Origin: Rhodospirillaceae bacterium
Lineage (GTDB): Bacteria > Pseudomonadota > Alphaproteobacteria > Rhodospirillales > Casp-alpha2
Length of the DNA stretch: 64,000 nt
NCBI GenBank assembly: GCA_016845145.1
Contig: JAERTE010000136.1
Span: forward strand, 1 to 64,000
Reading direction: 5' to 3'
Made by a program: the position numbers and the translations under genes. Under the pieces are notes generated by a model that saw only the letters and a list, made by a program, of their open reading frames with translations, ran no database searches and had not been told where the DNA came from. Positions 1-64,000 of this stretch are shown here, in pieces (positions within the stretch are counted from its first letter, which is position 1; each line of letters starts with the position of its first letter).

Positions 1-150
1 GGCCAGAAATCAACCGTCACGGCATGTCGATTGACCACCGAGAACAGCACCAATGCCAAGCCACTGGGCACCAGGACGATCCATGACAAAATTCTCAAGA
101 TAAGCGGTTTGCGCAAGCCCAATTCTCCGACCAAGGCCTCCGGCCAAGCA

Positions 151-435
151 TCAACCGCCCGTGTTCAGTTTTTCGCGGAGCTGCTTACCGGTTTTAAAAT
201 AAGGAATATACTTTTCCGACACGTCAACGGCCTCGCCGGTGCGCGGGTTACGTCCCGTCCGCGCGCCACGGGCCTTCACGGAAAAAGCACCGAAACCGCG
301 CAACTCCACCCGGTCGCCGCGCGACAGGGCTGAGGTGATCTCCTCGAATATCGTCGATACGATGCGTTCCACGTCGCGCTGGTACAGATGCGGATTGGCA
401 GCCGCTAAGCGTGCGATCAACTCCGATTTGGTCAT
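151..435 (-). CDS. ihfB: Integration host factor subunit beta
   Basis: 94 aa [11 protein letters not shown]...[34 protein letters not shown] signature. Confidence 0.95.
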
Positions 436-545
436 ACCTTCAAACCCCCTGGGAAATTACGGCCTTTTGACCTTGTCCCAACCCTTCGATTTTGGTGTTC
501 GTTATACCCAGCCTCGAAAGCCGTTTCAGCGCGCCGGGTGTCTAT

Positions 546-1457
546 TTATCTGAGGCCAGGGTGCCAAAGAGAGATCATCCCGTCAAGTTTAAGTCGTTCA
601 GAAAAAAGTACTTTTCCGACCGTGCCTGAAATCATTTTACGCCACAAGCGATCTTCCTCGGGTTCATATGCGTCGCGGATATCGGTGTCGGCGTCGATAC
701 CGTGTGTCTCGGACAGCCACGCCAGCGCATCCTTCTCACGCCCGATCTCATCAATCAACCCCGCGTCCAACGCTTGGCGTCCCGAAAAAATACGGCCATC
801 GGCCAGCGCCGCCGCACGCGCCTCATCCATGTTCCGGCGCTCCCGAACGAGGCCTAAAAACATTGTATGCAAATCCGCAACCACGCCCTTGGTCAATTCC
901 CGGGCCGCAGGTTGGAACGGTTCCATCGGATTGGGTTGCGCTTTAAGCTCACCGCTTTTCACGATTTCGGGTTTGATGCCCAGTTTATCGAGCATGCCCG
1001 TGACATCCGCTGTCTGCAAAATGACACCGATGGACCCAGTCACGGTGCCGGCATGCGCAATAATATGCTCTGCCCCCAAGGCCGCCATGTAGGCCGCCGA
1101 CGTTGCCGTATTACCCATCACCGCGACCACGGGCTTTTTCTCAGCCACATCGCGGATGCCGTGATACAGGGCCTCGCCGCCAACCACCGTGCCGCCGGGG
1201 CTGTCGATAATCACGATCAACGCCAGCGCGCTGTCATCTTCGGCGATTTTTTCGAGTGCCGCATCGATCTCGGGATCGTTGACGATTAATCCGTCAATAT
1301 CCAACCGTGCCACATAGTCGCGAAAACCGTCATGTCCGAAACGGCTAAACCCCACAGCAATTGCAGCCACGACGGCGAGCACGGCAAAGACGCGCCAAAA
1401 ATTCAGGCGCCGCTTGAGTCGGCGCCTGTCGATAATGCTGGCAGGGTCGGGATACAT
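546..1457 (-). CDS. sppA: Signal peptide peptidase SppA, S49 family
   Basis: N-terminal TM segment, IDSPGGTVVGGEALY and GNTATSAAYMAALGA motifs. Confidence 0.9.
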   Translation of the reverse strand: MYPDPASIIDRRRLKRRLNFWRVFAVLAVVAAIAVGFSRFGHDGFRDYVARLDIDGLIVNDPEIDAALEKIAEDDSALALIVIIDSPGGTVVGGEALYHGIRDVAEKKPVVAVMGNTATSAAYMAALGAEHIIAHAGTVTGSIGVILQTADVTGMLDKLGIKPEIVKSGELKAQPNPMEPFQPAARELTKGVVADLHTMFLGLVRERRNMDEARAAALADGRIFSGRQALDAGLIDEIGREKDALAWLSETHGIDADTDIRDAYEPEEDRLWRKMISGTVGKVLFSERLKLDGMISLWHPGLR

Positions 1458-1521
1458 GCGTATCTCACCTTATCTGATAGGCGAACTCCCGAGCGGCAAT
1501 GCCGCCCGGGAGTGACGCCAA

Positions 1522-3477
1522 TCAGGATTCGCTATCGGCTTCGGCTTCAGCCGGTGCTTCGGCTTCAGCTTCGTCAGCCTTGGCGGCTTTCTTCTTCGCA
1601 GGCTTCTTGGCCGGCTTGGCTTCAGCTTCGGCCTCAACCTCGGCTTCGCCTGCCTGGTCCTCATCGGCCTTGGCTTCGTCAGCCTTTTCTTCGTCGGCCT
1701 TGGCCGCCTTCTTGGCGGGCTTCTTCGCCGGCTTTTCTTCGGGAGCGTCTTCTTTCTCCGCTTCCGCAGCCTGCTGTTTTTCCGCGATGGCGGCGCCCAG
1801 GATATCACCCAAGGAAGCACCGGCATCGGTGGAGCCGTAAGTGGCCATGGCCTCTTTCTCTTCCTCCACCTCGCGCGCCTTGATCGAAAGCGTCAGGCGA
1901 CGGCCCGACTTGTCCAGCTGAGTGATCTTGGCATCGATCTTCTCACCCTTGGCGAAACGGTCCGGACGCTGCTCGGAGCGGTCGCGGCTGAGTTCCGACT
2001 TGCGGATGAAGCCGGGCACGCTGTCGTTGACGCGCACTTCGACGCCATTGTCGACAACGTCGTAGACCGTACATGTAACGATGGAGCCCTTCTTCAGGCC
2101 ATCCAATGCACCGCCGACCGGATCGTCGGAAAGCTGTTTGAGACCCAAGGAAATGCGCTCTTTGTCGACATCGACATCGAGCACTTTCGCCGTCACCATA
2201 TCGCCCTTCTTGAAGTCTGCGAGGGCTTCTTCGCCACTCTTCTCCCAGCTCAGGTCGGAGAGGTGTGCCATGCCGTCGATCTCGCCGTCGAGACCGATGA
2301 ACAAGCCGAACTCGGTGATGTTCTTGACTTCGCCTTCGACCACGGCATCGACCGGGAACTTGGTGACAAAGGACTCCCACGGGTTATCCATGCACTGCTT
2401 GAGCCCCAGCGAGATGCGGCGCTTGTCGGAGTCCGTATCCAACACCATGACTTCCACTTCCTGCGAGGTGGAAACAATTTTGCCCGGGTGGACGTTCTTC
2501 TTGGTCCAGCTCATCTCGGAGACGTGCACCAGGCCTTCGACGCCTGGCTCCAACTCCACGAAGGCGCCGTAATCGGTGATGTTGGTGACGCGACCGGTGT
2601 ACTTGGCGCTGATCGGGTATTTCGCGCCAACGCCGTCCCACGGATCGGCTTCCAGCTGTTTCATGCCAAGCGAGATACGCTGCGTTTCAGCGTTGAAGCG
2701 GATAACTTGAACCTTAACCGTTTCGCCGATCTGCAACGCTTCGGACGGATGGTTGATACGTTTCCACGCAATATCGGTGACGTGCAGCAAGCCGTCGACG
2801 CCGCCCAAATCGATGAACGCGCCGTAATCGGTGATGTTCTTGACCACGCCTTCGAGCACTTGGCCTTCGGACAGGTTCGACATCAGCTCCGAACGCGCCT
2901 CGGTGCGGGTTTCTTCCAAAACGGCACGGCGCGACACAACGATGTTGTTGCGCTGAGCATCCATTTTCAAAATCTGGAACGGCTGCGGCGTGCCCATCAG
3001 CGGCGATACATCGCGCACGGGGCGGATATCGACCTGGCTGCCCGGCAAGAACGCCACGGCACCCGACAAATCGACAATGAAGCCGCCTTTGACGCGACCG
3101 AAGATCACGCCGTTGACACGCTCGTTGGCCTTGAATGATTTTTCCAGGTCGGTCCAGGCTTCCTCGCGGCGCGCTTTTTCTCGGCTCAGGCGGATCAGGC
3201 CGTCGCGGTCTTCGTAGCGCTCAACGTAAACATCGACCGTGTCGCCGACATTGATGTCATTGTCGGCGCCCTGGGCGCCAAATTCCTTCAGCGGCACGCG
3301 GCCTTCGGACTTGAGCCCCACATCGATCAAGGCGACATCGCCGTCGACGGAGAGCACGGTGCCCTTCATCACTTTGCCTTCGATACCCTCGTCACCGAGG
3401 GATTCGGCTAAAAGATCTGCAAAATTCTCTTTGGTTTCCGGCATCGCGGACGCGGCCGTTTCTGTAGCGGTAGACAT
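1522..3477 (-). CDS. rpsA: 30S ribosomal protein S1
   Basis: Multiple S1 repeats (ITDYGAFIDLGGVDGLLHVTDIAW etc.); start at MSTATETA inside the supplied ORF; K/A/E-rich tail. Confidence 0.95.
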   Translation of the reverse strand: MSTATETAASAMPETKENFADLLAESLGDEGIEGKVMKGTVLSVDGDVALIDVGLKSEGRVPLKEFGAQGADNDINVGDTVDVYVERYEDRDGLIRLSREKARREEAWTDLEKSFKANERVNGVIFGRVKGGFIVDLSGAVAFLPGSQVDIRPVRDVSPLMGTPQPFQILKMDAQRNNIVVSRRAVLEETRTEARSELMSNLSEGQVLEGVVKNITDYGAFIDLGGVDGLLHVTDIAWKRINHPSEALQIGETVKVQVIRFNAETQRISLGMKQLEADPWDGVGAKYPISAKYTGRVTNITDYGAFVELEPGVEGLVHVSEMSWTKKNVHPGKIVSTSQEVEVMVLDTDSDKRRISLGLKQCMDNPWESFVTKFPVDAVVEGEVKNITEFGLFIGLDGEIDGMAHLSDLSWEKSGEEALADFKKGDMVTAKVLDVDVDKERISLGLKQLSDDPVGGALDGLKKGSIVTCTVYDVVDNGVEVRVNDSVPGFIRKSELSRDRSEQRPDRFAKGEKIDAKITQLDKSGRRLTLSIKAREVEEEKEAMATYGSTDAGASLGDILGAAIAEKQQAAEAEKEDAPEEKPAKKPAKKAAKADEEKADEAKADEDQAGEAEVEAEAEAKPAKKPAKKKAAKADEAEAEAPAEAEADSES

Positions 3478-3604
3478 ATATATGTTTCCTTCGTTCATTT
3501 AATTTCATGCCAACCGGTTGGTTCCGGTGGTCTATCCTCATGGGCCAAATCCGAGGTGCCCATTCAGGCACCACGGGGTGAAACAAAGCGCGGCCGTTTG
3601 CGCT

Positions 3605-4240
3605 TTAAGCTTCTCGCGAACTGATAACCTCTAAAGCCTTGGCGAACACCTGATCGGCGTCCAACGTACTGGTATCAAGCTGATGTGCGTCCTTGGCCGG
3701 CTCCAGAGGTGAGGCGGCGCGTGAGCTATCTCGAGCGTCACGCTCCTTCATATCCTCGAGAACGCGCGCATATATAGCTTCGAGCCCCCGTTCCTGCAAC
3801 TCCTTTAAACGACGCTCGGCGCGCACTTCCGTGCTGGCACTGACGAACAGCTTCGCGTCGGCGTCCGGGCACACCACGGTACCGATGTCACGGCCGTCCA
3901 GCACAGCGCCTTTTTTGCCGTCGGGCGGATAAGCGGCGAAGTCTCGCTGGAACTCCAGCAACGCGGCGCGGACGCCGGGCACCGCCGAAACCTTAGAAGC
4001 CGCCTGCGCCGTTTCATCGGTGCGCAGTCCTTGTGTCTCCAGGTCGGTGGCCTGCAGGGCACGGGCCACGGCTTCCGATGCTTCGGCATCTTCCGGATCG
4101 GCGCCGGCGTCCAATACTTTCTTGCCGACTGCGCGGTAAATCAGGCCGGTGTCCAAATAAGCAAGATCGAAGTGCACGGCCAGCCGTCGCGCCAGCGTGC
4201 CTTTGCCGGCAGCAGCCGGGCCATCGATAGCAATAATCAT
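3605..4240 (-). CDS. cmk: Cytidylate kinase
   Basis: MIIAIDGPAAAGKGTLARRLA, LDGRDIGTVVCPDA; next to aroA and rpsA. Confidence 0.95.
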   Translation of the reverse strand: MIIAIDGPAAAGKGTLARRLAVHFDLAYLDTGLIYRAVGKKVLDAGADPEDAEASEAVARALQATDLETQGLRTDETAQAASKVSAVPGVRAALLEFQRDFAAYPPDGKKGAVLDGRDIGTVVCPDADAKLFVSASTEVRAERRLKELQERGLEAIYARVLEDMKERDARDSSRAASPLEPAKDAHQLDTSTLDADQVFAKALEVISSREA

Positions 4241-4303
4241 GATCTCATTCCTCTTTTTCGTTAGCGGAGGCCAAATGGATATCAGGTGGATGTCAGGTGA
4301 AAA

Positions 4304-5629
4304 TCAAGCGGGCGCAAGGTGGGCGCCCAGCCCGTTCATCATGCCGACAAACCCTGGAAAGCTGGTGTTGATGGTCTCGGCGCCGGTGACTGTGATCGGC
4401 TCGCGGCTGAACATGCCCAGCACCAAGAACGCCATGGCGATGCGGTGGTCAAGACCCGAATCAATCGTCGCGCCGCCCTTGGGCGGCGTTCCCACACCGT
4501 GCACAATCAGGTAATCTTCACCTTCTTCCAAATCGACGCCACACGCGGCCAAACCCTTGGCCATGGCCGCGAGGCGGTCGCTTTCCTTGACCCGAAGCTC
4601 CGCCAAGCCCCGCATCACCGTGGTGCCCTCTGCGCAGGCGGCGGCCACGGCCAGGATCGGGTATTCGTCGATCATTGAAGGCGCGCGCTCGGCCGGCACT
4701 TCGATGCCCCGTAACGCACCAGCCGTAACCGCAAGATCGGCGATGGGTTCTCCGTCCCCGCCCCTGATGTTCTCTTCATCTATATGTGCACCCATGTCAC
4801 GCAAGGTTTCAGGCAACCCGGCACGCAACGGATTGAGACCAACGCCGTTCAACCGGAGCCGCGATCCCGGCACCAGCAGCGCAGCCACCATGGGGAATGC
4901 CGCCGACGAGATATCCGCCGGCACGGCCACGTCACCCGCCGTCAACTCAGGCTCACCAACAATCGTGATGCGGCGTCCGCCGCCTTCCAGCACCTCCGTT
5001 GTGACCTCGGCGCCGAACTGGATCAACATGCGTTCCGTGTGATCGCGGGTGGCAACCGGCTCGATCACCGTCGTTTCACCGGGTGTATTGAGGCCCGCCA
5101 ACAATACGGCGGATTTGACCTGGGCGGATGCCACGGGCGGCTGGTATTCAATGGGGATGGGCTGAGACGCGCCGCTGACGGTCAATGGCAGCCGCCCGCC
5201 CGCCGCACCATCGAAATGCGCGCCGAATTGGCGCAGCGGCGTCAGCACACGTTCCATCGGGCGCGATCGCAACGATGCGTCGCCGGTCATCGTGGTGGTG
5301 ATGGGATGCGTCGCCAAAAGCCCCATGAGCAAACGGGCGGCTGTGCCGGAGTTGCCCATATCCAAAATATCATCTGGTTCCGCCAGTGCGCCCAGCCCGC
5401 ACCCCCGCACGTGCCAATCCCCGTTATCGCGGCGTTCCACATGGCTCCCGAGCGCGCGCATGGCGGCGGCGGTGGCGAGAACGTCTTCGCCTTCCAACAG
5501 CCCTACAATACGGGTTTCGCCGGCAGCGAGGGCACCAAACATCAACGCGCGATGCGACACCGATTTGTCGCCGGGCACGCGCACAGTTCCGCTAAGAGTC
5601 TCGGCGATACGGGAAACGATTTCATCCAC
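4304..5629 (-). CDS. aroA: 3-phosphoshikimate 1-carboxyvinyltransferase
   Basis: VRVPGDKSVSHRALM, GNSGTAARLLMGLL, LRVKESDRLAAMAKGL; GTG start inferred (supplied ORF runs into 5824). Confidence 0.93.
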   Translation of the reverse strand: MDEIVSRIAETLSGTVRVPGDKSVSHRALMFGALAAGETRIVGLLEGEDVLATAAAMRALGSHVERRDNGDWHVRGCGLGALAEPDDILDMGNSGTAARLLMGLLATHPITTTMTGDASLRSRPMERVLTPLRQFGAHFDGAAGGRLPLTVSGASQPIPIEYQPPVASAQVKSAVLLAGLNTPGETTVIEPVATRDHTERMLIQFGAEVTTEVLEGGGRRITIVGEPELTAGDVAVPADISSAAFPMVAALLVPGSRLRLNGVGLNPLRAGLPETLRDMGAHIDEENIRGGDGEPIADLAVTAGALRGIEVPAERAPSMIDEYPILAVAAACAEGTTVMRGLAELRVKESDRLAAMAKGLAACGVDLEEGEDYLIVHGVGTPPKGGATIDSGLDHRIAMAFLVLGMFSREPITVTGAETINTSFPGFVGMMNGLGAHLAPA

Positions 5630-5784
5630 GTTTGGCTGACCTTGAAATGGACAGGTAAAAAAAGAAAATGTTATTCGTTTTTTTGGTTTTGACAGATGCC
5701 AAGGAAAATGGCAATTGGCAGCAAGAATATGAATGCGGCGCGGCAGAATTCGGGTCGCGGCGAGATAGATGAAAGGGTTGACGC

Positions 5785-6132
5785 GTGGCAACATCAGATA
5801 GGGGTAAGAAACATACCTGCCCAAGCTGTGGCGCAGTGTTTTACGATCTTAAGCGCACGCCGGTGATTTGTCCCAAGTGTGAGACCGAGGTCGAGGTCCA
5901 AACGCTATTGAAGCCGCGTCGGCCCAGCCCGCAGGCAGCGAAACCGGCGCCGCCACCAAAGCCGGCGTCGAAAGAAGAAGAAGCCGCCGATGATTTGGAT
6001 GTCGATGTTGAGGACGTCGAGGACGACGAAGATGACGATCTGATCGAAGATATGTCGGACATGGGCGACGACGACGACGATATGTCCGAAGTAAAAGAGC
6101 ATATCGTCTCGGACGGTGACGAGAAGGAATAG
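5785..6132 (+). CDS. TIGR02300-type zinc-ribbon acidic protein
   Basis: CPSCGAVFYDLKRTPVICPKC followed by D/E-rich tail; GTG start. Confidence 0.85.
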   Translation: MATSDRGKKHTCPSCGAVFYDLKRTPVICPKCETEVEVQTLLKPRRPSPQAAKPAPPPKPASKEEEAADDLDVDVEDVEDDEDDDLIEDMSDMGDDDDDMSEVKEHIVSDGDEKE

Positions 6133-6277
6133 CGCCGGGGTCAACCGCTGGGAATCGTGACAAATTCCCAGCACGGTCCGGTTTTTTGCTTGCCAACACG
6201 TCGGGCGGGCGATTATGTTCCCCGCCCGCGAGCAAGGAAATCCCAATCGCCCGCGGACAAATGAAAATTACCCCTGT

Positions 6278-6356
<79 letters not shown>

Positions 6357-6371
6357 TTCTAACGTGTTTTC

Positions 6372-6406
6372 AAGGGCTTAGCGAGTTAATCGCTAGGCCT
6401 TTTGCT
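6372..6406 (+). terminator. Rho-independent terminator downstream of tRNA-Ala, supplied by the island
   Basis: Stem AAGGGCTTAGCGA-gttaa-TCGCTAGGCCTTT (two G-U pairs) then T-rich tract. Confidence 0.7.
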
Positions 6407-6467
6407 TTTCCAGTGTAGAGCGTGACTTTGAAAACCGTTTGATTTCAATAGGTTGATTTCCGATAGT

Positions 6468-6489
6468 AATGTACAAATAATGTACAAAT
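6468..6489. repeat. Tandem AATGTACAAAT x2, possible integrase arm sites
   Basis: AATGTACAAAT at 6468-6478 and 6479-6489; TGTACAA also in 23635-23646 and 23705-23713. Confidence 0.55.
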
Positions 6490-6503
6490 GAATTGGCTGG
6501 AGA

Positions 6504-7928
6504 TTGATCTTGGGCAGACCACCGGGACAGAACTCAATCGTAATTAAGGAAGGTCTGCATATCTATCTTCGAGGCAAGACCTGGTGGGCATATATAAAAA
6601 CTGACGATCTAAAAGCGCCCGTCCGAAAAACTCTGAAGACCAGCGATGCCACGATTGCCCGGCAGAAAGCTTGGGAAATCTACGACGAAGTTCGGCATCG
6701 GCAAATGTCTGGTCGATCGGTTACTAAGACAGACTTTTCTAAATTGGCGTCAGATTATCTAGCCAGCATGGGCAACAAAGGTTCGGCGCAGTATCACGCG
6801 GATACGATTGAGCGACATCTAAAGCCTTTCTTCTCTGTGCATGTCTCAGATTTCGGTTTGATCACCAATTCCAATATCGTCGATTACCAACAATGGCGAC
6901 GAGCTAAACCGACGGCATCTGGCAGTTCTCCGAAAGACACGACACTTAATCGAGAAAGCGTTGTTCTCCGTGGTTTGATCAAGCACGCAGTCAAGCGAGG
7001 CTTTTTATCTAAGGATGCGGCACCGGATGTACCTTTGCTTAAAACGGAAGCTGCTCGGCGTCCTGAGTTTTCACGCGATGAACTGGCTGAGTTGCTAAAA
7101 AAAGCCGAGGCCCGGATCAGCAAAACAGATCACACCTCAACAAAGAAAAGCCGCCAGCTGCTGTTCGACTGGATCGTTGTCATGGCCAATTCTGGATTGC
7201 GGCCAGAAGAGAGCCTCAAGCTGACCTGGGGTGATGTGCATTTGCAATCGAACAAGCCTTATATTCACGTTCCTGTCGCTAAATCGAAACGGCGCAAGGC
7301 TCGCAATTGTTATCCCATGCCTGATGCCATTGACCAGTTGCGGTCATTAAAGGCGAGGCTTGGTGATGAACTGAAAGCCCATGGTCGGAAGTTAAAAGGC
7401 ACTGATCCGGTTTTTGCCAATTGGAATGGCAAGCAACTTGTTCAGATCAAGAGTTTCATTACGGCGTTCTCCGGCTTGCTAGATGCTTGTTCATTCCCCC
7501 GAGAAAAAGCCGATGGTGTTCTATCACCAGAAAGCCTACGGCATACATATGCGACGATGAGGTTGGAGGAAGGCGTAGATCAACATCGACTGGCCGATAA
7601 TATGGGAACCAGCGCCAAGATGATCCAAGCTCATTATGGCCATATTACCCTGGGTCATTTTCATGGTGAGTTGACCAAAACCAAAGATCAGCAGGTCAGC
7701 AATAATGCTTCCGCCGATTTGTCTGCCATCAGCCAAAAGTTTGATGAAGTGGTCGACGCACTGCGCCAGGACAAGCAAGAGACATTAGAAGAAATTGGTC
7801 GGCGTTATGTTCTGCAAAGGTGGGAAGAAGAGCATGGCCATCCGCCGTCCGAAGAAGATGCTGAGATTGTCGATGGGCTGGTGCTGTTATGGATCAAGCA
7901 CGATGGCAAAGACCCGTTCCGCCCCTGA
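6504..7928 (+). CDS. Tyrosine recombinase / phage-type integrase
   Basis: SGLRPEESLKLTWGD (Arg), SLRHTYATM (HxxR-type box), ...MIQAHYGH; adjacent to tRNA att site. Confidence 0.93.
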   Translation: MILGRPPGQNSIVIKEGLHIYLRGKTWWAYIKTDDLKAPVRKTLKTSDATIARQKAWEIYDEVRHRQMSGRSVTKTDFSKLASDYLASMGNKGSAQYHADTIERHLKPFFSVHVSDFGLITNSNIVDYQQWRRAKPTASGSSPKDTTLNRESVVLRGLIKHAVKRGFLSKDAAPDVPLLKTEAARRPEFSRDELAELLKKAEARISKTDHTSTKKSRQLLFDWIVVMANSGLRPEESLKLTWGDVHLQSNKPYIHVPVAKSKRRKARNCYPMPDAIDQLRSLKARLGDELKAHGRKLKGTDPVFANWNGKQLVQIKSFITAFSGLLDACSFPREKADGVLSPESLRHTYATMRLEEGVDQHRLADNMGTSAKMIQAHYGHITLGHFHGELTKTKDQQVSNNASADLSAISQKFDEVVDALRQDKQETLEEIGRRYVLQRWEEEHGHPPSEEDAEIVDGLVLLWIKHDGKDPFRP

Positions 7929-7950
7929 TATCTTACGTCACGTAAGATAT
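7928..7950. promoter_or_regulatory. Perfect palindrome ATATCTTACGT-C-ACGTAAGATAT (motif copy A)
   Basis: 11-bp perfect inverted repeat, 1-nt centre; related copies elsewhere in the island. Confidence 0.7.
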
Positions 7951-8045
7951 GCTCTTAGAATCGCATATGAGCTTGTCTAATAGGTGGTCTTGAGGGCGGA
8001 AGTACTACATTCAGACATTGCGTTTCGTTTATTCAAGAAGCCTTT

Positions 8046-8789
8046 TTAGGTTACTCGCACATCCATCTTCTCAGGCTTCGCTTGCTCGCGCAGGCCAACG
8101 TACTCACGGAACAAATCCGTAGAAATCAGGTCCATCGTCTTTCGGGTGTTATCACGGTTCCAGCGCCTGCCATCGACCGTCATGTAGTATTCGCTGTTGA
8201 GCACCTCGGCGATCTTACGCGGCTTAAGATCGAGGTTCGCTTGGATGACTTTATATATAGGGGCCACACCATCGTAGAGATGCTTGAAGTTCTTCAGCCG
8301 TTTCGTGCCAACCTTGTTTTCTCGCTGCCAAATGCTGATCGGATCGTCTGGTATTCTGGGTTTTCGTTTTGCTCGTGTCCGTCGATACCGAAAATCATAA
8401 AGCTCAAATCTGGCGTGCCGTTCGATAGCTTCAATCGTTTCACGCGCTGCTGGGATTGGGACCATTTTGAATGGCAAAGGTTTATTGGTCGCTGATTGAA
8501 CATCATGGTTCTTAGCCACATCAGAGAACACGGGATTTCGGCGAAGACGGCCAATGTCGATATACAGCAGATCAACTTTCTCGCGCTTGCACCGTTTCAA
8601 GGCTTTTGAGAGGACAAGAGCTCCCGTCTTGTTAGCGATGCTGAACTTCTGATCTTCGCTGTAAGTGTCAATTAGCTCGTAGCCCTCGGCTTCCGCAAAC
8701 AGCTCCATTTGCTTGCGCTGCAAGACGTGGTCACTGGCCCATTCGCCCATGTATTTTCTGGCTCTTATATAACCGACGGCTTTCTTCAT
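8046..8789 (-). CDS. Serine recombinase (resolvase)-like protein, apparently lacking the catalytic Ser
   Basis: VGYIRARKY...LQRKQMELFAEAEGYELIDTYSED (cf. YxRVS... of resolvases), C-terminal recombinase-like region; start at MKKAVGY inferred. Confidence 0.65.
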   Translation of the reverse strand: MKKAVGYIRARKYMGEWASDHVLQRKQMELFAEAEGYELIDTYSEDQKFSIANKTGALVLSKALKRCKREKVDLLYIDIGRLRRNPVFSDVAKNHDVQSATNKPLPFKMVPIPAARETIEAIERHARFELYDFRYRRTRAKRKPRIPDDPISIWQRENKVGTKRLKNFKHLYDGVAPIYKVIQANLDLKPRKIAEVLNSEYYMTVDGRRWNRDNTRKTMDLISTDLFREYVGLREQAKPEKMDVRVT

Positions 8790-8943
8790 GGGGCTTTCTG
8801 GCTGGACAGAGAAGGCATACGACACATGCTTAAAAGTGTGAATATTCTCATTATCTTCACATATCAAGTTACTGCTTCTATTGCAATTTATTATGACATT
8901 TTGGGCATCATAAAAATTTGCCTAAAACCCGGTACTATTCTCC

Positions 8944-8967
8944 TTGTCAGCCAATGATGCCTGACAA
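8944..8967. promoter_or_regulatory. Inverted repeat TTGTCAG-N10-CTGACAA upstream of 8988 gene
   Basis: 7-bp perfect IR in the leader of the 8988 CDS. Confidence 0.4.
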
Positions 8968-8987
8968 AACTTAAATGGAGAAAGACC

Positions 8988-9668
8988 ATGACTAACCAAA
9001 TCGAAACCACCATCACCAACGAAGCTATTGACGAGCTACGGCATACGATCCGCCAATCATGGATCACCAGTGTCGCTGCGATTTACGCATTTGGGAAAGA
9101 ACATTCCCGAGCATCTATCGAGGCCAGCCTGAAAGAAATCGGACAGACCTTAACGAAAAAGGCAAATGCCTTCACAGGAGCAGCTAAACTCGGCCTCTCA
9201 GAACAGGTCAATGGCAGCTGGCAAGTCTGCGACGGACTGGTCAGCCGTTACTCCCGAGTTTGCAATTATCTTAATCGACGTAAGATTCCTGTCGACGGTG
9301 TCGAACAAGCTCTCGAAGGCAAAACAATGACCGAGCTTGTTCAAAACAAGACCAAAAAGAAAACCGTTACTCAAGATCAGTTCGAAGCTGCCGTTGAGGC
9401 GATCAAGCAACGCTATCCCTCTAACAAACTGTTTGATTTTGGTGACGACAAACTTCCGGTCAGTCAAGAAGCCGGGCTACGGCCTGGTGCAAATATGGCA
9501 CTCGTGACCTGTGACCTTGAGGGCAACATCACAGCTATCCGGGGTCTTGGAAATGACGACAAGCATTTCTGGGAGGTGGTCGTCGCCAAGGAAGGAAAGG
9601 CAGCGGCATCGGACAACGACAAAGCTGATCCGCTCAACGATGCTCTCGCTGTCGCCAAAGCAGCTTGA
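8988..9668 (+). CDS. Hypothetical island protein (226 aa)
   Basis: Good RBS (aaatggagaaagacc), intergenic context, first gene of a 3-gene + strand set. Confidence 0.75.
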   Translation: MTNQIETTITNEAIDELRHTIRQSWITSVAAIYAFGKEHSRASIEASLKEIGQTLTKKANAFTGAAKLGLSEQVNGSWQVCDGLVSRYSRVCNYLNRRKIPVDGVEQALEGKTMTELVQNKTKKKTVTQDQFEAAVEAIKQRYPSNKLFDFGDDKLPVSQEAGLRPGANMALVTCDLEGNITAIRGLGNDDKHFWEVVVAKEGKAAASDNDKADPLNDALAVAKAA

Positions 9669-9688
9669 TCTTAATTCACGTCAGATAA
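9668..9688. promoter_or_regulatory. Palindrome-family motif copy E
   Basis: ATCTTAATTCACGTCAGATAA, 17/21 identical to copy A. Confidence 0.45.
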
Positions 9689-9745
9689 CTGAAACAGGGA
9701 GAGGCTTAATGTCTCTCCCGGTTTTCTCAAGAAAGGTAATATATT

Positions 9746-10393
9746 ATGCGTTTTGAAACAAAATATGCCCCGGCTAACTTGTCGGAATACATCTATCCAG
9801 ATCAAACGGCTAAGGCCAAAGTTGATCTGTACATCCAAAACCAGATGGACGGCAACTTGCTGCTACATGGTAAATACGGGTCAGGAAAAACAACGCTAGC
9901 CGGGCTCATACCTCTCTCTATCGTCCGCCAAAATGATCCAAACTGTCAGCACGTTTGGTATCAACACAAAGCTGGCTATGAAGTTTTGATCGATGAATTG
10001 AAGAAGCTAAAAGATCAAGCCTCCATGGTTCACCCTCAATTGCCCAAACAGCTCATCGTGATTGACGAAGCCGACATGATGAGCCCGAAGGCAATGGAAG
10101 CAACGAAGAAAGTAATGGACGACACCAAACGGTCTTGCTCATTCATCTTCTGCACCAATCATATCGACAAAATCGAAGGTGGCATTAAAAGCCGCTGTGT
10201 CGGAATTTCCTTCGATAGGTCAGATGTGTCAGCAATTTTCAAACGGGCATCTCATATACTTGCTCAGGAAAATGTTGTCCTTCCAAAGGCAAATATCATG
10301 GCTCTAATCGAAAAATCCGGCGGCGATTTTCGAAACTTACTGCAAGAACTAGAGGCTATTTGCTTCTCGGTTCACGGCAAGAACGCGGCATAG
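9746..10393 (+). CDS. AAA+ ATPase, clamp-loader/RFC small-subunit-like (short)
   Basis: Walker A HGKYGSGKTT, Walker B LIVIDEADMM, sensor 1 IFCTN, arginine finger SRC, sensor 2 GGDFRNLLQEL; 215 aa. Confidence 0.85.
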   Translation: MRFETKYAPANLSEYIYPDQTAKAKVDLYIQNQMDGNLLLHGKYGSGKTTLAGLIPLSIVRQNDPNCQHVWYQHKAGYEVLIDELKKLKDQASMVHPQLPKQLIVIDEADMMSPKAMEATKKVMDDTKRSCSFIFCTNHIDKIEGGIKSRCVGISFDRSDVSAIFKRASHILAQENVVLPKANIMALIEKSGGDFRNLLQELEAICFSVHGKNAA

Positions 10394-10399
10394 GAGGTA

Positions 10400-10768
10400 G
10401 TGATGAAAAAACAACCAATCAAAAGAAAAATGTTCTGTTCAAGATGTCCGTCCGGGCCTCAATTTCGCTCAGAGGTTACCAAGCTGCTATATCTCATCAG
10501 TGATCGCGCACATCAAATTGATCACTCAATCAGAGAAGCGATGGGCTTACGGGATTTGGCCGGGCTACTGGCTCGGTTAAGCTCGGATAAATCCAAGCAT
10601 CCAAAAGCAACCATCTATCCCGAAGATGAAAACTTTGATCAAGATGCCGTGTTGCTAGAAATTGATGCGGACATCACGAAAGAACAACGCCAGGTGATCA
10701 GTTGTTTGCATGAAATAACTAAGACACCTCGCGCAAAACCGATCGATGCAGTGTTCAAGTTGACGTAA
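10400..10768 (+). CDS. Hypothetical protein downstream of clamp-loader-like ATPase
   Basis: 6 bp after 10393; RBS aggaggtagtg. Confidence 0.65.
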   Translation: MMKKQPIKRKMFCSRCPSGPQFRSEVTKLLYLISDRAHQIDHSIREAMGLRDLAGLLARLSSDKSKHPKATIYPEDENFDQDAVLLEIDADITKEQRQVISCLHEITKTPRAKPIDAVFKLT

Positions 10769-10790
10769 AATGCCAAAAGACCAAACGCTC

Positions 10791-10827
10791 AAAAAGCCTC
10801 CTGCGGAAACGCGGGGGGCTTTTTTTA
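10791..10827 (+). terminator. Rho-independent terminator
   Basis: AAAAAGCCTCCTGCG-GAAA-CGCGGGGGGCTTTTTTT. Confidence 0.85.
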
Positions 10828-10841
10828 TGCCCGAACCAAAC

Positions 10842-11159
10842 TTAGCCCGCGACTTGATCGCACATGTCCATAAAAACGCCCTCCGCCATATCCAGCAATG
10901 GCATCCCGCGTAGTCCTAGAGCGGCTTCTTTTTCACCCATATCCATGAGCCTCAGATAAAACTTAAACAGCGTCTCTATGCTCGGCGCTTGTGAAGTTGA
11001 TCTGATGTAGGCTGTATAACCCGGTTTCCTTCCAAGCCATTCCCGGTCAAATGCGTATTGATCCAAGACATAGCCTTGTGATTTCAGGTGTTCATACATA
11101 TCGATTAAGTTCATCAATTTTGTCTCCATTGATTTGTTTTGTTCTCCTTCGAACGGCAT
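10842..11159 (-). CDS. Small hypothetical island protein
   Basis: LIDMYEHLKSQGYVLDQYAFDREWLGRKPGYTAYIRS...; plausible internal start at METKLMNLID. Confidence 0.6.
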   Translation of the reverse strand: MPFEGEQNKSMETKLMNLIDMYEHLKSQGYVLDQYAFDREWLGRKPGYTAYIRSTSQAPSIETLFKFYLRLMDMGEKEAALGLRGMPLLDMAEGVFMDMCDQVAG

Positions 11160-11304
11160 GACTGTGTTTGTTGATCTTTTTGGTATGACAAATCTAATGC
11201 GGCTCTGTGATCACATCCGAGCCGTTGTATCTGCATAAACAACAATCCATTATTCCGTAGCGTGGCAAACGGACGCGCTCGGCCTAGCCGAACTTCAGTC
11301 TTGT

Positions 11305-11862
11305 CTATGTGGGTGTCGAGAACTCGCTGGAAATGATGAACTGCTCCATCAGATCATATTTCCAAACGTGTTTCGTCGAATATCCTGTCGTGACCCTGCG
11401 GTCTTGGATTTGATCAACGAGCTTAATATCCATGCTTCCGCTCGGGACGATCTTAATCCAGGCAAGTTCTGCGTATCTTACGAACTCCCACGGCACATTT
11501 GTTTTTAGCATCATGTGAAAATGCCGATTGCTGTACGGGTGTTCTGGGAAGGCAGCGAAAAAGGTTCGTTGTTCGTTGGGTTTTTTATGCCATTTCGGAC
11601 CAAAGAATTTTCGGTCAATCATACTGTGCCAGCGACGTAACGCGGCCCGAGCAGATTGTTCGGTAGTCTCGCAGTTGAAGTTTGCCGTGACGAAGAAGTT
11701 GCACCCGAATTGGTCTAGCCAATCGCAAAGTGCGTCCTGCGTGCGGAGTTTCATCCAAATCGTATTGTATGAGCTTTGTTCACGTGTCTGCATAAATGTA
11801 TTTATGTGGCGTTGGCGACAACACGCTCGAATGTGCCAAAAAAATGCTTTTTGCAGTCTCAT
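11305..11862 (-). CDS. HUH-endonuclease-like replication initiator
   Basis: Motif I FFVTANFN, motif II HFHMML (HxH), motif III GYSTKHV (YxxK); likely start at MQTREQ internal to ORF. Confidence 0.65.
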   Translation of the reverse strand: MRLQKAFFWHIRACCRQRHINTFMQTREQSSYNTIWMKLRTQDALCDWLDQFGCNFFVTANFNCETTEQSARAALRRWHSMIDRKFFGPKWHKKPNEQRTFFAAFPEHPYSNRHFHMMLKTNVPWEFVRYAELAWIKIVPSGSMDIKLVDQIQDRRVTTGYSTKHVWKYDLMEQFIISSEFSTPT

Positions 11863-11901
11863 TCATCAGCTTGTGATTTTGCCATTTTGGCCTTCAACCG
11901 T

Positions 11902-11922
11902 TTCTTACGTGACTTAAGATAA
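11902..11922. promoter_or_regulatory. Palindrome-family motif copy B, upstream of Rep-like gene
   Basis: TTCTTACGTGACTTAAGATAA, 17/21 identical to copy A. Confidence 0.55.
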
Positions 11923-12037
11923 TTTGATCGGTCAATCTCCAGCTCTTTCTTGTTGATCGCTTCCAGCTCGTCTTTGAATGTGATTGGAAAGTCCTCAATC
12001 AAACATGGCCTCAAGCCCAATTCTGCAATCCGCATTT

Positions 12038-12057
12038 GTTACTCCATGTAACGTTTT
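12038..12057. promoter_or_regulatory. Second repeated motif GTTACTCCATGTAACGTTTT
   Basis: 18/20 identical to 22164-22183; GTTAC-N5-GTAAC palindromic core. Confidence 0.5.
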
Positions 12058-12181
12058 CCTCGTCGTATTTAGTCCGCTGCGGAATGTTATATTTTATAAA
12101 AGATATAAGGTTCGCTTGACAACTAACTGATTGAAAACAAGACATAATTCATCAATGACTGCTTAAACCTTGGTGGCCGTT

Positions 12182-12214
12182 ATGTTATGTTTAAGGGACA
12201 AGAAAACATAACAT
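12182..12214. repeat. Perfect 11-bp inverted repeat with 11-nt spacer upstream of short tyrosine recombinase
   Basis: ATGTTATGTTT-aagggacaaga-AAACATAACAT. Confidence 0.75.
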
Positions 12215-12220
12215 TCACAG

Positions 12221-12802
12221 GTGCTTATGATGTCCCAAGCCAAGGTTCTCAGTGAACAGGAATTAAAGAGAGTATTAGCCGTTGTGGCCCAAATGGCTCA
12301 TGCCAAACGAAACAGATTGCTGGTGTTGCTGTCGTTCCAAGCTGGTATGCGTGCCGGTGAAATATCTAACTTGAAGATAGATCATGTGCTGAACGCTGAT
12401 GGCTCAGTACGTGACCGTATTCACCTTCAGAACGGTCAAACCAAAGGTGACAAACAACGGACCGTCATTTTGAGCCAGTCGTTGCAGAAAGAGATTTTGA
12501 AATACGTTAATAGTCTAACGGGCTTCCGTCGGAACTCAGATCAGCCTTTGATTATGTCTCAGAAAGGCGGATCGTTTTCGGCTACGACGATGGTGATGCT
12601 GTTTCGTCGTATCTATGACCAAGCTGGTTTGACTGATGCTCGGTCACATTCTGGCCGTCGGTCGTTTATCACAAAGTTGGCAAACAAAGGTGTGTCGGTT
12701 CGTGTCGTGCAAACGCTAGCTGGTCACTCGTCGATGCAGACAACACAGCGGTATATCGACGTGAATGAAGGGATGCTGGTCGAGGCTGTTGAGCTAGCAT
12801 AA
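12221..12802 (+). CDS. Minimal tyrosine recombinase (catalytic domain only)
   Basis: GMRAGEISNLKI, TKGDKQRTV, SHSGRRSFITKL, LAGHSSMQTTQRYID; no N-terminal core-binding domain; GTG start. Confidence 0.88.
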   Translation: MLMMSQAKVLSEQELKRVLAVVAQMAHAKRNRLLVLLSFQAGMRAGEISNLKIDHVLNADGSVRDRIHLQNGQTKGDKQRTVILSQSLQKEILKYVNSLTGFRRNSDQPLIMSQKGGSFSATTMVMLFRRIYDQAGLTDARSHSGRRSFITKLANKGVSVRVVQTLAGHSSMQTTQRYIDVNEGMLVEAVELA

Positions 12803-12857
12803 GAAAAAATTTGGGGCCTATCGTTTTATGAAAGCCCATCTTATTTATTTTCGGAGG

Positions 12858-13496
12858 TCACTTTTTTGGTTCATAGAAAAGGCAAAGGGGAAAGTGTCTT
12901 ATGTTGATTTTGACACCTGTCTTTTCGTGATCATGTGTGGAGTGAAACGCGTTAACAACTTCGTTGCAGTTGTCGATTTTGATTGTAGGCCGCTCGTTTT
13001 CTAGCCGCGATTTCCAGGCTAACATTACTTCTGAAATGTTCGGTCGGTAGCTGTAAACCAGAATGCCACCTGTACAGCATTTTGATGTCGCAGCCATGTA
13101 TCGAGTATCTAGTTGCAAGAAGCCCTCCCAAATCCACTGTGGGCTACTTTTGTCCTTTTTGGCCTCGCCGAGCCAGCGATGATTTTGGTGTCCATCGACG
13201 GTGATATCGCAATGCCCACCTGTGGCTTGATCAAAACTCGCATCGAAGCCCATAGAGTTTAGCTGATCAACGATCTCAATCGTGATCTCGTTTTCTTGCC
13301 GGTCCTGGCGGAGTTGAGGATTACGAGCCATTCGCTCCAAGATATCGTCTATCGCCTTATTCACGACTTTGGTGAATTCCTCAGATGTCTCATATGCCAT
13401 CAGTTCAATCAGTAGTCGCTGATTGTATCGAATTGGCATATCAAGGAGGTCTTTGAGGCTAATGTTCGAGACGCTCATTCGTGTCGCCTCCGACAA
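12858..13496 (-). CDS. PD-(D/E)XK-like nuclease candidate
   Basis: GGHCDITVDGHQNHRWLGEAKKDK (D...ExK pattern); overlaps preceding gene by 22 bp. Confidence 0.55.
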   Translation of the reverse strand: MSEATRMSVSNISLKDLLDMPIRYNQRLLIELMAYETSEEFTKVVNKAIDDILERMARNPQLRQDRQENEITIEIVDQLNSMGFDASFDQATGGHCDITVDGHQNHRWLGEAKKDKSSPQWIWEGFLQLDTRYMAATSKCCTGGILVYSYRPNISEVMLAWKSRLENERPTIKIDNCNEVVNAFHSTHDHEKTGVKINIRHFPLCLFYEPKK

Positions 13497-13888
13497 AATT
13501 CCTCACTTGCTGTAAAGAACGGGTAGATAACATCTTCAAAATTTTCCACGCGTTCGCCTGTTTCCGGATGGAAGAATTCACCAGTCGCTATAGCTTCCAT
13601 CATCTCGCCTTTTTCGATCTCATGTTCTTCATCATCTTCATCGACAAAAAAGAATCCTGCATCGAAAGCGTGAATTTTTGCGCCTGACAGAAAGGTGACC
13701 GCCTCAACTAGCTCACTGCTGACTTCTTGGGCGCCGCAAGCGTTAGCAAAATCTCTGTAGGTCAAGAGTGCGAGCTCTTCATTTGACGTCTTTGATGCAA
13801 ACGAGATTATGGCCGAACAGAAGTCAGCCTGAGGTTTCTCACCCCAGGTTTCTTCAATCCACCCCTGTATCGTTGCTAAATAACTCAT
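13475..13888 (-). CDS. Small acidic hypothetical protein
   Basis: 137 aa, FFFVDEDDEEHEIEKGE; packed between neighbours in same operon. Confidence 0.7.
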   Translation of the reverse strand: MSYLATIQGWIEETWGEKPQADFCSAIISFASKTSNEELALLTYRDFANACGAQEVSSELVEAVTFLSGAKIHAFDAGFFFVDEDDEEHEIEKGEMMEAIATGEFFHPETGERVENFEDVIYPFFTASEEFCRRRHE

Positions 13889-13891
13889 CCG

Positions 13892-14944
13892 CTAAACATG
13901 ATTAGAAATGCGCGTTATTACATCTTGAAACTGTTCAGTTGTCGCACATCCGCGAACAATCACTTCTGTTAACACTGGAGACGCAGAATGTAACTGCCGC
14001 ACCGTACTGTTGAGCGAGGCTTCAATAGGAGTTGATAAACCGCCAATATTAGACTTCCAACGAACGCTAATCCTAAATGGATCAATTTTTCCTGCGACCG
14101 CCGCTGAGCCAGCTTCGTGATAAATCTCCGTCCGAAGGTCGAGGTTCTTTTTCCTCATTTTCTCATGCTTGATTGAAGCCGTTCGGGTTGTAAAAGCCAT
14201 CTCGACTACAGTACCTTCGCTAGGGTCTTTGTAGATTTTATCGATTGCACCAAAAATATTCATGCCCTCGGTCAAAGCCTCAACTCCAAGCGTGTTATTC
14301 ACCGTCACAGCAAGCTTAGAGTGAGCCACCGACGAATATTCAGTGGGCATGTCCTTCGGACTATCAACCCGAGCGAGGACGACGTTTCCTGATCTTGGAA
14401 TGCTGATTGCGTCAACCATGTGTCGATAACCTCTACGAACGGTGATGATTTCATCAACATCTCCAAACTCCGCACGCGCATCCTCGCTGAGATCAGATGA
14501 CGAGAGCTTTTCTCGGATTTCGATCATTCTTTTGGACGAAAATTCGAGTACGGTCTCGTCTGCGTCGAACGATATATTGACCAGGTGCGGCTCTAGATCA
14601 TCGACTGTTTCAAGATCTGATTGATCCATTAAGAACGGATAAATTTCTTTAAACTCACTACTGGGAACGCTTGCAGCTGATATAGCTTCACGAAGTTGAT
14701 CGATTTCGTGTGGATCGATTTCATAAAGACGAACGCTTTTCTCTCCACATCGCAAATGCTGCTCATAGAGTGATTGAGCATCCGATTGAGCACCCACGGG
14801 TACTCCCCCCTGACTATCTTCCAAGCTTCTGAATTTCTCGACAGTGTTCTCCCAGCCTTGACCAACTGCTATTCCTGAAGATTTAAGAATTGCCCGACCG
14901 ACCGTTAACGGCATCCGACTTCGCATGCTTGCAATTAAGTCCAC
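13892..14944 (-). CDS. Hypothetical protein (350 aa), first gene of the distal operon block
   Basis: GTG start with gagggggaaat RBS; 3 bp from next gene; no family recognised. Confidence 0.75.
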   Translation of the reverse strand: MDLIASMRSRMPLTVGRAILKSSGIAVGQGWENTVEKFRSLEDSQGGVPVGAQSDAQSLYEQHLRCGEKSVRLYEIDPHEIDQLREAISAASVPSSEFKEIYPFLMDQSDLETVDDLEPHLVNISFDADETVLEFSSKRMIEIREKLSSSDLSEDARAEFGDVDEIITVRRGYRHMVDAISIPRSGNVVLARVDSPKDMPTEYSSVAHSKLAVTVNNTLGVEALTEGMNIFGAIDKIYKDPSEGTVVEMAFTTRTASIKHEKMRKKNLDLRTEIYHEAGSAAVAGKIDPFRISVRWKSNIGGLSTPIEASLNSTVRQLHSASPVLTEVIVRGCATTEQFQDVITRISNHV

Positions 14945-15053
14945 TTTATATTTCCCCCTCTCTCGATTCTGAGTGCCTTGTTAGTCCCAGCCCTTCTTAG
15001 CAGGTCATTTGTTCATTAGGCTTTGCCTGTTCCAATAGCTTTCGAATTTCTAA

Positions 15054-17591
15054 TTATTCCATCGCAACTACTGTGTCATACAATCCATAATGAGATAGAT
15101 CGGAGTGGCTCTCGACCCCCGTATATCTGAGCGAGGCATCTTCGTAGCGCCTAAAGGCGAATACCGCCTGATTCATTTGTTCAGTGTTGAACACCTTGAG
15201 GCGCACGAGCAAATGAAAGTCCTCGACGGTTAAACCGGTGACGGCAAGAAACAGTTCCGGCTCAAGCTTGGTAATCACATCTTGGAGCGTGTTTTCTCGG
15301 AAGTCAGTCAGATACATGAAGGCGGGAATACGTGTCGCAAATTTGATGAGCTTCTCCTGTACCATTTTGCGTTTGGACTTGTATTCTTTCTCTTCGGCTG
15401 TGAGTTCCTTTTTCTCTCGGTCAGAGAGATCGCCTTCCTTGCCCTTCTTCTTGAGTTCTTTGACTTTGTCGCTCTTGTTGATGATCGTCTCAATGATATT
15501 GTCACCAAGTGAGCGCCATCCCTCAATACGTTCAACCGCAGCAATAGCCTCAGGGTTATCCATGATACGGCGCAAGGTGTCGTTATCGACATTGACCAGC
15601 AACGCGCTTTCCCATTTTCGGGCCAAGAGTGTTGCCGACGTTCCAGCCATCGCAATATCCAGAATGCCGCCAGCGTCAATCTGGGTCATGTTCGCGCCGT
15701 CATAGGCTAATACAGGCAGAAACGATACAAGCTCCTTCACGGCGTTTTCCGGGTTTGACTCGTTTGGTGAGAGACCGATTCCATATTCTGAAAGTTGGCG
15801 AAGTGCTCGTGTTGGCGCGAAATCAAAGACAAAGCATACGGGTTTGAGGATTTCTTCTTCGTTTGGATCATCGCCATTGGGGTTTTTGATGGACCAAGGT
15901 GATTGAACTCGGAACGCGGCTTGGAAGTATGTTTCAGGTGATTTAAGATTACGGAGCATCAAGATTGAAGACCACTGCTTGACCGTAATCCCCGTCGTAA
16001 GCTTTCCGCACGACAGCGTGATCGTCTTTGTATCGAACCCGTTACCAATCGCCTTGCGGACAGGCGGCACTGCGCTAAGACCAATTCCAGCAGAAACGCC
16101 AGCTGCTACGACAACCTCATAGTCGTGCCAGAAGGTGTTCTGCTTTTCTTGCAGCAGATTTGCCATTGCATGACAGGACGCAACATTCGGCATGAACCAG
16201 AATGAGTGTTGAAGATACGGCAACAAGCGAACATCCGAATATGGGAATGGTGGCCGTGTACCAGTTTTTAGGGCTTCAACAACATTAGGCGCGTACTGCC
16301 CCCGGATGATATCCAGCCACTTCTGTACGTCATTCTTGTATTTGAACTTGGCGGTATCACCTTCACCCGAGGCCGAAAAAAACTCGTTCAGGTCAAATTC
16401 GTCAAACTCTCCTGCACTCGCTACGGCCAATAATTCGTCTGGCATCTGATATGTCAGGAGACGCATTTGAGGCAGCGCGCCATATGGATTCCATTTATCG
16501 GGATGTTTAGCAGCGAATTCGGCCTTGGCACGTTGTTCGTCGGTGTAGGTCCAATTGAAGATTTGCTCTTCAATAAACTCGCCGGTAGCTAAGGCTTTAA
16601 ATGGAGTGCCAGACAGATACAGGTATGCTTTGGTGGTAATTGGCAGGAAGTCAGTTTCCTTTTCCGACACGACCATCAGGTCTTCGTTTACGCCCTCAAG
16701 CGCTGGATCGTATTCAAGCTTTGCCTCTTTCTTGAATACCTTTTCATCCTCTCCTTCGAACAATTCCTTTGCTGTGTCCCGCCAAGCGCCGAAATGATAT
16801 TCGTCGAAGATTACAAGGTCCCAATTGACCAAGTGGAGCCATTCATTCTTCGGCTTGATGTTTCCAGCTTTGTCGCGGCCCAAAAGGTCTTGGAAGGAGC
16901 CGAAATAGACGACGTGGCGTTTCTCTTCGACTTTGCTTAGATCAACGCCCGATGACGTGGACATATACTCCCACCCATCGAAGTCTACGTGGCTCTCTAG
17001 GTCTGTTTGCCATGCATCTTCAACGGCGGGTTTGAACGTCACAACAAGGACGCGTTTCGCTCCCATTCGTTTGGCAAGCTGGTACGAAGTAAAAGTCTTC
17101 CCGAACCGCATCTTCGCATTCCATAAGAAACGAGGAACTGCGTGCATGTCCTCCGACCAACGCGAATGGAAATACGAATGCGTTACCTCGACCGCCTCAG
17201 CTTGTTCACGACGCATCGGGAAGGTTTGGTGGTGCGTTCCGGTATATCTAGCACCTGTTCTTAATTCGGTTAGGACTGTTTTGACGTCCTCAACCGAGCA
17301 GCGCATCCATTCCAAATCCGTGTTTTCAAAACCTTTTTGGATTAGTGCAGCGCGAACCTCGTGATCCGAAAATACACTTCCATCCTCTCGCTCAGCGAGT
17401 TCATCTAACTCGATCTTGTAGTTCTTGATCGCTGCCGTCTTGAGTTGTTCTGCAACACGTCGCTTCACATCACGCGTAGTTTGCCCAACTTTCAACAAAC
17501 CATCGTGCGCATCATCAGCAATCGAGTAAGCGTAGACCCGTAGCCTAACCTCCTTCTTAGGTGTTAAAATCTCCTCAATGGCTACCGTCAT
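15054..17591 (-). CDS. DEAD/DEAH-type helicase with N-terminal GIY-YIG/T5orf172-like domain
   Basis: VYAYSIADDAHDGLLKVGQTTRDVKRRVAEQL; WNAKMRFGKTFTSYQLA (Walker A); VIFDEYHFGAWRD; LYLSGTPFKAL. Confidence 0.85.
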   Translation of the reverse strand: MTVAIEEILTPKKEVRLRVYAYSIADDAHDGLLKVGQTTRDVKRRVAEQLKTAAIKNYKIELDELAEREDGSVFSDHEVRAALIQKGFENTDLEWMRCSVEDVKTVLTELRTGARYTGTHHQTFPMRREQAEAVEVTHSYFHSRWSEDMHAVPRFLWNAKMRFGKTFTSYQLAKRMGAKRVLVVTFKPAVEDAWQTDLESHVDFDGWEYMSTSSGVDLSKVEEKRHVVYFGSFQDLLGRDKAGNIKPKNEWLHLVNWDLVIFDEYHFGAWRDTAKELFEGEDEKVFKKEAKLEYDPALEGVNEDLMVVSEKETDFLPITTKAYLYLSGTPFKALATGEFIEEQIFNWTYTDEQRAKAEFAAKHPDKWNPYGALPQMRLLTYQMPDELLAVASAGEFDEFDLNEFFSASGEGDTAKFKYKNDVQKWLDIIRGQYAPNVVEALKTGTRPPFPYSDVRLLPYLQHSFWFMPNVASCHAMANLLQEKQNTFWHDYEVVVAAGVSAGIGLSAVPPVRKAIGNGFDTKTITLSCGKLTTGITVKQWSSILMLRNLKSPETYFQAAFRVQSPWSIKNPNGDDPNEEEILKPVCFVFDFAPTRALRQLSEYGIGLSPNESNPENAVKELVSFLPVLAYDGANMTQIDAGGILDIAMAGTSATLLARKWESALLVNVDNDTLRRIMDNPEAIAAVERIEGWRSLGDNIIETIINKSDKVKELKKKGKEGDLSDREKKELTAEEKEYKSKRKMVQEKLIKFATRIPAFMYLTDFRENTLQDVITKLEPELFLAVTGLTVEDFHLLVRLKVFNTEQMNQAVFAFRRYEDASLRYTGVESHSDLSHYGLYDTVVAME

Positions 17592-17625
17592 GAAATTACA
17601 CTTCCTAAAATGGCCCGCTTAGAAA

Positions 17626-19206
17626 TTAGTCATCATGCTTAGCAACTTGGCTTTCGATGTAGGCAATTTCCTCTTCCGATAGGCCGTACCGGCTATAAAG
17701 CTTCTCATCATCCCAAGATTCATCGTAAGAAATATCCGGAACAAATGAATAAACATCGCGGTTTGCGTGCTGCGTAGCTTTACGCAATGACACTAGAAAT
17801 CGGACAAATCTTGTTTTTAGATAAGATGCGTAATTTTCTGCCGAAGCTTCATCTTCAAAACGCCCTGCAACCAAGTACGTCTCGGTACATGCGGTTCCAG
17901 GAGGCGCAATTATAGGCTTGCTGAGAAATTTCGTTTCTACTGCAGCGCTAGTACCTTGGACGGCTGTCATTAGGACCTTCCAAGTATCTACCCACTCACA
18001 ATTCACGACTATCTCACTCCTATGGATCCAAGTAATTTTTTGGGAACCAAATAACTTTATCGGGTTCTCGATCTTTGCAGCGCTGGGTTTTCCGTGGAAG
18101 AAAGTACGTAAGCCAAATGGCTTTCCCGCAGAGACTCTTTGCGCAAGCGTCGGCTCACTCTTTTCTTTCACTTTTTCTAGAATAGGGACCGCCTCGTTTC
18201 GACGAACTAAAACATCATAGTCGTCAAGGTAACGCGAGACTGCGGGTCCAGTTGGCTCGCCATCCCAGAATGTTTGGACTGAACAAGGCCCGTTATAATC
18301 CCGACCCCAAAGAAAGTACGAAATTCCGCCTCTGATTTTAACGCCAGGAAACGCTTCATAGAGCTTTGGAAAATCGACGATGCTATGCATCCTTCGGTCG
18401 GAGAGCATTTTCTTGCGGAATTGATCCAAACCCTTACCCCCGGCCATCCATCGAGAGGGAGTAACAAAGACGGCGTATTGCGGCTCCAGATCCAATGCTT
18501 TTTCAACAAACATCTGATAAATCGGCGCTGCGCTTGATCCATGCCCACCGTCATCAAGCTGATAAGGCGGATTTCCAATTATTACGTCGAACTGCATATT
18601 TTCCCCAAACCAGTTAGCTATTTCAGCCTTTACGTCATCAGTATGTAAAAGAGCATACGCGTGGGTTTCCAAGCCATCTCCTCTATCAAGGACCTTCTGG
18701 CGGGCACCACAATAACTACATTTTCCATCACTCCATGAATGCTCGAGACGCTCGAACCAAATGTTTCCCGCATCTGAGCCAAAACCCCCAACAACCGAGT
18801 GGGGCCCATTCGCATGTTTCGAACAATACACGCTGCGCCGCGCAAGCAAGCTGGTCAGGTAAGTTATCCCGATACCAAATACTTGTTTCGACAACACATG
18901 GTCGACTCGCTCATCGAGATCAGGAAACTCTTCTGAAAGCCCGTCTATTAATCTCGTAGCGATCTCTCGTAAAAACACACCAGATTTTGTGAATGGGTCG
19001 AGAAACCTCAGCGAACTATTAGCCCACAGGTTTTCACCGTCATGATTATTGGCCCACGCTAAGGTCAGAGTCTCAAGCATCTGATTTGCAAACTCTGGCG
19101 GTGTAAAGACTTCGTCGTTCGAGAGATTTGCAATACAAGTTAAAACGTCTGGGTTTCGGCCCCGAAGCGAGAAGCTTGCCTGATTGCTCATTTGGCGCTC
19201 TCCCAT
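17626..19206 (-). CDS. N6-adenine DNA methyltransferase-like (Eco57I-type) with NPPY
   Basis: DEVFTPPEFANQMLE, FLDPFTKSGVFLREIATRL, FDVIIGNPPYQLDDGGHGSSAAPIYQMFVEKAL, internal CSYCGA. Confidence 0.85.
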   Translation of the reverse strand: MGERQMSNQASFSLRGRNPDVLTCIANLSNDEVFTPPEFANQMLETLTLAWANNHDGENLWANSSLRFLDPFTKSGVFLREIATRLIDGLSEEFPDLDERVDHVLSKQVFGIGITYLTSLLARRSVYCSKHANGPHSVVGGFGSDAGNIWFERLEHSWSDGKCSYCGARQKVLDRGDGLETHAYALLHTDDVKAEIANWFGENMQFDVIIGNPPYQLDDGGHGSSAAPIYQMFVEKALDLEPQYAVFVTPSRWMAGGKGLDQFRKKMLSDRRMHSIVDFPKLYEAFPGVKIRGGISYFLWGRDYNGPCSVQTFWDGEPTGPAVSRYLDDYDVLVRRNEAVPILEKVKEKSEPTLAQRVSAGKPFGLRTFFHGKPSAAKIENPIKLFGSQKITWIHRSEIVVNCEWVDTWKVLMTAVQGTSAAVETKFLSKPIIAPPGTACTETYLVAGRFEDEASAENYASYLKTRFVRFLVSLRKATQHANRDVYSFVPDISYDESWDDEKLYSRYGLSEEEIAYIESQVAKHDD

Positions 19207-19853
19207 TCGTTACTTCCACCATCGGCAAGTTCACTCAGTGTCATCGTCGGATAAGTCTTAATCGGCTTAAACAACTCGTGTTTGCCGAGGTGGGCAAACA
19301 AGGAGCCCTCAGCACTGAATGCCGCCGAACCAGTCAGTACATCTAGACGAAAATCACGGCGCTGGAACTTGCCCTTCCCAACGTAGCCCCACTCGGCAAA
19401 TGAAATTGGTTGGCCATCTATCGTTTTCATCGTCATGGCATCACCGTGAACCAAGTTGCATGACAACACAAATGAGGTGGCTTGGTAGACTTCATCATCG
19501 GCGCCCACGGCGAGGTACTCAGCAATAATCTCAAGCAAGTTCGCCCGACACTCGGCAATGTTATCTTCCAGCAACTCGACGCCGTATATACACATTAGGC
19601 CCAATAAGGCGTAATGCCGCTTCTCGAAGTCAGACTTTCTGAACTTCAACTCGACTGCTGCTAGTTTGCGTTTGAGTACGTTGATGAGGAAATTTCCACT
19701 TCCGCATGCGGGCTCTAGAAAGCGCGAGTCGATACGTTCACTTTCCTCCTTCACAAGATCAAGCATGGCCTCAACCAGCCAAGGCGGTGTGAAAACTTCG
19801 CCATGATCAGCTACTCTTTGTTTTGATTTTATTAGGCTCACGGCTCTGTCCAT
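19188..19853 (-). CDS. Short DNA methyltransferase-like protein (motif X/I, no NPPY)
   Basis: GEVFTPPWLVEAMLDLV, SRFLEPACGSGNFLINVLKRKL; 221 aa, no NPPY/DPPY seen. Confidence 0.82.
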   Translation of the reverse strand: MDRAVSLIKSKQRVADHGEVFTPPWLVEAMLDLVKEESERIDSRFLEPACGSGNFLINVLKRKLAAVELKFRKSDFEKRHYALLGLMCIYGVELLEDNIAECRANLLEIIAEYLAVGADDEVYQATSFVLSCNLVHGDAMTMKTIDGQPISFAEWGYVGKGKFQRRDFRLDVLTGSAAFSAEGSLFAHLGKHELFKPIKTYPTMTLSELADGGSNEWESAK

Positions 19854-19857
19854 CCCT

Positions 19858-20880
19858 CTAATCGTCGTCTACCAACGACCAAATCTGTTGCATCGGAAGT
19901 TCGGCTTGCAGCTCCTTTGGGAGGCTTGTGTAGACATCTTGAATTTCTTGGACGAACTCTTCGGCATTCCAGAGGCGTATATTGAAAAAATCTCTTCTGG
20001 CTTCCTCTTCGACGGTTCCCTTGAAACCACCCCACGAAACAAATAGGCCATGCTCAGCGCCGAACTTCTGCATGACCCCTTTCAATTCATCGTAATCCTT
20101 TGAACCAATGGCGGCGTCGCTTGACTTCACCTGAACGCATAGTCGCGGCTCGTCAAATCCCATCGGGCCGCGTCCAGCAAGAATATCAGCTCCTCCATCA
20201 GCGCCTTTTCTTTTGTTGACGCGGACCTCGAAACCCTGTGCACGTAGCACCTCGGCCACAAGTGCTTCCATTTTGTGGCCTTTGAATTTCCGGCCGATAA
20301 AATCGCTGATCTGTTGGCGCGCAACCTGTTCTAAATCGAGAATGTCATCATCGTCAGTGGTAACGCCGCCATCGTCGGGTTGGAGTTTCGACGGGACAGG
20401 CTTTTTGCCAGCGATAACAGCCTTTATACGCTCTTCAGCATCGTTTTTGATAACCCGAAAGACTGTGAGAGCAGACCCGAAAGAATACAAAATATCTTGG
20501 TCAAACGCGCTTCGAGGTATCGGTTCACCGGTCCAGTCGACACGTCGGCTGTGTCTCGCATCCTCGGGATTGTCAGAGATGTACTCGTAACCACCAACGA
20601 CTTTGCCAAATGCTATCGCTGGGCGTGTTTTAAGTGGCAGGGCAAAAATATCTCCGATCTCAAACGACTTAAGGAAATTGAACACCTGCCCCGCATTGTT
20701 GCGTGCGGTTCCGGGTTTCATATCTGGATAGGTCTCTTCCACATAAGCCAGCACCTCATCGCGAGTGTTGATGTGGGATAAATTGCCAAGCTCCCCCCAG
20801 CCGATAAACGCACGACCGCCCTCAAGAGCTAAGTTCTCTCGCTCACCATATTTCCCAGCTCTCGCTACCCAAACCGTCAT
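19858..20880 (-). CDS. Mrr-like restriction endonuclease with N-terminal PUA/EVE-like region
   Basis: N-term VWVARAGKYGERENLALEGGRAFIGWGELGNLSH; C-term MEALVAEVLRAQGFEVRVNKRKGADGGADILA...LCVQVKS. Confidence 0.8.
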   Translation of the reverse strand: MTVWVARAGKYGERENLALEGGRAFIGWGELGNLSHINTRDEVLAYVEETYPDMKPGTARNNAGQVFNFLKSFEIGDIFALPLKTRPAIAFGKVVGGYEYISDNPEDARHSRRVDWTGEPIPRSAFDQDILYSFGSALTVFRVIKNDAEERIKAVIAGKKPVPSKLQPDDGGVTTDDDDILDLEQVARQQISDFIGRKFKGHKMEALVAEVLRAQGFEVRVNKRKGADGGADILAGRGPMGFDEPRLCVQVKSSDAAIGSKDYDELKGVMQKFGAEHGLFVSWGGFKGTVEEEARRDFFNIRLWNAEEFVQEIQDVYTSLPKELQAELPMQQIWSLVDDD

Positions 20881-21089
20881 AACCGCGCTCCCTTGGCCTC
20901 ATTCGCTGGCTTCTGCTCATCAATCCATTTCTCAATTTCCGTTGAGCGAAACCGCCAGGAACCACCAACTTTAAACCCAGGGATTTTACCCTCAGCCGCT
21001 AGACGGTAGGCAGTTTTCTCTTTGATCCTCAAGTACTCAGCCACTTCTTTGATGGTTAGGATGTCATCGGTCATGGGCAGACTCTTCAA
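20877..21089 (-). CDS. Excisionase/MerR-like helix-turn-helix DNA-binding protein
   Basis: DILTIKEVAEYLRIKEKTAYRLAAEGKIPGFKVGGSWRFRSTEIEKWI; 4-bp overlap with next gene. Confidence 0.85.
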   Translation of the reverse strand: MKSLPMTDDILTIKEVAEYLRIKEKTAYRLAAEGKIPGFKVGGSWRFRSTEIEKWIDEQKPANEAKGARL

Positions 21090-21250
21090 AAAACCAGATT
21101 AGGAAAATAACGGAAAATTGGGAAACAAGCAATTGACGATAAATTTTTCATATCAAACGATCTATGCGTTAAACAGGCCCGCCGTTAAATCAATCACACG
21201 GCAGTCAGAATCTATTGGATGGAATCCAGCGTTAGGACCGGGGCGGCAAC

Positions 21251-21271
21251 ATCTCATCTGACTTAAGATAT
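21251..21271. promoter_or_regulatory. Palindrome-family motif copy C, upstream of HTH-led operon
   Basis: ATCTCATCTGACTTAAGATAT, 16/21 identical to copy A. Confidence 0.45.
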
Positions 21272-21554
21272 TGCCCTTCCCATCATTTTGGCGGCACATC
21301 AAGCGGCTACGGTCAAAGCGACTGAGAAAAGTCGTGTTGTTTTGAACGAAACAAATCAGCGCTGCAGAGGAAATGATGGCCATTGGGTCGCGAAACCTTC
21401 TTCGCCCGGTAGTGAGGCTAGGTCAGATAAATCGAAGAAATTGGCGTCCACGAAAACAACTCAACAATCTATTGAGAGCATCAACAAAGCGTTGATAAAC
21501 TTAAAGGTCTATATGAGAAGGTTCGAAAATTTCCGTCTCAGTAAATTTGGTAGG

Positions 21555-21575
21555 CTTTCACATTATTTGTGAAAG
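21555..21575. promoter_or_regulatory. Hairpin CTTTCACA-ttatt-TGTGAAAG upstream of 21599 gene
   Basis: 8-bp perfect inverted repeat, 5-nt loop. Confidence 0.4.
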
Positions 21576-21598
21576 ATAAAAAGAAGGCATAAAGTAGA

Positions 21599-22129
21599 AT
21601 GATGGAGACATTAGAGGAAAACTGTCATCACTGGGGTAGGAAGGTCATTGAATACCTATTTAAAGACGATGAAACGACTTTTGAAGGTGTGATTGATTAC
21701 CTGCGTCATGGCGGCCTTGCGGACAAACCGCCTGTTTTCCAAGAAATTCCGCGCTTCAATGGAGATGGTGTCTATAATCACTTGGTTGCTGGTCACCCTG
21801 GGTTCGCTGAGATTGATGAAGTGCTAGTTAATGCGGTCGAGCTAGACCTGTACAAAACATTGAACGCAGACCCAGAGATCGATGACGAATGCGAGCCAAT
21901 TGAGGGCGCGGTGCTAGTGTACCATTTGCCGAGCGACAGCATTTTTCAAATCAGTGGCGACTTTAGCAACAACCGTGATGCCATGCTGTCCGAGTTCGAA
22001 GCGCTAGCTCCGAGCCGAATTATGAATATTGCAGCTGCATACTTGCTAGATCATCCATGGTTCCAAAATAATGATGGTTGGCCCGATGAACCACCAATCA
22101 AAAACGTTCCAATTGGTTCAATTGAATAA
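21599..22129 (+). CDS. Hypothetical island protein (176 aa)
   Basis: Open frame with coding-like composition, intergenic position; no family recognised. Confidence 0.65.
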   Translation: MMETLEENCHHWGRKVIEYLFKDDETTFEGVIDYLRHGGLADKPPVFQEIPRFNGDGVYNHLVAGHPGFAEIDEVLVNAVELDLYKTLNADPEIDDECEPIEGAVLVYHLPSDSIFQISGDFSNNRDAMLSEFEALAPSRIMNIAAAYLLDHPWFQNNDGWPDEPPIKNVPIGSIE

Positions 22130-22163
22130 GCGATAAATTCGGCAATGCTGTATCGGACAGAAG

Positions 22164-22183
22164 GTTACACGATGTAACGTTTT
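22164..22183. promoter_or_regulatory. Second repeated motif GTTACACGATGTAACGTTTT
   Basis: 18/20 identical to 12038-12057. Confidence 0.5.
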
Positions 22184-22357
22184 GACCTGGAAGCCCGCCA
22201 ACCAACGTCGCAAAAGATGTAAACCCTAAGTGCTCACGGCAAAACGTTCCGAGCCACATCCCAGAAAATGATTGCTAGGAAGTGACTACCATTGGCTGTA
22301 TTTCGAATAACTATAGGCGAGAAAGCCTGCCAGTTAACAGCCAATAGGAGCTACAAA

Positions 22358-22801
22358 ATGTCTGCATTGAATAAACTCAAAATCGTTGCTGATATCGATA
22401 ACTCGAAGATCGACCCGGTAGCCGTTGCACGTGGTCGATTGCTTGGCCATCTCGGTGAGCAATTGAAAGCTGCCGAAGCGATGGTCGACGGCACCGAATA
22501 CCGGGTCAAACGTCAACGCTGGGAAACCAACGAAGAGACCGGCGAAAAAGTACGAAAAGAAATCGAAATGCCGCTTCGCAAATGGTACTGGCGCGATGCT
22601 CTTGGTCAGGTTCGGTTTTGCCTCAAGGTCGGCAATAAGCGTTTGCCGCTGAAGGGTGAGGATACGAATATCATCGTCGGCGAAGACACCAAACTACCGG
22701 AGATTATCCAAACCTGCATCAAGGCCGTTGAAGCTGGCGAGTTGGACCAGGCTATTGATCAGGTTGTTAAGGCCAGAAAGCCGATCTCCAAAAAACATTA
22801 A
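22358..22801 (+). CDS. Small island protein, paralogue 1
   Basis: MSALNKLKI...LRKWYWRDALG...KRLPLKGEDTNI...EAGELDQA; AGGAG RBS; start internal to supplied ORF. Confidence 0.75.
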   Translation: MSALNKLKIVADIDNSKIDPVAVARGRLLGHLGEQLKAAEAMVDGTEYRVKRQRWETNEETGEKVRKEIEMPLRKWYWRDALGQVRFCLKVGNKRLPLKGEDTNIIVGEDTKLPEIIQTCIKAVEAGELDQAIDQVVKARKPISKKH

Positions 22802-22806
22802 GCTTT

Positions 22807-22833
22807 GAGCCCCGTACTTGTCATACGGGGTTC
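22807..22833 (+). terminator. Probable intrinsic terminator after paralogue 1
   Basis: GAGCCCCGTA-N7-TACGGGGTTC; weak T tract. Confidence 0.5.
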
Positions 22834-23019
22834 TTCATGACTGTCGTATCTGTTTTGAATATGTCACAGAAGCTGATAGAGCGCCGGAGACCAACCAAAA
22901 CCCAATTCATGCTCTCAGTGTACATGGCTAGCGTACTTGGTCTATCAATGAGCTGCTGTGACGCACCACGGGCCAAAAACACCTGTGAAATCATTTCCAG
23001 CTAACCACTGACGATAAAT

Positions 23020-23040
23020 TTCTTACGTCAAGTTAGATAC
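23020..23040. promoter_or_regulatory. Palindrome-family motif copy D, upstream of paralogue 2
   Basis: TTCTTACGTCAAGTTAGATAC, 17/21 identical to copy A. Confidence 0.5.
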
Positions 23041-23146
23041 ATCTGACAGCAACTGGCTCCCCAAGATTTTCTATTTCAATGAGTTCTTTGTCGTTTGCAC
23101 CACCGAGTTTACGTTAAAGAACATTTAGCGAACAACGGAGGTTCAA

Positions 23147-23602
23147 ATGGCTGTCTTGAACAAACTCAAAATCAGCAAGAAAACAAAATCTAACCAACAT
23201 GAACCCACAGAACAGCGGCTTCGTCGGATGCTGCGGGAGAAGCTCATGGAACAACGTGAGATGGTGGAAGCCGAGCTACAGGGAAAGCAACTGGTCAAAA
23301 CCACGACCAAGTACATTCCCAACAAAGTGACTGGTGAGCTGATCCAGCAAGAAGTCCCACGTCAATTAAGAAAATGGTACTGGAAAGAACCAGACGGAAC
23401 CGTTTGCATTCATTTGCTCTATGGCAGCATCAAGCTACCGATCAACGGTGAGAACACGACCATCGAGATCAAGAGCCTTGATGAACTACCGAAAACCATT
23501 GGCGTTCTAATGGAAGCGATTGATGCTGGCGAACTCGACGATGCCTTGTTGGCGGCAATGGAGGAGAGAAAGAAGATCATGCGTGGAATTAAGAAAGCTT
23601 GA
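23147..23602 (+). CDS. Small island protein, paralogue 2
   Basis: MAVLNKLKI...LRKWYWKEPDG...IKLPINGENTTI...DAGELDDA; GGAGG RBS. Confidence 0.75.
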   Translation: MAVLNKLKISKKTKSNQHEPTEQRLRRMLREKLMEQREMVEAELQGKQLVKTTTKYIPNKVTGELIQQEVPRQLRKWYWKEPDGTVCIHLLYGSIKLPINGENTTIEIKSLDELPKTIGVLMEAIDAGELDDALLAAMEERKKIMRGIKKA

Positions 23603-23633
23603 TAACCGTGATCGTTTCTGAGGCCATTAGATA

Positions 23634-23647
23634 GTTTTGTACAAAAC
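23634..23647. repeat. Perfect palindrome GTTTTGTACAAAAC near right end of island
   Basis: Shares TTGTACAAA core with left-end tandem repeats. Confidence 0.5.
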
Positions 23648-23708
23648 AAACACAGGCCCCAAAACAGGAAATAACCTATTGATAATACAGAATAATATCG
23701 CTCCAATG

Positions 23709-23760
23709 TACAATGGCATTGTAGAGGTCGTCGGTTCGATTCCGTCCGGCTCCACCATTT
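23709..23760 (+). repeat. attR: 52-bp direct repeat of tRNA-Ala 3' portion
   Basis: Identical to 6305-6356; no 5' half of a tRNA upstream. Confidence 0.96.
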
Positions 23761-23761
23761 C

Positions 23762-23792
23762 AACCCCTTGATTTAACAAGGGGTTTTGCTTT
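23762..23792 (+). terminator. Intrinsic terminator after attR (probably the original tRNA-Ala terminator)
   Basis: AACCCCTTG-atttaa-CAAGGGGTT + TTTGCTTT. Confidence 0.75.
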
Positions 23793-23850
23793 GTTGGCGG
23801 CGAAATTTTCATTGATGTTGGATGTCGAAGCATCGCCCTTCCGTTATTCC

Positions 23851-24447
23851 TCAAGACCCAACGACATCCAGATCACGGAAAATCCCCGCGTCGTCAACGG
23901 CCACGTCGAACACCGCCCCGGCGTTCTCCTGGACCACTCTCTTTCCACCACGGTCACCCGTAAGCCTGCCGAGCGTGGCGAAATGACGCGCGCCAAACAA
24001 CACCGGGTTGCCGGGTCTGCCGTCCTGCACGGGTCGACATATCTCACGTCCCAGTTCAGGGTCGAACGCCTCCGCCAGCGCCACCAGCGTCGAGGCAGCA
24101 ACCCATGGCATATCACCCAGACATATCAGCGCGCCGTCGGCGCCATCGCCCAACGCCGCAATGCCATGGCGGATCGAAGACGCCATGCCTTCCGCGAATT
24201 GTGGGTTGTGGACGCACGTGGCATCCAAGCCGTTCACCGCAACCTCAACGTTTGCCGCATCATGGCCGGTGATCACGATCACGGGCGACGCCCCTGCCGC
24301 CATTGCCGTTGCCGTGACGACGGTGACCATCGGCCGGCCATCTACATCCGCCAGCAGCTTGTTGACCGCGCCCGAACGCCGCGACAGACCGCCGGCCAGC
24401 ACCAAAGCGGCAATGCGACGGCGCCCTTTTGCCGTAATGTTTTCCAT
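23851..24447 (-). CDS. MobA-like nucleotidyltransferase (molybdenum cofactor cytidylyltransferase family)
   Basis: IAALVLAGGLSRRSGAVNKLLADVDGRPMV; next to XdhC and Mo-hydroxylase genes. Confidence 0.85.
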   Translation of the reverse strand: MENITAKGRRRIAALVLAGGLSRRSGAVNKLLADVDGRPMVTVVTATAMAAGASPVIVITGHDAANVEVAVNGLDATCVHNPQFAEGMASSIRHGIAALGDGADGALICLGDMPWVAASTLVALAEAFDPELGREICRPVQDGRPGNPVLFGARHFATLGRLTGDRGGKRVVQENAGAVFDVAVDDAGIFRDLDVVGS

Positions 24448-24544
24448 GTCCTAACTAACCACGATCACAGACCGTTCGGAAAGAGCTTGGTTCCGGCTTT
24501 CGGATTTGGTTTGCTGTTGCTGATGTTTGCTTGAGGAAACGCTT

Positions 24545-25591
24545 ATGTCCTTGCCCACGGAAACCGAAACCGCCGCCAGCGCTCCCATCATCGAAAAAGC
24601 CGTCTCCTGGCGGGCCGCAAACCATGGTGTCGCCTTGGCCACAGTGGTGCGCACCTGGGGGTCCTCGCCTTGCCCGGTGGGTAGTCACTTGGCCATACGC
24701 GATGACGGCGCGTTTGAAGGGTCGGTGTCGGGGGGCTGCATTGAGGGCGAAGTGGTCACCGAGGCGCTGGCATGCATTCGGGACGGCGCATGCAAGACGC
24801 TGGATTTCGGCATCGCCAACGAAGATGCCTGGCGGGTCGGGCTCGCGTGCGGCGGCAAGGTATCTGTCTTCGTCACCGCGGTCGATGATGATCAAGCGAC
24901 AATCCTAGCCAACCTCGAGGCGGCGAGGGACGCGGGGCAAGCCGCGGCTTTGCTGACCGACCCCGAAACCGGCCGCCACGCGGTCTGGGCCGATGGGGCC
25001 ATCATCGCCGGTGGGACGCGGCTGACGACCACGCAAACAGAAGCTTTGGCAAGCCGTTTCGCGGCAGACCGCAGCGGCATGCTTGAAGATGATGACGGCG
25101 CACCGATGTTCGCGCGGGTCTACAATCCGCATCTGAGGATGCTGATCGTCGGCGCCGTACACATCGCGCAAGCCTTGGCCGAAATGGCGGCGCGCACCGG
25201 CTACGACGTCACCGTCATCGATCCGCGCGACACCTGGAGCACGCCGGAGCGCTTCCCCGGCATAAAACTCGACCGGCGCTGGCCATCGACCGCCTTGGAA
25301 GACTTGGCCCCCGACAGCCGAACCGCCGTCGTCACGCTGAGCCACGACCCCAAACTCGACGACCCGGCCCTACATGCCGCCTTCGCCAGCCCGGCTTTTT
25401 ATATCGGCTCGCTCGGCAGCAAGAAAACCCATGCGGCAAGGCTGCATCGTTTACGTGAAGCCGGTATTTCGGAAGAGCAAATCGGGCGCATCCACGCGCC
25501 TGTCGGGCTTGATATCGGGGCACAGAACCCGGCGGAAATCGCGCTGTCTGCGTTGGCGCAAATTACCCAGGCCCTGCGCAAAGCGGCCTGA
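24545..25591 (+). CDS. XdhC/CoxI family protein
   Basis: VVRTWGSSPCPVGSHLAIRDDGAFEGSVSGGCIEGEVV; IGSLGSKKTHAARLHRLREAG. Confidence 0.9.
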   Translation: MSLPTETETAASAPIIEKAVSWRAANHGVALATVVRTWGSSPCPVGSHLAIRDDGAFEGSVSGGCIEGEVVTEALACIRDGACKTLDFGIANEDAWRVGLACGGKVSVFVTAVDDDQATILANLEAARDAGQAAALLTDPETGRHAVWADGAIIAGGTRLTTTQTEALASRFAADRSGMLEDDDGAPMFARVYNPHLRMLIVGAVHIAQALAEMAARTGYDVTVIDPRDTWSTPERFPGIKLDRRWPSTALEDLAPDSRTAVVTLSHDPKLDDPALHAAFASPAFYIGSLGSKKTHAARLHRLREAGISEEQIGRIHAPVGLDIGAQNPAEIALSALAQITQALRKAA

Positions 25592-25603
25592 ATTCCGATC
25601 TGA

Positions 25604-26200
25604 CTATTGGCTCAGCAGCCAGACACCTAGAGCAATGGCAATGCCGCCGCCGATCATCCATACCCAGGGCGACACACCGCCCGGTGCGGTTATCGGTGCG
25701 GCGGCAGGCTGTTCTTGTGGTTCAGGTTCATCTTTCGGTTCAGGCTCGGCTTGTGCATCGTCTGCACTCACCAATGCCGAAAAAGCCTCAAAAAACTCAC
25801 CCGCCAATTTTTTCGATGTACCTTCGATCAATCGGTTGCCGATCTGCGCCAGCTTACCGCCGACCTCCGCATCAACCTCATAGGCCAGAATGGTGGCGCT
25901 GCCATCTTCGGTTAACGAGACTTTCGCGCCACCCTTGGCGAACCCGGCGGCGCCGCCTTTGCCGTCGCCTGAAATGGTGTAGCTCTCCGACGGCACAATA
26001 TCGGATAGAGTGACCTGGCCTTTGAATTTGGCCTTCACAGGGCCGACCTTGGCCTGCACGGTGGCGGTCAGCTCCGTATCGGAGACCTGCTCCAGCTCCT
26101 GGCAACCGGGGATCGCCTGACGCAGGATGTCCGGGTCATTCAGGGCGGCGAAGACCCGCTCACGCGGCGCTTCGATTCTGATTTCGTCGGTCATCTTCAT
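25604..26200 (-). CDS. coxG: CoxG-like SRPBCC protein with C-terminal TM
   Basis: EIRIEAPRERVFAALNDPDILRQAIPGCQELEQVSDTE; C-terminal hydrophobic segment. Confidence 0.85.
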   Translation of the reverse strand: MKMTDEIRIEAPRERVFAALNDPDILRQAIPGCQELEQVSDTELTATVQAKVGPVKAKFKGQVTLSDIVPSESYTISGDGKGGAAGFAKGGAKVSLTEDGSATILAYEVDAEVGGKLAQIGNRLIEGTSKKLAGEFFEAFSALVSADDAQAEPEPKDEPEPQEQPAAAPITAPGGVSPWVWMIGGGIAIALGVWLLSQ

Positions 26201-26360
26201 CGCCGTTGCTCCCGCGCTTGTAATTCTTAGCTAGAGAAAACAAATAATGTCGTATGGCGTTTCAGGCAAAGCTTTTCGCCGCTCTTTTCCCTCACTCTTT
26301 TCCCTGGGGGGGTCGTTGCGCTAAATTGGCTGCGGATTCCGATAGAGAGGAAAAACGAAC

Positions 26361-26834
26361 ATGCCCACCGTTTCCATGACCGTAAACGGCAAGGCCGTCA
26401 GCGGCGACGTTGAAGGCCGCACACTGTTGGTGGACTTCCTGCGCGAGCACTTAAGGCTGACCGGCACGCACGTGGGCTGTGACACCAGCCAATGTGGTGC
26501 GTGCACCGTGCACGTGGATGGCCTGTCGGTGAAATCCTGCGCCATGTTGGCCGTGCAGGCGGATGGTTCCCGCGTGGCGACCATCGAAAGCGTTGCCGAT
26601 GGTGATGAGCTGCACCCCATGCAGGAAGCCTTCCGCGACAATCACGGGCTGCAATGCGGTTTTTGCACACCGGGCATGGTGATGACCGCGCTGGCGCTGG
26701 TAAAAGACAACCCGGATCCGACGGAGCGCGACGTGCGCGACGGCCTGGAAGGCAATCTGTGCCGCTGTACGGGCTACCAGAATATCGTCAAATCGATCTT
26801 GGACGGCGCCAAGGCCATGCGGGAGGGCGCATAG
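26361..26834 (+). CDS. coxS: CO dehydrogenase-like small subunit, 2x[2Fe-2S]
   Basis: [41 protein letters not shown]. Confidence 0.93.
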
Positions 26835-26835
26835 C

Positions 26836-27630
26836 ATGTACGATTTCAACTTCCACAAACCCGCAACTCTGGACGCCGCCCTGGAAACCTTCGAGAGCAG
26901 CGACGACGGCCAGTTTATGGCGGGTGGACAAACGATGATCCCGGTCATGAAACAGCGTCTGGCGATGCCGTCGGATGTAATCGATCTTGGTGCCATCGAT
27001 GATCTCAACGGCATTTCTGCTGGCAACGGACTCGTCTCCATCGGTGCCATGACGCCGCATGCCGCCGTTGCTGCGTCCGGCACCGTTCAGGATGCAATCC
27101 CGGCGCTGGCCGAGTTGGCCGGCCGTATTGGTGACCCGCATGTGCGCAATCGCGGCACCATCGGCGGTTCCATCGCCAACAGCGACCCGGCCGCCGACTA
27201 TCCGGCCGCAGTGCTCGGCCTCAAGGCTATTGTGCGGACCAACAGACGCGAGGTTGCCGCCGATGACTTTTTCACAGATCTGTTCGAAACCGCGCTTGAT
27301 GAGGGCGAACTGATTATCGCTGTCGATTTTCCGATTGCAGATGCCGCGGCGTACGAAAAGTTCGAGAACCCGGCGTCGCGCTTTGCCCTGGTCGGCGTCA
27401 TGGTTTGTCGCACCGGTAGCGACGTACGGGTCGCGGTCACCGGCGCCGGACCGTGTGCGTTCCGGGTGACGGAAATGGAACAAGCCTTAGCCGCGAACTT
27501 CAATCCCGAAGCTCTTAAAGGGATCAGCATCGGTGCGGACGATCTCAACAGCGACATCCACGCCTCCGCCGAATACCGCGCGCATTTGGTCGGCGTCATG
27601 GCCGGGCGCGCCGTCGGACGCATGGCTTGA
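26836..27630 (+). CDS. coxM: CO dehydrogenase-like medium (FAD) subunit
   Basis: AGGQTMIPVMKQRL, RNRGTIGGSIANSDPAADYPA. Confidence 0.92.
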   Translation: MYDFNFHKPATLDAALETFESSDDGQFMAGGQTMIPVMKQRLAMPSDVIDLGAIDDLNGISAGNGLVSIGAMTPHAAVAASGTVQDAIPALAELAGRIGDPHVRNRGTIGGSIANSDPAADYPAAVLGLKAIVRTNRREVAADDFFTDLFETALDEGELIIAVDFPIADAAAYEKFENPASRFALVGVMVCRTGSDVRVAVTGAGPCAFRVTEMEQALAANFNPEALKGISIGADDLNSDIHASAEYRAHLVGVMAGRAVGRMA

Positions 27631-27641
27631 GGAGCACCCGC

Positions 27642-29987
27642 ATGGAGACAGTTGAAATCGGCCAATCGGTGCGCCGCCGCGAAGACCATCGCTTTCTAAC
27701 CGGCGCCGGACGCTATGTCGACGACGTCAACTTGAGCGGTCAGGCCTACGCCGGCGTGTTGCGTTCACCCCATGCACATGCGCGCATCAACGCTATCGAC
27801 GCCACCGAAGCCCTTGCCTTGGAAGGCGTATTGTTGGTTGTCACCGGCGACGACTGGAAAGCCGCCGGGTACGGTTCGATCCCGACACGCTCGGGCGTCA
27901 AAACCAAAATTGACGGCACGCCGCTCAATCAGCCGGCGCGTCATTGCATCGCCATCGACCGAGTGCGCTACGTGGGCCAGGAAGTGGCCTTGGTGGTGGC
28001 GGAGACACCGGCATTGGCGCTCGACGCCATGGAGTTGATCGATGTCGATTACGACACGCTCGATGCCGTCACTGATGCCGGCGCCGCTGCAGCCGATGGC
28101 GCGCCGCAACTGTGGGATGACATCCCGGGCAATTTCTGTCTCGACTTTGAGCTCGGCGACAAGGACGGCGTTAACGCCGCTTTCGCGGACGCCGACCATG
28201 TGGTCACGCTGCATGTGGTCAACAACCGCGTCACCTCCGTGCCCATGGAGCCTCGTGGCGCCGTCGCTGATTTTGATGCGGAGACAGAAAGCTTCACGCT
28301 GCACAATTCATCGCAGAATATCCATGCCAACCGCGGCGCTTTTGCCGACGACGTTTTAAACATCGCCACTGAAAAGCTGCATCATCTGGCCCCCGATGTG
28401 GGTGGGGGCTTTGGCGCCAAAAACGGTATCTACGGCGAGCCCGCCCTTTTGCTGCATGCGGCGCGGGAACTGAGACGCCCAGTGAAATGGATCGCCAACC
28501 GAACGGAAGCCTTCCTCGCCGACACCCATGGCCGCGGCCAATCCAGCACCGTATCGCTGGCGTTGGATGGGGACGGCACCTTTCGGGCACTAAGGACGGA
28601 CAGCCTTGGCGGCATTGGCGCATTTTGCGCCACCGTGGGGCCGTTTACCATCAGCGGCGGATCGGCCCGAACGCAAGGCGGCCCGTACCGGTTTCCCGCC
28701 ATGTACTATACCGGCACCGGCGTGTTCACCAACACCATGCTGATGGACCCCTACCGCGGCGCAGGCCGGCCCGAAGCCACCTATCAAACCGAGCGCATCA
28801 TTGAACACGCGGCGCGCGAGATCGGCATGGACCCGGTGGAGCTTCGGCGCAAAAACCTACTACGGCCCGACGAGCTGCCGCTGAAAACATCCATGAACCT
28901 GGACGTGGACTGCGGCAATTTTCCGCAGCTGTTCGAGCGCACGCTGGAAATGAGTGATCGGCCTGGATATGCGGCACGCGTCGCCGCCAGTAGCGCCAAG
29001 GGATTGCGGCGCGGCTTTGCCATTGCGCCCTACCTGGAGTGCACCGGCGGCGGGCCGAAAGAACACACCGGCGTTACTTTCAATCGTGACGGCACGGTTG
29101 AGCTGGCAACCGGCGCGCATTCCACCGGCATGGGGATTGAGACGTCCCTGTCGCAAATTCTGGCGGCAACCCTGGGCCTGTCGATTGACGATATCTCCTT
29201 CGTTCAAGCCGACACCGATGCAACGCCCTTGGGCGGCGGCCACGGCGGGTCGCGCAATATGGAAGTCGGCGGCTCGTCCGTGCTGCAGGCGGCGCAAGAG
29301 ATCATCACCAAGGGCTGCGCTGTCGCTGCGGAAGCATTTGGCATCAACGCGGATCAGGTGGAGTTCGCCGATGGCCGTTTTTTCGAAGCCACCACCAACC
29401 ACACCATGACAATCCGAGAAGTGATTGAAGCCGCCTTTGACGCCCACGGAGCCGAAGGCGGTGACAGCGGTAACGGCCTCGATACGCAATCCGTTTACGC
29501 CCGAGAGATCATCTCCATCCCCAACGGCTGCCATGCCGCGGAGGTCGAGGTCGACCCCGAAACCGGCGCCATCATTGTCGACGGTTACTGGGTAATGGAT
29601 GACTTCGGCACCGTTATCAATCCGATGCTCGCCGACGGACAGGTCATGGGCGGAATTGCCCAGGGCATTGGCCAGGCATTGATGGAAAATATCGTCTACG
29701 ACCCCGATAGCGGCCAGTTGTTGAGCGCGTCGCTGAGCGACTATGCGCTGCCCCGGGCCAACACCATCCCCAATATGGAAATCGGTTATTTCGAAGGCGC
29801 GCCAACCAAGAAAAACCCGCTCGGCGTCAAAGGGTCGGGCGAGGCTGGCTGCGTCGGCGCGCTGCCGGCCGTGGTCAATGCGGTGCTTGATGCCTTGAAA
29901 GACGACGGTGTGCGCGATTTGGAAATGCCATTAACTCCAGAACGGGTCTGGCGGGCGCTCCACGAAACCGCTAAAACCAAAGCATAA
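27642..29987 (+). CDS. CO dehydrogenase/xanthine dehydrogenase-like Mo-binding large subunit (form II-like)
   Basis: GGGFGAKNGIYGE, PYRGAGRPEATY (form II-like active-site loop), GGGHGGSRNMEVGG. Confidence 0.92.
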   Translation: METVEIGQSVRRREDHRFLTGAGRYVDDVNLSGQAYAGVLRSPHAHARINAIDATEALALEGVLLVVTGDDWKAAGYGSIPTRSGVKTKIDGTPLNQPARHCIAIDRVRYVGQEVALVVAETPALALDAMELIDVDYDTLDAVTDAGAAAADGAPQLWDDIPGNFCLDFELGDKDGVNAAFADADHVVTLHVVNNRVTSVPMEPRGAVADFDAETESFTLHNSSQNIHANRGAFADDVLNIATEKLHHLAPDVGGGFGAKNGIYGEPALLLHAARELRRPVKWIANRTEAFLADTHGRGQSSTVSLALDGDGTFRALRTDSLGGIGAFCATVGPFTISGGSARTQGGPYRFPAMYYTGTGVFTNTMLMDPYRGAGRPEATYQTERIIEHAAREIGMDPVELRRKNLLRPDELPLKTSMNLDVDCGNFPQLFERTLEMSDRPGYAARVAASSAKGLRRGFAIAPYLECTGGGPKEHTGVTFNRDGTVELATGAHSTGMGIETSLSQILAATLGLSIDDISFVQADTDATPLGGGHGGSRNMEVGGSSVLQAAQEIITKGCAVAAEAFGINADQVEFADGRFFEATTNHTMTIREVIEAAFDAHGAEGGDSGNGLDTQSVYAREIISIPNGCHAAEVEVDPETGAIIVDGYWVMDDFGTVINPMLADGQVMGGIAQGIGQALMENIVYDPDSGQLLSASLSDYALPRANTIPNMEIGYFEGAPTKKNPLGVKGSGEAGCVGALPAVVNAVLDALKDDGVRDLEMPLTPERVWRALHETAKTKA

Positions 29988-30006
29988 ACAAGAACAAAGG
30001 GACATA

Positions 30007-30056
30007 TAGGCTTTTAATGTCGCGTCTCAAGTAGGCTTTTAATGTCGCGTCTCAAG
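30007..30056 (+). repeat. Perfect tandem duplication of 25 bp spanning the start codon of the 30042 gene
   Basis: TAGGCTTTTAATGTCGCGTCTCAAG x2. Confidence 0.95.
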
Positions 30057-32240
30057 CTGATTGATGTTGCGCCCGGTATTGTCTGGGTTGAAGCGCCGGA
30101 AGCGGACCTGCGCATTCAGTGCGGCTGCCCGGCCGACAGCGTCAAACACCTGATGCGCCAGGGCCTTGTGGCCGCCGCGGAAATCGACGGCGTCAGCTAT
30201 GAGGCGGGCCCCAACGCCATCTTGCTTTCCGACGTGCCGCTGCAAGGCGGCGGCTTTGCCAACCTGGCGGAGTTTCCGGTTCTGCAAATGCTCTATCGTC
30301 AGGGGATGATCATTCCAGGCCATCCTTGCAACACCGGTCAACGGCCCTTGTTGTTGGGTGACCGCGAACAATTGCGTTCACAGCTGGAATATATCCATCG
30401 CGGCAATTACGGCTTGGTGTCAGAAGAGGAAATTCTCGAGACCGGCATCCCCGCCGATCAAGCGCGCGAGATGATGGCCATCAAACTGAAATTCGCGTTC
30501 GGAAAAATCGCCGAACCCACCGAGCTTCTGGAAACGCTGGAACTTGGCCATAACGTCACGGAGATCCGCGGTGGCGTCACTGTGCTTCGCATGAAGCGCA
30601 ACCATTTCCGATTCACACTCGGCGACGACGTCGTTGAGATCGACCTCAATCTGGGACCCGGCGAACGCTACTCATCACCCTACCCGATGGAATACCACGA
30701 TGTAGAACGCGAGACATTCGCTGTGCTGCATTCTGGCGAAGGTGACGGTTGGGACATCCACCGCCCCGCCATGTCCAGTGTTCTGATGCACCACGGGCGG
30801 ATTTTCCTGATCGACGCGGGCCCGAACCTGGAAACCATCCTCACAGCACTCGGCATCAGCATCAACGAGATTGATGGTGTTTTCCAAACCCATGCGCACG
30901 ACGACCATTTCGCCGGGCTGACGACACTCATGCAGGCCGACCACCGAATCAAATTCATGGCGACACCATTGGTCCGGTCTTCGGTGACTCGAAAACTCTC
31001 TGCGTTGTTGCGGATCGACGAGGCAGATTTTGTTCATTACTTCGAACCTGTCGACCTGGAAATGGATGCCTGGAACGACTTCGCCGGACTGGAAGCGAGG
31101 CCTTCTTACTCACTACACCCCGTAGAGACCACGATCTTCAGGTTCCGGGCCGAAGGACCGGATGGGTATCGCACCTATGCCCACCTGGCTGATATTGCCT
31201 CGTTCCAGGTACTCGACGACATGGCGGCCAATCCCATTCCGGGATTGCCCGATGATTTGACCGCGCGCACGCGCGAAACCTATCTGGAGCCGGCAAACCT
31301 GAAAAAGCTGGATATCGGGGGCGGCCTGATTCACGGCATGGCCGCTGACTTCGAAAACGATCAGTCCGACAAAATCGTGCTTTCGCACGTCGCCCGGCGA
31401 TTGACCATGGACGAAGAAAGTGTCGGATCAGGCGCTAGGTTTGGCGCTATTGATGTCCTGATTCCGGGCAAGGTTGGTTTCGTGAACCGTTTTATCGACA
31501 CTTTTCTTACCGCCAACTTCCCCGATGTCCCGCATGAGGAACTGCTGACATTGATGGACAACCCGGTAGAAACCCTGCCGCCCGGGTGCATTCTGATTGA
31601 GAAAGGTGTTACCAACGAAGACATCTACTTGGTGTTGGCCGGCAACGTTGAAATGGATGATTCGGAAACCGGCACCACCAACATCCTGTCCGCCGGCGCG
31701 TTCATAGGCGAGACATCCGGACTGCACCGGTTGCCTTCGGCGGAGACCTTCCGTGCAGCCAGTTATATTCGCGCGCTTCGGCTGAAAGCGGAGCAATACA
31801 TTGATTTCGTCAACACCAATGCATTGTTCGAGGAAATCGTGCAGTTGGAGGAAAGACGCGAATTTTTGTCGCGCACGCGTCTGTTCGGTGAAGCTCTTTC
31901 ATATCCGACGCTAAACAAGGTCGCCAAATCCATGATACCGCTCGAGTTGGAAAAACGCCCCAATCTCGCCGATCTGGCGGAGGATTTCCTCTATGTCGTC
32001 GACACAGGCATGCTGATCCGCCTGAATGACGATGCCGAGCCGGAGCTTTTAAATACCGGGGATTTCTTTGGCGAAGAGTCAGCTCTCATGGGCCGACCGC
32101 GCCGTTTCAGCCTACATGCTAAGGAAGACGCCCAGGTCTATGCGGTTCCCAATACAGTTTTCAAGGACATTCCCGTGGTACGCTGGAAACTGTTCGAAAG
32201 CTGGAACAAGCGCCGTCAAGCGCGTAATGGCGGCGCCTGA
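30042..32240 (+). CDS. MBL-fold protein with cyclic-nucleotide-binding domains
   Basis: THAHDDHFAGL (MBL HxHxDH); two cNMP-like segments (GNVEMDDSETG...GAFIGETS; GDFFGEESALMGRPRRFS). Confidence 0.8.
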   Translation: MSRLKLIDVAPGIVWVEAPEADLRIQCGCPADSVKHLMRQGLVAAAEIDGVSYEAGPNAILLSDVPLQGGGFANLAEFPVLQMLYRQGMIIPGHPCNTGQRPLLLGDREQLRSQLEYIHRGNYGLVSEEEILETGIPADQAREMMAIKLKFAFGKIAEPTELLETLELGHNVTEIRGGVTVLRMKRNHFRFTLGDDVVEIDLNLGPGERYSSPYPMEYHDVERETFAVLHSGEGDGWDIHRPAMSSVLMHHGRIFLIDAGPNLETILTALGISINEIDGVFQTHAHDDHFAGLTTLMQADHRIKFMATPLVRSSVTRKLSALLRIDEADFVHYFEPVDLEMDAWNDFAGLEARPSYSLHPVETTIFRFRAEGPDGYRTYAHLADIASFQVLDDMAANPIPGLPDDLTARTRETYLEPANLKKLDIGGGLIHGMAADFENDQSDKIVLSHVARRLTMDEESVGSGARFGAIDVLIPGKVGFVNRFIDTFLTANFPDVPHEELLTLMDNPVETLPPGCILIEKGVTNEDIYLVLAGNVEMDDSETGTTNILSAGAFIGETSGLHRLPSAETFRAASYIRALRLKAEQYIDFVNTNALFEEIVQLEERREFLSRTRLFGEALSYPTLNKVAKSMIPLELEKRPNLADLAEDFLYVVDTGMLIRLNDDAEPELLNTGDFFGEESALMGRPRRFSLHAKEDAQVYAVPNTVFKDIPVVRWKLFESWNKRRQARNGGA

Positions 32241-32246
32241 GCTGCG

Positions 32247-33293
32247 TCACGCAGCCTGCCGGGCCGCCCCCATGAAACGCGCTTCAGCCATCCGGTCAGC
32301 GACAATTTCAGGCATGCTGTCTTCAACGCTGGCGCGCGCGAAAACCTGCATCAAGGTATCGTAGATACCTTCCACGCGCTTCATTACCTGCGCCGTACTG
32401 TAATCAGGCCCTTCTGCGGCGATGTCGATGACTCCACCTGCGTTGATGACATAGTCCGGCGCATAAAGGATGCCACGCTCCTTCAATACAAGACCGTGAC
32501 GGCTCTCCGCCAGTTGGTTATTCGCAGACCCAGCGACTATCATCGTCTGGAGTTCCGGAATAGTTTCGTCGTTGAGGCCGGCACCAAGCGCGCAGGGCGC
32601 AAATACGTCGGCGGCGACGCGATGTATCTCCGAAGCGCCGACCGCAATCGCTCCTGGTGCTTGCTGTACGTCCCGCACCCGTGCGGGATCGATATCGGCG
32701 ACAGTTAACTTTGCACCGGCCTGGCAGAGATACTCACAAAGCGATTGTCCGACACTGCCGAGACCTTGGACTGCAACACTCACGCCATCAAGATCCTCTC
32801 GATCGAGGCGGTGTTTGACGGCAGCCTTGATCCCCAAAAACACGCCCCACGCCGTCGCGGGCGAAGGATTGCCGCTACCGTCCGACACGCCGTGCGCATA
32901 GGGTGTCACGCGCCGCATGACATCCATATCGCCGACCGTCATGCCGACGTCTTCGCCACTATGGTAACGTCCGTTCAAGCTGTCGATGAAGCGGCCCATG
33001 GCCAGCACCAGCGCGTCGTTCTTATCGCGGTGCGGGTCGCCGATAATCACCGACTTGCCGCCGCCGAAATCAAGCCCGGCCATCGCCGCTTTATAGGTCA
33101 TGCCCTTCGATAATCTGAGCACATCGTCGATCGCTTCATCGTCGCTCTCATAAGGCCACATCCGGCATCCACCCAAGGCGGGGCCCAGGTTGCGGTTGTG
33201 AACGGCGATAATAGCTTTCAGGCCACTTGCGCGATCATGGTGAAAGACCACTTCTTCGTGGTTGTCGAAATCAGGCCGGGAAAATACGGACAT
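32247..33293 (-). CDS. Leu/Phe/Val/Glu dehydrogenase family
   Basis: GPALGGCRMWPYESDDEAIDDVLRLSKGMTYKAAMAGLDFGGGKSVI. Confidence 0.9.
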   Translation of the reverse strand: MSVFSRPDFDNHEEVVFHHDRASGLKAIIAVHNRNLGPALGGCRMWPYESDDEAIDDVLRLSKGMTYKAAMAGLDFGGGKSVIIGDPHRDKNDALVLAMGRFIDSLNGRYHSGEDVGMTVGDMDVMRRVTPYAHGVSDGSGNPSPATAWGVFLGIKAAVKHRLDREDLDGVSVAVQGLGSVGQSLCEYLCQAGAKLTVADIDPARVRDVQQAPGAIAVGASEIHRVAADVFAPCALGAGLNDETIPELQTMIVAGSANNQLAESRHGLVLKERGILYAPDYVINAGGVIDIAAEGPDYSTAQVMKRVEGIYDTLMQVFARASVEDSMPEIVADRMAEARFMGAARQAA

Positions 33294-33468
33294 GTGGCAT
33301 ACTCCTCTCACGTTTCACATTGTCCCTGCGAAAGAAGTTTATTGATTTCCGCCTAACCTAGCCCGAAAAGGATTAATTGTTAAATAACAACAAGTTGAAG
33401 TCTTTTTCTTGTCACAAACGGCACATGGCCGGTGCTTTATTGCGCAACGCCCGACATATTGCGAAAGA

Positions 33469-33849
33469 TTATGACGGATCGGCCGCCTCGGTCGACCACC
33501 GAGCCACAAACTGGTCGATAGCGGCGCGTGCCGGTGCCGCCGCGAGCCCGACCAACTCGGCGCGCAGGTAGATTACGACGAACGTCAGGGCCGTCATGTT
33601 GGCTTGCTCGTTGCGGCGGCGCGCTTCCTTGTTCAGCTTGCGGTATTCGTACTCAGCGCGCTTGAGATCAATAGACGCGCGCCCGAACATTTCGTGCGCA
33701 CGGTCCAGGTGCTCGGAGAACGTCGCCGCAATCTCTGACAAGCGAGTGTCGGTGAACGTCTGCTCCGCTTGCTCGATAATCACCGGCGCATCCTTGTTGA
33801 TCTGCCGCGCCTTGCGCTCGTCACTGTTGCCGAACAGTCCAAAAATCAT
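33469..33849 (-). CDS. Hypothetical protein
   Basis: MIFGLFGNSDERKARQINKDAP...; intergenic, plausible composition. Confidence 0.6.
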   Translation of the reverse strand: MIFGLFGNSDERKARQINKDAPVIIEQAEQTFTDTRLSEIAATFSEHLDRAHEMFGRASIDLKRAEYEYRKLNKEARRRNEQANMTALTFVVIYLRAELVGLAAAPARAAIDQFVARWSTEAADPS

Positions 33850-33984
33850 CTTTCGCTCCTTTTTGGCCGACGACCTCCCCTGGTCCACTTGGCCCACGCG
33901 CGGCCATGGTATAGGGTCAGCCCGGAAATTCGAAGCTCATAAACCAACACTCCACAACGTCCGGAAACCAAAGGACTTCAGATC

Positions 33985-34647
33985 ATGCCGATCCAGCGCT
34001 ACCAGACCGATTTCACCCGCCTCTCCGAGGCCGAGCTGACGCCTTGGCGTGACATCCCGCCGGCCATTGTTGGTGATTGCATGAACCGCAACCAGGTCAT
34101 GGCGGCGCGCATCAAACCTGTAGCGCCCGGTACGGCACTGGTGGGCCAGGCGCGCACGGTGACAATCATGGTCGGCGACAACGCCGCCATCCACGCCGCC
34201 ATCGGCATTGCCGAACCGGGCGAGATTTTGGTGGTCGACGGTCGGGCGCATTTGGATACGGCCGTTTGGGGCGGCATAATGACCCGCGCCGCCATGCAAC
34301 GAGGCCTCGCCGGGCTGGTCCTCGACGGCGCCGTGCGCGACGTCGCGGAAATCCGTGAATTGGGTTTTCCGGTGTTTTGCGCCGGTGTCGTCCCGGCGGG
34401 CCCTAGCAAGGGGTTCGGCGGCATCATCGATGGCACTATTGCCTGTGCTGAATGTCCCGTGAGCCCCGGCGATATCGTTGTCGGCGATGACGACGGCATC
34501 GCCATCGTGCCGTTGGCGCGCCAAAGTGAATTGCTCGTCGCCTCGCGCGAGAAAATCCGCGCCGAAGAGGCCATCAACGCCGAAACCGCCAAAGGTATTC
34601 TGCCGGCCGAAAGAATGGGACTGCCGGCGCCGGAAATTATCGGCTAG
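33985..34647 (+). CDS. RraA family protein / HMG aldolase-like
   Basis: DNAAIHAAIGIAEPGEILVVDGRAHLDTAVWGGIMTRAAMQRGLAGLVLDGAVRD. Confidence 0.9.
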   Translation: MPIQRYQTDFTRLSEAELTPWRDIPPAIVGDCMNRNQVMAARIKPVAPGTALVGQARTVTIMVGDNAAIHAAIGIAEPGEILVVDGRAHLDTAVWGGIMTRAAMQRGLAGLVLDGAVRDVAEIRELGFPVFCAGVVPAGPSKGFGGIIDGTIACAECPVSPGDIVVGDDDGIAIVPLARQSELLVASREKIRAEEAINAETAKGILPAERMGLPAPEIIG

Positions 34648-34655
34648 GGGTAAAT

Positions 34656-35306
34656 TCAGACTTTGAAGTTGTCGATCACCCACGGTTCGTCGTTGGCGGC
34701 GTCGAGCCATGTCTGCATGTCCGGCCACTGCCAGACCGCTTCCGCATAGGCCGCCGCCTCACCGGACAACTCGATCCCATATGTGCGGAATCTGCCGACC
34801 ACCGGCGCATAAAAAGCATCGGCGATGCAGAACTCGCCGAACAAGAATGGCCCGCCAGTGCCAAAGCGACGTCGGCAATCGGTCCACAGTGCAACGATAC
34901 GCGCAATGTCGTCGGCTACGCCGGGCCCAATCTCACCGCCCAGATCACGGCTGCGCAGGTCCATGGGCAGATGCTCGCGCAGGTTCATGAAGCCTGAGTG
35001 CATCTCGCTGGTGATCGCCCGCGCCTGGGCCCGCGCTTCGACATCGTCCGGCCACAGGCGTCTTTCCGGGAACAACTCAGCCAGATACTCGGCAATGGCC
35101 AGCGTGTCCCAGACGGTCACCGCGCCGTAGCGCAGAATGGGTACTTTCGCCGCGGCGGAATGCGCCAAAATAGCGTTTCGGGTTTCCGGCAGATCGAGAG
35201 GGATGACCACTTCGTTGAAGGCGGCGCCGGTCAGTTTCATGACCAGCCAACCACGCAGTGACCAGGACGAGTAATTGCGATTGCCGATGATCAAGGTGAA
35301 TTCCAT
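34656..35306 (-). CDS. Glutathione S-transferase family protein
   Basis: LIIGNRNYSSWSLRGWLVMKL; VWDTLAIAEYLAELFPE. Confidence 0.9.
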   Translation of the reverse strand: MEFTLIIGNRNYSSWSLRGWLVMKLTGAAFNEVVIPLDLPETRNAILAHSAAAKVPILRYGAVTVWDTLAIAEYLAELFPERRLWPDDVEARAQARAITSEMHSGFMNLREHLPMDLRSRDLGGEIGPGVADDIARIVALWTDCRRRFGTGGPFLFGEFCIADAFYAPVVGRFRTYGIELSGEAAAYAEAVWQWPDMQTWLDAANDEPWVIDNFKV

Positions 35307-35386
35307 GGCCGAAGTCTAACGTGCTCTCGTGACGGCGGAAAAGCGATTTCGTTGATTCCAATCCCGTCACTGGTATAAGCAACGGT

Positions 35387-36781
35387 ATGATAGATACATT
35401 GATCGAAAGCGCCGAAGGCGCGATACCCGTCACCCCGGTCCGCTCGGATACGTTCACTGATTGGATATCCACCCAATCCGATACCTTGCAAAGCTGGACG
35501 GCGAGCACCGGGTTCAACGGAGACGCCGGCGCCCTGTCGTTGGTGCCCGGCCCCGGTGGCGACCTTGCGCAGGTATTGTTCGCCGTTCCCGATACGCCCG
35601 ATATTTGGGATTGGGCGCCACTGGCAACCGATTTGCCGATCGGTACCTATGAAATCGACACCACCTTGCCACCGGAACAGGCGCAGGACCTGGCCACGAG
35701 TTGGGGATTGGCGCAGTACCGTTTTGAACGTTACGTCTCAAGCGACAAAGGACGAGCGGTGCTCGTCGTGCCCGAAGGCGCCGATATGGCGGCTGCGGGA
35801 CGCGCGGCGCGCTTTGCGAACCTGGTGCGCGACCTGATCAACACGCCCGCTGCCGACATGGGCCCCGACAATCTGGCGGATGCCGCCGAACGACTTGCGG
35901 GGGAATTCGGCGCGAACATCGACATCATTGCCGGCGACGACTTGCTCAGCCGCAACTATCCGGCCATCCACGCGGTCGGCCGCGCGCATGACCGTGCGCC
36001 GCGCCTGATCGACATCACGTGGGGTGACGCCGACGCGCCGAAACTGACGCTGGTCGGCAAAGGTGTATGTTTCGACACCGGCGGTCTGGACATCAAATCC
36101 GCCACCGGTATGAAATTGATGAAAAAGGATATGGGCGGCGGCGCTCATGTGCTGGGTCTGGCAGGCATGATCATGGATGCTGGCCTCGGTGTGCGGCTTC
36201 GAGTGCTGGTGCCGGCCGTCGAAAACTCCATTGCCGGCAACGCTATGCGGCCTGGCGACGTGGTCATGACCCGCAAAGGCCTAAGCGTTGAAATCGGCAA
36301 CACCGATGCGGAAGGCCGCGTGATTTTGGCCGATGCATTGTTCGAGGCGGCCAACGAACAACCCGAAGCCATTATCGACTTCGCCACGCTGACCGGCGCC
36401 GCGCGCGTCGCGCTCGGGACCGACGTGCCGGCGCTATTCAGCAACGACGACAGCTTGGCCCAGGAGTTGTTGTCTGCCTCCGAGGCCTGCCATGACCCCA
36501 TGTGGCGGATGCCGTTGTGGCAAGGCTACACCAAACTGGTGAAGGGAAAGATCGCCGATCTCAACAACGCGCCGGAAGGCGGCTACGGCGGCGCCATTAC
36601 GGCGGCGTTGTTTTTGGAGCGATTTGTCGAAGCGGAAAATGGCGCGATGGCGCCGTGGGTGCACTTCGATCTGATGGCATGGAACCTAAGCGCGCGACCA
36701 GGCCGGCCGGAAGGCGGCGAAGCCATGGGATTGCGCGCCGTCTTTCACGCGCTGGAAAGGCGTTTCGGAACCGAAACCTGA
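35387..36781 (+). CDS. Leucyl aminopeptidase (M17)
   Basis: VGKGVCFDTGGLDIKSATGMKLMKKDMGG; NTDAEGRVILADAL. Confidence 0.95.
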   Translation: MIDTLIESAEGAIPVTPVRSDTFTDWISTQSDTLQSWTASTGFNGDAGALSLVPGPGGDLAQVLFAVPDTPDIWDWAPLATDLPIGTYEIDTTLPPEQAQDLATSWGLAQYRFERYVSSDKGRAVLVVPEGADMAAAGRAARFANLVRDLINTPAADMGPDNLADAAERLAGEFGANIDIIAGDDLLSRNYPAIHAVGRAHDRAPRLIDITWGDADAPKLTLVGKGVCFDTGGLDIKSATGMKLMKKDMGGGAHVLGLAGMIMDAGLGVRLRVLVPAVENSIAGNAMRPGDVVMTRKGLSVEIGNTDAEGRVILADALFEAANEQPEAIIDFATLTGAARVALGTDVPALFSNDDSLAQELLSASEACHDPMWRMPLWQGYTKLVKGKIADLNNAPEGGYGGAITAALFLERFVEAENGAMAPWVHFDLMAWNLSARPGRPEGGEAMGLRAVFHALERRFGTET

Positions 36782-36871
36782 TAGCGGCTGCCGATTTGGG
36801 ATTGCCCCTATGTCTGAAATCCCGTAGAAGTTACGTTAACGAAACGAACGGTTTTTCAGGATTCCACCCGC

Positions 36872-37255
36872 GTGAGCAGCGTCGAACTCAACGAACTTCA
36901 AGCCTTGGATATCTGGCGGCGCGCCATTGTCGCCAGCGTGCGCGCCGATGCGCCGGATCTCTCCGCCCGGCAAATGGCTTTGCTTTTAAGCGTCTACCTG
37001 ACACCGCCGCCGCACACAGTGCGCGGATTGGCGCAATTGCTGAACGTGTCGAAACCGGCCATCACCCGCGCCGTCAACCGTCTGAGCGAGTTGGGTTTGG
37101 TGCGCCGCAAGACCGATGATGATGATCGACGCAGCGTGCTGATTCAGCGCACCGTACGCGGGTCGGTATTCCTGCGCGAATTCGGCGAACTGATCGTCGC
37201 CGCCGCTGCCGGCGAGACGGAAGGCACCGACGACGCGCTCCCCTCCCCCTACTGA
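36872..37255 (+). CDS. MarR family transcriptional regulator
   Basis: HTVRGLAQLLNVSKPAITRAVNRLSELGLVRRKTDDDDRRSVL; GTG start. Confidence 0.88.
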   Translation: MSSVELNELQALDIWRRAIVASVRADAPDLSARQMALLLSVYLTPPPHTVRGLAQLLNVSKPAITRAVNRLSELGLVRRKTDDDDRRSVLIQRTVRGSVFLREFGELIVAAAAGETEGTDDALPSPY

Positions 37256-37266
37256 CGGATGAGACG

Positions 37267-38274
37267 CTAAGCGGCGTGCGCGCCCCGATGCGCAGGTGTG
37301 CGGAACCGGTTCAGGTAAGTCGGCACGATGGCCTCCGCCGTCGCCGCTTCTATGCCAAACGCGTCGAGCCCCGGCGTCTCGCCGGAAACCACATTGTCGA
37401 CTTCCAGTAACTTCACTTGATCCATCGTCAACAACGGCTTCGGCAGCAACTGCAAAAATAAGGCGTCGGCCTCCGCCAACCCAAGCGGCATCGGCACCAA
37501 AAAGCGTTTTCGCTCCGTCGCGTCCAGCAACAACTCCATGATCTGTTTGAAGCTATAGGTCCGCGGGCCGCCGAGTTCGTATGTCCGGCCCTTTGTGCCA
37601 GCATCGTCCAACGCGCGAACCATGGCGTCCGCGACATCGCCGACAAAGACCGGCTGAAACTTGCAACCGCCGTCACCGAAGAAATCAACACTGAGCTTGC
37701 CGTCGTCCCACGACACGCTAGGCAACGCCGGAGCGCCGATCACCGGCATCGCCGGCGTGAACCGCATCAAGCCGGCGAACAGGTTAAAGAAATTGTCCTC
37801 CGGGCCGAAGATCACGCTGGGGCGGAAAATGGTGGCATCGGGGAAAATTTCCTTCACCGCGGCTTCACCGGCCGCCTTTGTGCGTCCGTAGGCAGCAGGG
37901 CTATCGGCATCGGCACCCAACGCCGACATGTGCAACAACCGCTTTGCGCCGGCGTCCAGCGCCGCCTGGGCGATAATCGCCGCCGCGTCCACGTGCAGAC
38001 GCTGGAAGGTACGTCGACCGCGCTCGTACAAAATTCCGACAAGGTTTACGACCACATCGGCGCCGGCCACGGCCGTCGCCACCTGCGCGGCATCGTTCAC
38101 ATCGGTCTGCCAAAGCACGATCTGCCCGACGTCGCCGGCGGGCTTCAGGAACATCGCCGCTTCCGTATCGCGCACCGCGACCCGAACCTCGGCTCCGCTT
38201 GCCGCCAATTTACGAACCAAATGCCGGCCGACAAATCCCGAACCGCCAAAAATCGTCACCACGTGCCTGCTCAT
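37267..38274 (-). CDS. NAD(P)H-binding complex I NDUFA9-like protein
   Basis: MSRHVVTIFGGSGFVGRHLVRKLA; LVGILYERGRRTFQRLHVDA. Confidence 0.88.
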   Translation of the reverse strand: MSRHVVTIFGGSGFVGRHLVRKLAASGAEVRVAVRDTEAAMFLKPAGDVGQIVLWQTDVNDAAQVATAVAGADVVVNLVGILYERGRRTFQRLHVDAAAIIAQAALDAGAKRLLHMSALGADADSPAAYGRTKAAGEAAVKEIFPDATIFRPSVIFGPEDNFFNLFAGLMRFTPAMPVIGAPALPSVSWDDGKLSVDFFGDGGCKFQPVFVGDVADAMVRALDDAGTKGRTYELGGPRTYSFKQIMELLLDATERKRFLVPMPLGLAEADALFLQLLPKPLLTMDQVKLLEVDNVVSGETPGLDAFGIEAATAEAIVPTYLNRFRTPAHRGAHAA

Positions 38275-38423
38275 TGTTCCTCCAGCCGGTCTGTTACTTC
38301 TGTGGCTTATTGCGCTCCGAATATAGCACCGGATCATCGGCCGGCGCACGCGCGTATTGACAACGTCGTCTCAGAGCAATAAGCAAGGCGCTGCGCGCGC
38401 TTTTGGCGGGCGCCGATCACCTG

Positions 38424-38510
<87 letters not shown>

Positions 38511-38549
38511 ATCTCGGCAGATACGCCAGCATGAAACGGGGGAATTCCC

Positions 38550-39191
38550 GTGAAATATTTCCCAGCGAAAAAAGCCAACGCGATCGAGTTGCACAAAGGC
38601 GACTTGCCCGACGGCTTGAAATTCCCCGACGGCGTTGCCATTGATACGGAAACCCAAGGCCTCAACCCGCTGCGTGACAGATTGTGTGTGGCGCAGTTGT
38701 CCAACGGTGACGGCGTTTGCCATTTGGTGCAGTTCGCACCCGATGACTATGCGGCGCCCAATCTGCGCAAGCTGTTGACTGACCCGGACGTGGCGAAGAT
38801 CTTCCATTTCGCGCGATTCGACGTAGCGATCTTGAAGCAGTATCTCGACGTCACCGTAAACCCGGTCTATTGCACGAAAATCGCGTCCAAACTGGTGCGC
38901 ACCTACACCGACCGGCACGGCCTGAAAGATGTCACCAAGGAATTGCTGGGCATCGACCTGTCGAAGGAACAACAATCCTCGGACTGGGCGGCTGAGGAGT
39001 TGAGCGCCGAACAACTGCGCTATGCCGCCGCCGACGTGCTCAACCTGCACGCCATCCGCGAGCGCCTCAATGTTATGCTGATGCGCGAAGGCCGCATGGA
39101 ATTGGCCGAGCAATGCTTCGGCTTTCTGCCGGCGCGCGCCGAATTAGACCTCGCCGGCTGGTCCGAAACCGATATTTTTTCCCATTCGTAA
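38550..39191 (+). CDS. Ribonuclease D-type 3'-5' exonuclease
   Basis: AIDTETQGLNPLRDRLCVAQLS, HFARFDVAIL, DWAAEELSAEQLRYAAADVLNL. Confidence 0.92.
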   Translation: MKYFPAKKANAIELHKGDLPDGLKFPDGVAIDTETQGLNPLRDRLCVAQLSNGDGVCHLVQFAPDDYAAPNLRKLLTDPDVAKIFHFARFDVAILKQYLDVTVNPVYCTKIASKLVRTYTDRHGLKDVTKELLGIDLSKEQQSSDWAAEELSAEQLRYAAADVLNLHAIRERLNVMLMREGRMELAEQCFGFLPARAELDLAGWSETDIFSHS

Positions 39192-39299
39192 GCAGGCGTA
39201 CAGCCGGCTTCTTCGACCTAGCGCCTTCATTGACCAATCCTCGGCTTCGGCGCATGATGGGAAAGTGCCCAGCGAGCAACACGCGTGAGTCCTCAAATC

Positions 39300-40307
39300 A
39301 TGACCCAATCCTCAGATGGCGCTACCGCCAAAGCCGACACGTCAATGACCGTCTCGGCTGACGATTTGGCTTCGGCACGGCGTGTTCTAAACACTGAAGC
39401 CGAAGCGCTGGCTGCGCTTGGCAAATCCTTGGGTCCGTCATTTCTAGCCGCCCTCGACATCATGGCCGCAACACAAGGCCGGGTGATCGTTTCAGGCATG
39501 GGGAAAAGCGGCCATATCGGACGCAAAATCGCCGCCACCTTGGCCTCCACTGGCACGCCGGCATTTTTCGTTCATCCTGGTGAGGCCTCACACGGCGATC
39601 TGGGGATGATCACGGCTTCTGATTCATTGTTCATGCTGTCGAATTCGGGCGAAACTACCGAGTTGGTGGATCTGGTCGCCTATGCGGTACGGTTTTCCAT
39701 TCCGCTTGTCGGTGTCACCTCGGTTGCCGGCAGCGCCCTGGCCAATGCCGCCGATGCGGCGTTGATTTTGCCGGCCGCACCCGAGGCTTGCCCCATGGGG
39801 TTGGCGCCCACGACATCGACCACGTTGATGCTCGCTCTTGGCGATGCCCTGTCCGTGGCGCTGCTTGAGAGACACAGATTCTCGCCGGCCGATTTTCATG
39901 CACTGCATCCGGGCGGTAAACTTGGCCGCCGGTTGCTCAAGATTTCCGATATCATGCACGATGGCCAAGAGGTGCCCCTTGTGTCACCGGAGACGGATAT
40001 GTCCGAGGTCTTGATTATCATGACCAACAAACGGTTCGGATGTGCCGGTATCGTCGATGCTGACGGGCTGTTTTTAGGGATCATCACCGATGGCGATTTG
40101 CGGCGTCATATGTCACCGGAACTTCTATCCACCACGGCCGGTGAGGTAATGACCAAAAACCCGGCAACGATAGGCCCCGACGCCTTGGCCAGCGAGGCAC
40201 TGGCCATCATGAACGAGAAGGCAATCACCAATCTATTTGTCGTCGAAGGCGGGCGCGCACTTGGTATCTTGCACGTGCATGATTGCCTGCGCGCCGGCGT
40301 CGCCTGA
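39300..40307 (+). CDS. kdsD: Arabinose-5-phosphate isomerase (SIS + 2 CBS)
   Basis: GRVIVSGMGKSGHIGRKIAATLASTGTPAFFVHPGEASHGDLGMI; CBS repeats. Confidence 0.94.
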   Translation: MTQSSDGATAKADTSMTVSADDLASARRVLNTEAEALAALGKSLGPSFLAALDIMAATQGRVIVSGMGKSGHIGRKIAATLASTGTPAFFVHPGEASHGDLGMITASDSLFMLSNSGETTELVDLVAYAVRFSIPLVGVTSVAGSALANAADAALILPAAPEACPMGLAPTTSTTLMLALGDALSVALLERHRFSPADFHALHPGGKLGRRLLKISDIMHDGQEVPLVSPETDMSEVLIIMTNKRFGCAGIVDADGLFLGIITDGDLRRHMSPELLSTTAGEVMTKNPATIGPDALASEALAIMNEKAITNLFVVEGGRALGILHVHDCLRAGVA

Positions 40308-41029
40308 CGGACGCGGGGTGGGTCTTGTCGACGACCACCGAATTCAAACCCGCCGCACCGGCTTCGGCCGAGATCAAGCAGCGTGCCGCCATCAACGCCG
40401 GCGCCGACGGCGTTGATCGCCAACGCCACTCGCGGGCGTACAGCCGCTTCGTCAGCTTGATGAAATTCCTGCTACCGGTGACAGCGTTAGCGGTCATCGT
40501 GCTGGTCGTCGCGTGGCCGCACATTAATACGGGTGATCTGAAGTTCCGGCTCGGCATTACGGTCATGAAACTCACCGGCTCGGATGATCCGAGTATGATC
40601 AACCCGCGTTACGTTGGCACCGACAGCGACAACCAACCGTTTTCCATTACCGCCGACTTGGCACGAAACATCACCGAAGAGGGTATGCGCGTCACCTTGG
40701 TCATGCCAAAAGCCGACATTACGCTGGAAGACGGCACCTGGCTGGTCCTGACGGCCAATGACGGGGAGTATTCACGTACAGAAAAGGCGCTCAACCTTGC
40801 CGGTCAGGTCAATCTGTATCACGATTCCGGCTATGAGTTCCGCACCGAGCGCGCTGCGATCGACCTCACGACCGGCACGGCGGAAAGCAACGACCCGGTA
40901 TCGGGCCAAGGCCCGTTCGGTCGACTGGCCGCAGCGGGTTTTCGCATGATGAATAAAGGAAAAGTTATACATTTCCTGGGAAAATCGAAACTCACTTTGT
41001 ATCCCGGAGCCAAGCCACCTACGCAATGA
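40283..41029 (+). CDS. lptC: LptC, LPS export protein (start uncertain; possible TTG at 40325)
   Basis: Single TM then periplasmic domain; between kdsD and lptA. Confidence 0.85.
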   Translation: MPARRRRLTDAGWVLSTTTEFKPAAPASAEIKQRAAINAGADGVDRQRHSRAYSRFVSLMKFLLPVTALAVIVLVVAWPHINTGDLKFRLGITVMKLTGSDDPSMINPRYVGTDSDNQPFSITADLARNITEEGMRVTLVMPKADITLEDGTWLVLTANDGEYSRTEKALNLAGQVNLYHDSGYEFRTERAAIDLTTGTAESNDPVSGQGPFGRLAAAGFRMMNKGKVIHFLGKSKLTLYPGAKPPTQ

Positions 41030-41856
41030 CGCATTTGACCCGAAATTTATTCATCGTTCTGGCTGTGGCCATCAGCTTCGTGGCGCTTTCCGTCCCGGGT
41101 ATCGCCCAGAGCCTCAACTTCGGTGGCGGCGATGCCCCCATAGAGGTGTTCGCCGACAACGGTATCGAATGGCAACAGGACCGACTTGTCTTCGTTGCGC
41201 GCGGAAACGCACGTGCTGTACGTGGCCCGGTTACCGTTTTCGCCGACGAACTTCGCGCCTACTACCGTGAAAACACCAACGGCAACACCGACATCTGGCG
41301 GCTCGACGCCATCGGCAAAGTGCGGATCAAATCCCCCGACGGCACAGCCTACGGCGAACAAGGCGTTTACAATGTCGATGACGGCATCTTGGTCCTGAGC
41401 GGCGGCAAGCAGGTCAAACTGGTGACGCCGTCGGACCTGATCACCGCCGAGCGGCAATTGGAATATTGGGAAAAACGCCAAATGGCCGTGGCACGTGGCA
41501 ATGCCATGGCCAAACGACAGGACAAGCAATTGCGGGCGCGTGTGCTCGCCGCTTATTTCAAGCCCGGCAAAGGCGGCGCCAATGAACTGCATCGCGTCGA
41601 GGCGTTTGATGACGTCAAGGTGGTGACTCAGCAAGACACCGCCATTTCCGAGCGCGGAATTTATAATGTAAAGAGCGGCATTGCGACGCTGAGCGGCAAA
41701 GTCAAAATCCTCCGTGCTGGCTCGACGCTCAACGGCTGCAGCGCCGAAGTCAACTTGAATACCGGGGTCAGTCGACTTCATAGTTGCAAGATGGATGCCA
41801 ACAGCGGTACAAATCGTGTGAGGGGTGTCTTGCGGCCACGTAAACGCAAAAAGTAA
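41026..41856 (+). CDS. lptA: LptA/OstA-like LPS transport protein
   Basis: Signal peptide; [30 protein letters not shown]; 4-bp overlap with lptC. Confidence 0.88.
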
Positions 41857-41914
41857 CCGTGACCGCCTGAGCCAAGATTCGGGCCCAATATATGGCCCAT
41901 TGTGGGACGAGATC

Positions 41915-42721
41915 GTGACGGATATTTCGGCAGATACAGGCCATTCGGAGCAGAGTGACGGCCAAGGCCCGCGCCTGGTTGCCGACAACGCTGCGGGAAA
42001 CAAAGGCCTGGCCGCCATCAATATCGGCAAACGTTTCAAAAAGCGTCCGGTCGTTCGCGGCGTCAGCCTGGAGCTGCAGCGCGGTGAAGCCGTCGGCCTG
42101 CTGGGCCCCAATGGCGCCGGAAAGACCACGTGCTTCTATATGATCACGGGGCTCATTCAGCCGGACCACGGCAGCATCGTCCTTGATGGAAACGACATTA
42201 CTTCCCTGCCCATGTATCGCCGTGCCCGTTTGGGCATCGGGTACCTACCGCAGGAAGCTTCAATCTTTCGCGGCCTGACGGTCGAGAAAAATATCCGCGC
42301 CGTGCTCGAAGTGGCGGAAAAATCCCGCGACCGGCGCGAAGCCATTCTGGATGCCTTGCTGGCGGAGTTTTCCATTACCCACCTGCGCCGCACGCCGGCG
42401 CTGGCATTATCGGGTGGCGAACGACGGCGTGTTGAGATCGCACGCTCATTGGCGTCAAATCCGCATTTCGTTTTGCTTGATGAACCTTTCGCTGGCATCG
42501 ATCCCATTGCCGTCGGCGATATCCGCGACCTGGTGGCGCACCTCAAGGACCGGGGCATTGGAGTGCTGATCACCGATCACAACGTTCGTGAAACCCTCGA
42601 CGTGATCGACCGTGCCTACATCATCCATGATGGCATGATGCTTATGGAAGGTGCGCCCACGGATATTGTCGGCAATGAGGATGTTCGCCGTGTCTATCTG
42701 GGCGATCGTTTTAGCCTTTAA
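41915..42721 (+). CDS. lptB: LptB, LPS export ABC ATPase
   Basis: [57 protein letters not shown] start inferred. Confidence 0.94.
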
Positions 42722-42730
42722 GCTGGTTTC

Positions 42731-44281
42731 ATGGTCCTAGCCCCCCGTCTCGAACAGCGCCAGAGCCAGGCGCTCGTCATGACCCCGCAATTGCAGCAGG
42801 CGATCAAGCTGTTGCAACTTTCCAACATGGACCTCTCTGCCTACGTGGAGCAGGAACTGCAGGAAAACCCCATGCTCGAGCGCGAGGAATTGACCCCTGG
42901 CGAAATGGGGGACGATCCGGTTGACGTTCACGCTGATGAGTTGGTGGGCGACGGAGAGCCTGATCCGGCCGCGCTTGAGGACATGGATTTCGAACAACCA
43001 AGCGAAGCGGCGCTCGAACAAGACCTCGGCTACGATACGGACTACGACAACCTGTATTCACACGATGACCATGCGTCGGGTGATACCGGTCCCGAGCCCG
43101 AATCCGGCTGGAACGAGCCGGCATTCGCCGAGCCGCAGTATCCCAACAGCGGCGGCGGCTTCGATACGTTGGAGGCCAGTCTCGAAGAAACCCTGACCGA
43201 ACAACCGTCGCTACGTGATCACCTGCTTGAGCAGGTAGCACTGGATTTGCCGGGCGGTGACGATCGCATGATCGCCGTGCAGTTGATCGACCTGTTGGAC
43301 GACACCGGCTACCTGAGCAGAGAAACCGATCATTTAGCGGAAACCTTGGGCTGCAGTGACGACGATGTCGAGCGCGTTATCTCGCTTCTGCAACGCTTCG
43401 ACCCGCCCGGTATTTTCGCACGCGACCTTCGGGAATGCCTGGCCCTGCAACTGCGCGAAAAGGACCGCCTGGACCCGTGCATGGCGACATTCCTCGAGAA
43501 CCTGGAATTGCTGGCCAAGCGTGAATTAAAAAAGCTTGCTCAAATTTGCCAGTGCGACGACGAGGACGTCGCCGACATGATTTCAGAAATTCAGGCACTC
43601 AACCCCCGTCCGGCATCAGACTTTGACGCCGATGTGGCCCAGCCGGTTACGCCGGACGTGCTCATGCGCGCGGCGCCGGGCGGCGGTTGGATCATCGAAT
43701 TGAATAGCGCCAGCCTACCGCGCGTGTTGGTCAACAATCAGTATTACGCCCAAATCCGGACGCAAACGCGATCAAAGGCGGATAAGCAATACATCACCGA
43801 GCAGTTCCAGTCGGCCAATTGGCTGGTCAAAGCCCTGCATCAACGCGCGACGACAATTCTCAAAGTGGCGAGCGAACTGGTCCGCCAGCAGGGCAAATTC
43901 TTCACGCACGGTGTCCAGCATTTGAAACCGCTTGTTCTGCGGGACATCGCCGATGCCATCGAGATGCACGAAAGCACCGTCAGCCGCGTAACGTCCAACA
44001 AATTCATGGCCACGCCGCGCGGTATATTCGAGCTCAAGTATTTCTTTACGCCGGCTATCGCGTCCAGTGAAGGCGGCGATGCGCACTCGGCGGAAGCCGT
44101 CCGCCATCGAATAAAGGCACTGATCGATGCCGAAGCGCCGAAGAAGATTCTATCCGACGACAAACTGGTTGCGCTTTTGAAAGCCGATGGCGTCGACATA
44201 GCGCGCCGTACGGTTGCCAAGTACCGCGAAGCCATGCGCATTCCGTCTTCTGTTCAACGCCGACGCGACAAAGCCCAGTGA
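42731..44281 (+). CDS. rpoN: RNA polymerase sigma-54 factor
   Basis: LEQRQSQALVMTPQLQQAIKLLQLSN; RPN box ARRTVAKYREAMRIPSSVQRR. Confidence 0.97.
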   Translation: MVLAPRLEQRQSQALVMTPQLQQAIKLLQLSNMDLSAYVEQELQENPMLEREELTPGEMGDDPVDVHADELVGDGEPDPAALEDMDFEQPSEAALEQDLGYDTDYDNLYSHDDHASGDTGPEPESGWNEPAFAEPQYPNSGGGFDTLEASLEETLTEQPSLRDHLLEQVALDLPGGDDRMIAVQLIDLLDDTGYLSRETDHLAETLGCSDDDVERVISLLQRFDPPGIFARDLRECLALQLREKDRLDPCMATFLENLELLAKRELKKLAQICQCDDEDVADMISEIQALNPRPASDFDADVAQPVTPDVLMRAAPGGGWIIELNSASLPRVLVNNQYYAQIRTQTRSKADKQYITEQFQSANWLVKALHQRATTILKVASELVRQQGKFFTHGVQHLKPLVLRDIADAIEMHESTVSRVTSNKFMATPRGIFELKYFFTPAIASSEGGDAHSAEAVRHRIKALIDAEAPKKILSDDKLVALLKADGVDIARRTVAKYREAMRIPSSVQRRRDKAQ

Positions 44282-44531
44282 CGCGGGCGTGGGTGGGCAC
44301 GGGTGCGGAAATTTGAGCACGGATTGACCTCTGTCAACGTGCGGACCGCATGCAGGCGATATGCTGGCTCCAGTATTGACTTGCCCCGCATGCGCAACTA
44401 ATGTCCTGGCCTTCGCCGGCAAACTGGGAAATTCACAGCCGAGAAGGCTTGAATTCCGGCTCTTCGATAGCGCGGCAATGAAACAATATTCCATAGACCA
44501 AAAACACGACAGGCAACGGACCTCTTAATTC

Positions 44532-45110
44532 ATGGATATCTCCGTCAAAGGAAAAAACCTGGACGTTGGGGATTCTCTCCGCGTTCACACCACAGACAAT
44601 CTCACAAGCATTGTCGGCAAATACTTCAATCATGCCATTGATGCCACAGTCATCTTCTCGCGCGAGGGAAGCGACTTGAAGGCTGACATCTCTGTGCACC
44701 CCGGCCCACGGGGCTTGGTCGTGCAAAGCGCATCTACCGGCACAGATGCCTATGGTGCTTTTGATGGTGCGCTCGAACGCGTTGCCACGCAATTACGGCG
44801 CTACAAGCGCCGGCTTTCCAATCACCACCAGAAAGCCAGAGACAACGAAGAGTTGTTGTCGGCCCAATACGCCGTCATTCAGCCGGAAACCACCGAGGAT
44901 GAGCCCGCGGAAGACCAACCGCCCATGATCGTCGCCGAAATGGAGACGGAAATCGCCACGCTTTCGGTGAGCGAAGCGGTGATGCGCATGGATTTGGCGG
45001 ATGCGCCGGTGATCATGTTCCGCAACAGCGGCAGCGGTGGCTTCAACGTGGTTTATCGCCGCGCTGATGGTAATATTGGTTGGATCGATCCCGCCAACTC
45101 CGGCTCCTGA
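44532..45110 (+). CDS. hpf: Ribosome hibernation promoting factor, long form
   Basis: MDISVKGKNLDVGDSLRVHT; RYKRRL; C-terminal domain; downstream of rpoN. Confidence 0.92.
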   Translation: MDISVKGKNLDVGDSLRVHTTDNLTSIVGKYFNHAIDATVIFSREGSDLKADISVHPGPRGLVVQSASTGTDAYGAFDGALERVATQLRRYKRRLSNHHQKARDNEELLSAQYAVIQPETTEDEPAEDQPPMIVAEMETEIATLSVSEAVMRMDLADAPVIMFRNSGSGGFNVVYRRADGNIGWIDPANSGS

Positions 45111-45143
45111 TCCACGTACGCACTCGGAAGGTAGGTTAGAGGC

Positions 45144-45608
45144 ATGGAGATTACTGATCTCATTTCTTCGGAAACCGTAGTCGCCAACCTTCACGCGACC
45201 AGCAAGAAACAGGTGTTGCAGGAATTGTCTCGCCGCGCGGCCGACATGACTGGCGAACACGAGCGTGCGATTTTCGAGGTTCTGATGGAACGCGAACGCC
45301 TGGGCACCACCGGTGTCGGCAGCGGCATCGCCATCCCACACGGAAAGCTGCAATCCCTGGAGCGACTGCACGGGCTTTTTGCCCGATTGGAACAACCGGT
45401 CGATTTCCAAGCCATTGACGAACGCCCGGTGGATCTGATTTTCCTGTTGCTGGCGCCGGAATCAGCGGGCGCCGATCACCTCAAGGCCCTGGCCCGCGTA
45501 TCACGCGTGCTTCGCGACGGCAAAGTGTGCGAAAAACTACGCGGCACCGACACGTCCGAAGCGCTGTTTGCGATCCTCACGGAAAAAATGGAAACCGAAG
45601 CGGCCTAA
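45144..45608 (+). CDS. ptsN: PTS IIA-like nitrogen regulatory protein
   Basis: RERLGTTGVGSGIAIPHGKL; after rpoN-hpf. Confidence 0.94.
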   Translation: MEITDLISSETVVANLHATSKKQVLQELSRRAADMTGEHERAIFEVLMERERLGTTGVGSGIAIPHGKLQSLERLHGLFARLEQPVDFQAIDERPVDLIFLLLAPESAGADHLKALARVSRVLRDGKVCEKLRGTDTSEALFAILTEKMETEAA

Positions 45609-45675
45609 TAGACATCTAAGATGATGTCAGGCGGTGTTCGCGAATTTACCGCACAACCCCCATTCCACATAGGCT

Positions 45676-45903
45676 CTATTGCGAGTAAACAGGCGCCAGG
45701 CCGTTTTGCACGATCATTGCCGCGGCCAGTTCATGGCTTTCCACCGCCGCCAGGCTCTCACCATCGGCAGCGTGAATAACGTGCAGGCGTTTGCCCTCAA
45801 TCACCTCCGTCTTGATGTAGGCGATTTCATCCATACCCCATTGGGCGAAATCTTGCGGCGCTTGCGGAAAATAGGGGGATTGGGAATGAACAGCATTTTG
45901 CAT
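45676..45903 (-). CDS. DUF1150-type small protein
   Basis: WGMDEIAYIKTEVIEGKRLHVIHAADGE; upstream of small HSP homologue. Confidence 0.8.
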   Translation of the reverse strand: MQNAVHSQSPYFPQAPQDFAQWGMDEIAYIKTEVIEGKRLHVIHAADGESLAAVESHELAAAMIVQNGLAPVYSQ

Positions 45904-45962
45904 GGGGAAACTCCTGTGCCGGGCTTTCGCGAAGCGACAAGCCGCTTTCGGATTTCGGTTGG

Positions 45963-46430
45963 TTATTCGGTTTCGACGTCGATGGTCTTGTGACCTCCCG
46001 GACTTCCGGGACCGTAGCTTTTTTCGATCTTGATGGTCCGCACTTCGGGTTCCGGCACAATGCGCTCCAAATCGATGTGCAATAATCCGTTGTCCAAACC
46101 CGCGCCCGAAACCTCAATGCCTTCGGCCAGGACAAAAGCGCGTTGGAACTGCCGCGCGGCAATACCGCGATGGATGAACAATCGTTCGGCGTCCGCCGTA
46201 TCATCCTGTTTACCGCGGATGATCAATTGGTTGTCTTCGATGGTTACCTGCAGGTCATCCATGGAAAACCCGGCCACCGCCAATGTAATACGGAGGCCGT
46301 ACTCACTGGTTTGTTCGATATTGTAGGGTGGGTAGCCTTCAGCCGACGCGCGTGAAGCACGGTCCAGCATCTGTTCCAAGTGATCGAAACCCAACAGCAG
46401 AGGACTGTTGAAAGCGGACATACGCGACAT
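45963..46430 (-). CDS. Hsp20 family small heat-shock protein
   Basis: PPYNIEQTSEYGLRITLAVAGFSMDDLQVTIEDNQLIIRG; start at MSRMSAFNSPLL. Confidence 0.93.
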   Translation of the reverse strand: MSRMSAFNSPLLLGFDHLEQMLDRASRASAEGYPPYNIEQTSEYGLRITLAVAGFSMDDLQVTIEDNQLIIRGKQDDTADAERLFIHRGIAARQFQRAFVLAEGIEVSGAGLDNGLLHIDLERIVPEPEVRTIKIEKSYGPGSPGGHKTIDVETE

Positions 46431-46582
46431 GTTTTGTCTCCTCAGTCGATGAGCGAGCTTGTCATCGGCCTCCCTACGGGGAGCGCCGCAGAACGGCGAC
46501 CGCAAGCGCATCGCTGTTCATGAGCCTAATTTGGTTGATTTCCCGCGTCTGTCAAGGCGTGCTCTACAATAGCGGCGAATGG

Positions 46583-47119
46583 TTATTTCTCTTTTTCCTT
46601 CTTGGCTTTTTCCGCAGCGGCTTTCAATTTCTCCTCAATTTGCTTAATGCCGCGGCAACCGTTGACGGTGGCGAACGGCAGGCGCGCGATGCCGCCGCCG
46701 CGACCCAGGTTGACCATGCCAGGCTCGATATGCACGTCTCTGATTTTCTCGGTCTTAAGGACCTTATTGATGCGCGGGATAAACCGCTCCGCCAGACCAT
46801 CGAGTTGCATCTTGTTCGATCGCGTCGGAATCGGATTGCGTGACAACATGCGGAGAATTGCATCGCGGATACGCGGCACATTGCCACAAATTTTCCCGAC
46901 GTGTTCTCGGCGCACAGGCTCCAAAAACACCGTAATGACGCTGGTCGACGTATGCGGGTGGTTGATCGGCACCATCATCGGCGACAATTGGATGTGACTA
47001 GGCAACGCGAATTTCTCACGCAGGGATTGCTCTTTTTTCTTAGGCTCCGCGGCGATCGCCTGCAGGCCGGTCGCAAAGATACCCAGAAGACACAAAAAGA
47101 CCGAAACCGTTCGACGCAT
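46583..47119 (-). CDS. Secreted hypothetical protein
   Basis: Signal peptide MRRTVSVFLCLLGIFATGLQAIAAEP; K-rich C-terminus. Confidence 0.75.
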   Translation of the reverse strand: MRRTVSVFLCLLGIFATGLQAIAAEPKKKEQSLREKFALPSHIQLSPMMVPINHPHTSTSVITVFLEPVRREHVGKICGNVPRIRDAILRMLSRNPIPTRSNKMQLDGLAERFIPRINKVLKTEKIRDVHIEPGMVNLGRGGGIARLPFATVNGCRGIKQIEEKLKAAAEKAKKEKEK

Positions 47120-47214
47120 GCGAGGATACACTCTCTGTATTCCGTTCAAGCTAGAGAAATCATAACGCGGAAGGCTTTCGACAGTCTTGCAAGGTCGCCT
47201 AAGCAAAAATTTCC

Positions 47215-48603
47215 TTATGCAACAAGGCCTTCTCCGTTCGCCCAATCCAGCGCGTCATCAAGGGTTTTGGCAAAACGCTCAAGCAGTTCACCAATTTCGT
47301 CTTCGTTGATGACCAAGGGCGGACAAAACCCGACCGCATCACCCATGGCGCGGACGATTAATCCGTTCTGCTCCGCCAGTGCCATGATCGTGGGTCCGAC
47401 CTTGTCGCCGGGCTCGAATGGTACCGCCCCGTCGCGATCCGCCATCATCTCGACGGCGCCAATCAGACCTACGCCCCGAACCTCGCCCACCAACGGATGA
47501 TCGGCGAACTTCCGAAGCCCGTCTTGCAGGGCCGGAGCGACACGCTGCACATGGCCGACGATGTCGCGTTCTTCGTAAATCTTGAGAGTTTCCAACGCCA
47601 CAGCCGCCGGCACCGGATGGCCGGAATAGGTATAACCATGGCCGAAAACGCCGACCTCGCCGCTTTTCTCTTTCGCGCCTTGGTAAATCTTATCGTTGAT
47701 GAACACCGCCGAGATCGGCAGATACGACGACGACAGCGCCTTGGCGCAGGTGATCATATCGGGCTCCAGGTCGAAGGTCTGACAGCCCCACATGTTGCCG
47801 GTACGGCCGAAACCGCAGATCACTTCATCGGCAATAAACAAAATATCGTGCTTTTTCAGCACCGCCTGCACCTTCTCGAAGTAGGTCGCCGCCGGCAAGA
47901 TGACGCCGCCCGCGCCCATGATCGGCTCCGCAATGAAAGCGCCGATCGTTTCCGGGCCTTCTTCATCAATCAGTTTTTCCAGGTTATCGACGCAGCGCGT
48001 CGCGAATTCTTCCTCGGTTTCACCTTCCTCACCGTACTTATAGAAATGCGGGCAATCTGTGCGCAGCACCCGATCGGTGACCGGCAGATCGAAGGCCTCA
48101 TGCATGCGTGCAAGCCCCGTCAAGCTAGCCGACGCGATGCCTGTGCCGTGGTAAGCATTGGCCCGCGAGATAATCTTTTTCTTGTCCGGTTTTCCGATGG
48201 CGTTGTGGTAGTACCAAACCATCTTCATGGCAGTGTCGACGGCTTCGGAGCCGGAATTCTGGAACACCACCTTGGACATCGGCACCGGCGCCAGATTGAT
48301 CAACTTCTCCGCCAGGTCGATGGTCGGCATCGCCGTCTTGTGGGCGAACGTGTGATAGTAGGGCAGCACTTCCATCTGTCGCCGAGCCGCTTCCACGAGG
48401 CGCGGCTCGTTGAACCCCAACGATACGGACCACAGACCAGCCATGCCCTCAATGAACTCTTTCCCGGCCTCGTCGTAGACCCGCACACCGTTGCCACGCC
48501 CGATGATCATGGGGCCTGTGGTTTCGTGTGCCTTAAGATTCGTCTGGCCATGCAAATGGTAGGCGATATCACGGGCTTCAGGGGAATTCGGGGTGAAGTT
48601 CAT
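47215..48603 (-). CDS. Class III aminotransferase
   Basis: NSGSEAVDTAMKMVWYYHNAIGKPDKKKIISRANAYHG; FIADEVICGFGRTG; GYTYSGHPV. Confidence 0.94.
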   Translation of the reverse strand: MNFTPNSPEARDIAYHLHGQTNLKAHETTGPMIIGRGNGVRVYDEAGKEFIEGMAGLWSVSLGFNEPRLVEAARRQMEVLPYYHTFAHKTAMPTIDLAEKLINLAPVPMSKVVFQNSGSEAVDTAMKMVWYYHNAIGKPDKKKIISRANAYHGTGIASASLTGLARMHEAFDLPVTDRVLRTDCPHFYKYGEEGETEEEFATRCVDNLEKLIDEEGPETIGAFIAEPIMGAGGVILPAATYFEKVQAVLKKHDILFIADEVICGFGRTGNMWGCQTFDLEPDMITCAKALSSSYLPISAVFINDKIYQGAKEKSGEVGVFGHGYTYSGHPVPAAVALETLKIYEERDIVGHVQRVAPALQDGLRKFADHPLVGEVRGVGLIGAVEMMADRDGAVPFEPGDKVGPTIMALAEQNGLIVRAMGDAVGFCPPLVINEDEIGELLERFAKTLDDALDWANGEGLVA

Positions 48604-48784
48604 ATCACGTGTCTCCGTTAAAAGCCGCGCCCACTGGATTGGCGCGGAGAACGCTGCGGGAAAGGCGATCAAGATGACTCCTCGCCACACGTGAAACAAC
48701 CCCTTTGAACCGCTTCTTGAGACGGGCACATCTGCGGCTTTCGTTGACAGGCGGGAAGCTCTGCGCAAATCTGCTCGCTAGCTT

Positions 48785-49102
48785 ATGGAAAAAACCACCG
48801 CCATCGCCGCCCTTGCCGCCCTTGCCCAGGAATCACGCCTGGACATTTTCCGCACGCTGGTCGAGTACCGACCCGCCGGACTGCCCGTTGGCCGTATCGG
48901 AGAACTGCTGGGATTGCCCGGCGCGACACTGTCGTTCCACCTGGCGCAGTTGAAACAGGCTGGCCTTGTCCAAGTGGAACGCCAAGGCAGATCACTGATT
49001 TATTCCGCCGACGTCGACGCCGTCGATCAACTGGCCGCCTATCTGCAGGAAAATTGCTGCTCGCGCGGGGATGCGGACGAGACTGTCTTGGTCGAGAGCT
49101 AA
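48785..49102 (+). CDS. ArsR family transcriptional regulator
   Basis: LAQESRLDIFRTLVEYRPAGLPVGRIGELLGLPGATLSFHLAQLKQAGLVQVERQGRSLIY. Confidence 0.92.
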   Translation: MEKTTAIAALAALAQESRLDIFRTLVEYRPAGLPVGRIGELLGLPGATLSFHLAQLKQAGLVQVERQGRSLIYSADVDAVDQLAAYLQENCCSRGDADETVLVES

Positions 49103-49103
49103 A

Positions 49104-49406
49104 CTAGCCACCGCAATCGGCGCAACACCCGCGCACTTCCACGATCATCGAGTTGGCGGCAAATCCGTTCTTGGCCGACGACGCCCGAAGCGCCTTGGCT
49201 TCTGTCGGTATGTCGTACTCGATAACTGCGCCGCAGGTCTCACAAACGGCAAACGCTGCTGCATGGGCCGACGACGGCGTTTCGGCATGCTCGTGTCCGC
49301 AAGCGACGAAGGCATTCAAGCTTTCAAGCCGATGCACCAAACCGACAGCACTCAAGCGTTTCAAGACCTGGCGTTGATTTTCGGTCAGATTTCTTGCATC
49401 AGACAT
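49104..49406 (-). pseudogene. Zur (Fur-family) remnant lacking the winged-helix DNA-binding region
   Basis: NLTENQRQVLKRLSA directly followed by VGLVHRLESLNAFVACGHEH...CETCGAVIEYD...GCCADCGG. Confidence 0.65.
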
Positions 49407-49860
49407 GACCCTCCGCCGCACCCAAGCGGACACCGCCCACCAGGCTGAGCATGAAAACCACGCGGAGCATGAGAGTCATGAGATCGACCCGCAAAACGCC
49501 AAGGTGCGTTTGGCGCTGGTGAAACATCTGCCATTTTTCGTTTTCCACGATGCTTTCCAGTATTTCGAGAAACGCTTCGGTCTCGCCGCCGACGCCGCGC
49601 TCACACCTACGCCGGAAAGCCGGCCCGGCGCTATGCGTCTCAGTTATATCCGCCGACGTATTCAAGAGTTGGGCTCGGTTTGTGTATTCAGCGAGCCAGA
49701 ATTCCAGCCGAAATTGATTAATGTTTTAACGGAGGGTACGCAGGCAAGGATGGCAATTCTCGCCCCTCTCGGTACCGAGTTGCCGTCAGGATTGCTATTG
49801 TATTCTGAAATGATGTGGGAAAATGCTAAGATTTTGGCCGATTGTTTAGCAAAAAATTGA
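49405..49860 (+). pseudogene. ZnuA remnant, missing N-terminal lobe/signal peptide and a central segment
   Basis: HQAEHENHAEHESHEIDPQNAK...FFVFHDAFQYFEKRFGL...PESRPGAMRL...VCVFSEPEFQPKL. Confidence 0.65.
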
Positions 49861-49978
49861 TTTTTAACGGTTTTTTGTGTCACTACTTAGGGCCGATTTT
49901 CCTAACAAAAATGATTGCTCTGCATTCTCCTTTATGTAGAATGAAAAGTATCGATCATTTTGACCGGGAAATTGACAC

Positions 49979-50332
49979 ATGCCACATCCTACAGATGTTC
50001 ACGTCGGCCAGCGGGTTCGCGAAGCACGCTTGGCTAAGGGTATGACCCAGACCGATTTGGGCAATGCACTGGGCATTAGCTTCCAGCAAGTACAAAAATA
50101 CGAAAAAGGCACCAATCGGGTTGGTTCCAGCCGGCTTTGGGAAATTTGCAAGGTTTTGGACCAGCCAATCACCTTTTTCTTCGAAGGCCTGAGCCGCGGC
50201 GCCGCTGGCGATCCGGAACCGGCTTTGAGTTCTCGCGCCATCAAATTGGCCAAGGAAATCGACGAAATTTCCGACGACAACGTCAAAACCCACTTCCTGC
50301 GCTTGGTCCGCTCTTACGCCAAATCGGCCTGA
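49979..50332 (+). CDS. XRE-family HTH regulator
   Basis: VGQRVREARLAKGMTQTDLGNALGISFQQVQKYEKGTNRVGSSRLWEICKVL. Confidence 0.92.
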   Translation: MPHPTDVHVGQRVREARLAKGMTQTDLGNALGISFQQVQKYEKGTNRVGSSRLWEICKVLDQPITFFFEGLSRGAAGDPEPALSSRAIKLAKEIDEISDDNVKTHFLRLVRSYAKSA

Positions 50333-50410
50333 GCATCGACCGCTCGCAGGCGGCTAGCCCCTTCGGCAGGAGAGGTCTAAAGCCATGTTAAACGCTCGGT
50401 TGCACCGGAG

Positions 50411-51187
50411 TTAAACTCCGCGGAATGCAGCCGGGCGTTTTTCGACAAAAGCCGCCACGCCCTCCTTGGCGTCAAAGCTCTCTCGAATATCACATTGTAC
50501 TTCCAGCTCGCGGCGGCATTGCGCTTCGAACGATTGGTGCTCGCCCTCATCAACCATGGCCCGCGCCGCCGCCAAGGCACGTGTCGGCCCCTTGGCCAAT
50601 CTGGCTGCCAGCCCCAAAGCCGCTGACATCAATTTATCGTCTTCATGGCAAGCATTGATCAGGCCCCATTCAAGGGCTTGGTCGGCAAGCAACGGATCAT
50701 TGGTCATCATCATCTGCAGCGCCCGTGCACGGCCAATGGCGCGCGGCACCAAATAAGTCGAGCCGCAATCGGGAATCAGGCCGATACGGCTGAACACCTG
50801 GATGAACTTGGCGGATTGCGCCGCCAGTATAATGTCTCCTGCTAACGCCAGCGCGCAACCACCGCCCGCCGCCGTGCCATTGATGGCCATAACAACCGGC
50901 ACCCGTGAGGTGCGGATCATCTGTATGGCTCGGATGTAGGCGCCCATCACCTCTTGCACGAGGTCACTGCCGTTCGGCAATCGGTCCGTCAGGTCCTGGC
51001 CCGAGCAAAAGCCGCGACCCGCGCCTGTGAATACAAGCGCTCGGATATCCTTGTCTTCTTCAATCCGCGCCAGGGCGTCCTGGACTTCAAACATCATAGC
51101 GAACGTCAGGGCGTTCAGCGTTTGCGGCCGGTTCAGGGTCAGAGTCGCCACCCCGTCAGCAACCTCAAACACGATTTCCTTATACAT
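50411..51187 (-). CDS. Enoyl-CoA hydratase/isomerase
   Basis: LTLNRPQTLNALT; FTGAGRGFCSGQDL; INGTAAGGGCALALAGDIILAA. Confidence 0.93.
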   Translation of the reverse strand: MYKEIVFEVADGVATLTLNRPQTLNALTFAMMFEVQDALARIEEDKDIRALVFTGAGRGFCSGQDLTDRLPNGSDLVQEVMGAYIRAIQMIRTSRVPVVMAINGTAAGGGCALALAGDIILAAQSAKFIQVFSRIGLIPDCGSTYLVPRAIGRARALQMMMTNDPLLADQALEWGLINACHEDDKLMSAALGLAARLAKGPTRALAAARAMVDEGEHQSFEAQCRRELEVQCDIRESFDAKEGVAAFVEKRPAAFRGV

Positions 51188-51196
51188 GGTTCCTCC

Positions 51197-52393
51197 TCAA
51201 CTCGATTTACTGACGCCGGCCTCGAACAATGCCGAAATCTCCGCGTCCGAATACCCAGCCTCCGCCAATATCTCGGCACTTTGCTGCCCCAGCGCCGGGG
51301 GCAAATCGCGAATGCTCGACGGCGTCTTGGAAAACCGGAGCGGTGGATCGGTCAACCGGATCTTGCCTTCCGTTGGATGGTCGATGTCATGCCAGAAACC
51401 CGTGGCGTTGAGCTGCTCTTCACCCAACAAGTCTTCTTTGGCGTAGACCTCCATCACCGGGATACCGGCTTCGTTCAAATCGGCCAACCAATCCGCCGTC
51501 GTGCAGGTGGCGACGATTTCCGACAACAAGCCGTAAACGGCCTCCGAATTGGTGACTCGCGCATTGTGGGTGGCGAAGACAGGGTCCTGCATCATCTCTT
51601 CACGCCCGGCGATGCGGAAGAAATCCGTCCAGTTTTTGTCGGTGTAAGGCAGCACGGTCAAATAACCGCCATCCTTGGTTTCATAGGGCCGCCGCTCGAC
51701 GTTCATGACACGCTCATAACCCATCTGTGCGATGGGTGGATCGAAGGTAGCGCCGTACAAATGTTCAACCATCATGAAGTCGACCAAGGTCTCATACATA
51801 GGCACTTCCACCGCCTGTCCACCGCCGTCGCGTTCGCGATGTACGACGGCCGAGAGGATGGCCGACAGCACCGCATAAGCCGAGACCTTGTCGGCGATCA
51901 GCGTCGGCACGTAGCGCGGCTGATCGGAGATCAGCGTCATCAGATCGGTATAACCGGCCGCTGTCTGGATAACATCGTCATAAGCCGGCTTATCCGCCAT
52001 CGGTCCGTCGGCGCGAAACCCGTAGGCACCGCAATAGATCAGATCGGGATGGTCGTCCTTGAAGCTGTCGTAACCCAGCCCAAACTTGTTCATCACCTTG
52101 GGCCGCAGGTTGTGCATGAACACATCCGCCGTGCCGATCAATTTCCTGAGCGCCGCGAGCCCTTCGGGCTTTGTCAAATCCAGCACGACAGAACGTTTGT
52201 TCCTGTTGGTGGTCAGGTACACCGCCGCCATGCCCTTGTTGCGGCCTGGGCCCATGCCACGTGCAATATCGCCCGTGGGTGTTTCCACCTTGATCACGTC
52301 AGCGCCCATGTCACCCAGCATCTGTGCCGCCCACGGCCCCATGATGACCGTCGTCAGGTCGACGACCCGAAGGCCGTCTAGTGTTCCCCCCAT
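51197..52393 (-). CDS. CaiB/BaiF family CoA transferase
   Basis: LRVVDLTTVIMGPWAAQMLGDMGADVIKVETPTGD; NRNKRSVVLDLTKPEG. Confidence 0.93.
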   Translation of the reverse strand: MGGTLDGLRVVDLTTVIMGPWAAQMLGDMGADVIKVETPTGDIARGMGPGRNKGMAAVYLTTNRNKRSVVLDLTKPEGLAALRKLIGTADVFMHNLRPKVMNKFGLGYDSFKDDHPDLIYCGAYGFRADGPMADKPAYDDVIQTAAGYTDLMTLISDQPRYVPTLIADKVSAYAVLSAILSAVVHRERDGGGQAVEVPMYETLVDFMMVEHLYGATFDPPIAQMGYERVMNVERRPYETKDGGYLTVLPYTDKNWTDFFRIAGREEMMQDPVFATHNARVTNSEAVYGLLSEIVATCTTADWLADLNEAGIPVMEVYAKEDLLGEEQLNATGFWHDIDHPTEGKIRLTDPPLRFSKTPSSIRDLPPALGQQSAEILAEAGYSDAEISALFEAGVSKSS

Positions 52394-52397
52394 AATC

Positions 52398-53291
52398 TTA
52401 TCCCTTCGTTTTAATTTGTTCAGCCAGATCGAGCAGGTTTCGGGCCTGTTTCAGATGGGGCATATCAAGCATCATTCCGTCCAGCCCAACCGTACCGAGA
52501 CCCGGGTTCTGCTCAAAAACATCCACCACACGCTTGGCATGGTCAACTTCTTCATCGGACGGCGTGAAAGCGTTGTTGATAATCTCCGATTGCGCCGGAT
52601 GAATGGCAATTTTGCCGACATAACCCGAACGACGGTCGCGCATGCAATCGGCCTCGAGGCCTTCCAAATCACGGAAATTGACGTGCACAACGCCGACCGG
52701 CTGCACATCAATGGCCCGCGATGCCGCCAGACACAATGAGCGCGCCATCAAGAACGGGTCATCATACTCACCCGTGACCGGATGGCGGTTGTCACTGGCG
52801 CCCAAGGCCGCAGCCAAATCTTCCGCGCCCCAGGTCATGGCGACCAGGCGTTCGGTGATGTTTTCCAGATAGGTATGGAATGTCAGCAGCGACGCACCGG
52901 TCTCGGTCGCTACGCTGAGGATTTTCGTCGAGCCCGGCTCCAAACCCTCACTCACCTCAAGTATATCCAGATAGTCCGCCAGCTTATTCACCTCGGCGGC
53001 CGAATACACCTTGGGCAACACGATGCCGTCGGGCGCGCCGGAAATGATAGCCGCCAGGTCCGGCAACGAGAGGGCTGAGTCCAACGGATTGATCCGCACC
53101 CAAAGCTGCTGCTTGGAGCGATCGGTGTTGGTTTTCAGATACTCGCGCACCATCTCACGGGCAATTTCCTGACGGTCATCGGAGACGGCGTCTTCCAAAT
53201 CCAGGATCAAGGCGTCGGCTGGGTTGCCCAGGCCTTTCTCAAGCTTGCGTTCGCTGTCTCCGGGCACGAACAACCAAGAGCGGATAATCAT
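52398..53291 (-). CDS. HpcH/HpaI (CitE-like) CoA ester lyase
   Basis: RSWLFVPGDSERKLEKGLGNPADALILDLEDAVSDDRQEIAR; ATETGASLLTFHTYL. Confidence 0.92.
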   Translation of the reverse strand: MIIRSWLFVPGDSERKLEKGLGNPADALILDLEDAVSDDRQEIAREMVREYLKTNTDRSKQQLWVRINPLDSALSLPDLAAIISGAPDGIVLPKVYSAAEVNKLADYLDILEVSEGLEPGSTKILSVATETGASLLTFHTYLENITERLVAMTWGAEDLAAALGASDNRHPVTGEYDDPFLMARSLCLAASRAIDVQPVGVVHVNFRDLEGLEADCMRDRRSGYVGKIAIHPAQSEIINNAFTPSDEEVDHAKRVVDVFEQNPGLGTVGLDGMMLDMPHLKQARNLLDLAEQIKTKG

Positions 53292-53740
53292 GCTTCGCGC
53301 TTCTTCATCAAGCCGGTGCGCTCGCAATAGGCCACTTCCTCATCGCGTTGGTTGTAGGCGAAGTGCTCAAACGTAACGATGCCGGTATCGGGGCGCGATT
53401 TGCTTTCGCGTTTGTCCTTGATGCGCGTGACGGTGCGCAGCGTATCGCCGTGGAATACGGGGTTCTTGAACCGAATATCGGTCATTCCCAAGTTGCCCAG
53501 GGTCGTACCCAGTGTTGTCTCGGCAACCGTAACGCCGATCATCAGGCCCAGCGTGTACAGGCTGTTGACCAACCGCTGACCGTAGAACGTACCCTTGGAG
53601 TATTCCTCGTCCAGATGCAATGGTTGGGGATTGTGGGTCATGGCGCAGAACATGACGTTGTCCATTTCCGTCACCGTGCGAGTCAGCGCATGGTTAAACT
53701 CCATGCCGACTTCAAACTCTTCGTAGTAGAGACCTGACAT
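53288..53740 (-). CDS. MaoC family dehydratase
   Basis: YYEEFEVGMEFNHALTRTVTEMDNVMFCAMTHNPQPLHLDEEYSK. Confidence 0.92.
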   Translation of the reverse strand: MSGLYYEEFEVGMEFNHALTRTVTEMDNVMFCAMTHNPQPLHLDEEYSKGTFYGQRLVNSLYTLGLMIGVTVAETTLGTTLGNLGMTDIRFKNPVFHGDTLRTVTRIKDKRESKSRPDTGIVTFEHFAYNQRDEEVAYCERTGLMKKREA

Positions 53741-53770
53741 TACTGATTTCCTCTCTTGTCGTTCACGCTA

Positions 53771-54982
53771 TTAAGGTTCCGCCGTCACACCAGCGAGCAT
53801 GAGGGCTGAGATTTTTTCGCCGTCGTATCCAAGCTCGCCCAACACTTCGGCAGAATGCTCGCCAAGCCGAGGGGCCGGGCAAGAAGCACCGGGCTGTGTC
53901 GCCGACCAGGTGGTGGGGTGTGCCATATCGCAGATACGGCCTTCGCTGGGATGATCAATGGCGGTGAAAAACTCGGTCGCGGCCAAATGCGGGTCAGCCA
54001 TCAGTGATTCCAGCGTGTGCAACGGCATGGCCGGAACGTCCGCCGCATCGAACAGCGCCACCCATTCGGCGGTCGGGCGCGTCGCCAGCAGTTCGGCCAA
54101 GTCAGCATAAATCGCATGGATGTTTTCGGTGCGCGTCGACATGGAAGCGTAGCGCGGGTCGTTCTCGAAATCGCGCTCACCGTTAAGGGCGCGGGAGAAC
54201 GCCCGCCAATGCGCGTCCGTATAAGGCATGACGCAGATATAACCGTCTTGGGTGGCGTAGGGTTTGCGATCGGGGTTGAGCATGCGGGGATAGCCCGGCG
54301 AGCCGAGCGGCGGCACAAACGTCTCGCCGGCCATGTGATCGGCGAGCACAAAGCTGGCCATCATCTCGAACATCGGCAGATCGATCCGCTGACCCTCGCC
54401 GGTACGCAGTTGATGATAGAGTGCGGCGTTAATTTGCCCGACCGCCCATAGCGCCACGCCGCGGTCAACGATGGCTGTCGGCGCGTAGGCTGGCTCGCGC
54501 CCGTCGGCCATATGCGCCAGCCACGGCACTGCCACCGCGCCTTGGATCAAATCGTCGAAGGCAGGCTTGCCGGCATATGGGCCGTCTTCGCCGTAACCGA
54601 ACAGGCCGGCATAAATCAGTTTCGGGTTGATCGCCGCACAGGTTTCATAAGACAAACCCAATCGCGTCATGACACTGGGGCGGCGGTTGTAAACCAGGAC
54701 GTCGGCAGCCTCGATCAACGCCATGAGAGCATCCAGACCGTCGGCGGTTTTGGCGTCCAGCACGATGGAGCGCTTGGAGCGGTTGCAGTTGAGAAAAATC
54801 GCCCCCATGCCGGGGTTGCGGAACGGCCCGATGTTGCGCACCGGATCGCCGCCCGGCGCCTCGACCTTGATCACGTCGGCACCAAGATCACCCAAGACCT
54901 GCGTGGCATAAGGCGCCATCAGCATGTTGGAAAAATCGACGATCTTGACGTCATCGAGCGGTCGAGTGGATGCGGGTGTCAT
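53771..54982 (-). CDS. CaiB/BaiF family CoA transferase (second copy)
   Basis: VKIVDFSNMLMAPYATQVLGDLGADVIKVEAPGGDPVRNIGP. Confidence 0.93.
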   Translation of the reverse strand: MTPASTRPLDDVKIVDFSNMLMAPYATQVLGDLGADVIKVEAPGGDPVRNIGPFRNPGMGAIFLNCNRSKRSIVLDAKTADGLDALMALIEAADVLVYNRRPSVMTRLGLSYETCAAINPKLIYAGLFGYGEDGPYAGKPAFDDLIQGAVAVPWLAHMADGREPAYAPTAIVDRGVALWAVGQINAALYHQLRTGEGQRIDLPMFEMMASFVLADHMAGETFVPPLGSPGYPRMLNPDRKPYATQDGYICVMPYTDAHWRAFSRALNGERDFENDPRYASMSTRTENIHAIYADLAELLATRPTAEWVALFDAADVPAMPLHTLESLMADPHLAATEFFTAIDHPSEGRICDMAHPTTWSATQPGASCPAPRLGEHSAEVLGELGYDGEKISALMLAGVTAEP

Positions 54983-54991
54983 CGCAATGTC

Positions 54992-56158
54992 CTAGTAGGA
55001 TTTCGGCAGGTCCAAGGCCTTCTCGGCCAGGTAGCTCAACATCAACTGCGGGCTCACCGGCGCGATACGGTGGATCAGGCTTTCGCGCAGGTAGCGCTCG
55101 ACGTGAAACTCCTTGGCGTAGCCCATGCCGCCGTGGGTCATGACCGCATTGGTGCAGGCCTTGAACGCTGCCTCGGCGGCCAAGTACTTGGCCGCGTTGG
55201 CCTGCAGGCCGCATTCCTCGCCACGGTCATAGAGCTCGGCAGCGCGGAACGCCATCAGGTTGGCGGCTTCGAGCTCGGCCCAGGATTCCGCCAGTGGGTG
55301 CTGGATCGACTGGTTCTGGCCAATGGGCCGGTCGAACACCACGCGCTCGCGGGCGTAGTTGGCGGCGCGTTTCAAGGCACACCGGCCCAAGCCGACCATG
55401 GAGGCGGCGATGAAAATCCGCTCGGCGTTGAGCCCGTGCAACAGATAGCGGAATCCTTTGCCCTCCTCGCCGATCAGGTGTTCTTTCGGCACCGGCATGT
55501 CGTCAAAAAAGATCTCATTCGAGTCGACGCACTTGCGGCCCATTTTCTTGATTTCACGGATGTCCGCGTAATCGCGGTTCAAGTCGGTATAGAACAGCGA
55601 AAGCCCATCAATCGGTTTCTTGGTTTCCGAAATATCCTTGGTGCGCGCGATCAGCAGAATCTTGTTGGATACCTGGGCCGTGGAAATCCAGATTTTCTCA
55701 CCCTTGACGATGTATTTCTCGCCATCCCAACGGGCGCGGGTTTTCAGCCGCGTGGTGTCGAGTCCGGTGTTGGGCTCGGTGACGCCGAAACACGCTATGT
55801 CCTTGCGCTCGATCACCGGCGGCAGAAACTTCTGCTTTTGCTCGTCGGTGCCGAACACCACGACCGGGTTCATGCCGAAAATCCCGATGGAGATGGCGGC
55901 GAAACCGGCATTGCCGGCACCCGACTCGGTGATCGTCTGCACCATGACCGCACAGTCCTTGATGCCGAGCCCGGCACCGCCGTATTCCTCCGGCATGGCA
56001 ATGCCCATATACCCCGCATCGGCGATGGCCTGGCAAAAGCTTTCAGGAAATTCGCCGTCCTCATCGCGGTCCAGCCAGTACTGGTCATCGAAGTCGCCGC
56101 AGATTTTTTCCATGTTGTCGCGGATTTGCTGCTGCTCGGATGTAAAATCGATACTCAA
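54992..56158 (-). CDS. Acyl-CoA dehydrogenase
   Basis: CFGVTEPNTGLDTTRLKTRA; MTHGGMGYAKEFHVERYLRE; TTG start inferred. Confidence 0.92.
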   Translation of the reverse strand: MSIDFTSEQQQIRDNMEKICGDFDDQYWLDRDEDGEFPESFCQAIADAGYMGIAMPEEYGGAGLGIKDCAVMVQTITESGAGNAGFAAISIGIFGMNPVVVFGTDEQKQKFLPPVIERKDIACFGVTEPNTGLDTTRLKTRARWDGEKYIVKGEKIWISTAQVSNKILLIARTKDISETKKPIDGLSLFYTDLNRDYADIREIKKMGRKCVDSNEIFFDDMPVPKEHLIGEEGKGFRYLLHGLNAERIFIAASMVGLGRCALKRAANYARERVVFDRPIGQNQSIQHPLAESWAELEAANLMAFRAAELYDRGEECGLQANAAKYLAAEAAFKACTNAVMTHGGMGYAKEFHVERYLRESLIHRIAPVSPQLMLSYLAEKALDLPKSY

Positions 56159-56985
56159 GGGTTCTGCTCCTGCTGACCGGTGAACGGTGTGCCGCCAACA
56201 AGCCGCGTACATGCGGCGGCGGCGGCCCTGACGTGTTTCTCATTATCTGCGACGTTGGCCCGCATGCGCTCAGACGGGCCGGCGATCATCACGCCGGCAA
56301 CCACCGCGCCGTCGCTGGAGATTACCGGCGCGGCCACGCCCGAAGCCCCGGCCACACGTTCGCTGTCCGTCGTGGCAATGCCGTGGCGGCGGATGTGCTC
56401 CAATTCAGCGTTGAGTCCGGCTACGGTTGTAATGGTGGTTTCCGTAAACTGCTGGCGTTCGGTGTCTTTCAAATAACGCTTCAGGCGGGCGGCTTCGAAA
56501 TGCGCCAACAAAACCTTGCCCATGGCGGTGCAATAGAGATCGCGCCGCTCACCCACGGTGACCGCATAACGGATGGGATTGTCGCTTTCCACTTTGTCCA
56601 GGTATGTGACGAACTCCGCATCCGGCGCAACCGCGCCCAGCACGGCTGTCTCGCCCGTCGCCTGCATCAGGTCCGCCAGCACCGGACGCGCCGCCATCGT
56701 CAGCTCACGCCCGGCAACCACGCGCGTCGCCAACGACACAAAACGCGGCCCCAGGCCATAGCGGCCATCGCCGTCCCGCACCAAACACCCCTCGGCAATC
56801 AGTCCCGTCAGCAACCCCGAAAGACTGGTTTTCGGTGCATCGGCATGGACTGCCAATTCCGACAGCGTCGCCCCTCCCGGTGCGGCGACCAGGCTTTCCA
56901 GCACCGAGAAAATACGGCTGACGGATTGCGGCGCCCCCCTAGAGGCAGCGGCATGCGGTTCCGTAGCGGTAATGTTTGTACGCAT
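56155..56985 (-). CDS. IclR family transcriptional regulator
   Basis: VSRIFSVLESLVAAPGGATLSELAVHADAPKTSLSGLLTGLIAEG; YCTAMGKVLLAH. Confidence 0.92.
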   Translation of the reverse strand: MRTNITATEPHAAASRGAPQSVSRIFSVLESLVAAPGGATLSELAVHADAPKTSLSGLLTGLIAEGCLVRDGDGRYGLGPRFVSLATRVVAGRELTMAARPVLADLMQATGETAVLGAVAPDAEFVTYLDKVESDNPIRYAVTVGERRDLYCTAMGKVLLAHFEAARLKRYLKDTERQQFTETTITTVAGLNAELEHIRRHGIATTDSERVAGASGVAAPVISSDGAVVAGVMIAGPSERMRANVADNEKHVRAAAAACTRLVGGTPFTGQQEQNP

Positions 56986-57049
56986 ATACGTATAATGAAC
57001 GAATATGCGAATTTAATGCAAGGCAAAATTTCCGCTCCCTGCATCACCC

Positions 57050-57083
57050 ACAAAAAAACCGCCCCAAAGGAGCGGTTGTTTTT
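57050..57083 (-). terminator. Rho-independent terminator downstream of tRNA-Ala(CGC)
   Basis: On - strand AACCGCTCC-TTT-GGGGCGGTT + T tract. Confidence 0.8.
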
Positions 57084-57090
57084 AAAGAAA

Positions 57091-57166
57091 TGGTGGAGCC
57101 GATCGGGATCGAACCGACGACCTCCACGTTGCGAACGTGGCGCTCTCCCAACTGAGCTACGGCCCC
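57091..57166 (-). tRNA. tRNA-Ala (anticodon CGC)
   Basis: - strand GGGGCCGTAGCTCAGTTGGGAGAGCGCCACGTTCGCAACGTGG...CGGCTCCACCA; G3:U70. Confidence 0.95.
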
Positions 57167-57331
57167 GACTTGGGTAATGCTGCCAAAGGCTGGCACCCCC
57201 GGCAAAATCGGGCGGATAATGTGGTTGAAGCGTGGTGTTGTCAAGCTTGCGCGCGCAGCCTTGCGAACGGGGCCGTCGGCAACTACGTTAACCTTGGTTT
57301 CGAACAACCCATAGGGAAACATCGGTCCGCC

Positions 57332-57631
57332 ATGAACGTCATTCTCGGCCCTCTGCTGCAAGTTATTCTGATCGCCATCGAACTCTACATGTGGATCGTG
57401 ATTGTCGGTGTCGTCATGAGTTGGCTTGTGGCTTTTAATGTGATCAATACGTCGAACCGTTTCGTCTACATGGTCGGCGATTTTTGCCATCGCGCCACCG
57501 AGCCGTTGCTGGGGCCGATACGCCGCGCACTGCCAAACCTGGGCGGCATGGACCTTTCGCCCATGGTGCTGATCTTAGGGATGATCTTTGTTCGCGGTGT
57601 GATCGCCAACCTGTACCTCCGGTTTGTCTGA
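57332..57631 (+). CDS. YggT family membrane protein
   Basis: MNVILGPLLQVILIAIELYMWIVIVGVVMSWLVAFNVINTSN. Confidence 0.88.
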   Translation: MNVILGPLLQVILIAIELYMWIVIVGVVMSWLVAFNVINTSNRFVYMVGDFCHRATEPLLGPIRRALPNLGGMDLSPMVLILGMIFVRGVIANLYLRFV

Positions 57632-57974
57632 GGCGTCTCTGCCGTTCAGAAAGACACCCGACGGCATCACAGCCAACATCCGCCTGACACCGAAAGCCTC
57701 CAAGAATGCCATCATCGGTCTGAACCGATTGGCCGATGGCAGCGTCGTGCTCAAGGTTTCGATCACCGCCGTGCCTGAGAAAGGCAAGGCCAACAAGGCG
57801 CTGTTGAAACTGCTATCCAAAACCTGGGGGGTGGGCATGCGCAGCCTGTGCTTGATCAAGGGCGCGAAGGACCGTAACAAGACCGTCTTGATTGACGATG
57901 CGGACGGCCAAACCTTTCAAACTCTAAGCATCTGGGCACAAACACACGTTACGCCACCAGGGGAACAAACATGA
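57624..57974 (+). CDS. DUF167 family protein
   Basis: [17 protein letters not shown]...[27 protein letters not shown]. Confidence 0.9.
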
Positions 57975-58882
57975 GTACTGAAAACATTATCGACGGCAAA
58001 GCCTTTGCAGCCGGCTTGCGCGAGCGCGTCGGCCGCGAAGCTGCACAAGTAAAAGATGCCCACGGACTGACGCCTGGCCTAGCCGTAGTGCTGGTCGGTG
58101 ACGACCCGGCCAGCGCCGTTTACGTGCGCAACAAGGGTGAGCAAACGCGCGAAGCCGGCATGCAATCTTTCGAACACCGTCTTTCCGCCGATACGCCGGA
58201 GGCCGATGTGTTGGCTTTGGTAGAGCAACTCAACACCGATGACGACGTGCACGGCATTTTGGTGCAACTGCCGCTACCCGACCAAATCGATGAGCAAAAA
58301 GTGCTGTCCGCCATCAATCCCGACAAGGATGTCGATGGCTTTCACGTCACCAATGTGGGCCGGCTGTGGACCGGCGGCGACGCGCTGGTGCCTTGCACGC
58401 CATACGGCTGCATATTGATGCTGAAGGATCGGCTCGGCGATTTGAGCGGCAAGCGCGCCATCGTGGTGGGGCGCTCCAACATCGTCGGCAAACCCATGGC
58501 GGCATTGCTTTTGGCGGAAAGCTGCACGGTGACCATCGCGCACTCGCGCACCAAGGACTTGGCCCAGCGCTGCCGCGAATCCGATATCGTCATCGCTGCC
58601 GTCGGGCGGCCGGAAATGATCAAGGGCGATTGGATCGCGCCGGGCGCGACGGTCATCGATGTAGGGATCAACCGCGTCGATGCGCCGGAAAAAGGCATGA
58701 AGGACGACGGCACGCCGAAAACCAAATTGGTCGGTGATGTCGATTTTTCCGAGGCCGCCGAAGTGGCCGGCGCCATCACGCCAGTGCCGGGCGGCGTCGG
58801 CCCGATGACCATCGCGTGCCTGTTGCGCAATACGCTGGTCGCCGCGTGCCGCCAAAATGGCATTGAGCCGCCTGCGATTTGA
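57971..58882 (+). CDS. folD: Bifunctional methylenetetrahydrofolate dehydrogenase/cyclohydrolase
   Basis: [50 protein letters not shown]. Confidence 0.96.
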
Positions 58883-58936
58883 TGACGATTTAACACGCAG
58901 CGTCTGCGCAACGGCGTTGCCACCGATTCCCCGCAT

Positions 58937-60646
58937 GTGACATCATGGCGGCCCATGCGTGAATTGTTCCAAAGATTGGCTGCCCGGCCGGGCATTACCG
59001 CTGAGTTGATGCTGGCATCCTTTTTCGCCAACCTGCTGGCGTTGGCGTCGCCGCTGTTTGTCATCCAAGTCCTCAATCGCTACGTCACTTATGGCGTTGA
59101 TGCGACGCTGATTACGCTCACAGCCGGCGTTGTCGCCGCCATCGTGTTGGAAACCGGATTTCGCCAGGCCCGGCTGATGCTATCGGCAACGGCTCTGGAA
59201 GACCGCGACCGCGAACGCGCGGTGGGCGCGTTCGGCATGCTGACGGCAGCCAAAACCCAAGCGCTGGAACAATGGCCCGGCGGGCAACGCCGCGAAGCGG
59301 TGCGCGGGCTTGATGCGGTGGAAACGGCGTTCAACCCGCCCAATATCGGCGCCGTCATGGACGTACCGTTCGCGCTGGTGTTCGTCGCCGCATTGGCGTT
59401 GCTGAACATCTATCTGGGACTCGTCGCCGTGGCTTTCATCGCCGCCGCGTTCGGTTTCAGCCTTTATTCGCAAGCCCGCCTCAAGGGCCCCATGCAGCAA
59501 TTGTCTCAAACCGCCGGTATCGGCAACACCCTGTTGGCCACCGCCGACCGTGCCGCCGATACCATTCGGGCCTTCGGCGGACAAACACCCGTGATGGCAT
59601 CGTGGCAGCAATATGTCGGCCAGGCACAAACCCTGCGTCAAAAGGTCAGCCGCATGCAGGGCGCCGGACAAACGCTGACGCAAAGCCTGCAAGCGCTCAT
59701 GGGGGTTGCAATCATTTCCATCGGCGCGACGCTGGTGGTGTCGGGCAATCTGGATGTGGGCACACTGATCGGCGCCAATATTTTGGCGGCGCGGGGACTC
59801 GGACCAACGTTGCGTCTGGCGCAATTGACGCAATCCTTCGCCAAGGCGGAGCAATCCCTGGCCGATGCACGCAAATTGGCCGAGTTGCCGACCGAACCCG
59901 ACACGGGCACCGCATTGAACACTTTTTCAGGCTCGCTGGAATTGCGTGACGCAGGTTTCGCCTACCCCGATGCACCCGCACCTTTGTTCGAGTCGCTCAG
60001 CCTCAATCTGGCACCGGGGTCTGTGCTTGTCGTGCGCGGGCGTAATGGTGCCGGGAAGACGACCATGCTCCGCATGCTGTCGGGTCTGATAGAGCCGAGC
60101 CGTGGTCAAGTTCTTGGCGATGGCGTCGATTTGCGCCAGATGGCACCGGGCTGGTGGCGCCGCCAGATCGCCTATTTGCCGCAAGAGCCCACCTTCCTGA
60201 ACGCGTCGGTCGCCGACAATCTGTTGGCCGCCAATCCGGATATCGGCGAAGAGGGCGTCAACCGCGTTATCCGCGATGCCGGCCTGGGCGAATTCATCGA
60301 TGAAAGCGCCCAAGGCCTCGACACGCCCATAGCCGACAACGGCGGCACCCTGGCGTTCGGCATTCGTCGGCGTCTGGCGCTGGCCCGTGCACTGGCAAAC
60401 ACGCTGGGCGATGATCAAGGCGGGGGCGGTCGGCTGGTGCTGTTCGACGAACCGACGGAAGGTTTGGACAAAGAAGGCGCCGCTGCCGTTTATGCCGCCC
60501 TCAAACGCTTGGCTGAAGAACGCCGCACCCTTGTGCTGGTCTCCAATGACCCGGTGATCTTGAAGGGCGCGCGCGTGGTGCTTGATCTTAACTCCAAGCC
60601 GGCGCCGCAATTGGTATCGGTCGTGTCGTCGGAGAACGCGTCATGA
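58937..60646 (+). CDS. Type I secretion ABC transporter permease/ATPase
   Basis: N-terminal TM domain; VVRGRNGAGKTTMLRMLSGLIEPSRG; LVLFDEPTEGLDKEG. Confidence 0.88.
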   Translation: MTSWRPMRELFQRLAARPGITAELMLASFFANLLALASPLFVIQVLNRYVTYGVDATLITLTAGVVAAIVLETGFRQARLMLSATALEDRDRERAVGAFGMLTAAKTQALEQWPGGQRREAVRGLDAVETAFNPPNIGAVMDVPFALVFVAALALLNIYLGLVAVAFIAAAFGFSLYSQARLKGPMQQLSQTAGIGNTLLATADRAADTIRAFGGQTPVMASWQQYVGQAQTLRQKVSRMQGAGQTLTQSLQALMGVAIISIGATLVVSGNLDVGTLIGANILAARGLGPTLRLAQLTQSFAKAEQSLADARKLAELPTEPDTGTALNTFSGSLELRDAGFAYPDAPAPLFESLSLNLAPGSVLVVRGRNGAGKTTMLRMLSGLIEPSRGQVLGDGVDLRQMAPGWWRRQIAYLPQEPTFLNASVADNLLAANPDIGEEGVNRVIRDAGLGEFIDESAQGLDTPIADNGGTLAFGIRRRLALARALANTLGDDQGGGGRLVLFDEPTEGLDKEGAAAVYAALKRLAEERRTLVLVSNDPVILKGARVVLDLNSKPAPQLVSVVSSENAS

Positions 60647-61920
60647 CCGCTTCCGGCAACCGCAACCTCGGCACGCACTTGTTCCTGTTCTGCTGTATTG
60701 CCATGGTCGGAGCCTTCCTGGCCTGGGCGAGTTACGGCAAGCTCGATGTGGTCAGCCTGGCGACCGGCGACGTGGTGCCGGCGGGTCAGGTGAAAGCGGT
60801 GCAGCACCTGGAAGGCGGCATCGTTCGGGAAATTTTGGTGCGAGAAGGCGACAAGGTGAAAGAAGGCCAGCCGCTGGTTCGGCTGGAACCGATTCGCACC
60901 CGCACGGAAGTGGCGGAGGTAAACATCAGGCTCCGTGCCCTGCAAGTTGCCGTCACGCGGCTTGAAGCTGAAGCCACCGGCGCCGCCAAACCTGACTTCC
61001 CTCAAGCCTTGATTGATGCAGAGCCGGATCTGGTGCGCCAGGCTATGGATTTATTCGAGATCCGCCAACAACGAGTGATGAATCAAATCCGCTCGCAAGA
61101 ACATTTGATCGAGCAACGTCGCCAGGAAATCAAGGAAGTACAGGCACGCCTCAAAAACAACGCCACCTCCATAAAATTGCTGGGTGAACAGTTGAAGATC
61201 AGCCAAAAGCTGCTGAAGCTCAACCTTTCCAACCGAATGAACCACCTGAACCTTTTGAAGGAAGAATCGGAACTGAAAGGCCGGCTTGAGGAAGATCGCG
61301 CCATCTTGCCGCGTGCGAAAGCCGCACAGGCGGCGGCGCGCTCGCAACTGGCGGCGGTGAAGAACGGCTTCCACGAAGAGGCCCGCAAAGAGCTATCCGA
61401 GGTACGGCGCACGACCAAGGAGTTGTCAGAGCGGCGGCGCAAGTTTGAGGATTCACTTGCCCGCACGGTGTTGCGCGCACCCGTGGACGGCACCGTGAAA
61501 ACGCTTTACGTGGTCACGGTGGGCGGCGTTGTGCAACCGGGCGGCACGGTGTTGGACATTGTGCCCGGCGGCGACGCCCTGTTGGTCGAGGCCAAACTGC
61601 CGACCCAGGATATCGGTTTCGTGCGCATCGGCCAGGAAGCGCAGGTTCAATTGGCCTCGGCCGAAGCCGTGCGGTTCGGTATCTTGCTGGGTAAAGTGAC
61701 GCACGTCAGCCCCGACACCATCGTCACACGCGAAGGCGTGCCTTTTTACAAAGTCCGGATCGAGACCGAGCGCGCATACTTCCAACACGGTGATATCAAA
61801 CACCATTTGTCGCCGGGCATGCAGGTGCAGGCCTCCATCCGCACCGGCACGCGCACAGTGATGCGCTATCTGCTGGACCCGTACTTGCGCTCGTTCGGCA
61901 AGGCGATGCAGGAGAGATGA
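60643..61920 (+). CDS. HlyD family periplasmic adaptor
   Basis: VVPAGQVKAVQHLEGGIVREILVREGDKVKEGQPLVRLE; APVDGTVKTLYVVTVGGVVQPGG. Confidence 0.92.
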   Translation: MTASGNRNLGTHLFLFCCIAMVGAFLAWASYGKLDVVSLATGDVVPAGQVKAVQHLEGGIVREILVREGDKVKEGQPLVRLEPIRTRTEVAEVNIRLRALQVAVTRLEAEATGAAKPDFPQALIDAEPDLVRQAMDLFEIRQQRVMNQIRSQEHLIEQRRQEIKEVQARLKNNATSIKLLGEQLKISQKLLKLNLSNRMNHLNLLKEESELKGRLEEDRAILPRAKAAQAAARSQLAAVKNGFHEEARKELSEVRRTTKELSERRRKFEDSLARTVLRAPVDGTVKTLYVVTVGGVVQPGGTVLDIVPGGDALLVEAKLPTQDIGFVRIGQEAQVQLASAEAVRFGILLGKVTHVSPDTIVTREGVPFYKVRIETERAYFQHGDIKHHLSPGMQVQASIRTGTRTVMRYLLDPYLRSFGKAMQER

Positions 61921-62003
61921 TTGATCGGCCTCGCGCTTTTTTCTACAAATCGCCGGCCAAAGATGACAAATTAGAGATTAACGGAAGATACATCGGATGG
62001 AAC

Positions 62004-62357
62004 ATGGCGTGGTTTAAGAAGAGCGGCGGCAAGGCGGATGGCGCCAAACAGCGCGAGCACGACCGCGTGAGCTGCGACGGCGAGACCCTGACGTTGATTA
62101 CCGAGTCGGGAAGCGACGGTCTGTCGTTCAAATTGCTCGACGTCTCGCTGGGTGGTTTCGCCATCACCGGCTATGAAGGCCCGCTGCACGGCAATCAGTA
62201 TTTCGAGTTCCGATTCAACGGCGAATTGGGCGACGGCATCGCCACCATTGAAGGCTTCGCCAATGTGGTGCGGGTCAAGGAGGGCATGCTGGCGGCGAAA
62301 TTCACACCGCAACCCAAGATCAAGGCGTTTTTCCGCAACTATATAGACATGAAATAG
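62004..62357 (+). CDS. PilZ domain protein
   Basis: REHDR (RxxxR) and DVSLGG (D/NxSxxG). Confidence 0.85.
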   Translation: MAWFKKSGGKADGAKQREHDRVSCDGETLTLITESGSDGLSFKLLDVSLGGFAITGYEGPLHGNQYFEFRFNGELGDGIATIEGFANVVRVKEGMLAAKFTPQPKIKAFFRNYIDMK

Positions 62358-62360
62358 AGT

Positions 62361-62909
62361 CTACTTCTTTTCATCGCGCGGCTTGTATTTGAGCTCTGGG
62401 GGCTGATCCGACTCAAATGCGCCGATAAGCTGCAGGTCGAGGCGAAACGATGGCTCATTGAACGGATGGCGGGCATCGGTGAACAATCCCGTATCGTTCT
62501 TCAACATGATGATCTCGCGCAGCGCGCGGACGGTGTTGCGGCTTATTTCGAAAGCCGCGACGAACTTATCCAAGATAGCCCGTTCGCCCGACGCCACTTG
62601 GCCATCGACCAGCATGGTGTCGTACAGGTTGATAATCAGCGAAAACTTCTGGGCCGGCGTCAATCCACCCTTGATATCATCGATGAAGCGCTCAACCGGC
62701 ACCAATGAGGCATGATTGAAGGCATCGTCTGTCAGCCCGCGCAATTGGTGATTTGAGATATCTCCGCGCGCGACGTGCTTGCCCAGCACGGTCAACATTT
62801 TGGCCTTCTCTTCAATCGTCGTACGGCTGTCGGCATCGACCACGTAGGCAAGCGCACGGGCCAAGACCAACAAGCCCGCCGCACCAGAACCCTGTTCTCC
62901 GTTACTCAA
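62361..62909 (-). CDS. TerB-like protein
   Basis: LTPAQKFSLIINLYDTMLVDGQVASGERAILDKFVAAFEIS. Confidence 0.75.
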   Translation of the reverse strand: MSNGEQGSGAAGLLVLARALAYVVDADSRTTIEEKAKMLTVLGKHVARGDISNHQLRGLTDDAFNHASLVPVERFIDDIKGGLTPAQKFSLIINLYDTMLVDGQVASGERAILDKFVAAFEISRNTVRALREIIMLKNDTGLFTDARHPFNEPSFRLDLQLIGAFESDQPPELKYKPRDEKK

Positions 62910-62967
62910 TGGCTTTCCTTCCCTTCGCCGACCATAACCGGCCTAGCTGCTCTGGCTGACTTGGCAA

Positions 62968-63570
62968 TCAATACAGTATCCGCCGGGCGTCAATTGAAAT
63001 GGAGGATATCTCATAATGTGCTTCCTCGCATTTGAACGCGACATCAGCGGGCACACGCTCCATGGCTGACGCCGTGACCAGGATTTCACTGGCCTTGGCG
63101 ATATCCTCGCCCAACTTACTGGCCGTGTTGACGGCCGCGCCGAAATAATCATGGTCATCGTTGGTGACCATTAATATCCGCCCATAATCGATGCCAGTGG
63201 CGATATAGATATTGAGATCATCGGTGGTCATCAGGTTCATGGCATCGAAGGCGATGTTGATCGACACGGTCGAACGTATCGCCTCAAGCACGTCGGGAAA
63301 CGCCGCGAAGCAATTGTCGGCCTCAAACTTGATCACTTGTCCACCGAAACGCTCGATGATCGGTTTCACGACAATCTGCATATGCCTGACCATCGAGAGG
63401 TAATGCACGATGCCGTGTTTCTCCGTCAGCCGTGAAAAACCAGACATATCGTGAATACACACCGCCGTTTCAACGCCATAAGTCTCCCAGACCTTGGCCT
63501 CGATAACCTTGCGCTCCTCTTCGAGGTCCGAACGGGCATAGGATTCCATTAAATCAAAGAATTCTGACAT
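62968..63570 (-). CDS. Class III adenylate/guanylate cyclase-domain protein
   Basis: AVCIHDMSGFSRLTEKHG; VIKFEADNCFAAFPD; GIDYGRILMVTNDDHDYFGAAVNTASKL. Confidence 0.82.
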   Translation of the reverse strand: MSEFFDLMESYARSDLEEERKVIEAKVWETYGVETAVCIHDMSGFSRLTEKHGIVHYLSMVRHMQIVVKPIIERFGGQVIKFEADNCFAAFPDVLEAIRSTVSINIAFDAMNLMTTDDLNIYIATGIDYGRILMVTNDDHDYFGAAVNTASKLGEDIAKASEILVTASAMERVPADVAFKCEEAHYEISSISIDARRILY

Positions 63571-63598
63571 ATGATATCTCTTGAGTTGGGTTCGTCGC

Positions 63599-64000
63599 TC
63601 AGTCGTAAATATTGTCGCGCGCGTCGACATCCAGCGCCGTGATGGTATTCGCGTCAAGCCCGAGCAGCGCACAAACATGGTCCATTTCCTGGGCTTCCGT
63701 TTCGTGCACAGCGCCATCCGCGCGGATGACCGTAGCGCAAATAGCGCCCACCAATGCTGCCTGTTCCGCATCGCCCTTGATCGCGGAAATCACCTCGCGC
63801 GCGGCCGCGCGCCCGGCGTCGCCGTCTTTCTCTATGGCACCGACGAAATCCGAGTACATATCCGTACCGTCACCCGTGCGGTAAAGCTTCAAGTCTTCCA
63901 AGGTCTTCAGCAATGCCGTCAACGTCGCGTCCTCACGCAGGTCTCGCTTGCCGTCTGCCATGGTCAACAACGCTGCCGCCGCCATGGAGGCCTTAAACAC
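63599..64000 (-). CDS. TerB-like protein (truncated by window edge)
   Basis: AALLTMADGKRDLREDATLTALLKTLEDLKL...ATVIRADGAVHETEAQEMDHVCALLGLD. Confidence 0.7.
   Translation of the reverse strand: MFKASMAAAALLTMADGKRDLREDATLTALLKTLEDLKLYRTGDGTDMYSDFVGAIEKDGDAGRAAAREVISAIKGDAEQAALVGAICATVIRADGAVHETEAQEMDHVCALLGLDANTITALDVDARDNIYD

What the first reader, a model, noticed from the sequence alone, without database searches (positions are those of the whole stretch)
12858..21089. Candidate undescribed multi-gene defence/RM-like system on the minus strand
Tightly packed order: HTH (20877-21089), PUA/EVE-like+Mrr nuclease (19858-20880), short MTase-like without NPPY (19188-19853), MTase-like with NPPY (17626-19206), GIY-YIG/T5orf172-helicase (15054-17591), then 350-aa unknown (13892-14944), 137-aa acidic unknown (13475-13888) and PD-(D/E)XK-like protein (12858-13496). 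Most junctions overlap or are under ~35 bp. Two nuclease candidates, a nuclease-domain helicase, two non-equivalent MTases and a possible modified-base reader do not match the architecture of type I, II, III, ISP, BREX or DISARM as I know them.
Basis: partly seen in the sequence, partly recalled or inferred. Interest (0 to 1): 0.85.

Follow-up and report, generated by a model that had tools for sequence, protein, structure and literature searches.

The report
Restriction island plus unnamed nuclease trio
The eight genes are not one new defence system but three separate ones side by side in a mobile island: a known kind of restriction-modification system (DrdVI type), a known candidate nuclease gene, and a widespread, apparently undescribed three-gene set with a DNA-cutting enzyme that sits where phages keep their weapons against other phages.

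Summary
All eight ORFs exist as described. They lie in a 17.4-kb low-GC island next to tRNA-Ala with 52-bp att repeats. They are a composite of three modules that never share a locus elsewhere in 221 fetched loci. (1) M1-M2-helicase (15054-19853) is a DrdVI-type restriction-modification system, already known: split 6mA methylase plus GIY-YIG translocase-nuclease. M1 never has NPPY (0/28), M2 always does (30/30). The window's target-recognition region is of another class than DrdVI's. (2) The Mrr protein (19858-20880) is PADLOC candidate PDC-S02, elsewhere often beside type I R-M; the HTH resembles Mad1 just below cut-off. (3) The three genes at 12858-14944 form a strict operon in 47 of 55 nuclease-bearing loci across Pseudomonadota, Cyanobacteriota, plasmids and phages, and sit in the gpA-gpQ defence hotspot of P2-like prophages. 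They match no Pfam, NCBIfam or PADLOC family and are not '3HP'. The nuclease keeps an intact PD-(D/E)XK site in 35 divergent sequences; it, or its 137-aa winged-helix-like partner, is also attached to NACHT-HEAT, type ISP and MmeI-like proteins. I read the trio as an undescribed anti-phage nuclease system; no phenotype is shown. The single-system reading is not supported.

The parts
20877..21089 (-). 70-aa HTH_17 protein at the head of the operon, Mad1-like, probable regulator (start codon uncertain: TTG 21089 or ATG further in)
   Evidence: HTH_17 1.1e-19; NF047737 79.0 bits against cut-off 80; a similar gene precedes M1 in L022
19858..20880 (-). Mrr-type nuclease, PADLOC candidate PDC-S02; accessory of R-M loci (module B)
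   Evidence: Mrr_cat 1.6e-24; PDC-S02 1e-129 full length; beside type I R-M elsewhere
19188..19853 (-). M1 subunit of a DrdVI-type split 6mA methylase (motifs X and I, no NPPY)
   Evidence: 70.5% identical to M1 of pDrdVI
17626..19206 (-). M2 subunit: NPPY catalytic motif and C-terminal target recognition region
   Evidence: Eco57I 3.2e-35; 30/30 NPPY; C-half varies by class
15054..17591 (-). GIY-YIG (T5orf172) helicase, restriction/translocase subunit of the DrdVI-type system
   Evidence: 76% identical to DrdVI
13892..14944 (-). 350-aa protein, first gene of the trio; probable sensor
   Evidence: phrog_12777 5e-60; conserved trio; AF2 pLDDT 93.2; weak RdgC resemblance
13475..13888 (-). 137-aa winged-helix-like protein, second gene of the trio; probable adaptor
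   Evidence: phrog_11490; C-terminal domain of type ISP and MmeI-like enzymes elsewhere; AF2 pLDDT 96.3
12858..13496 (-). PD-(D/E)XK nuclease, third gene of the trio; probable effector
   Evidence: phrog_9664; invariant E68, D97, E111, K113, Q128 in 35 sequences; fused to NACHT-HEAT proteins
6305..6356 (+). left att repeat, 3' end of tRNA-Ala (6278-6353)
   Evidence: 52 bp, 100% identical to the right copy
23709..23760 (+). right att repeat; end of the island
   Evidence: GC returns to about 0.6 beyond it

Best explanation
The stretch is a composite defence cargo of an integrated island. Module A (M1-M2-helicase) is a DrdVI-type R-M system: M1 and M2 together put 6mA at an asymmetric site chosen by M2's C-terminal region (activity shown by others for DrdVI, inferred here), and the GIY-YIG-helicase subunit translocates from unmethylated sites and cuts (inferred). 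Module B is an Mrr-type PDC-S02 nuclease that rides on R-M loci, with a small HTH regulator at the head of the operon. Module C (350 aa, 137 aa, 212 aa) is an independent three-gene anti-phage system: the 350-aa protein senses invading DNA or its replication (inferred), the 137-aa winged-helix-like protein couples it to the nuclease (inferred from its recurrent fusions), and the PD-(D/E)XK protein then cuts DNA (active site shown by conservation; activity not tested). Whether the cut removes phage DNA or kills the infected cell is open; I lean to the former only slightly.
For: Modules never co-occur in 221 other loci. Module A: same gene order and 71-86% helicase identity on plasmids and viral contigs, among them pDrdVI, with cloned activity of the DrdVI methylase; complementary M1/M2 motifs. 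Module B: PDC-S02, beside type I R-M elsewhere. Module C: strict operon in 47 of 55 loci; gpA-gpQ hotspot of P2-like prophages, a validated defence hotspot; catalytic residues invariant; nuclease fused to NACHT-HEAT; adaptor domain at the C-terminus of a type ISP and an MmeI-like enzyme, with the nuclease gene directly after.
Against: No phenotype, methylome or enzyme assay is at hand for this locus. All eight genes run the same way with small gaps, and no promoter-like site beyond chance separates the modules, so they may be co-transcribed and even cooperate. Hotspot position and fusions are guilt by association. Fetched loci have limited flanks (3-9 kb), so co-occurrence at a distance is not excluded. 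Sensor and adaptor roles are inferred only.
Confidence: 0.78

Rival explanations
1. One integrated eight-gene system: the DrdVI-type methylase and helicase recognise DNA, and the Mrr and PD-(D/E)XK nucleases act as extra effectors.
For: Common strand and tight packing. Related adaptor-nuclease pairs are attached to R-M enzymes elsewhere (L040, L206), and the Mrr protein often sits in R-M loci.
Against: No other locus holds any two of the modules. The trio and the core each work as complete units on small plasmids and phages. The widest gap (109 bp) lies between helicase and trio.
Confidence: 0.08
2. The trio is the known 3HP system, or another system already named in a library or supplement not held here.
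For: Rousset et al. describe a three-gene P2-hotspot system without clear domains that protects against P1: same hotspot, same number of genes.
Against: PADLOC's Hp1, Hp2, Hp3 models (333, 359, 227 positions) hit another P2-hotspot cassette (L141) and not the trio from the window, E. coli-type prophages, Klebsiella, Leclercia or Calothrix. Profile comparison is negative. A 2,634-bp in-frame deletion of a 3Hp operon (PMC13141931) exceeds the trio's 2.1-2.2 kb. NCBIfam (June 2026) and Pfam have no meaningful match.
Confidence: 0.12
3. The trio is not a defence system but serves the mobile element itself: replication, recombination or stability (the 350-aa protein resembling RdgC, the nuclease processing DNA).
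For: Found on phages, plasmids and islands; weak RdgC-like fold of the 350-aa protein; the P2 hotspot also carries non-defence genes such as partition systems.
Against: Sporadic cargo-like presence at a defence hotspot (28 of 5,426 E. coli genomes), also in chromosomes; fusion of the nuclease to NACHT-HEAT and of the adaptor to restriction enzymes fits effectors. No profile similarity to RdgC.
Confidence: 0.15

Closest known systems
DrdVI (Deinococcus wulumuqiensis NEB 479, plasmid pDrdVI: M1.DrdVI, M2.DrdVI, DrdVI) and the MaeIV split methylase
   Same: Gene order M1-M2-helicase; identity 70.5% (M1), 54.5% (M2), 76% (helicase); split methylase motifs; GIY-YIG plus translocase.
   Different: M2's C-terminal region is only 38% identical to DrdVI's and belongs to another class shared with L006, L017 and L030, so the recognition site is probably not GCAGCC.
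PADLOC candidate PDC-S02 (Mrr-type nuclease)
   Same: Full-length match, 1e-129.
   Different: Here between an HTH gene and a DrdVI-type core; elsewhere beside type I R-M or alone.
3HP (Rousset et al. 2022)
   Same: Three genes without annotated domains in the P2-like gpA-gpQ hotspot.
   Different: No sequence or profile similarity to Hp1-Hp3; different gene sizes.
Nuclease-protease pairs repeatedly acquired by unrelated immune systems (PMC12799240)
   Same: Same principle: a nuclease pair that recurs as an add-on to otherwise unrelated immune systems.
   Different: Here the partner is a winged-helix-like protein, no protease is seen, and the sensors include R-M enzymes.
MADS (methylation-associated defence system)
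   Same: HTH resembles Mad1 (79.0 bits, cut-off 80) in front of a methylase.
   Different: Methylase scores 23 bits against a cut-off of 720 for MAD2; no other mad gene is present.

Membership tests
DrdVI-type split-methylase R-M | Adjacent genes M1, M2 and a GIY-YIG helicase in that order | tested here: met
DrdVI-type split-methylase R-M | M1 with motif I but no NPPY; M2 with NPPY and DPxTKSGVF | tested here: met
   0/28 and 30/30 in the family, window included
DrdVI-type split-methylase R-M | 6mA methylation of a short asymmetric site and matching cleavage | not testable with these tools
   Shown for DrdVI methylation by others; no methylome for this genome
Type IIG or type ISP in the strict sense | Restriction and modification in one polypeptide | tested here: not met
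   Three polypeptides; no ISP coupler or Type_ISP_C domain. REBASE authors nevertheless class DrdVI as IIG
BREX / DISARM | pglZ, brxC (BREX) or drmA, drmB (DISARM) among the genes | tested here: not met
   No such family among the PADLOC hits of the eight proteins; only generic MTase similarity to PglX
MADS | MAD2 methylase above its cut-off | tested here: not met
   23.2 bits against 720
PDC-S02 | Full-length match to the PADLOC model | tested here: met
   430.8 bits, residues 1-338 of 340
3HP | Hp1, Hp2 and Hp3 homologues | tested here: not met
   No PADLOC hit for the trio from any source tested; models do hit L141; profile comparison negative
PD-(D/E)XK nucleases (212-aa protein) | Conserved D...E-x-K catalytic residues | tested here: met
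   E68, D97, E111, K113, Q128 invariant over 35 sequences; fold itself not modelled, no Pfam or PDB match
RdgC (350-aa protein) | Same fold and detectable profile similarity | tested here: inconclusive
   Top structural hit in two libraries but TM-scores 0.33-0.39; profile comparison negative
Anti-phage defence system (trio) | Protection against phages | not testable with these tools
   Only position in a defence hotspot and domain fusions

The most novel reading that the evidence does not exclude
The 350aa-137aa-212aa trio is an undescribed anti-phage system found in at least two bacterial phyla and in tailed and PM2-like phages. Its adaptor-nuclease pair is a portable effector unit that R-M enzymes (type ISP, MmeI-like) have also captured, and its nuclease has been fused to NACHT-HEAT sensors, so that one DNase effector serves at least four kinds of sensor, including restriction enzymes.
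Probability: 0.5. Interest if true: 0.8.

Novelty: new variant of a known kind. Interest (0 to 1): 0.6.

Why it matters
It corrects a tempting false 'new system' and shows where the new part is. The trio would be a compact (about 2.1 kb) anti-phage system common enough to recur in a defence hotspot of P2-like prophages, yet absent from the defence, Pfam and NCBIfam libraries at hand. The sharing of its adaptor-nuclease pair with restriction enzymes, and of its nuclease with NACHT proteins, suggests that restriction can be wired to a second effector nuclease, a directly testable idea. For the R-M part, M1/M2 complementarity across phyla, with a swappable target region, gives a clean set for deciphering new recognition sites.

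Tried and rejected
Eight-gene single system: rejected by lack of co-occurrence. MADS: rejected by scores. 3HP: rejected; a first look in phage SopEPhi found only other hotspot genes (PDC-M11, ShosTA). RdgC homology of the 350-aa protein: only weak structural resemblance, profile test negative. Degenerate-pattern scans with the 350-aa and Mrr proteins alone found nothing in viral contigs; an alignment of the nuclease worked. The first nuclease profile was too diverse for a genome-contig scan. PDB sequence searches gave no relatives. Promoter- and terminator-like sites were no more frequent than in shuffles. Literature searches with accession numbers of the E. coli trio found no paper.
Full report
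OBSERVATION. The eight minus-strand ORFs are present exactly as listed. Junctions, from 5' to 3' of the operon, are -4, +4, -19, +34, +109, +3 and -22 bp. The stretch lies inside a low-GC segment (0.45-0.50 against 0.56-0.62 outside). That segment is bounded by a perfect 52-bp direct repeat at 6305-6356 and 23709-23760; the left copy is the 3' part of tRNA-Ala 6278-6353. A 474-aa ORF that reads like a tyrosine integrase starts at 6504, next to the left end (inference, not scanned against Pfam), and a 193-aa integrase-domain ORF lies at 12221-12802. This is an integrated island of 17.4 kb. Partial copies of the repeat near the same tRNA in related genomes fit a used integration site.

MODULE A, 15054-19853. 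Relatives of the helicase occur at 71-86% identity on plasmids and viral contigs from several phyla. The unit that recurs is small MTase, large MTase, helicase. One of these plasmids is pDrdVI of Deinococcus wulumuqiensis NEB 479. [quoted passage not shown] Across the family M1 always has motif I (PACGxGNF type) and never NPPY (0/28). M2 always has NPPY (30/30) and an altered motif I, DPxTKSGVF type. The helicase keeps Walker A, DEYH, SGTPF and motif VI, and the T5orf172 domain. In M2 the C-terminal half varies (38-51% mean pairwise identity) while the N-terminal half and the helicase vary far less. The window's C-half matches L006, L017 and L030 at 65-70% but DrdVI's and the other classes only at 28-41%. 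The window system therefore probably reads another site than GCAGCC. The Enterococcus relatives fuse helicase and M2 into one chain and keep M1 apart.

MODULE B, 19858-21089. The Mrr protein matches PADLOC's PDC-S02 over its full length (1e-129). Homologues stand beside type I R-M genes in Methylomonas, Pseudoalteromonas and Salipiger and in G355, G328, G360 and G122, and near one in G197. Others stand alone. None stands beside a DrdVI-type core. The N-terminal domain has no Pfam or PDB match, so 'EVE-like modified-base reader' stays a guess. The HTH is Mad1-like but misses that cut-off by one bit; a similar gene precedes M1 in L022.

MODULE C, 12858-14944. The 350-, 137- and 212-aa proteins match only PHROGs 12777, 11490 and 9664, all of unknown function. 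tblastn found the trio in order in Calothrix, Pseudomonas, Vibrio and Photobacterium. Profile searches found it in 16 of 16 viral contigs that carry the nuclease, in Pseudomonadota and Cyanobacteriota genomes, on a 6.1-kb Klebsiella plasmid, and in the records of phages KP12, Mcat13 and PM2-like Vibrio phage PQ189315. Of 55 nuclease loci, 47 have all three genes in the same order and strand with almost no spacing in 45. In E. coli it occurs in 28 of 5,426 genomes, and in the two copies read it lies between the replication endonuclease and the portal gene of P2-like prophages. That locus is a validated defence hotspot (PMC9122126; PMC9519451). Five of some 80 P2-like loci fetched by portal similarity carry it, a figure raised by the choice of a portal from a trio-bearing prophage.

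NATURE OF MODULE C. E68, D97, E111, K113 and Q128 of the 212-aa protein are invariant in 35 sequences that are 23-37% identical to the window's, the pattern of an active PD-(D/E)XK nuclease. In Microcoleus, Westiellopsis, Xenococcus and Fischerella the same nuclease is the C-terminal domain of NACHT-HEAT proteins of 995-1204 aa. In Rhizobium phaseoli (L040) the 137-aa domain is the C-terminus of an MmeI-like type IIG enzyme, and in genome G365 (L206) of a 1764-aa type ISP enzyme; in both the nuclease gene follows with a 4-bp overlap. The 137-aa protein is therefore best read as an adaptor that ties the nuclease to a sensor. Its confident AF2 model (pLDDT 96.3) has a winged-helix arrangement with weak matches to winged-helix proteins. 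The 350-aa model (pLDDT 93.2) has RdgC as top hit in two libraries, but TM-scores are below 0.5 and a profile comparison is negative, so DNA binding is only a lead.

NOT 3HP. Rousset et al. found a three-gene system without clear domains in the same hotspot, active against P1. The PADLOC library holds its models (Hp1, Hp2, Hp3); they hit another hotspot cassette (L141), but not the trio from any source tested, and profile comparison agrees. NCBIfam (June 2026) and Pfam give nothing meaningful for other members either. The trio may still be listed, untested, in supplementary tables that I could not open, or named in a library newer than those at hand.

CO-OCCURRENCE. In 221 loci outside the window, 35 hold the helicase, 22 the Mrr protein and 62 the trio; no locus holds two of them. 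In Pseudomonadota samples of 399 genomes each (the window's own genome counted) helicase, Mrr protein and trio nuclease occur in 2, 10 and 7 genomes. The eight-gene order is thus a local assembly, as expected of a defence island.

VERDICT. Observation confirmed. The single-system interpretation is not supported: the R-M core is a known kind, the Mrr gene a known candidate, and the trio an apparently undescribed, widely conserved, probable anti-phage nuclease system. Shown here: gene content, order, conservation, catalytic residues, hotspot position, fusions. Inferred: sensing by the 350-aa protein, adaptor role, DNA cleavage, protection against phages.

Noticed in passing
7931-7949, 8213-8231, 11903-11921, 21252-21270, 23021-23039: Five copies of a 19-nt partly palindromic repeat (TCTTACGTGACTTAAGATA type) dispersed over the island, one about 160 bp upstream of the HTH gene; possible operator of an island regulator.
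   Followed up: no
6305-6356 and 23709-23760: Perfect 52-bp direct repeats, the left one inside tRNA-Ala, delimit a 17.4-kb integrated island with a probable integrase at 6504-7928.
   Followed up: partly
22292-22801 and 23147-23602: Two ORFs (169 and 151 aa) near the right end share a similar start (29 nt, 86% identical) and look like paralogues of unknown function.
   Followed up: no
L159, L161, L169, L172 (cyanobacteria): NACHT-HEAT proteins of 995-1204 aa that end in the trio's PD-(D/E)XK domain.
   Followed up: partly
L206:2990-8913; L040:3669-7573: A type ISP enzyme (1764 aa) and an MmeI-like IIG enzyme (1089 aa) with the trio's 137-aa domain at the C-terminus, each followed by the nuclease gene: restriction enzymes with a possible second effector.
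   Followed up: partly
L030:736-11559 (Corynebacterium crudilactis pCRULAC2): A DrdVI-type operon split between M2 and helicase by Tn3/IS3-type elements with two aminoglycoside phosphotransferase genes.
   Followed up: no
L141:7086-9926: A 3HP-like cassette (233, 354, 354 aa) in a P2-like hotspot that scores well on Hp1 and Hp2 and more weakly on Hp3.
   Followed up: no
L039:8142-9419: In an Acinetobacter copy of the trio about 1.3 kb is inserted between the adaptor and nuclease genes; content not examined.
   Followed up: no
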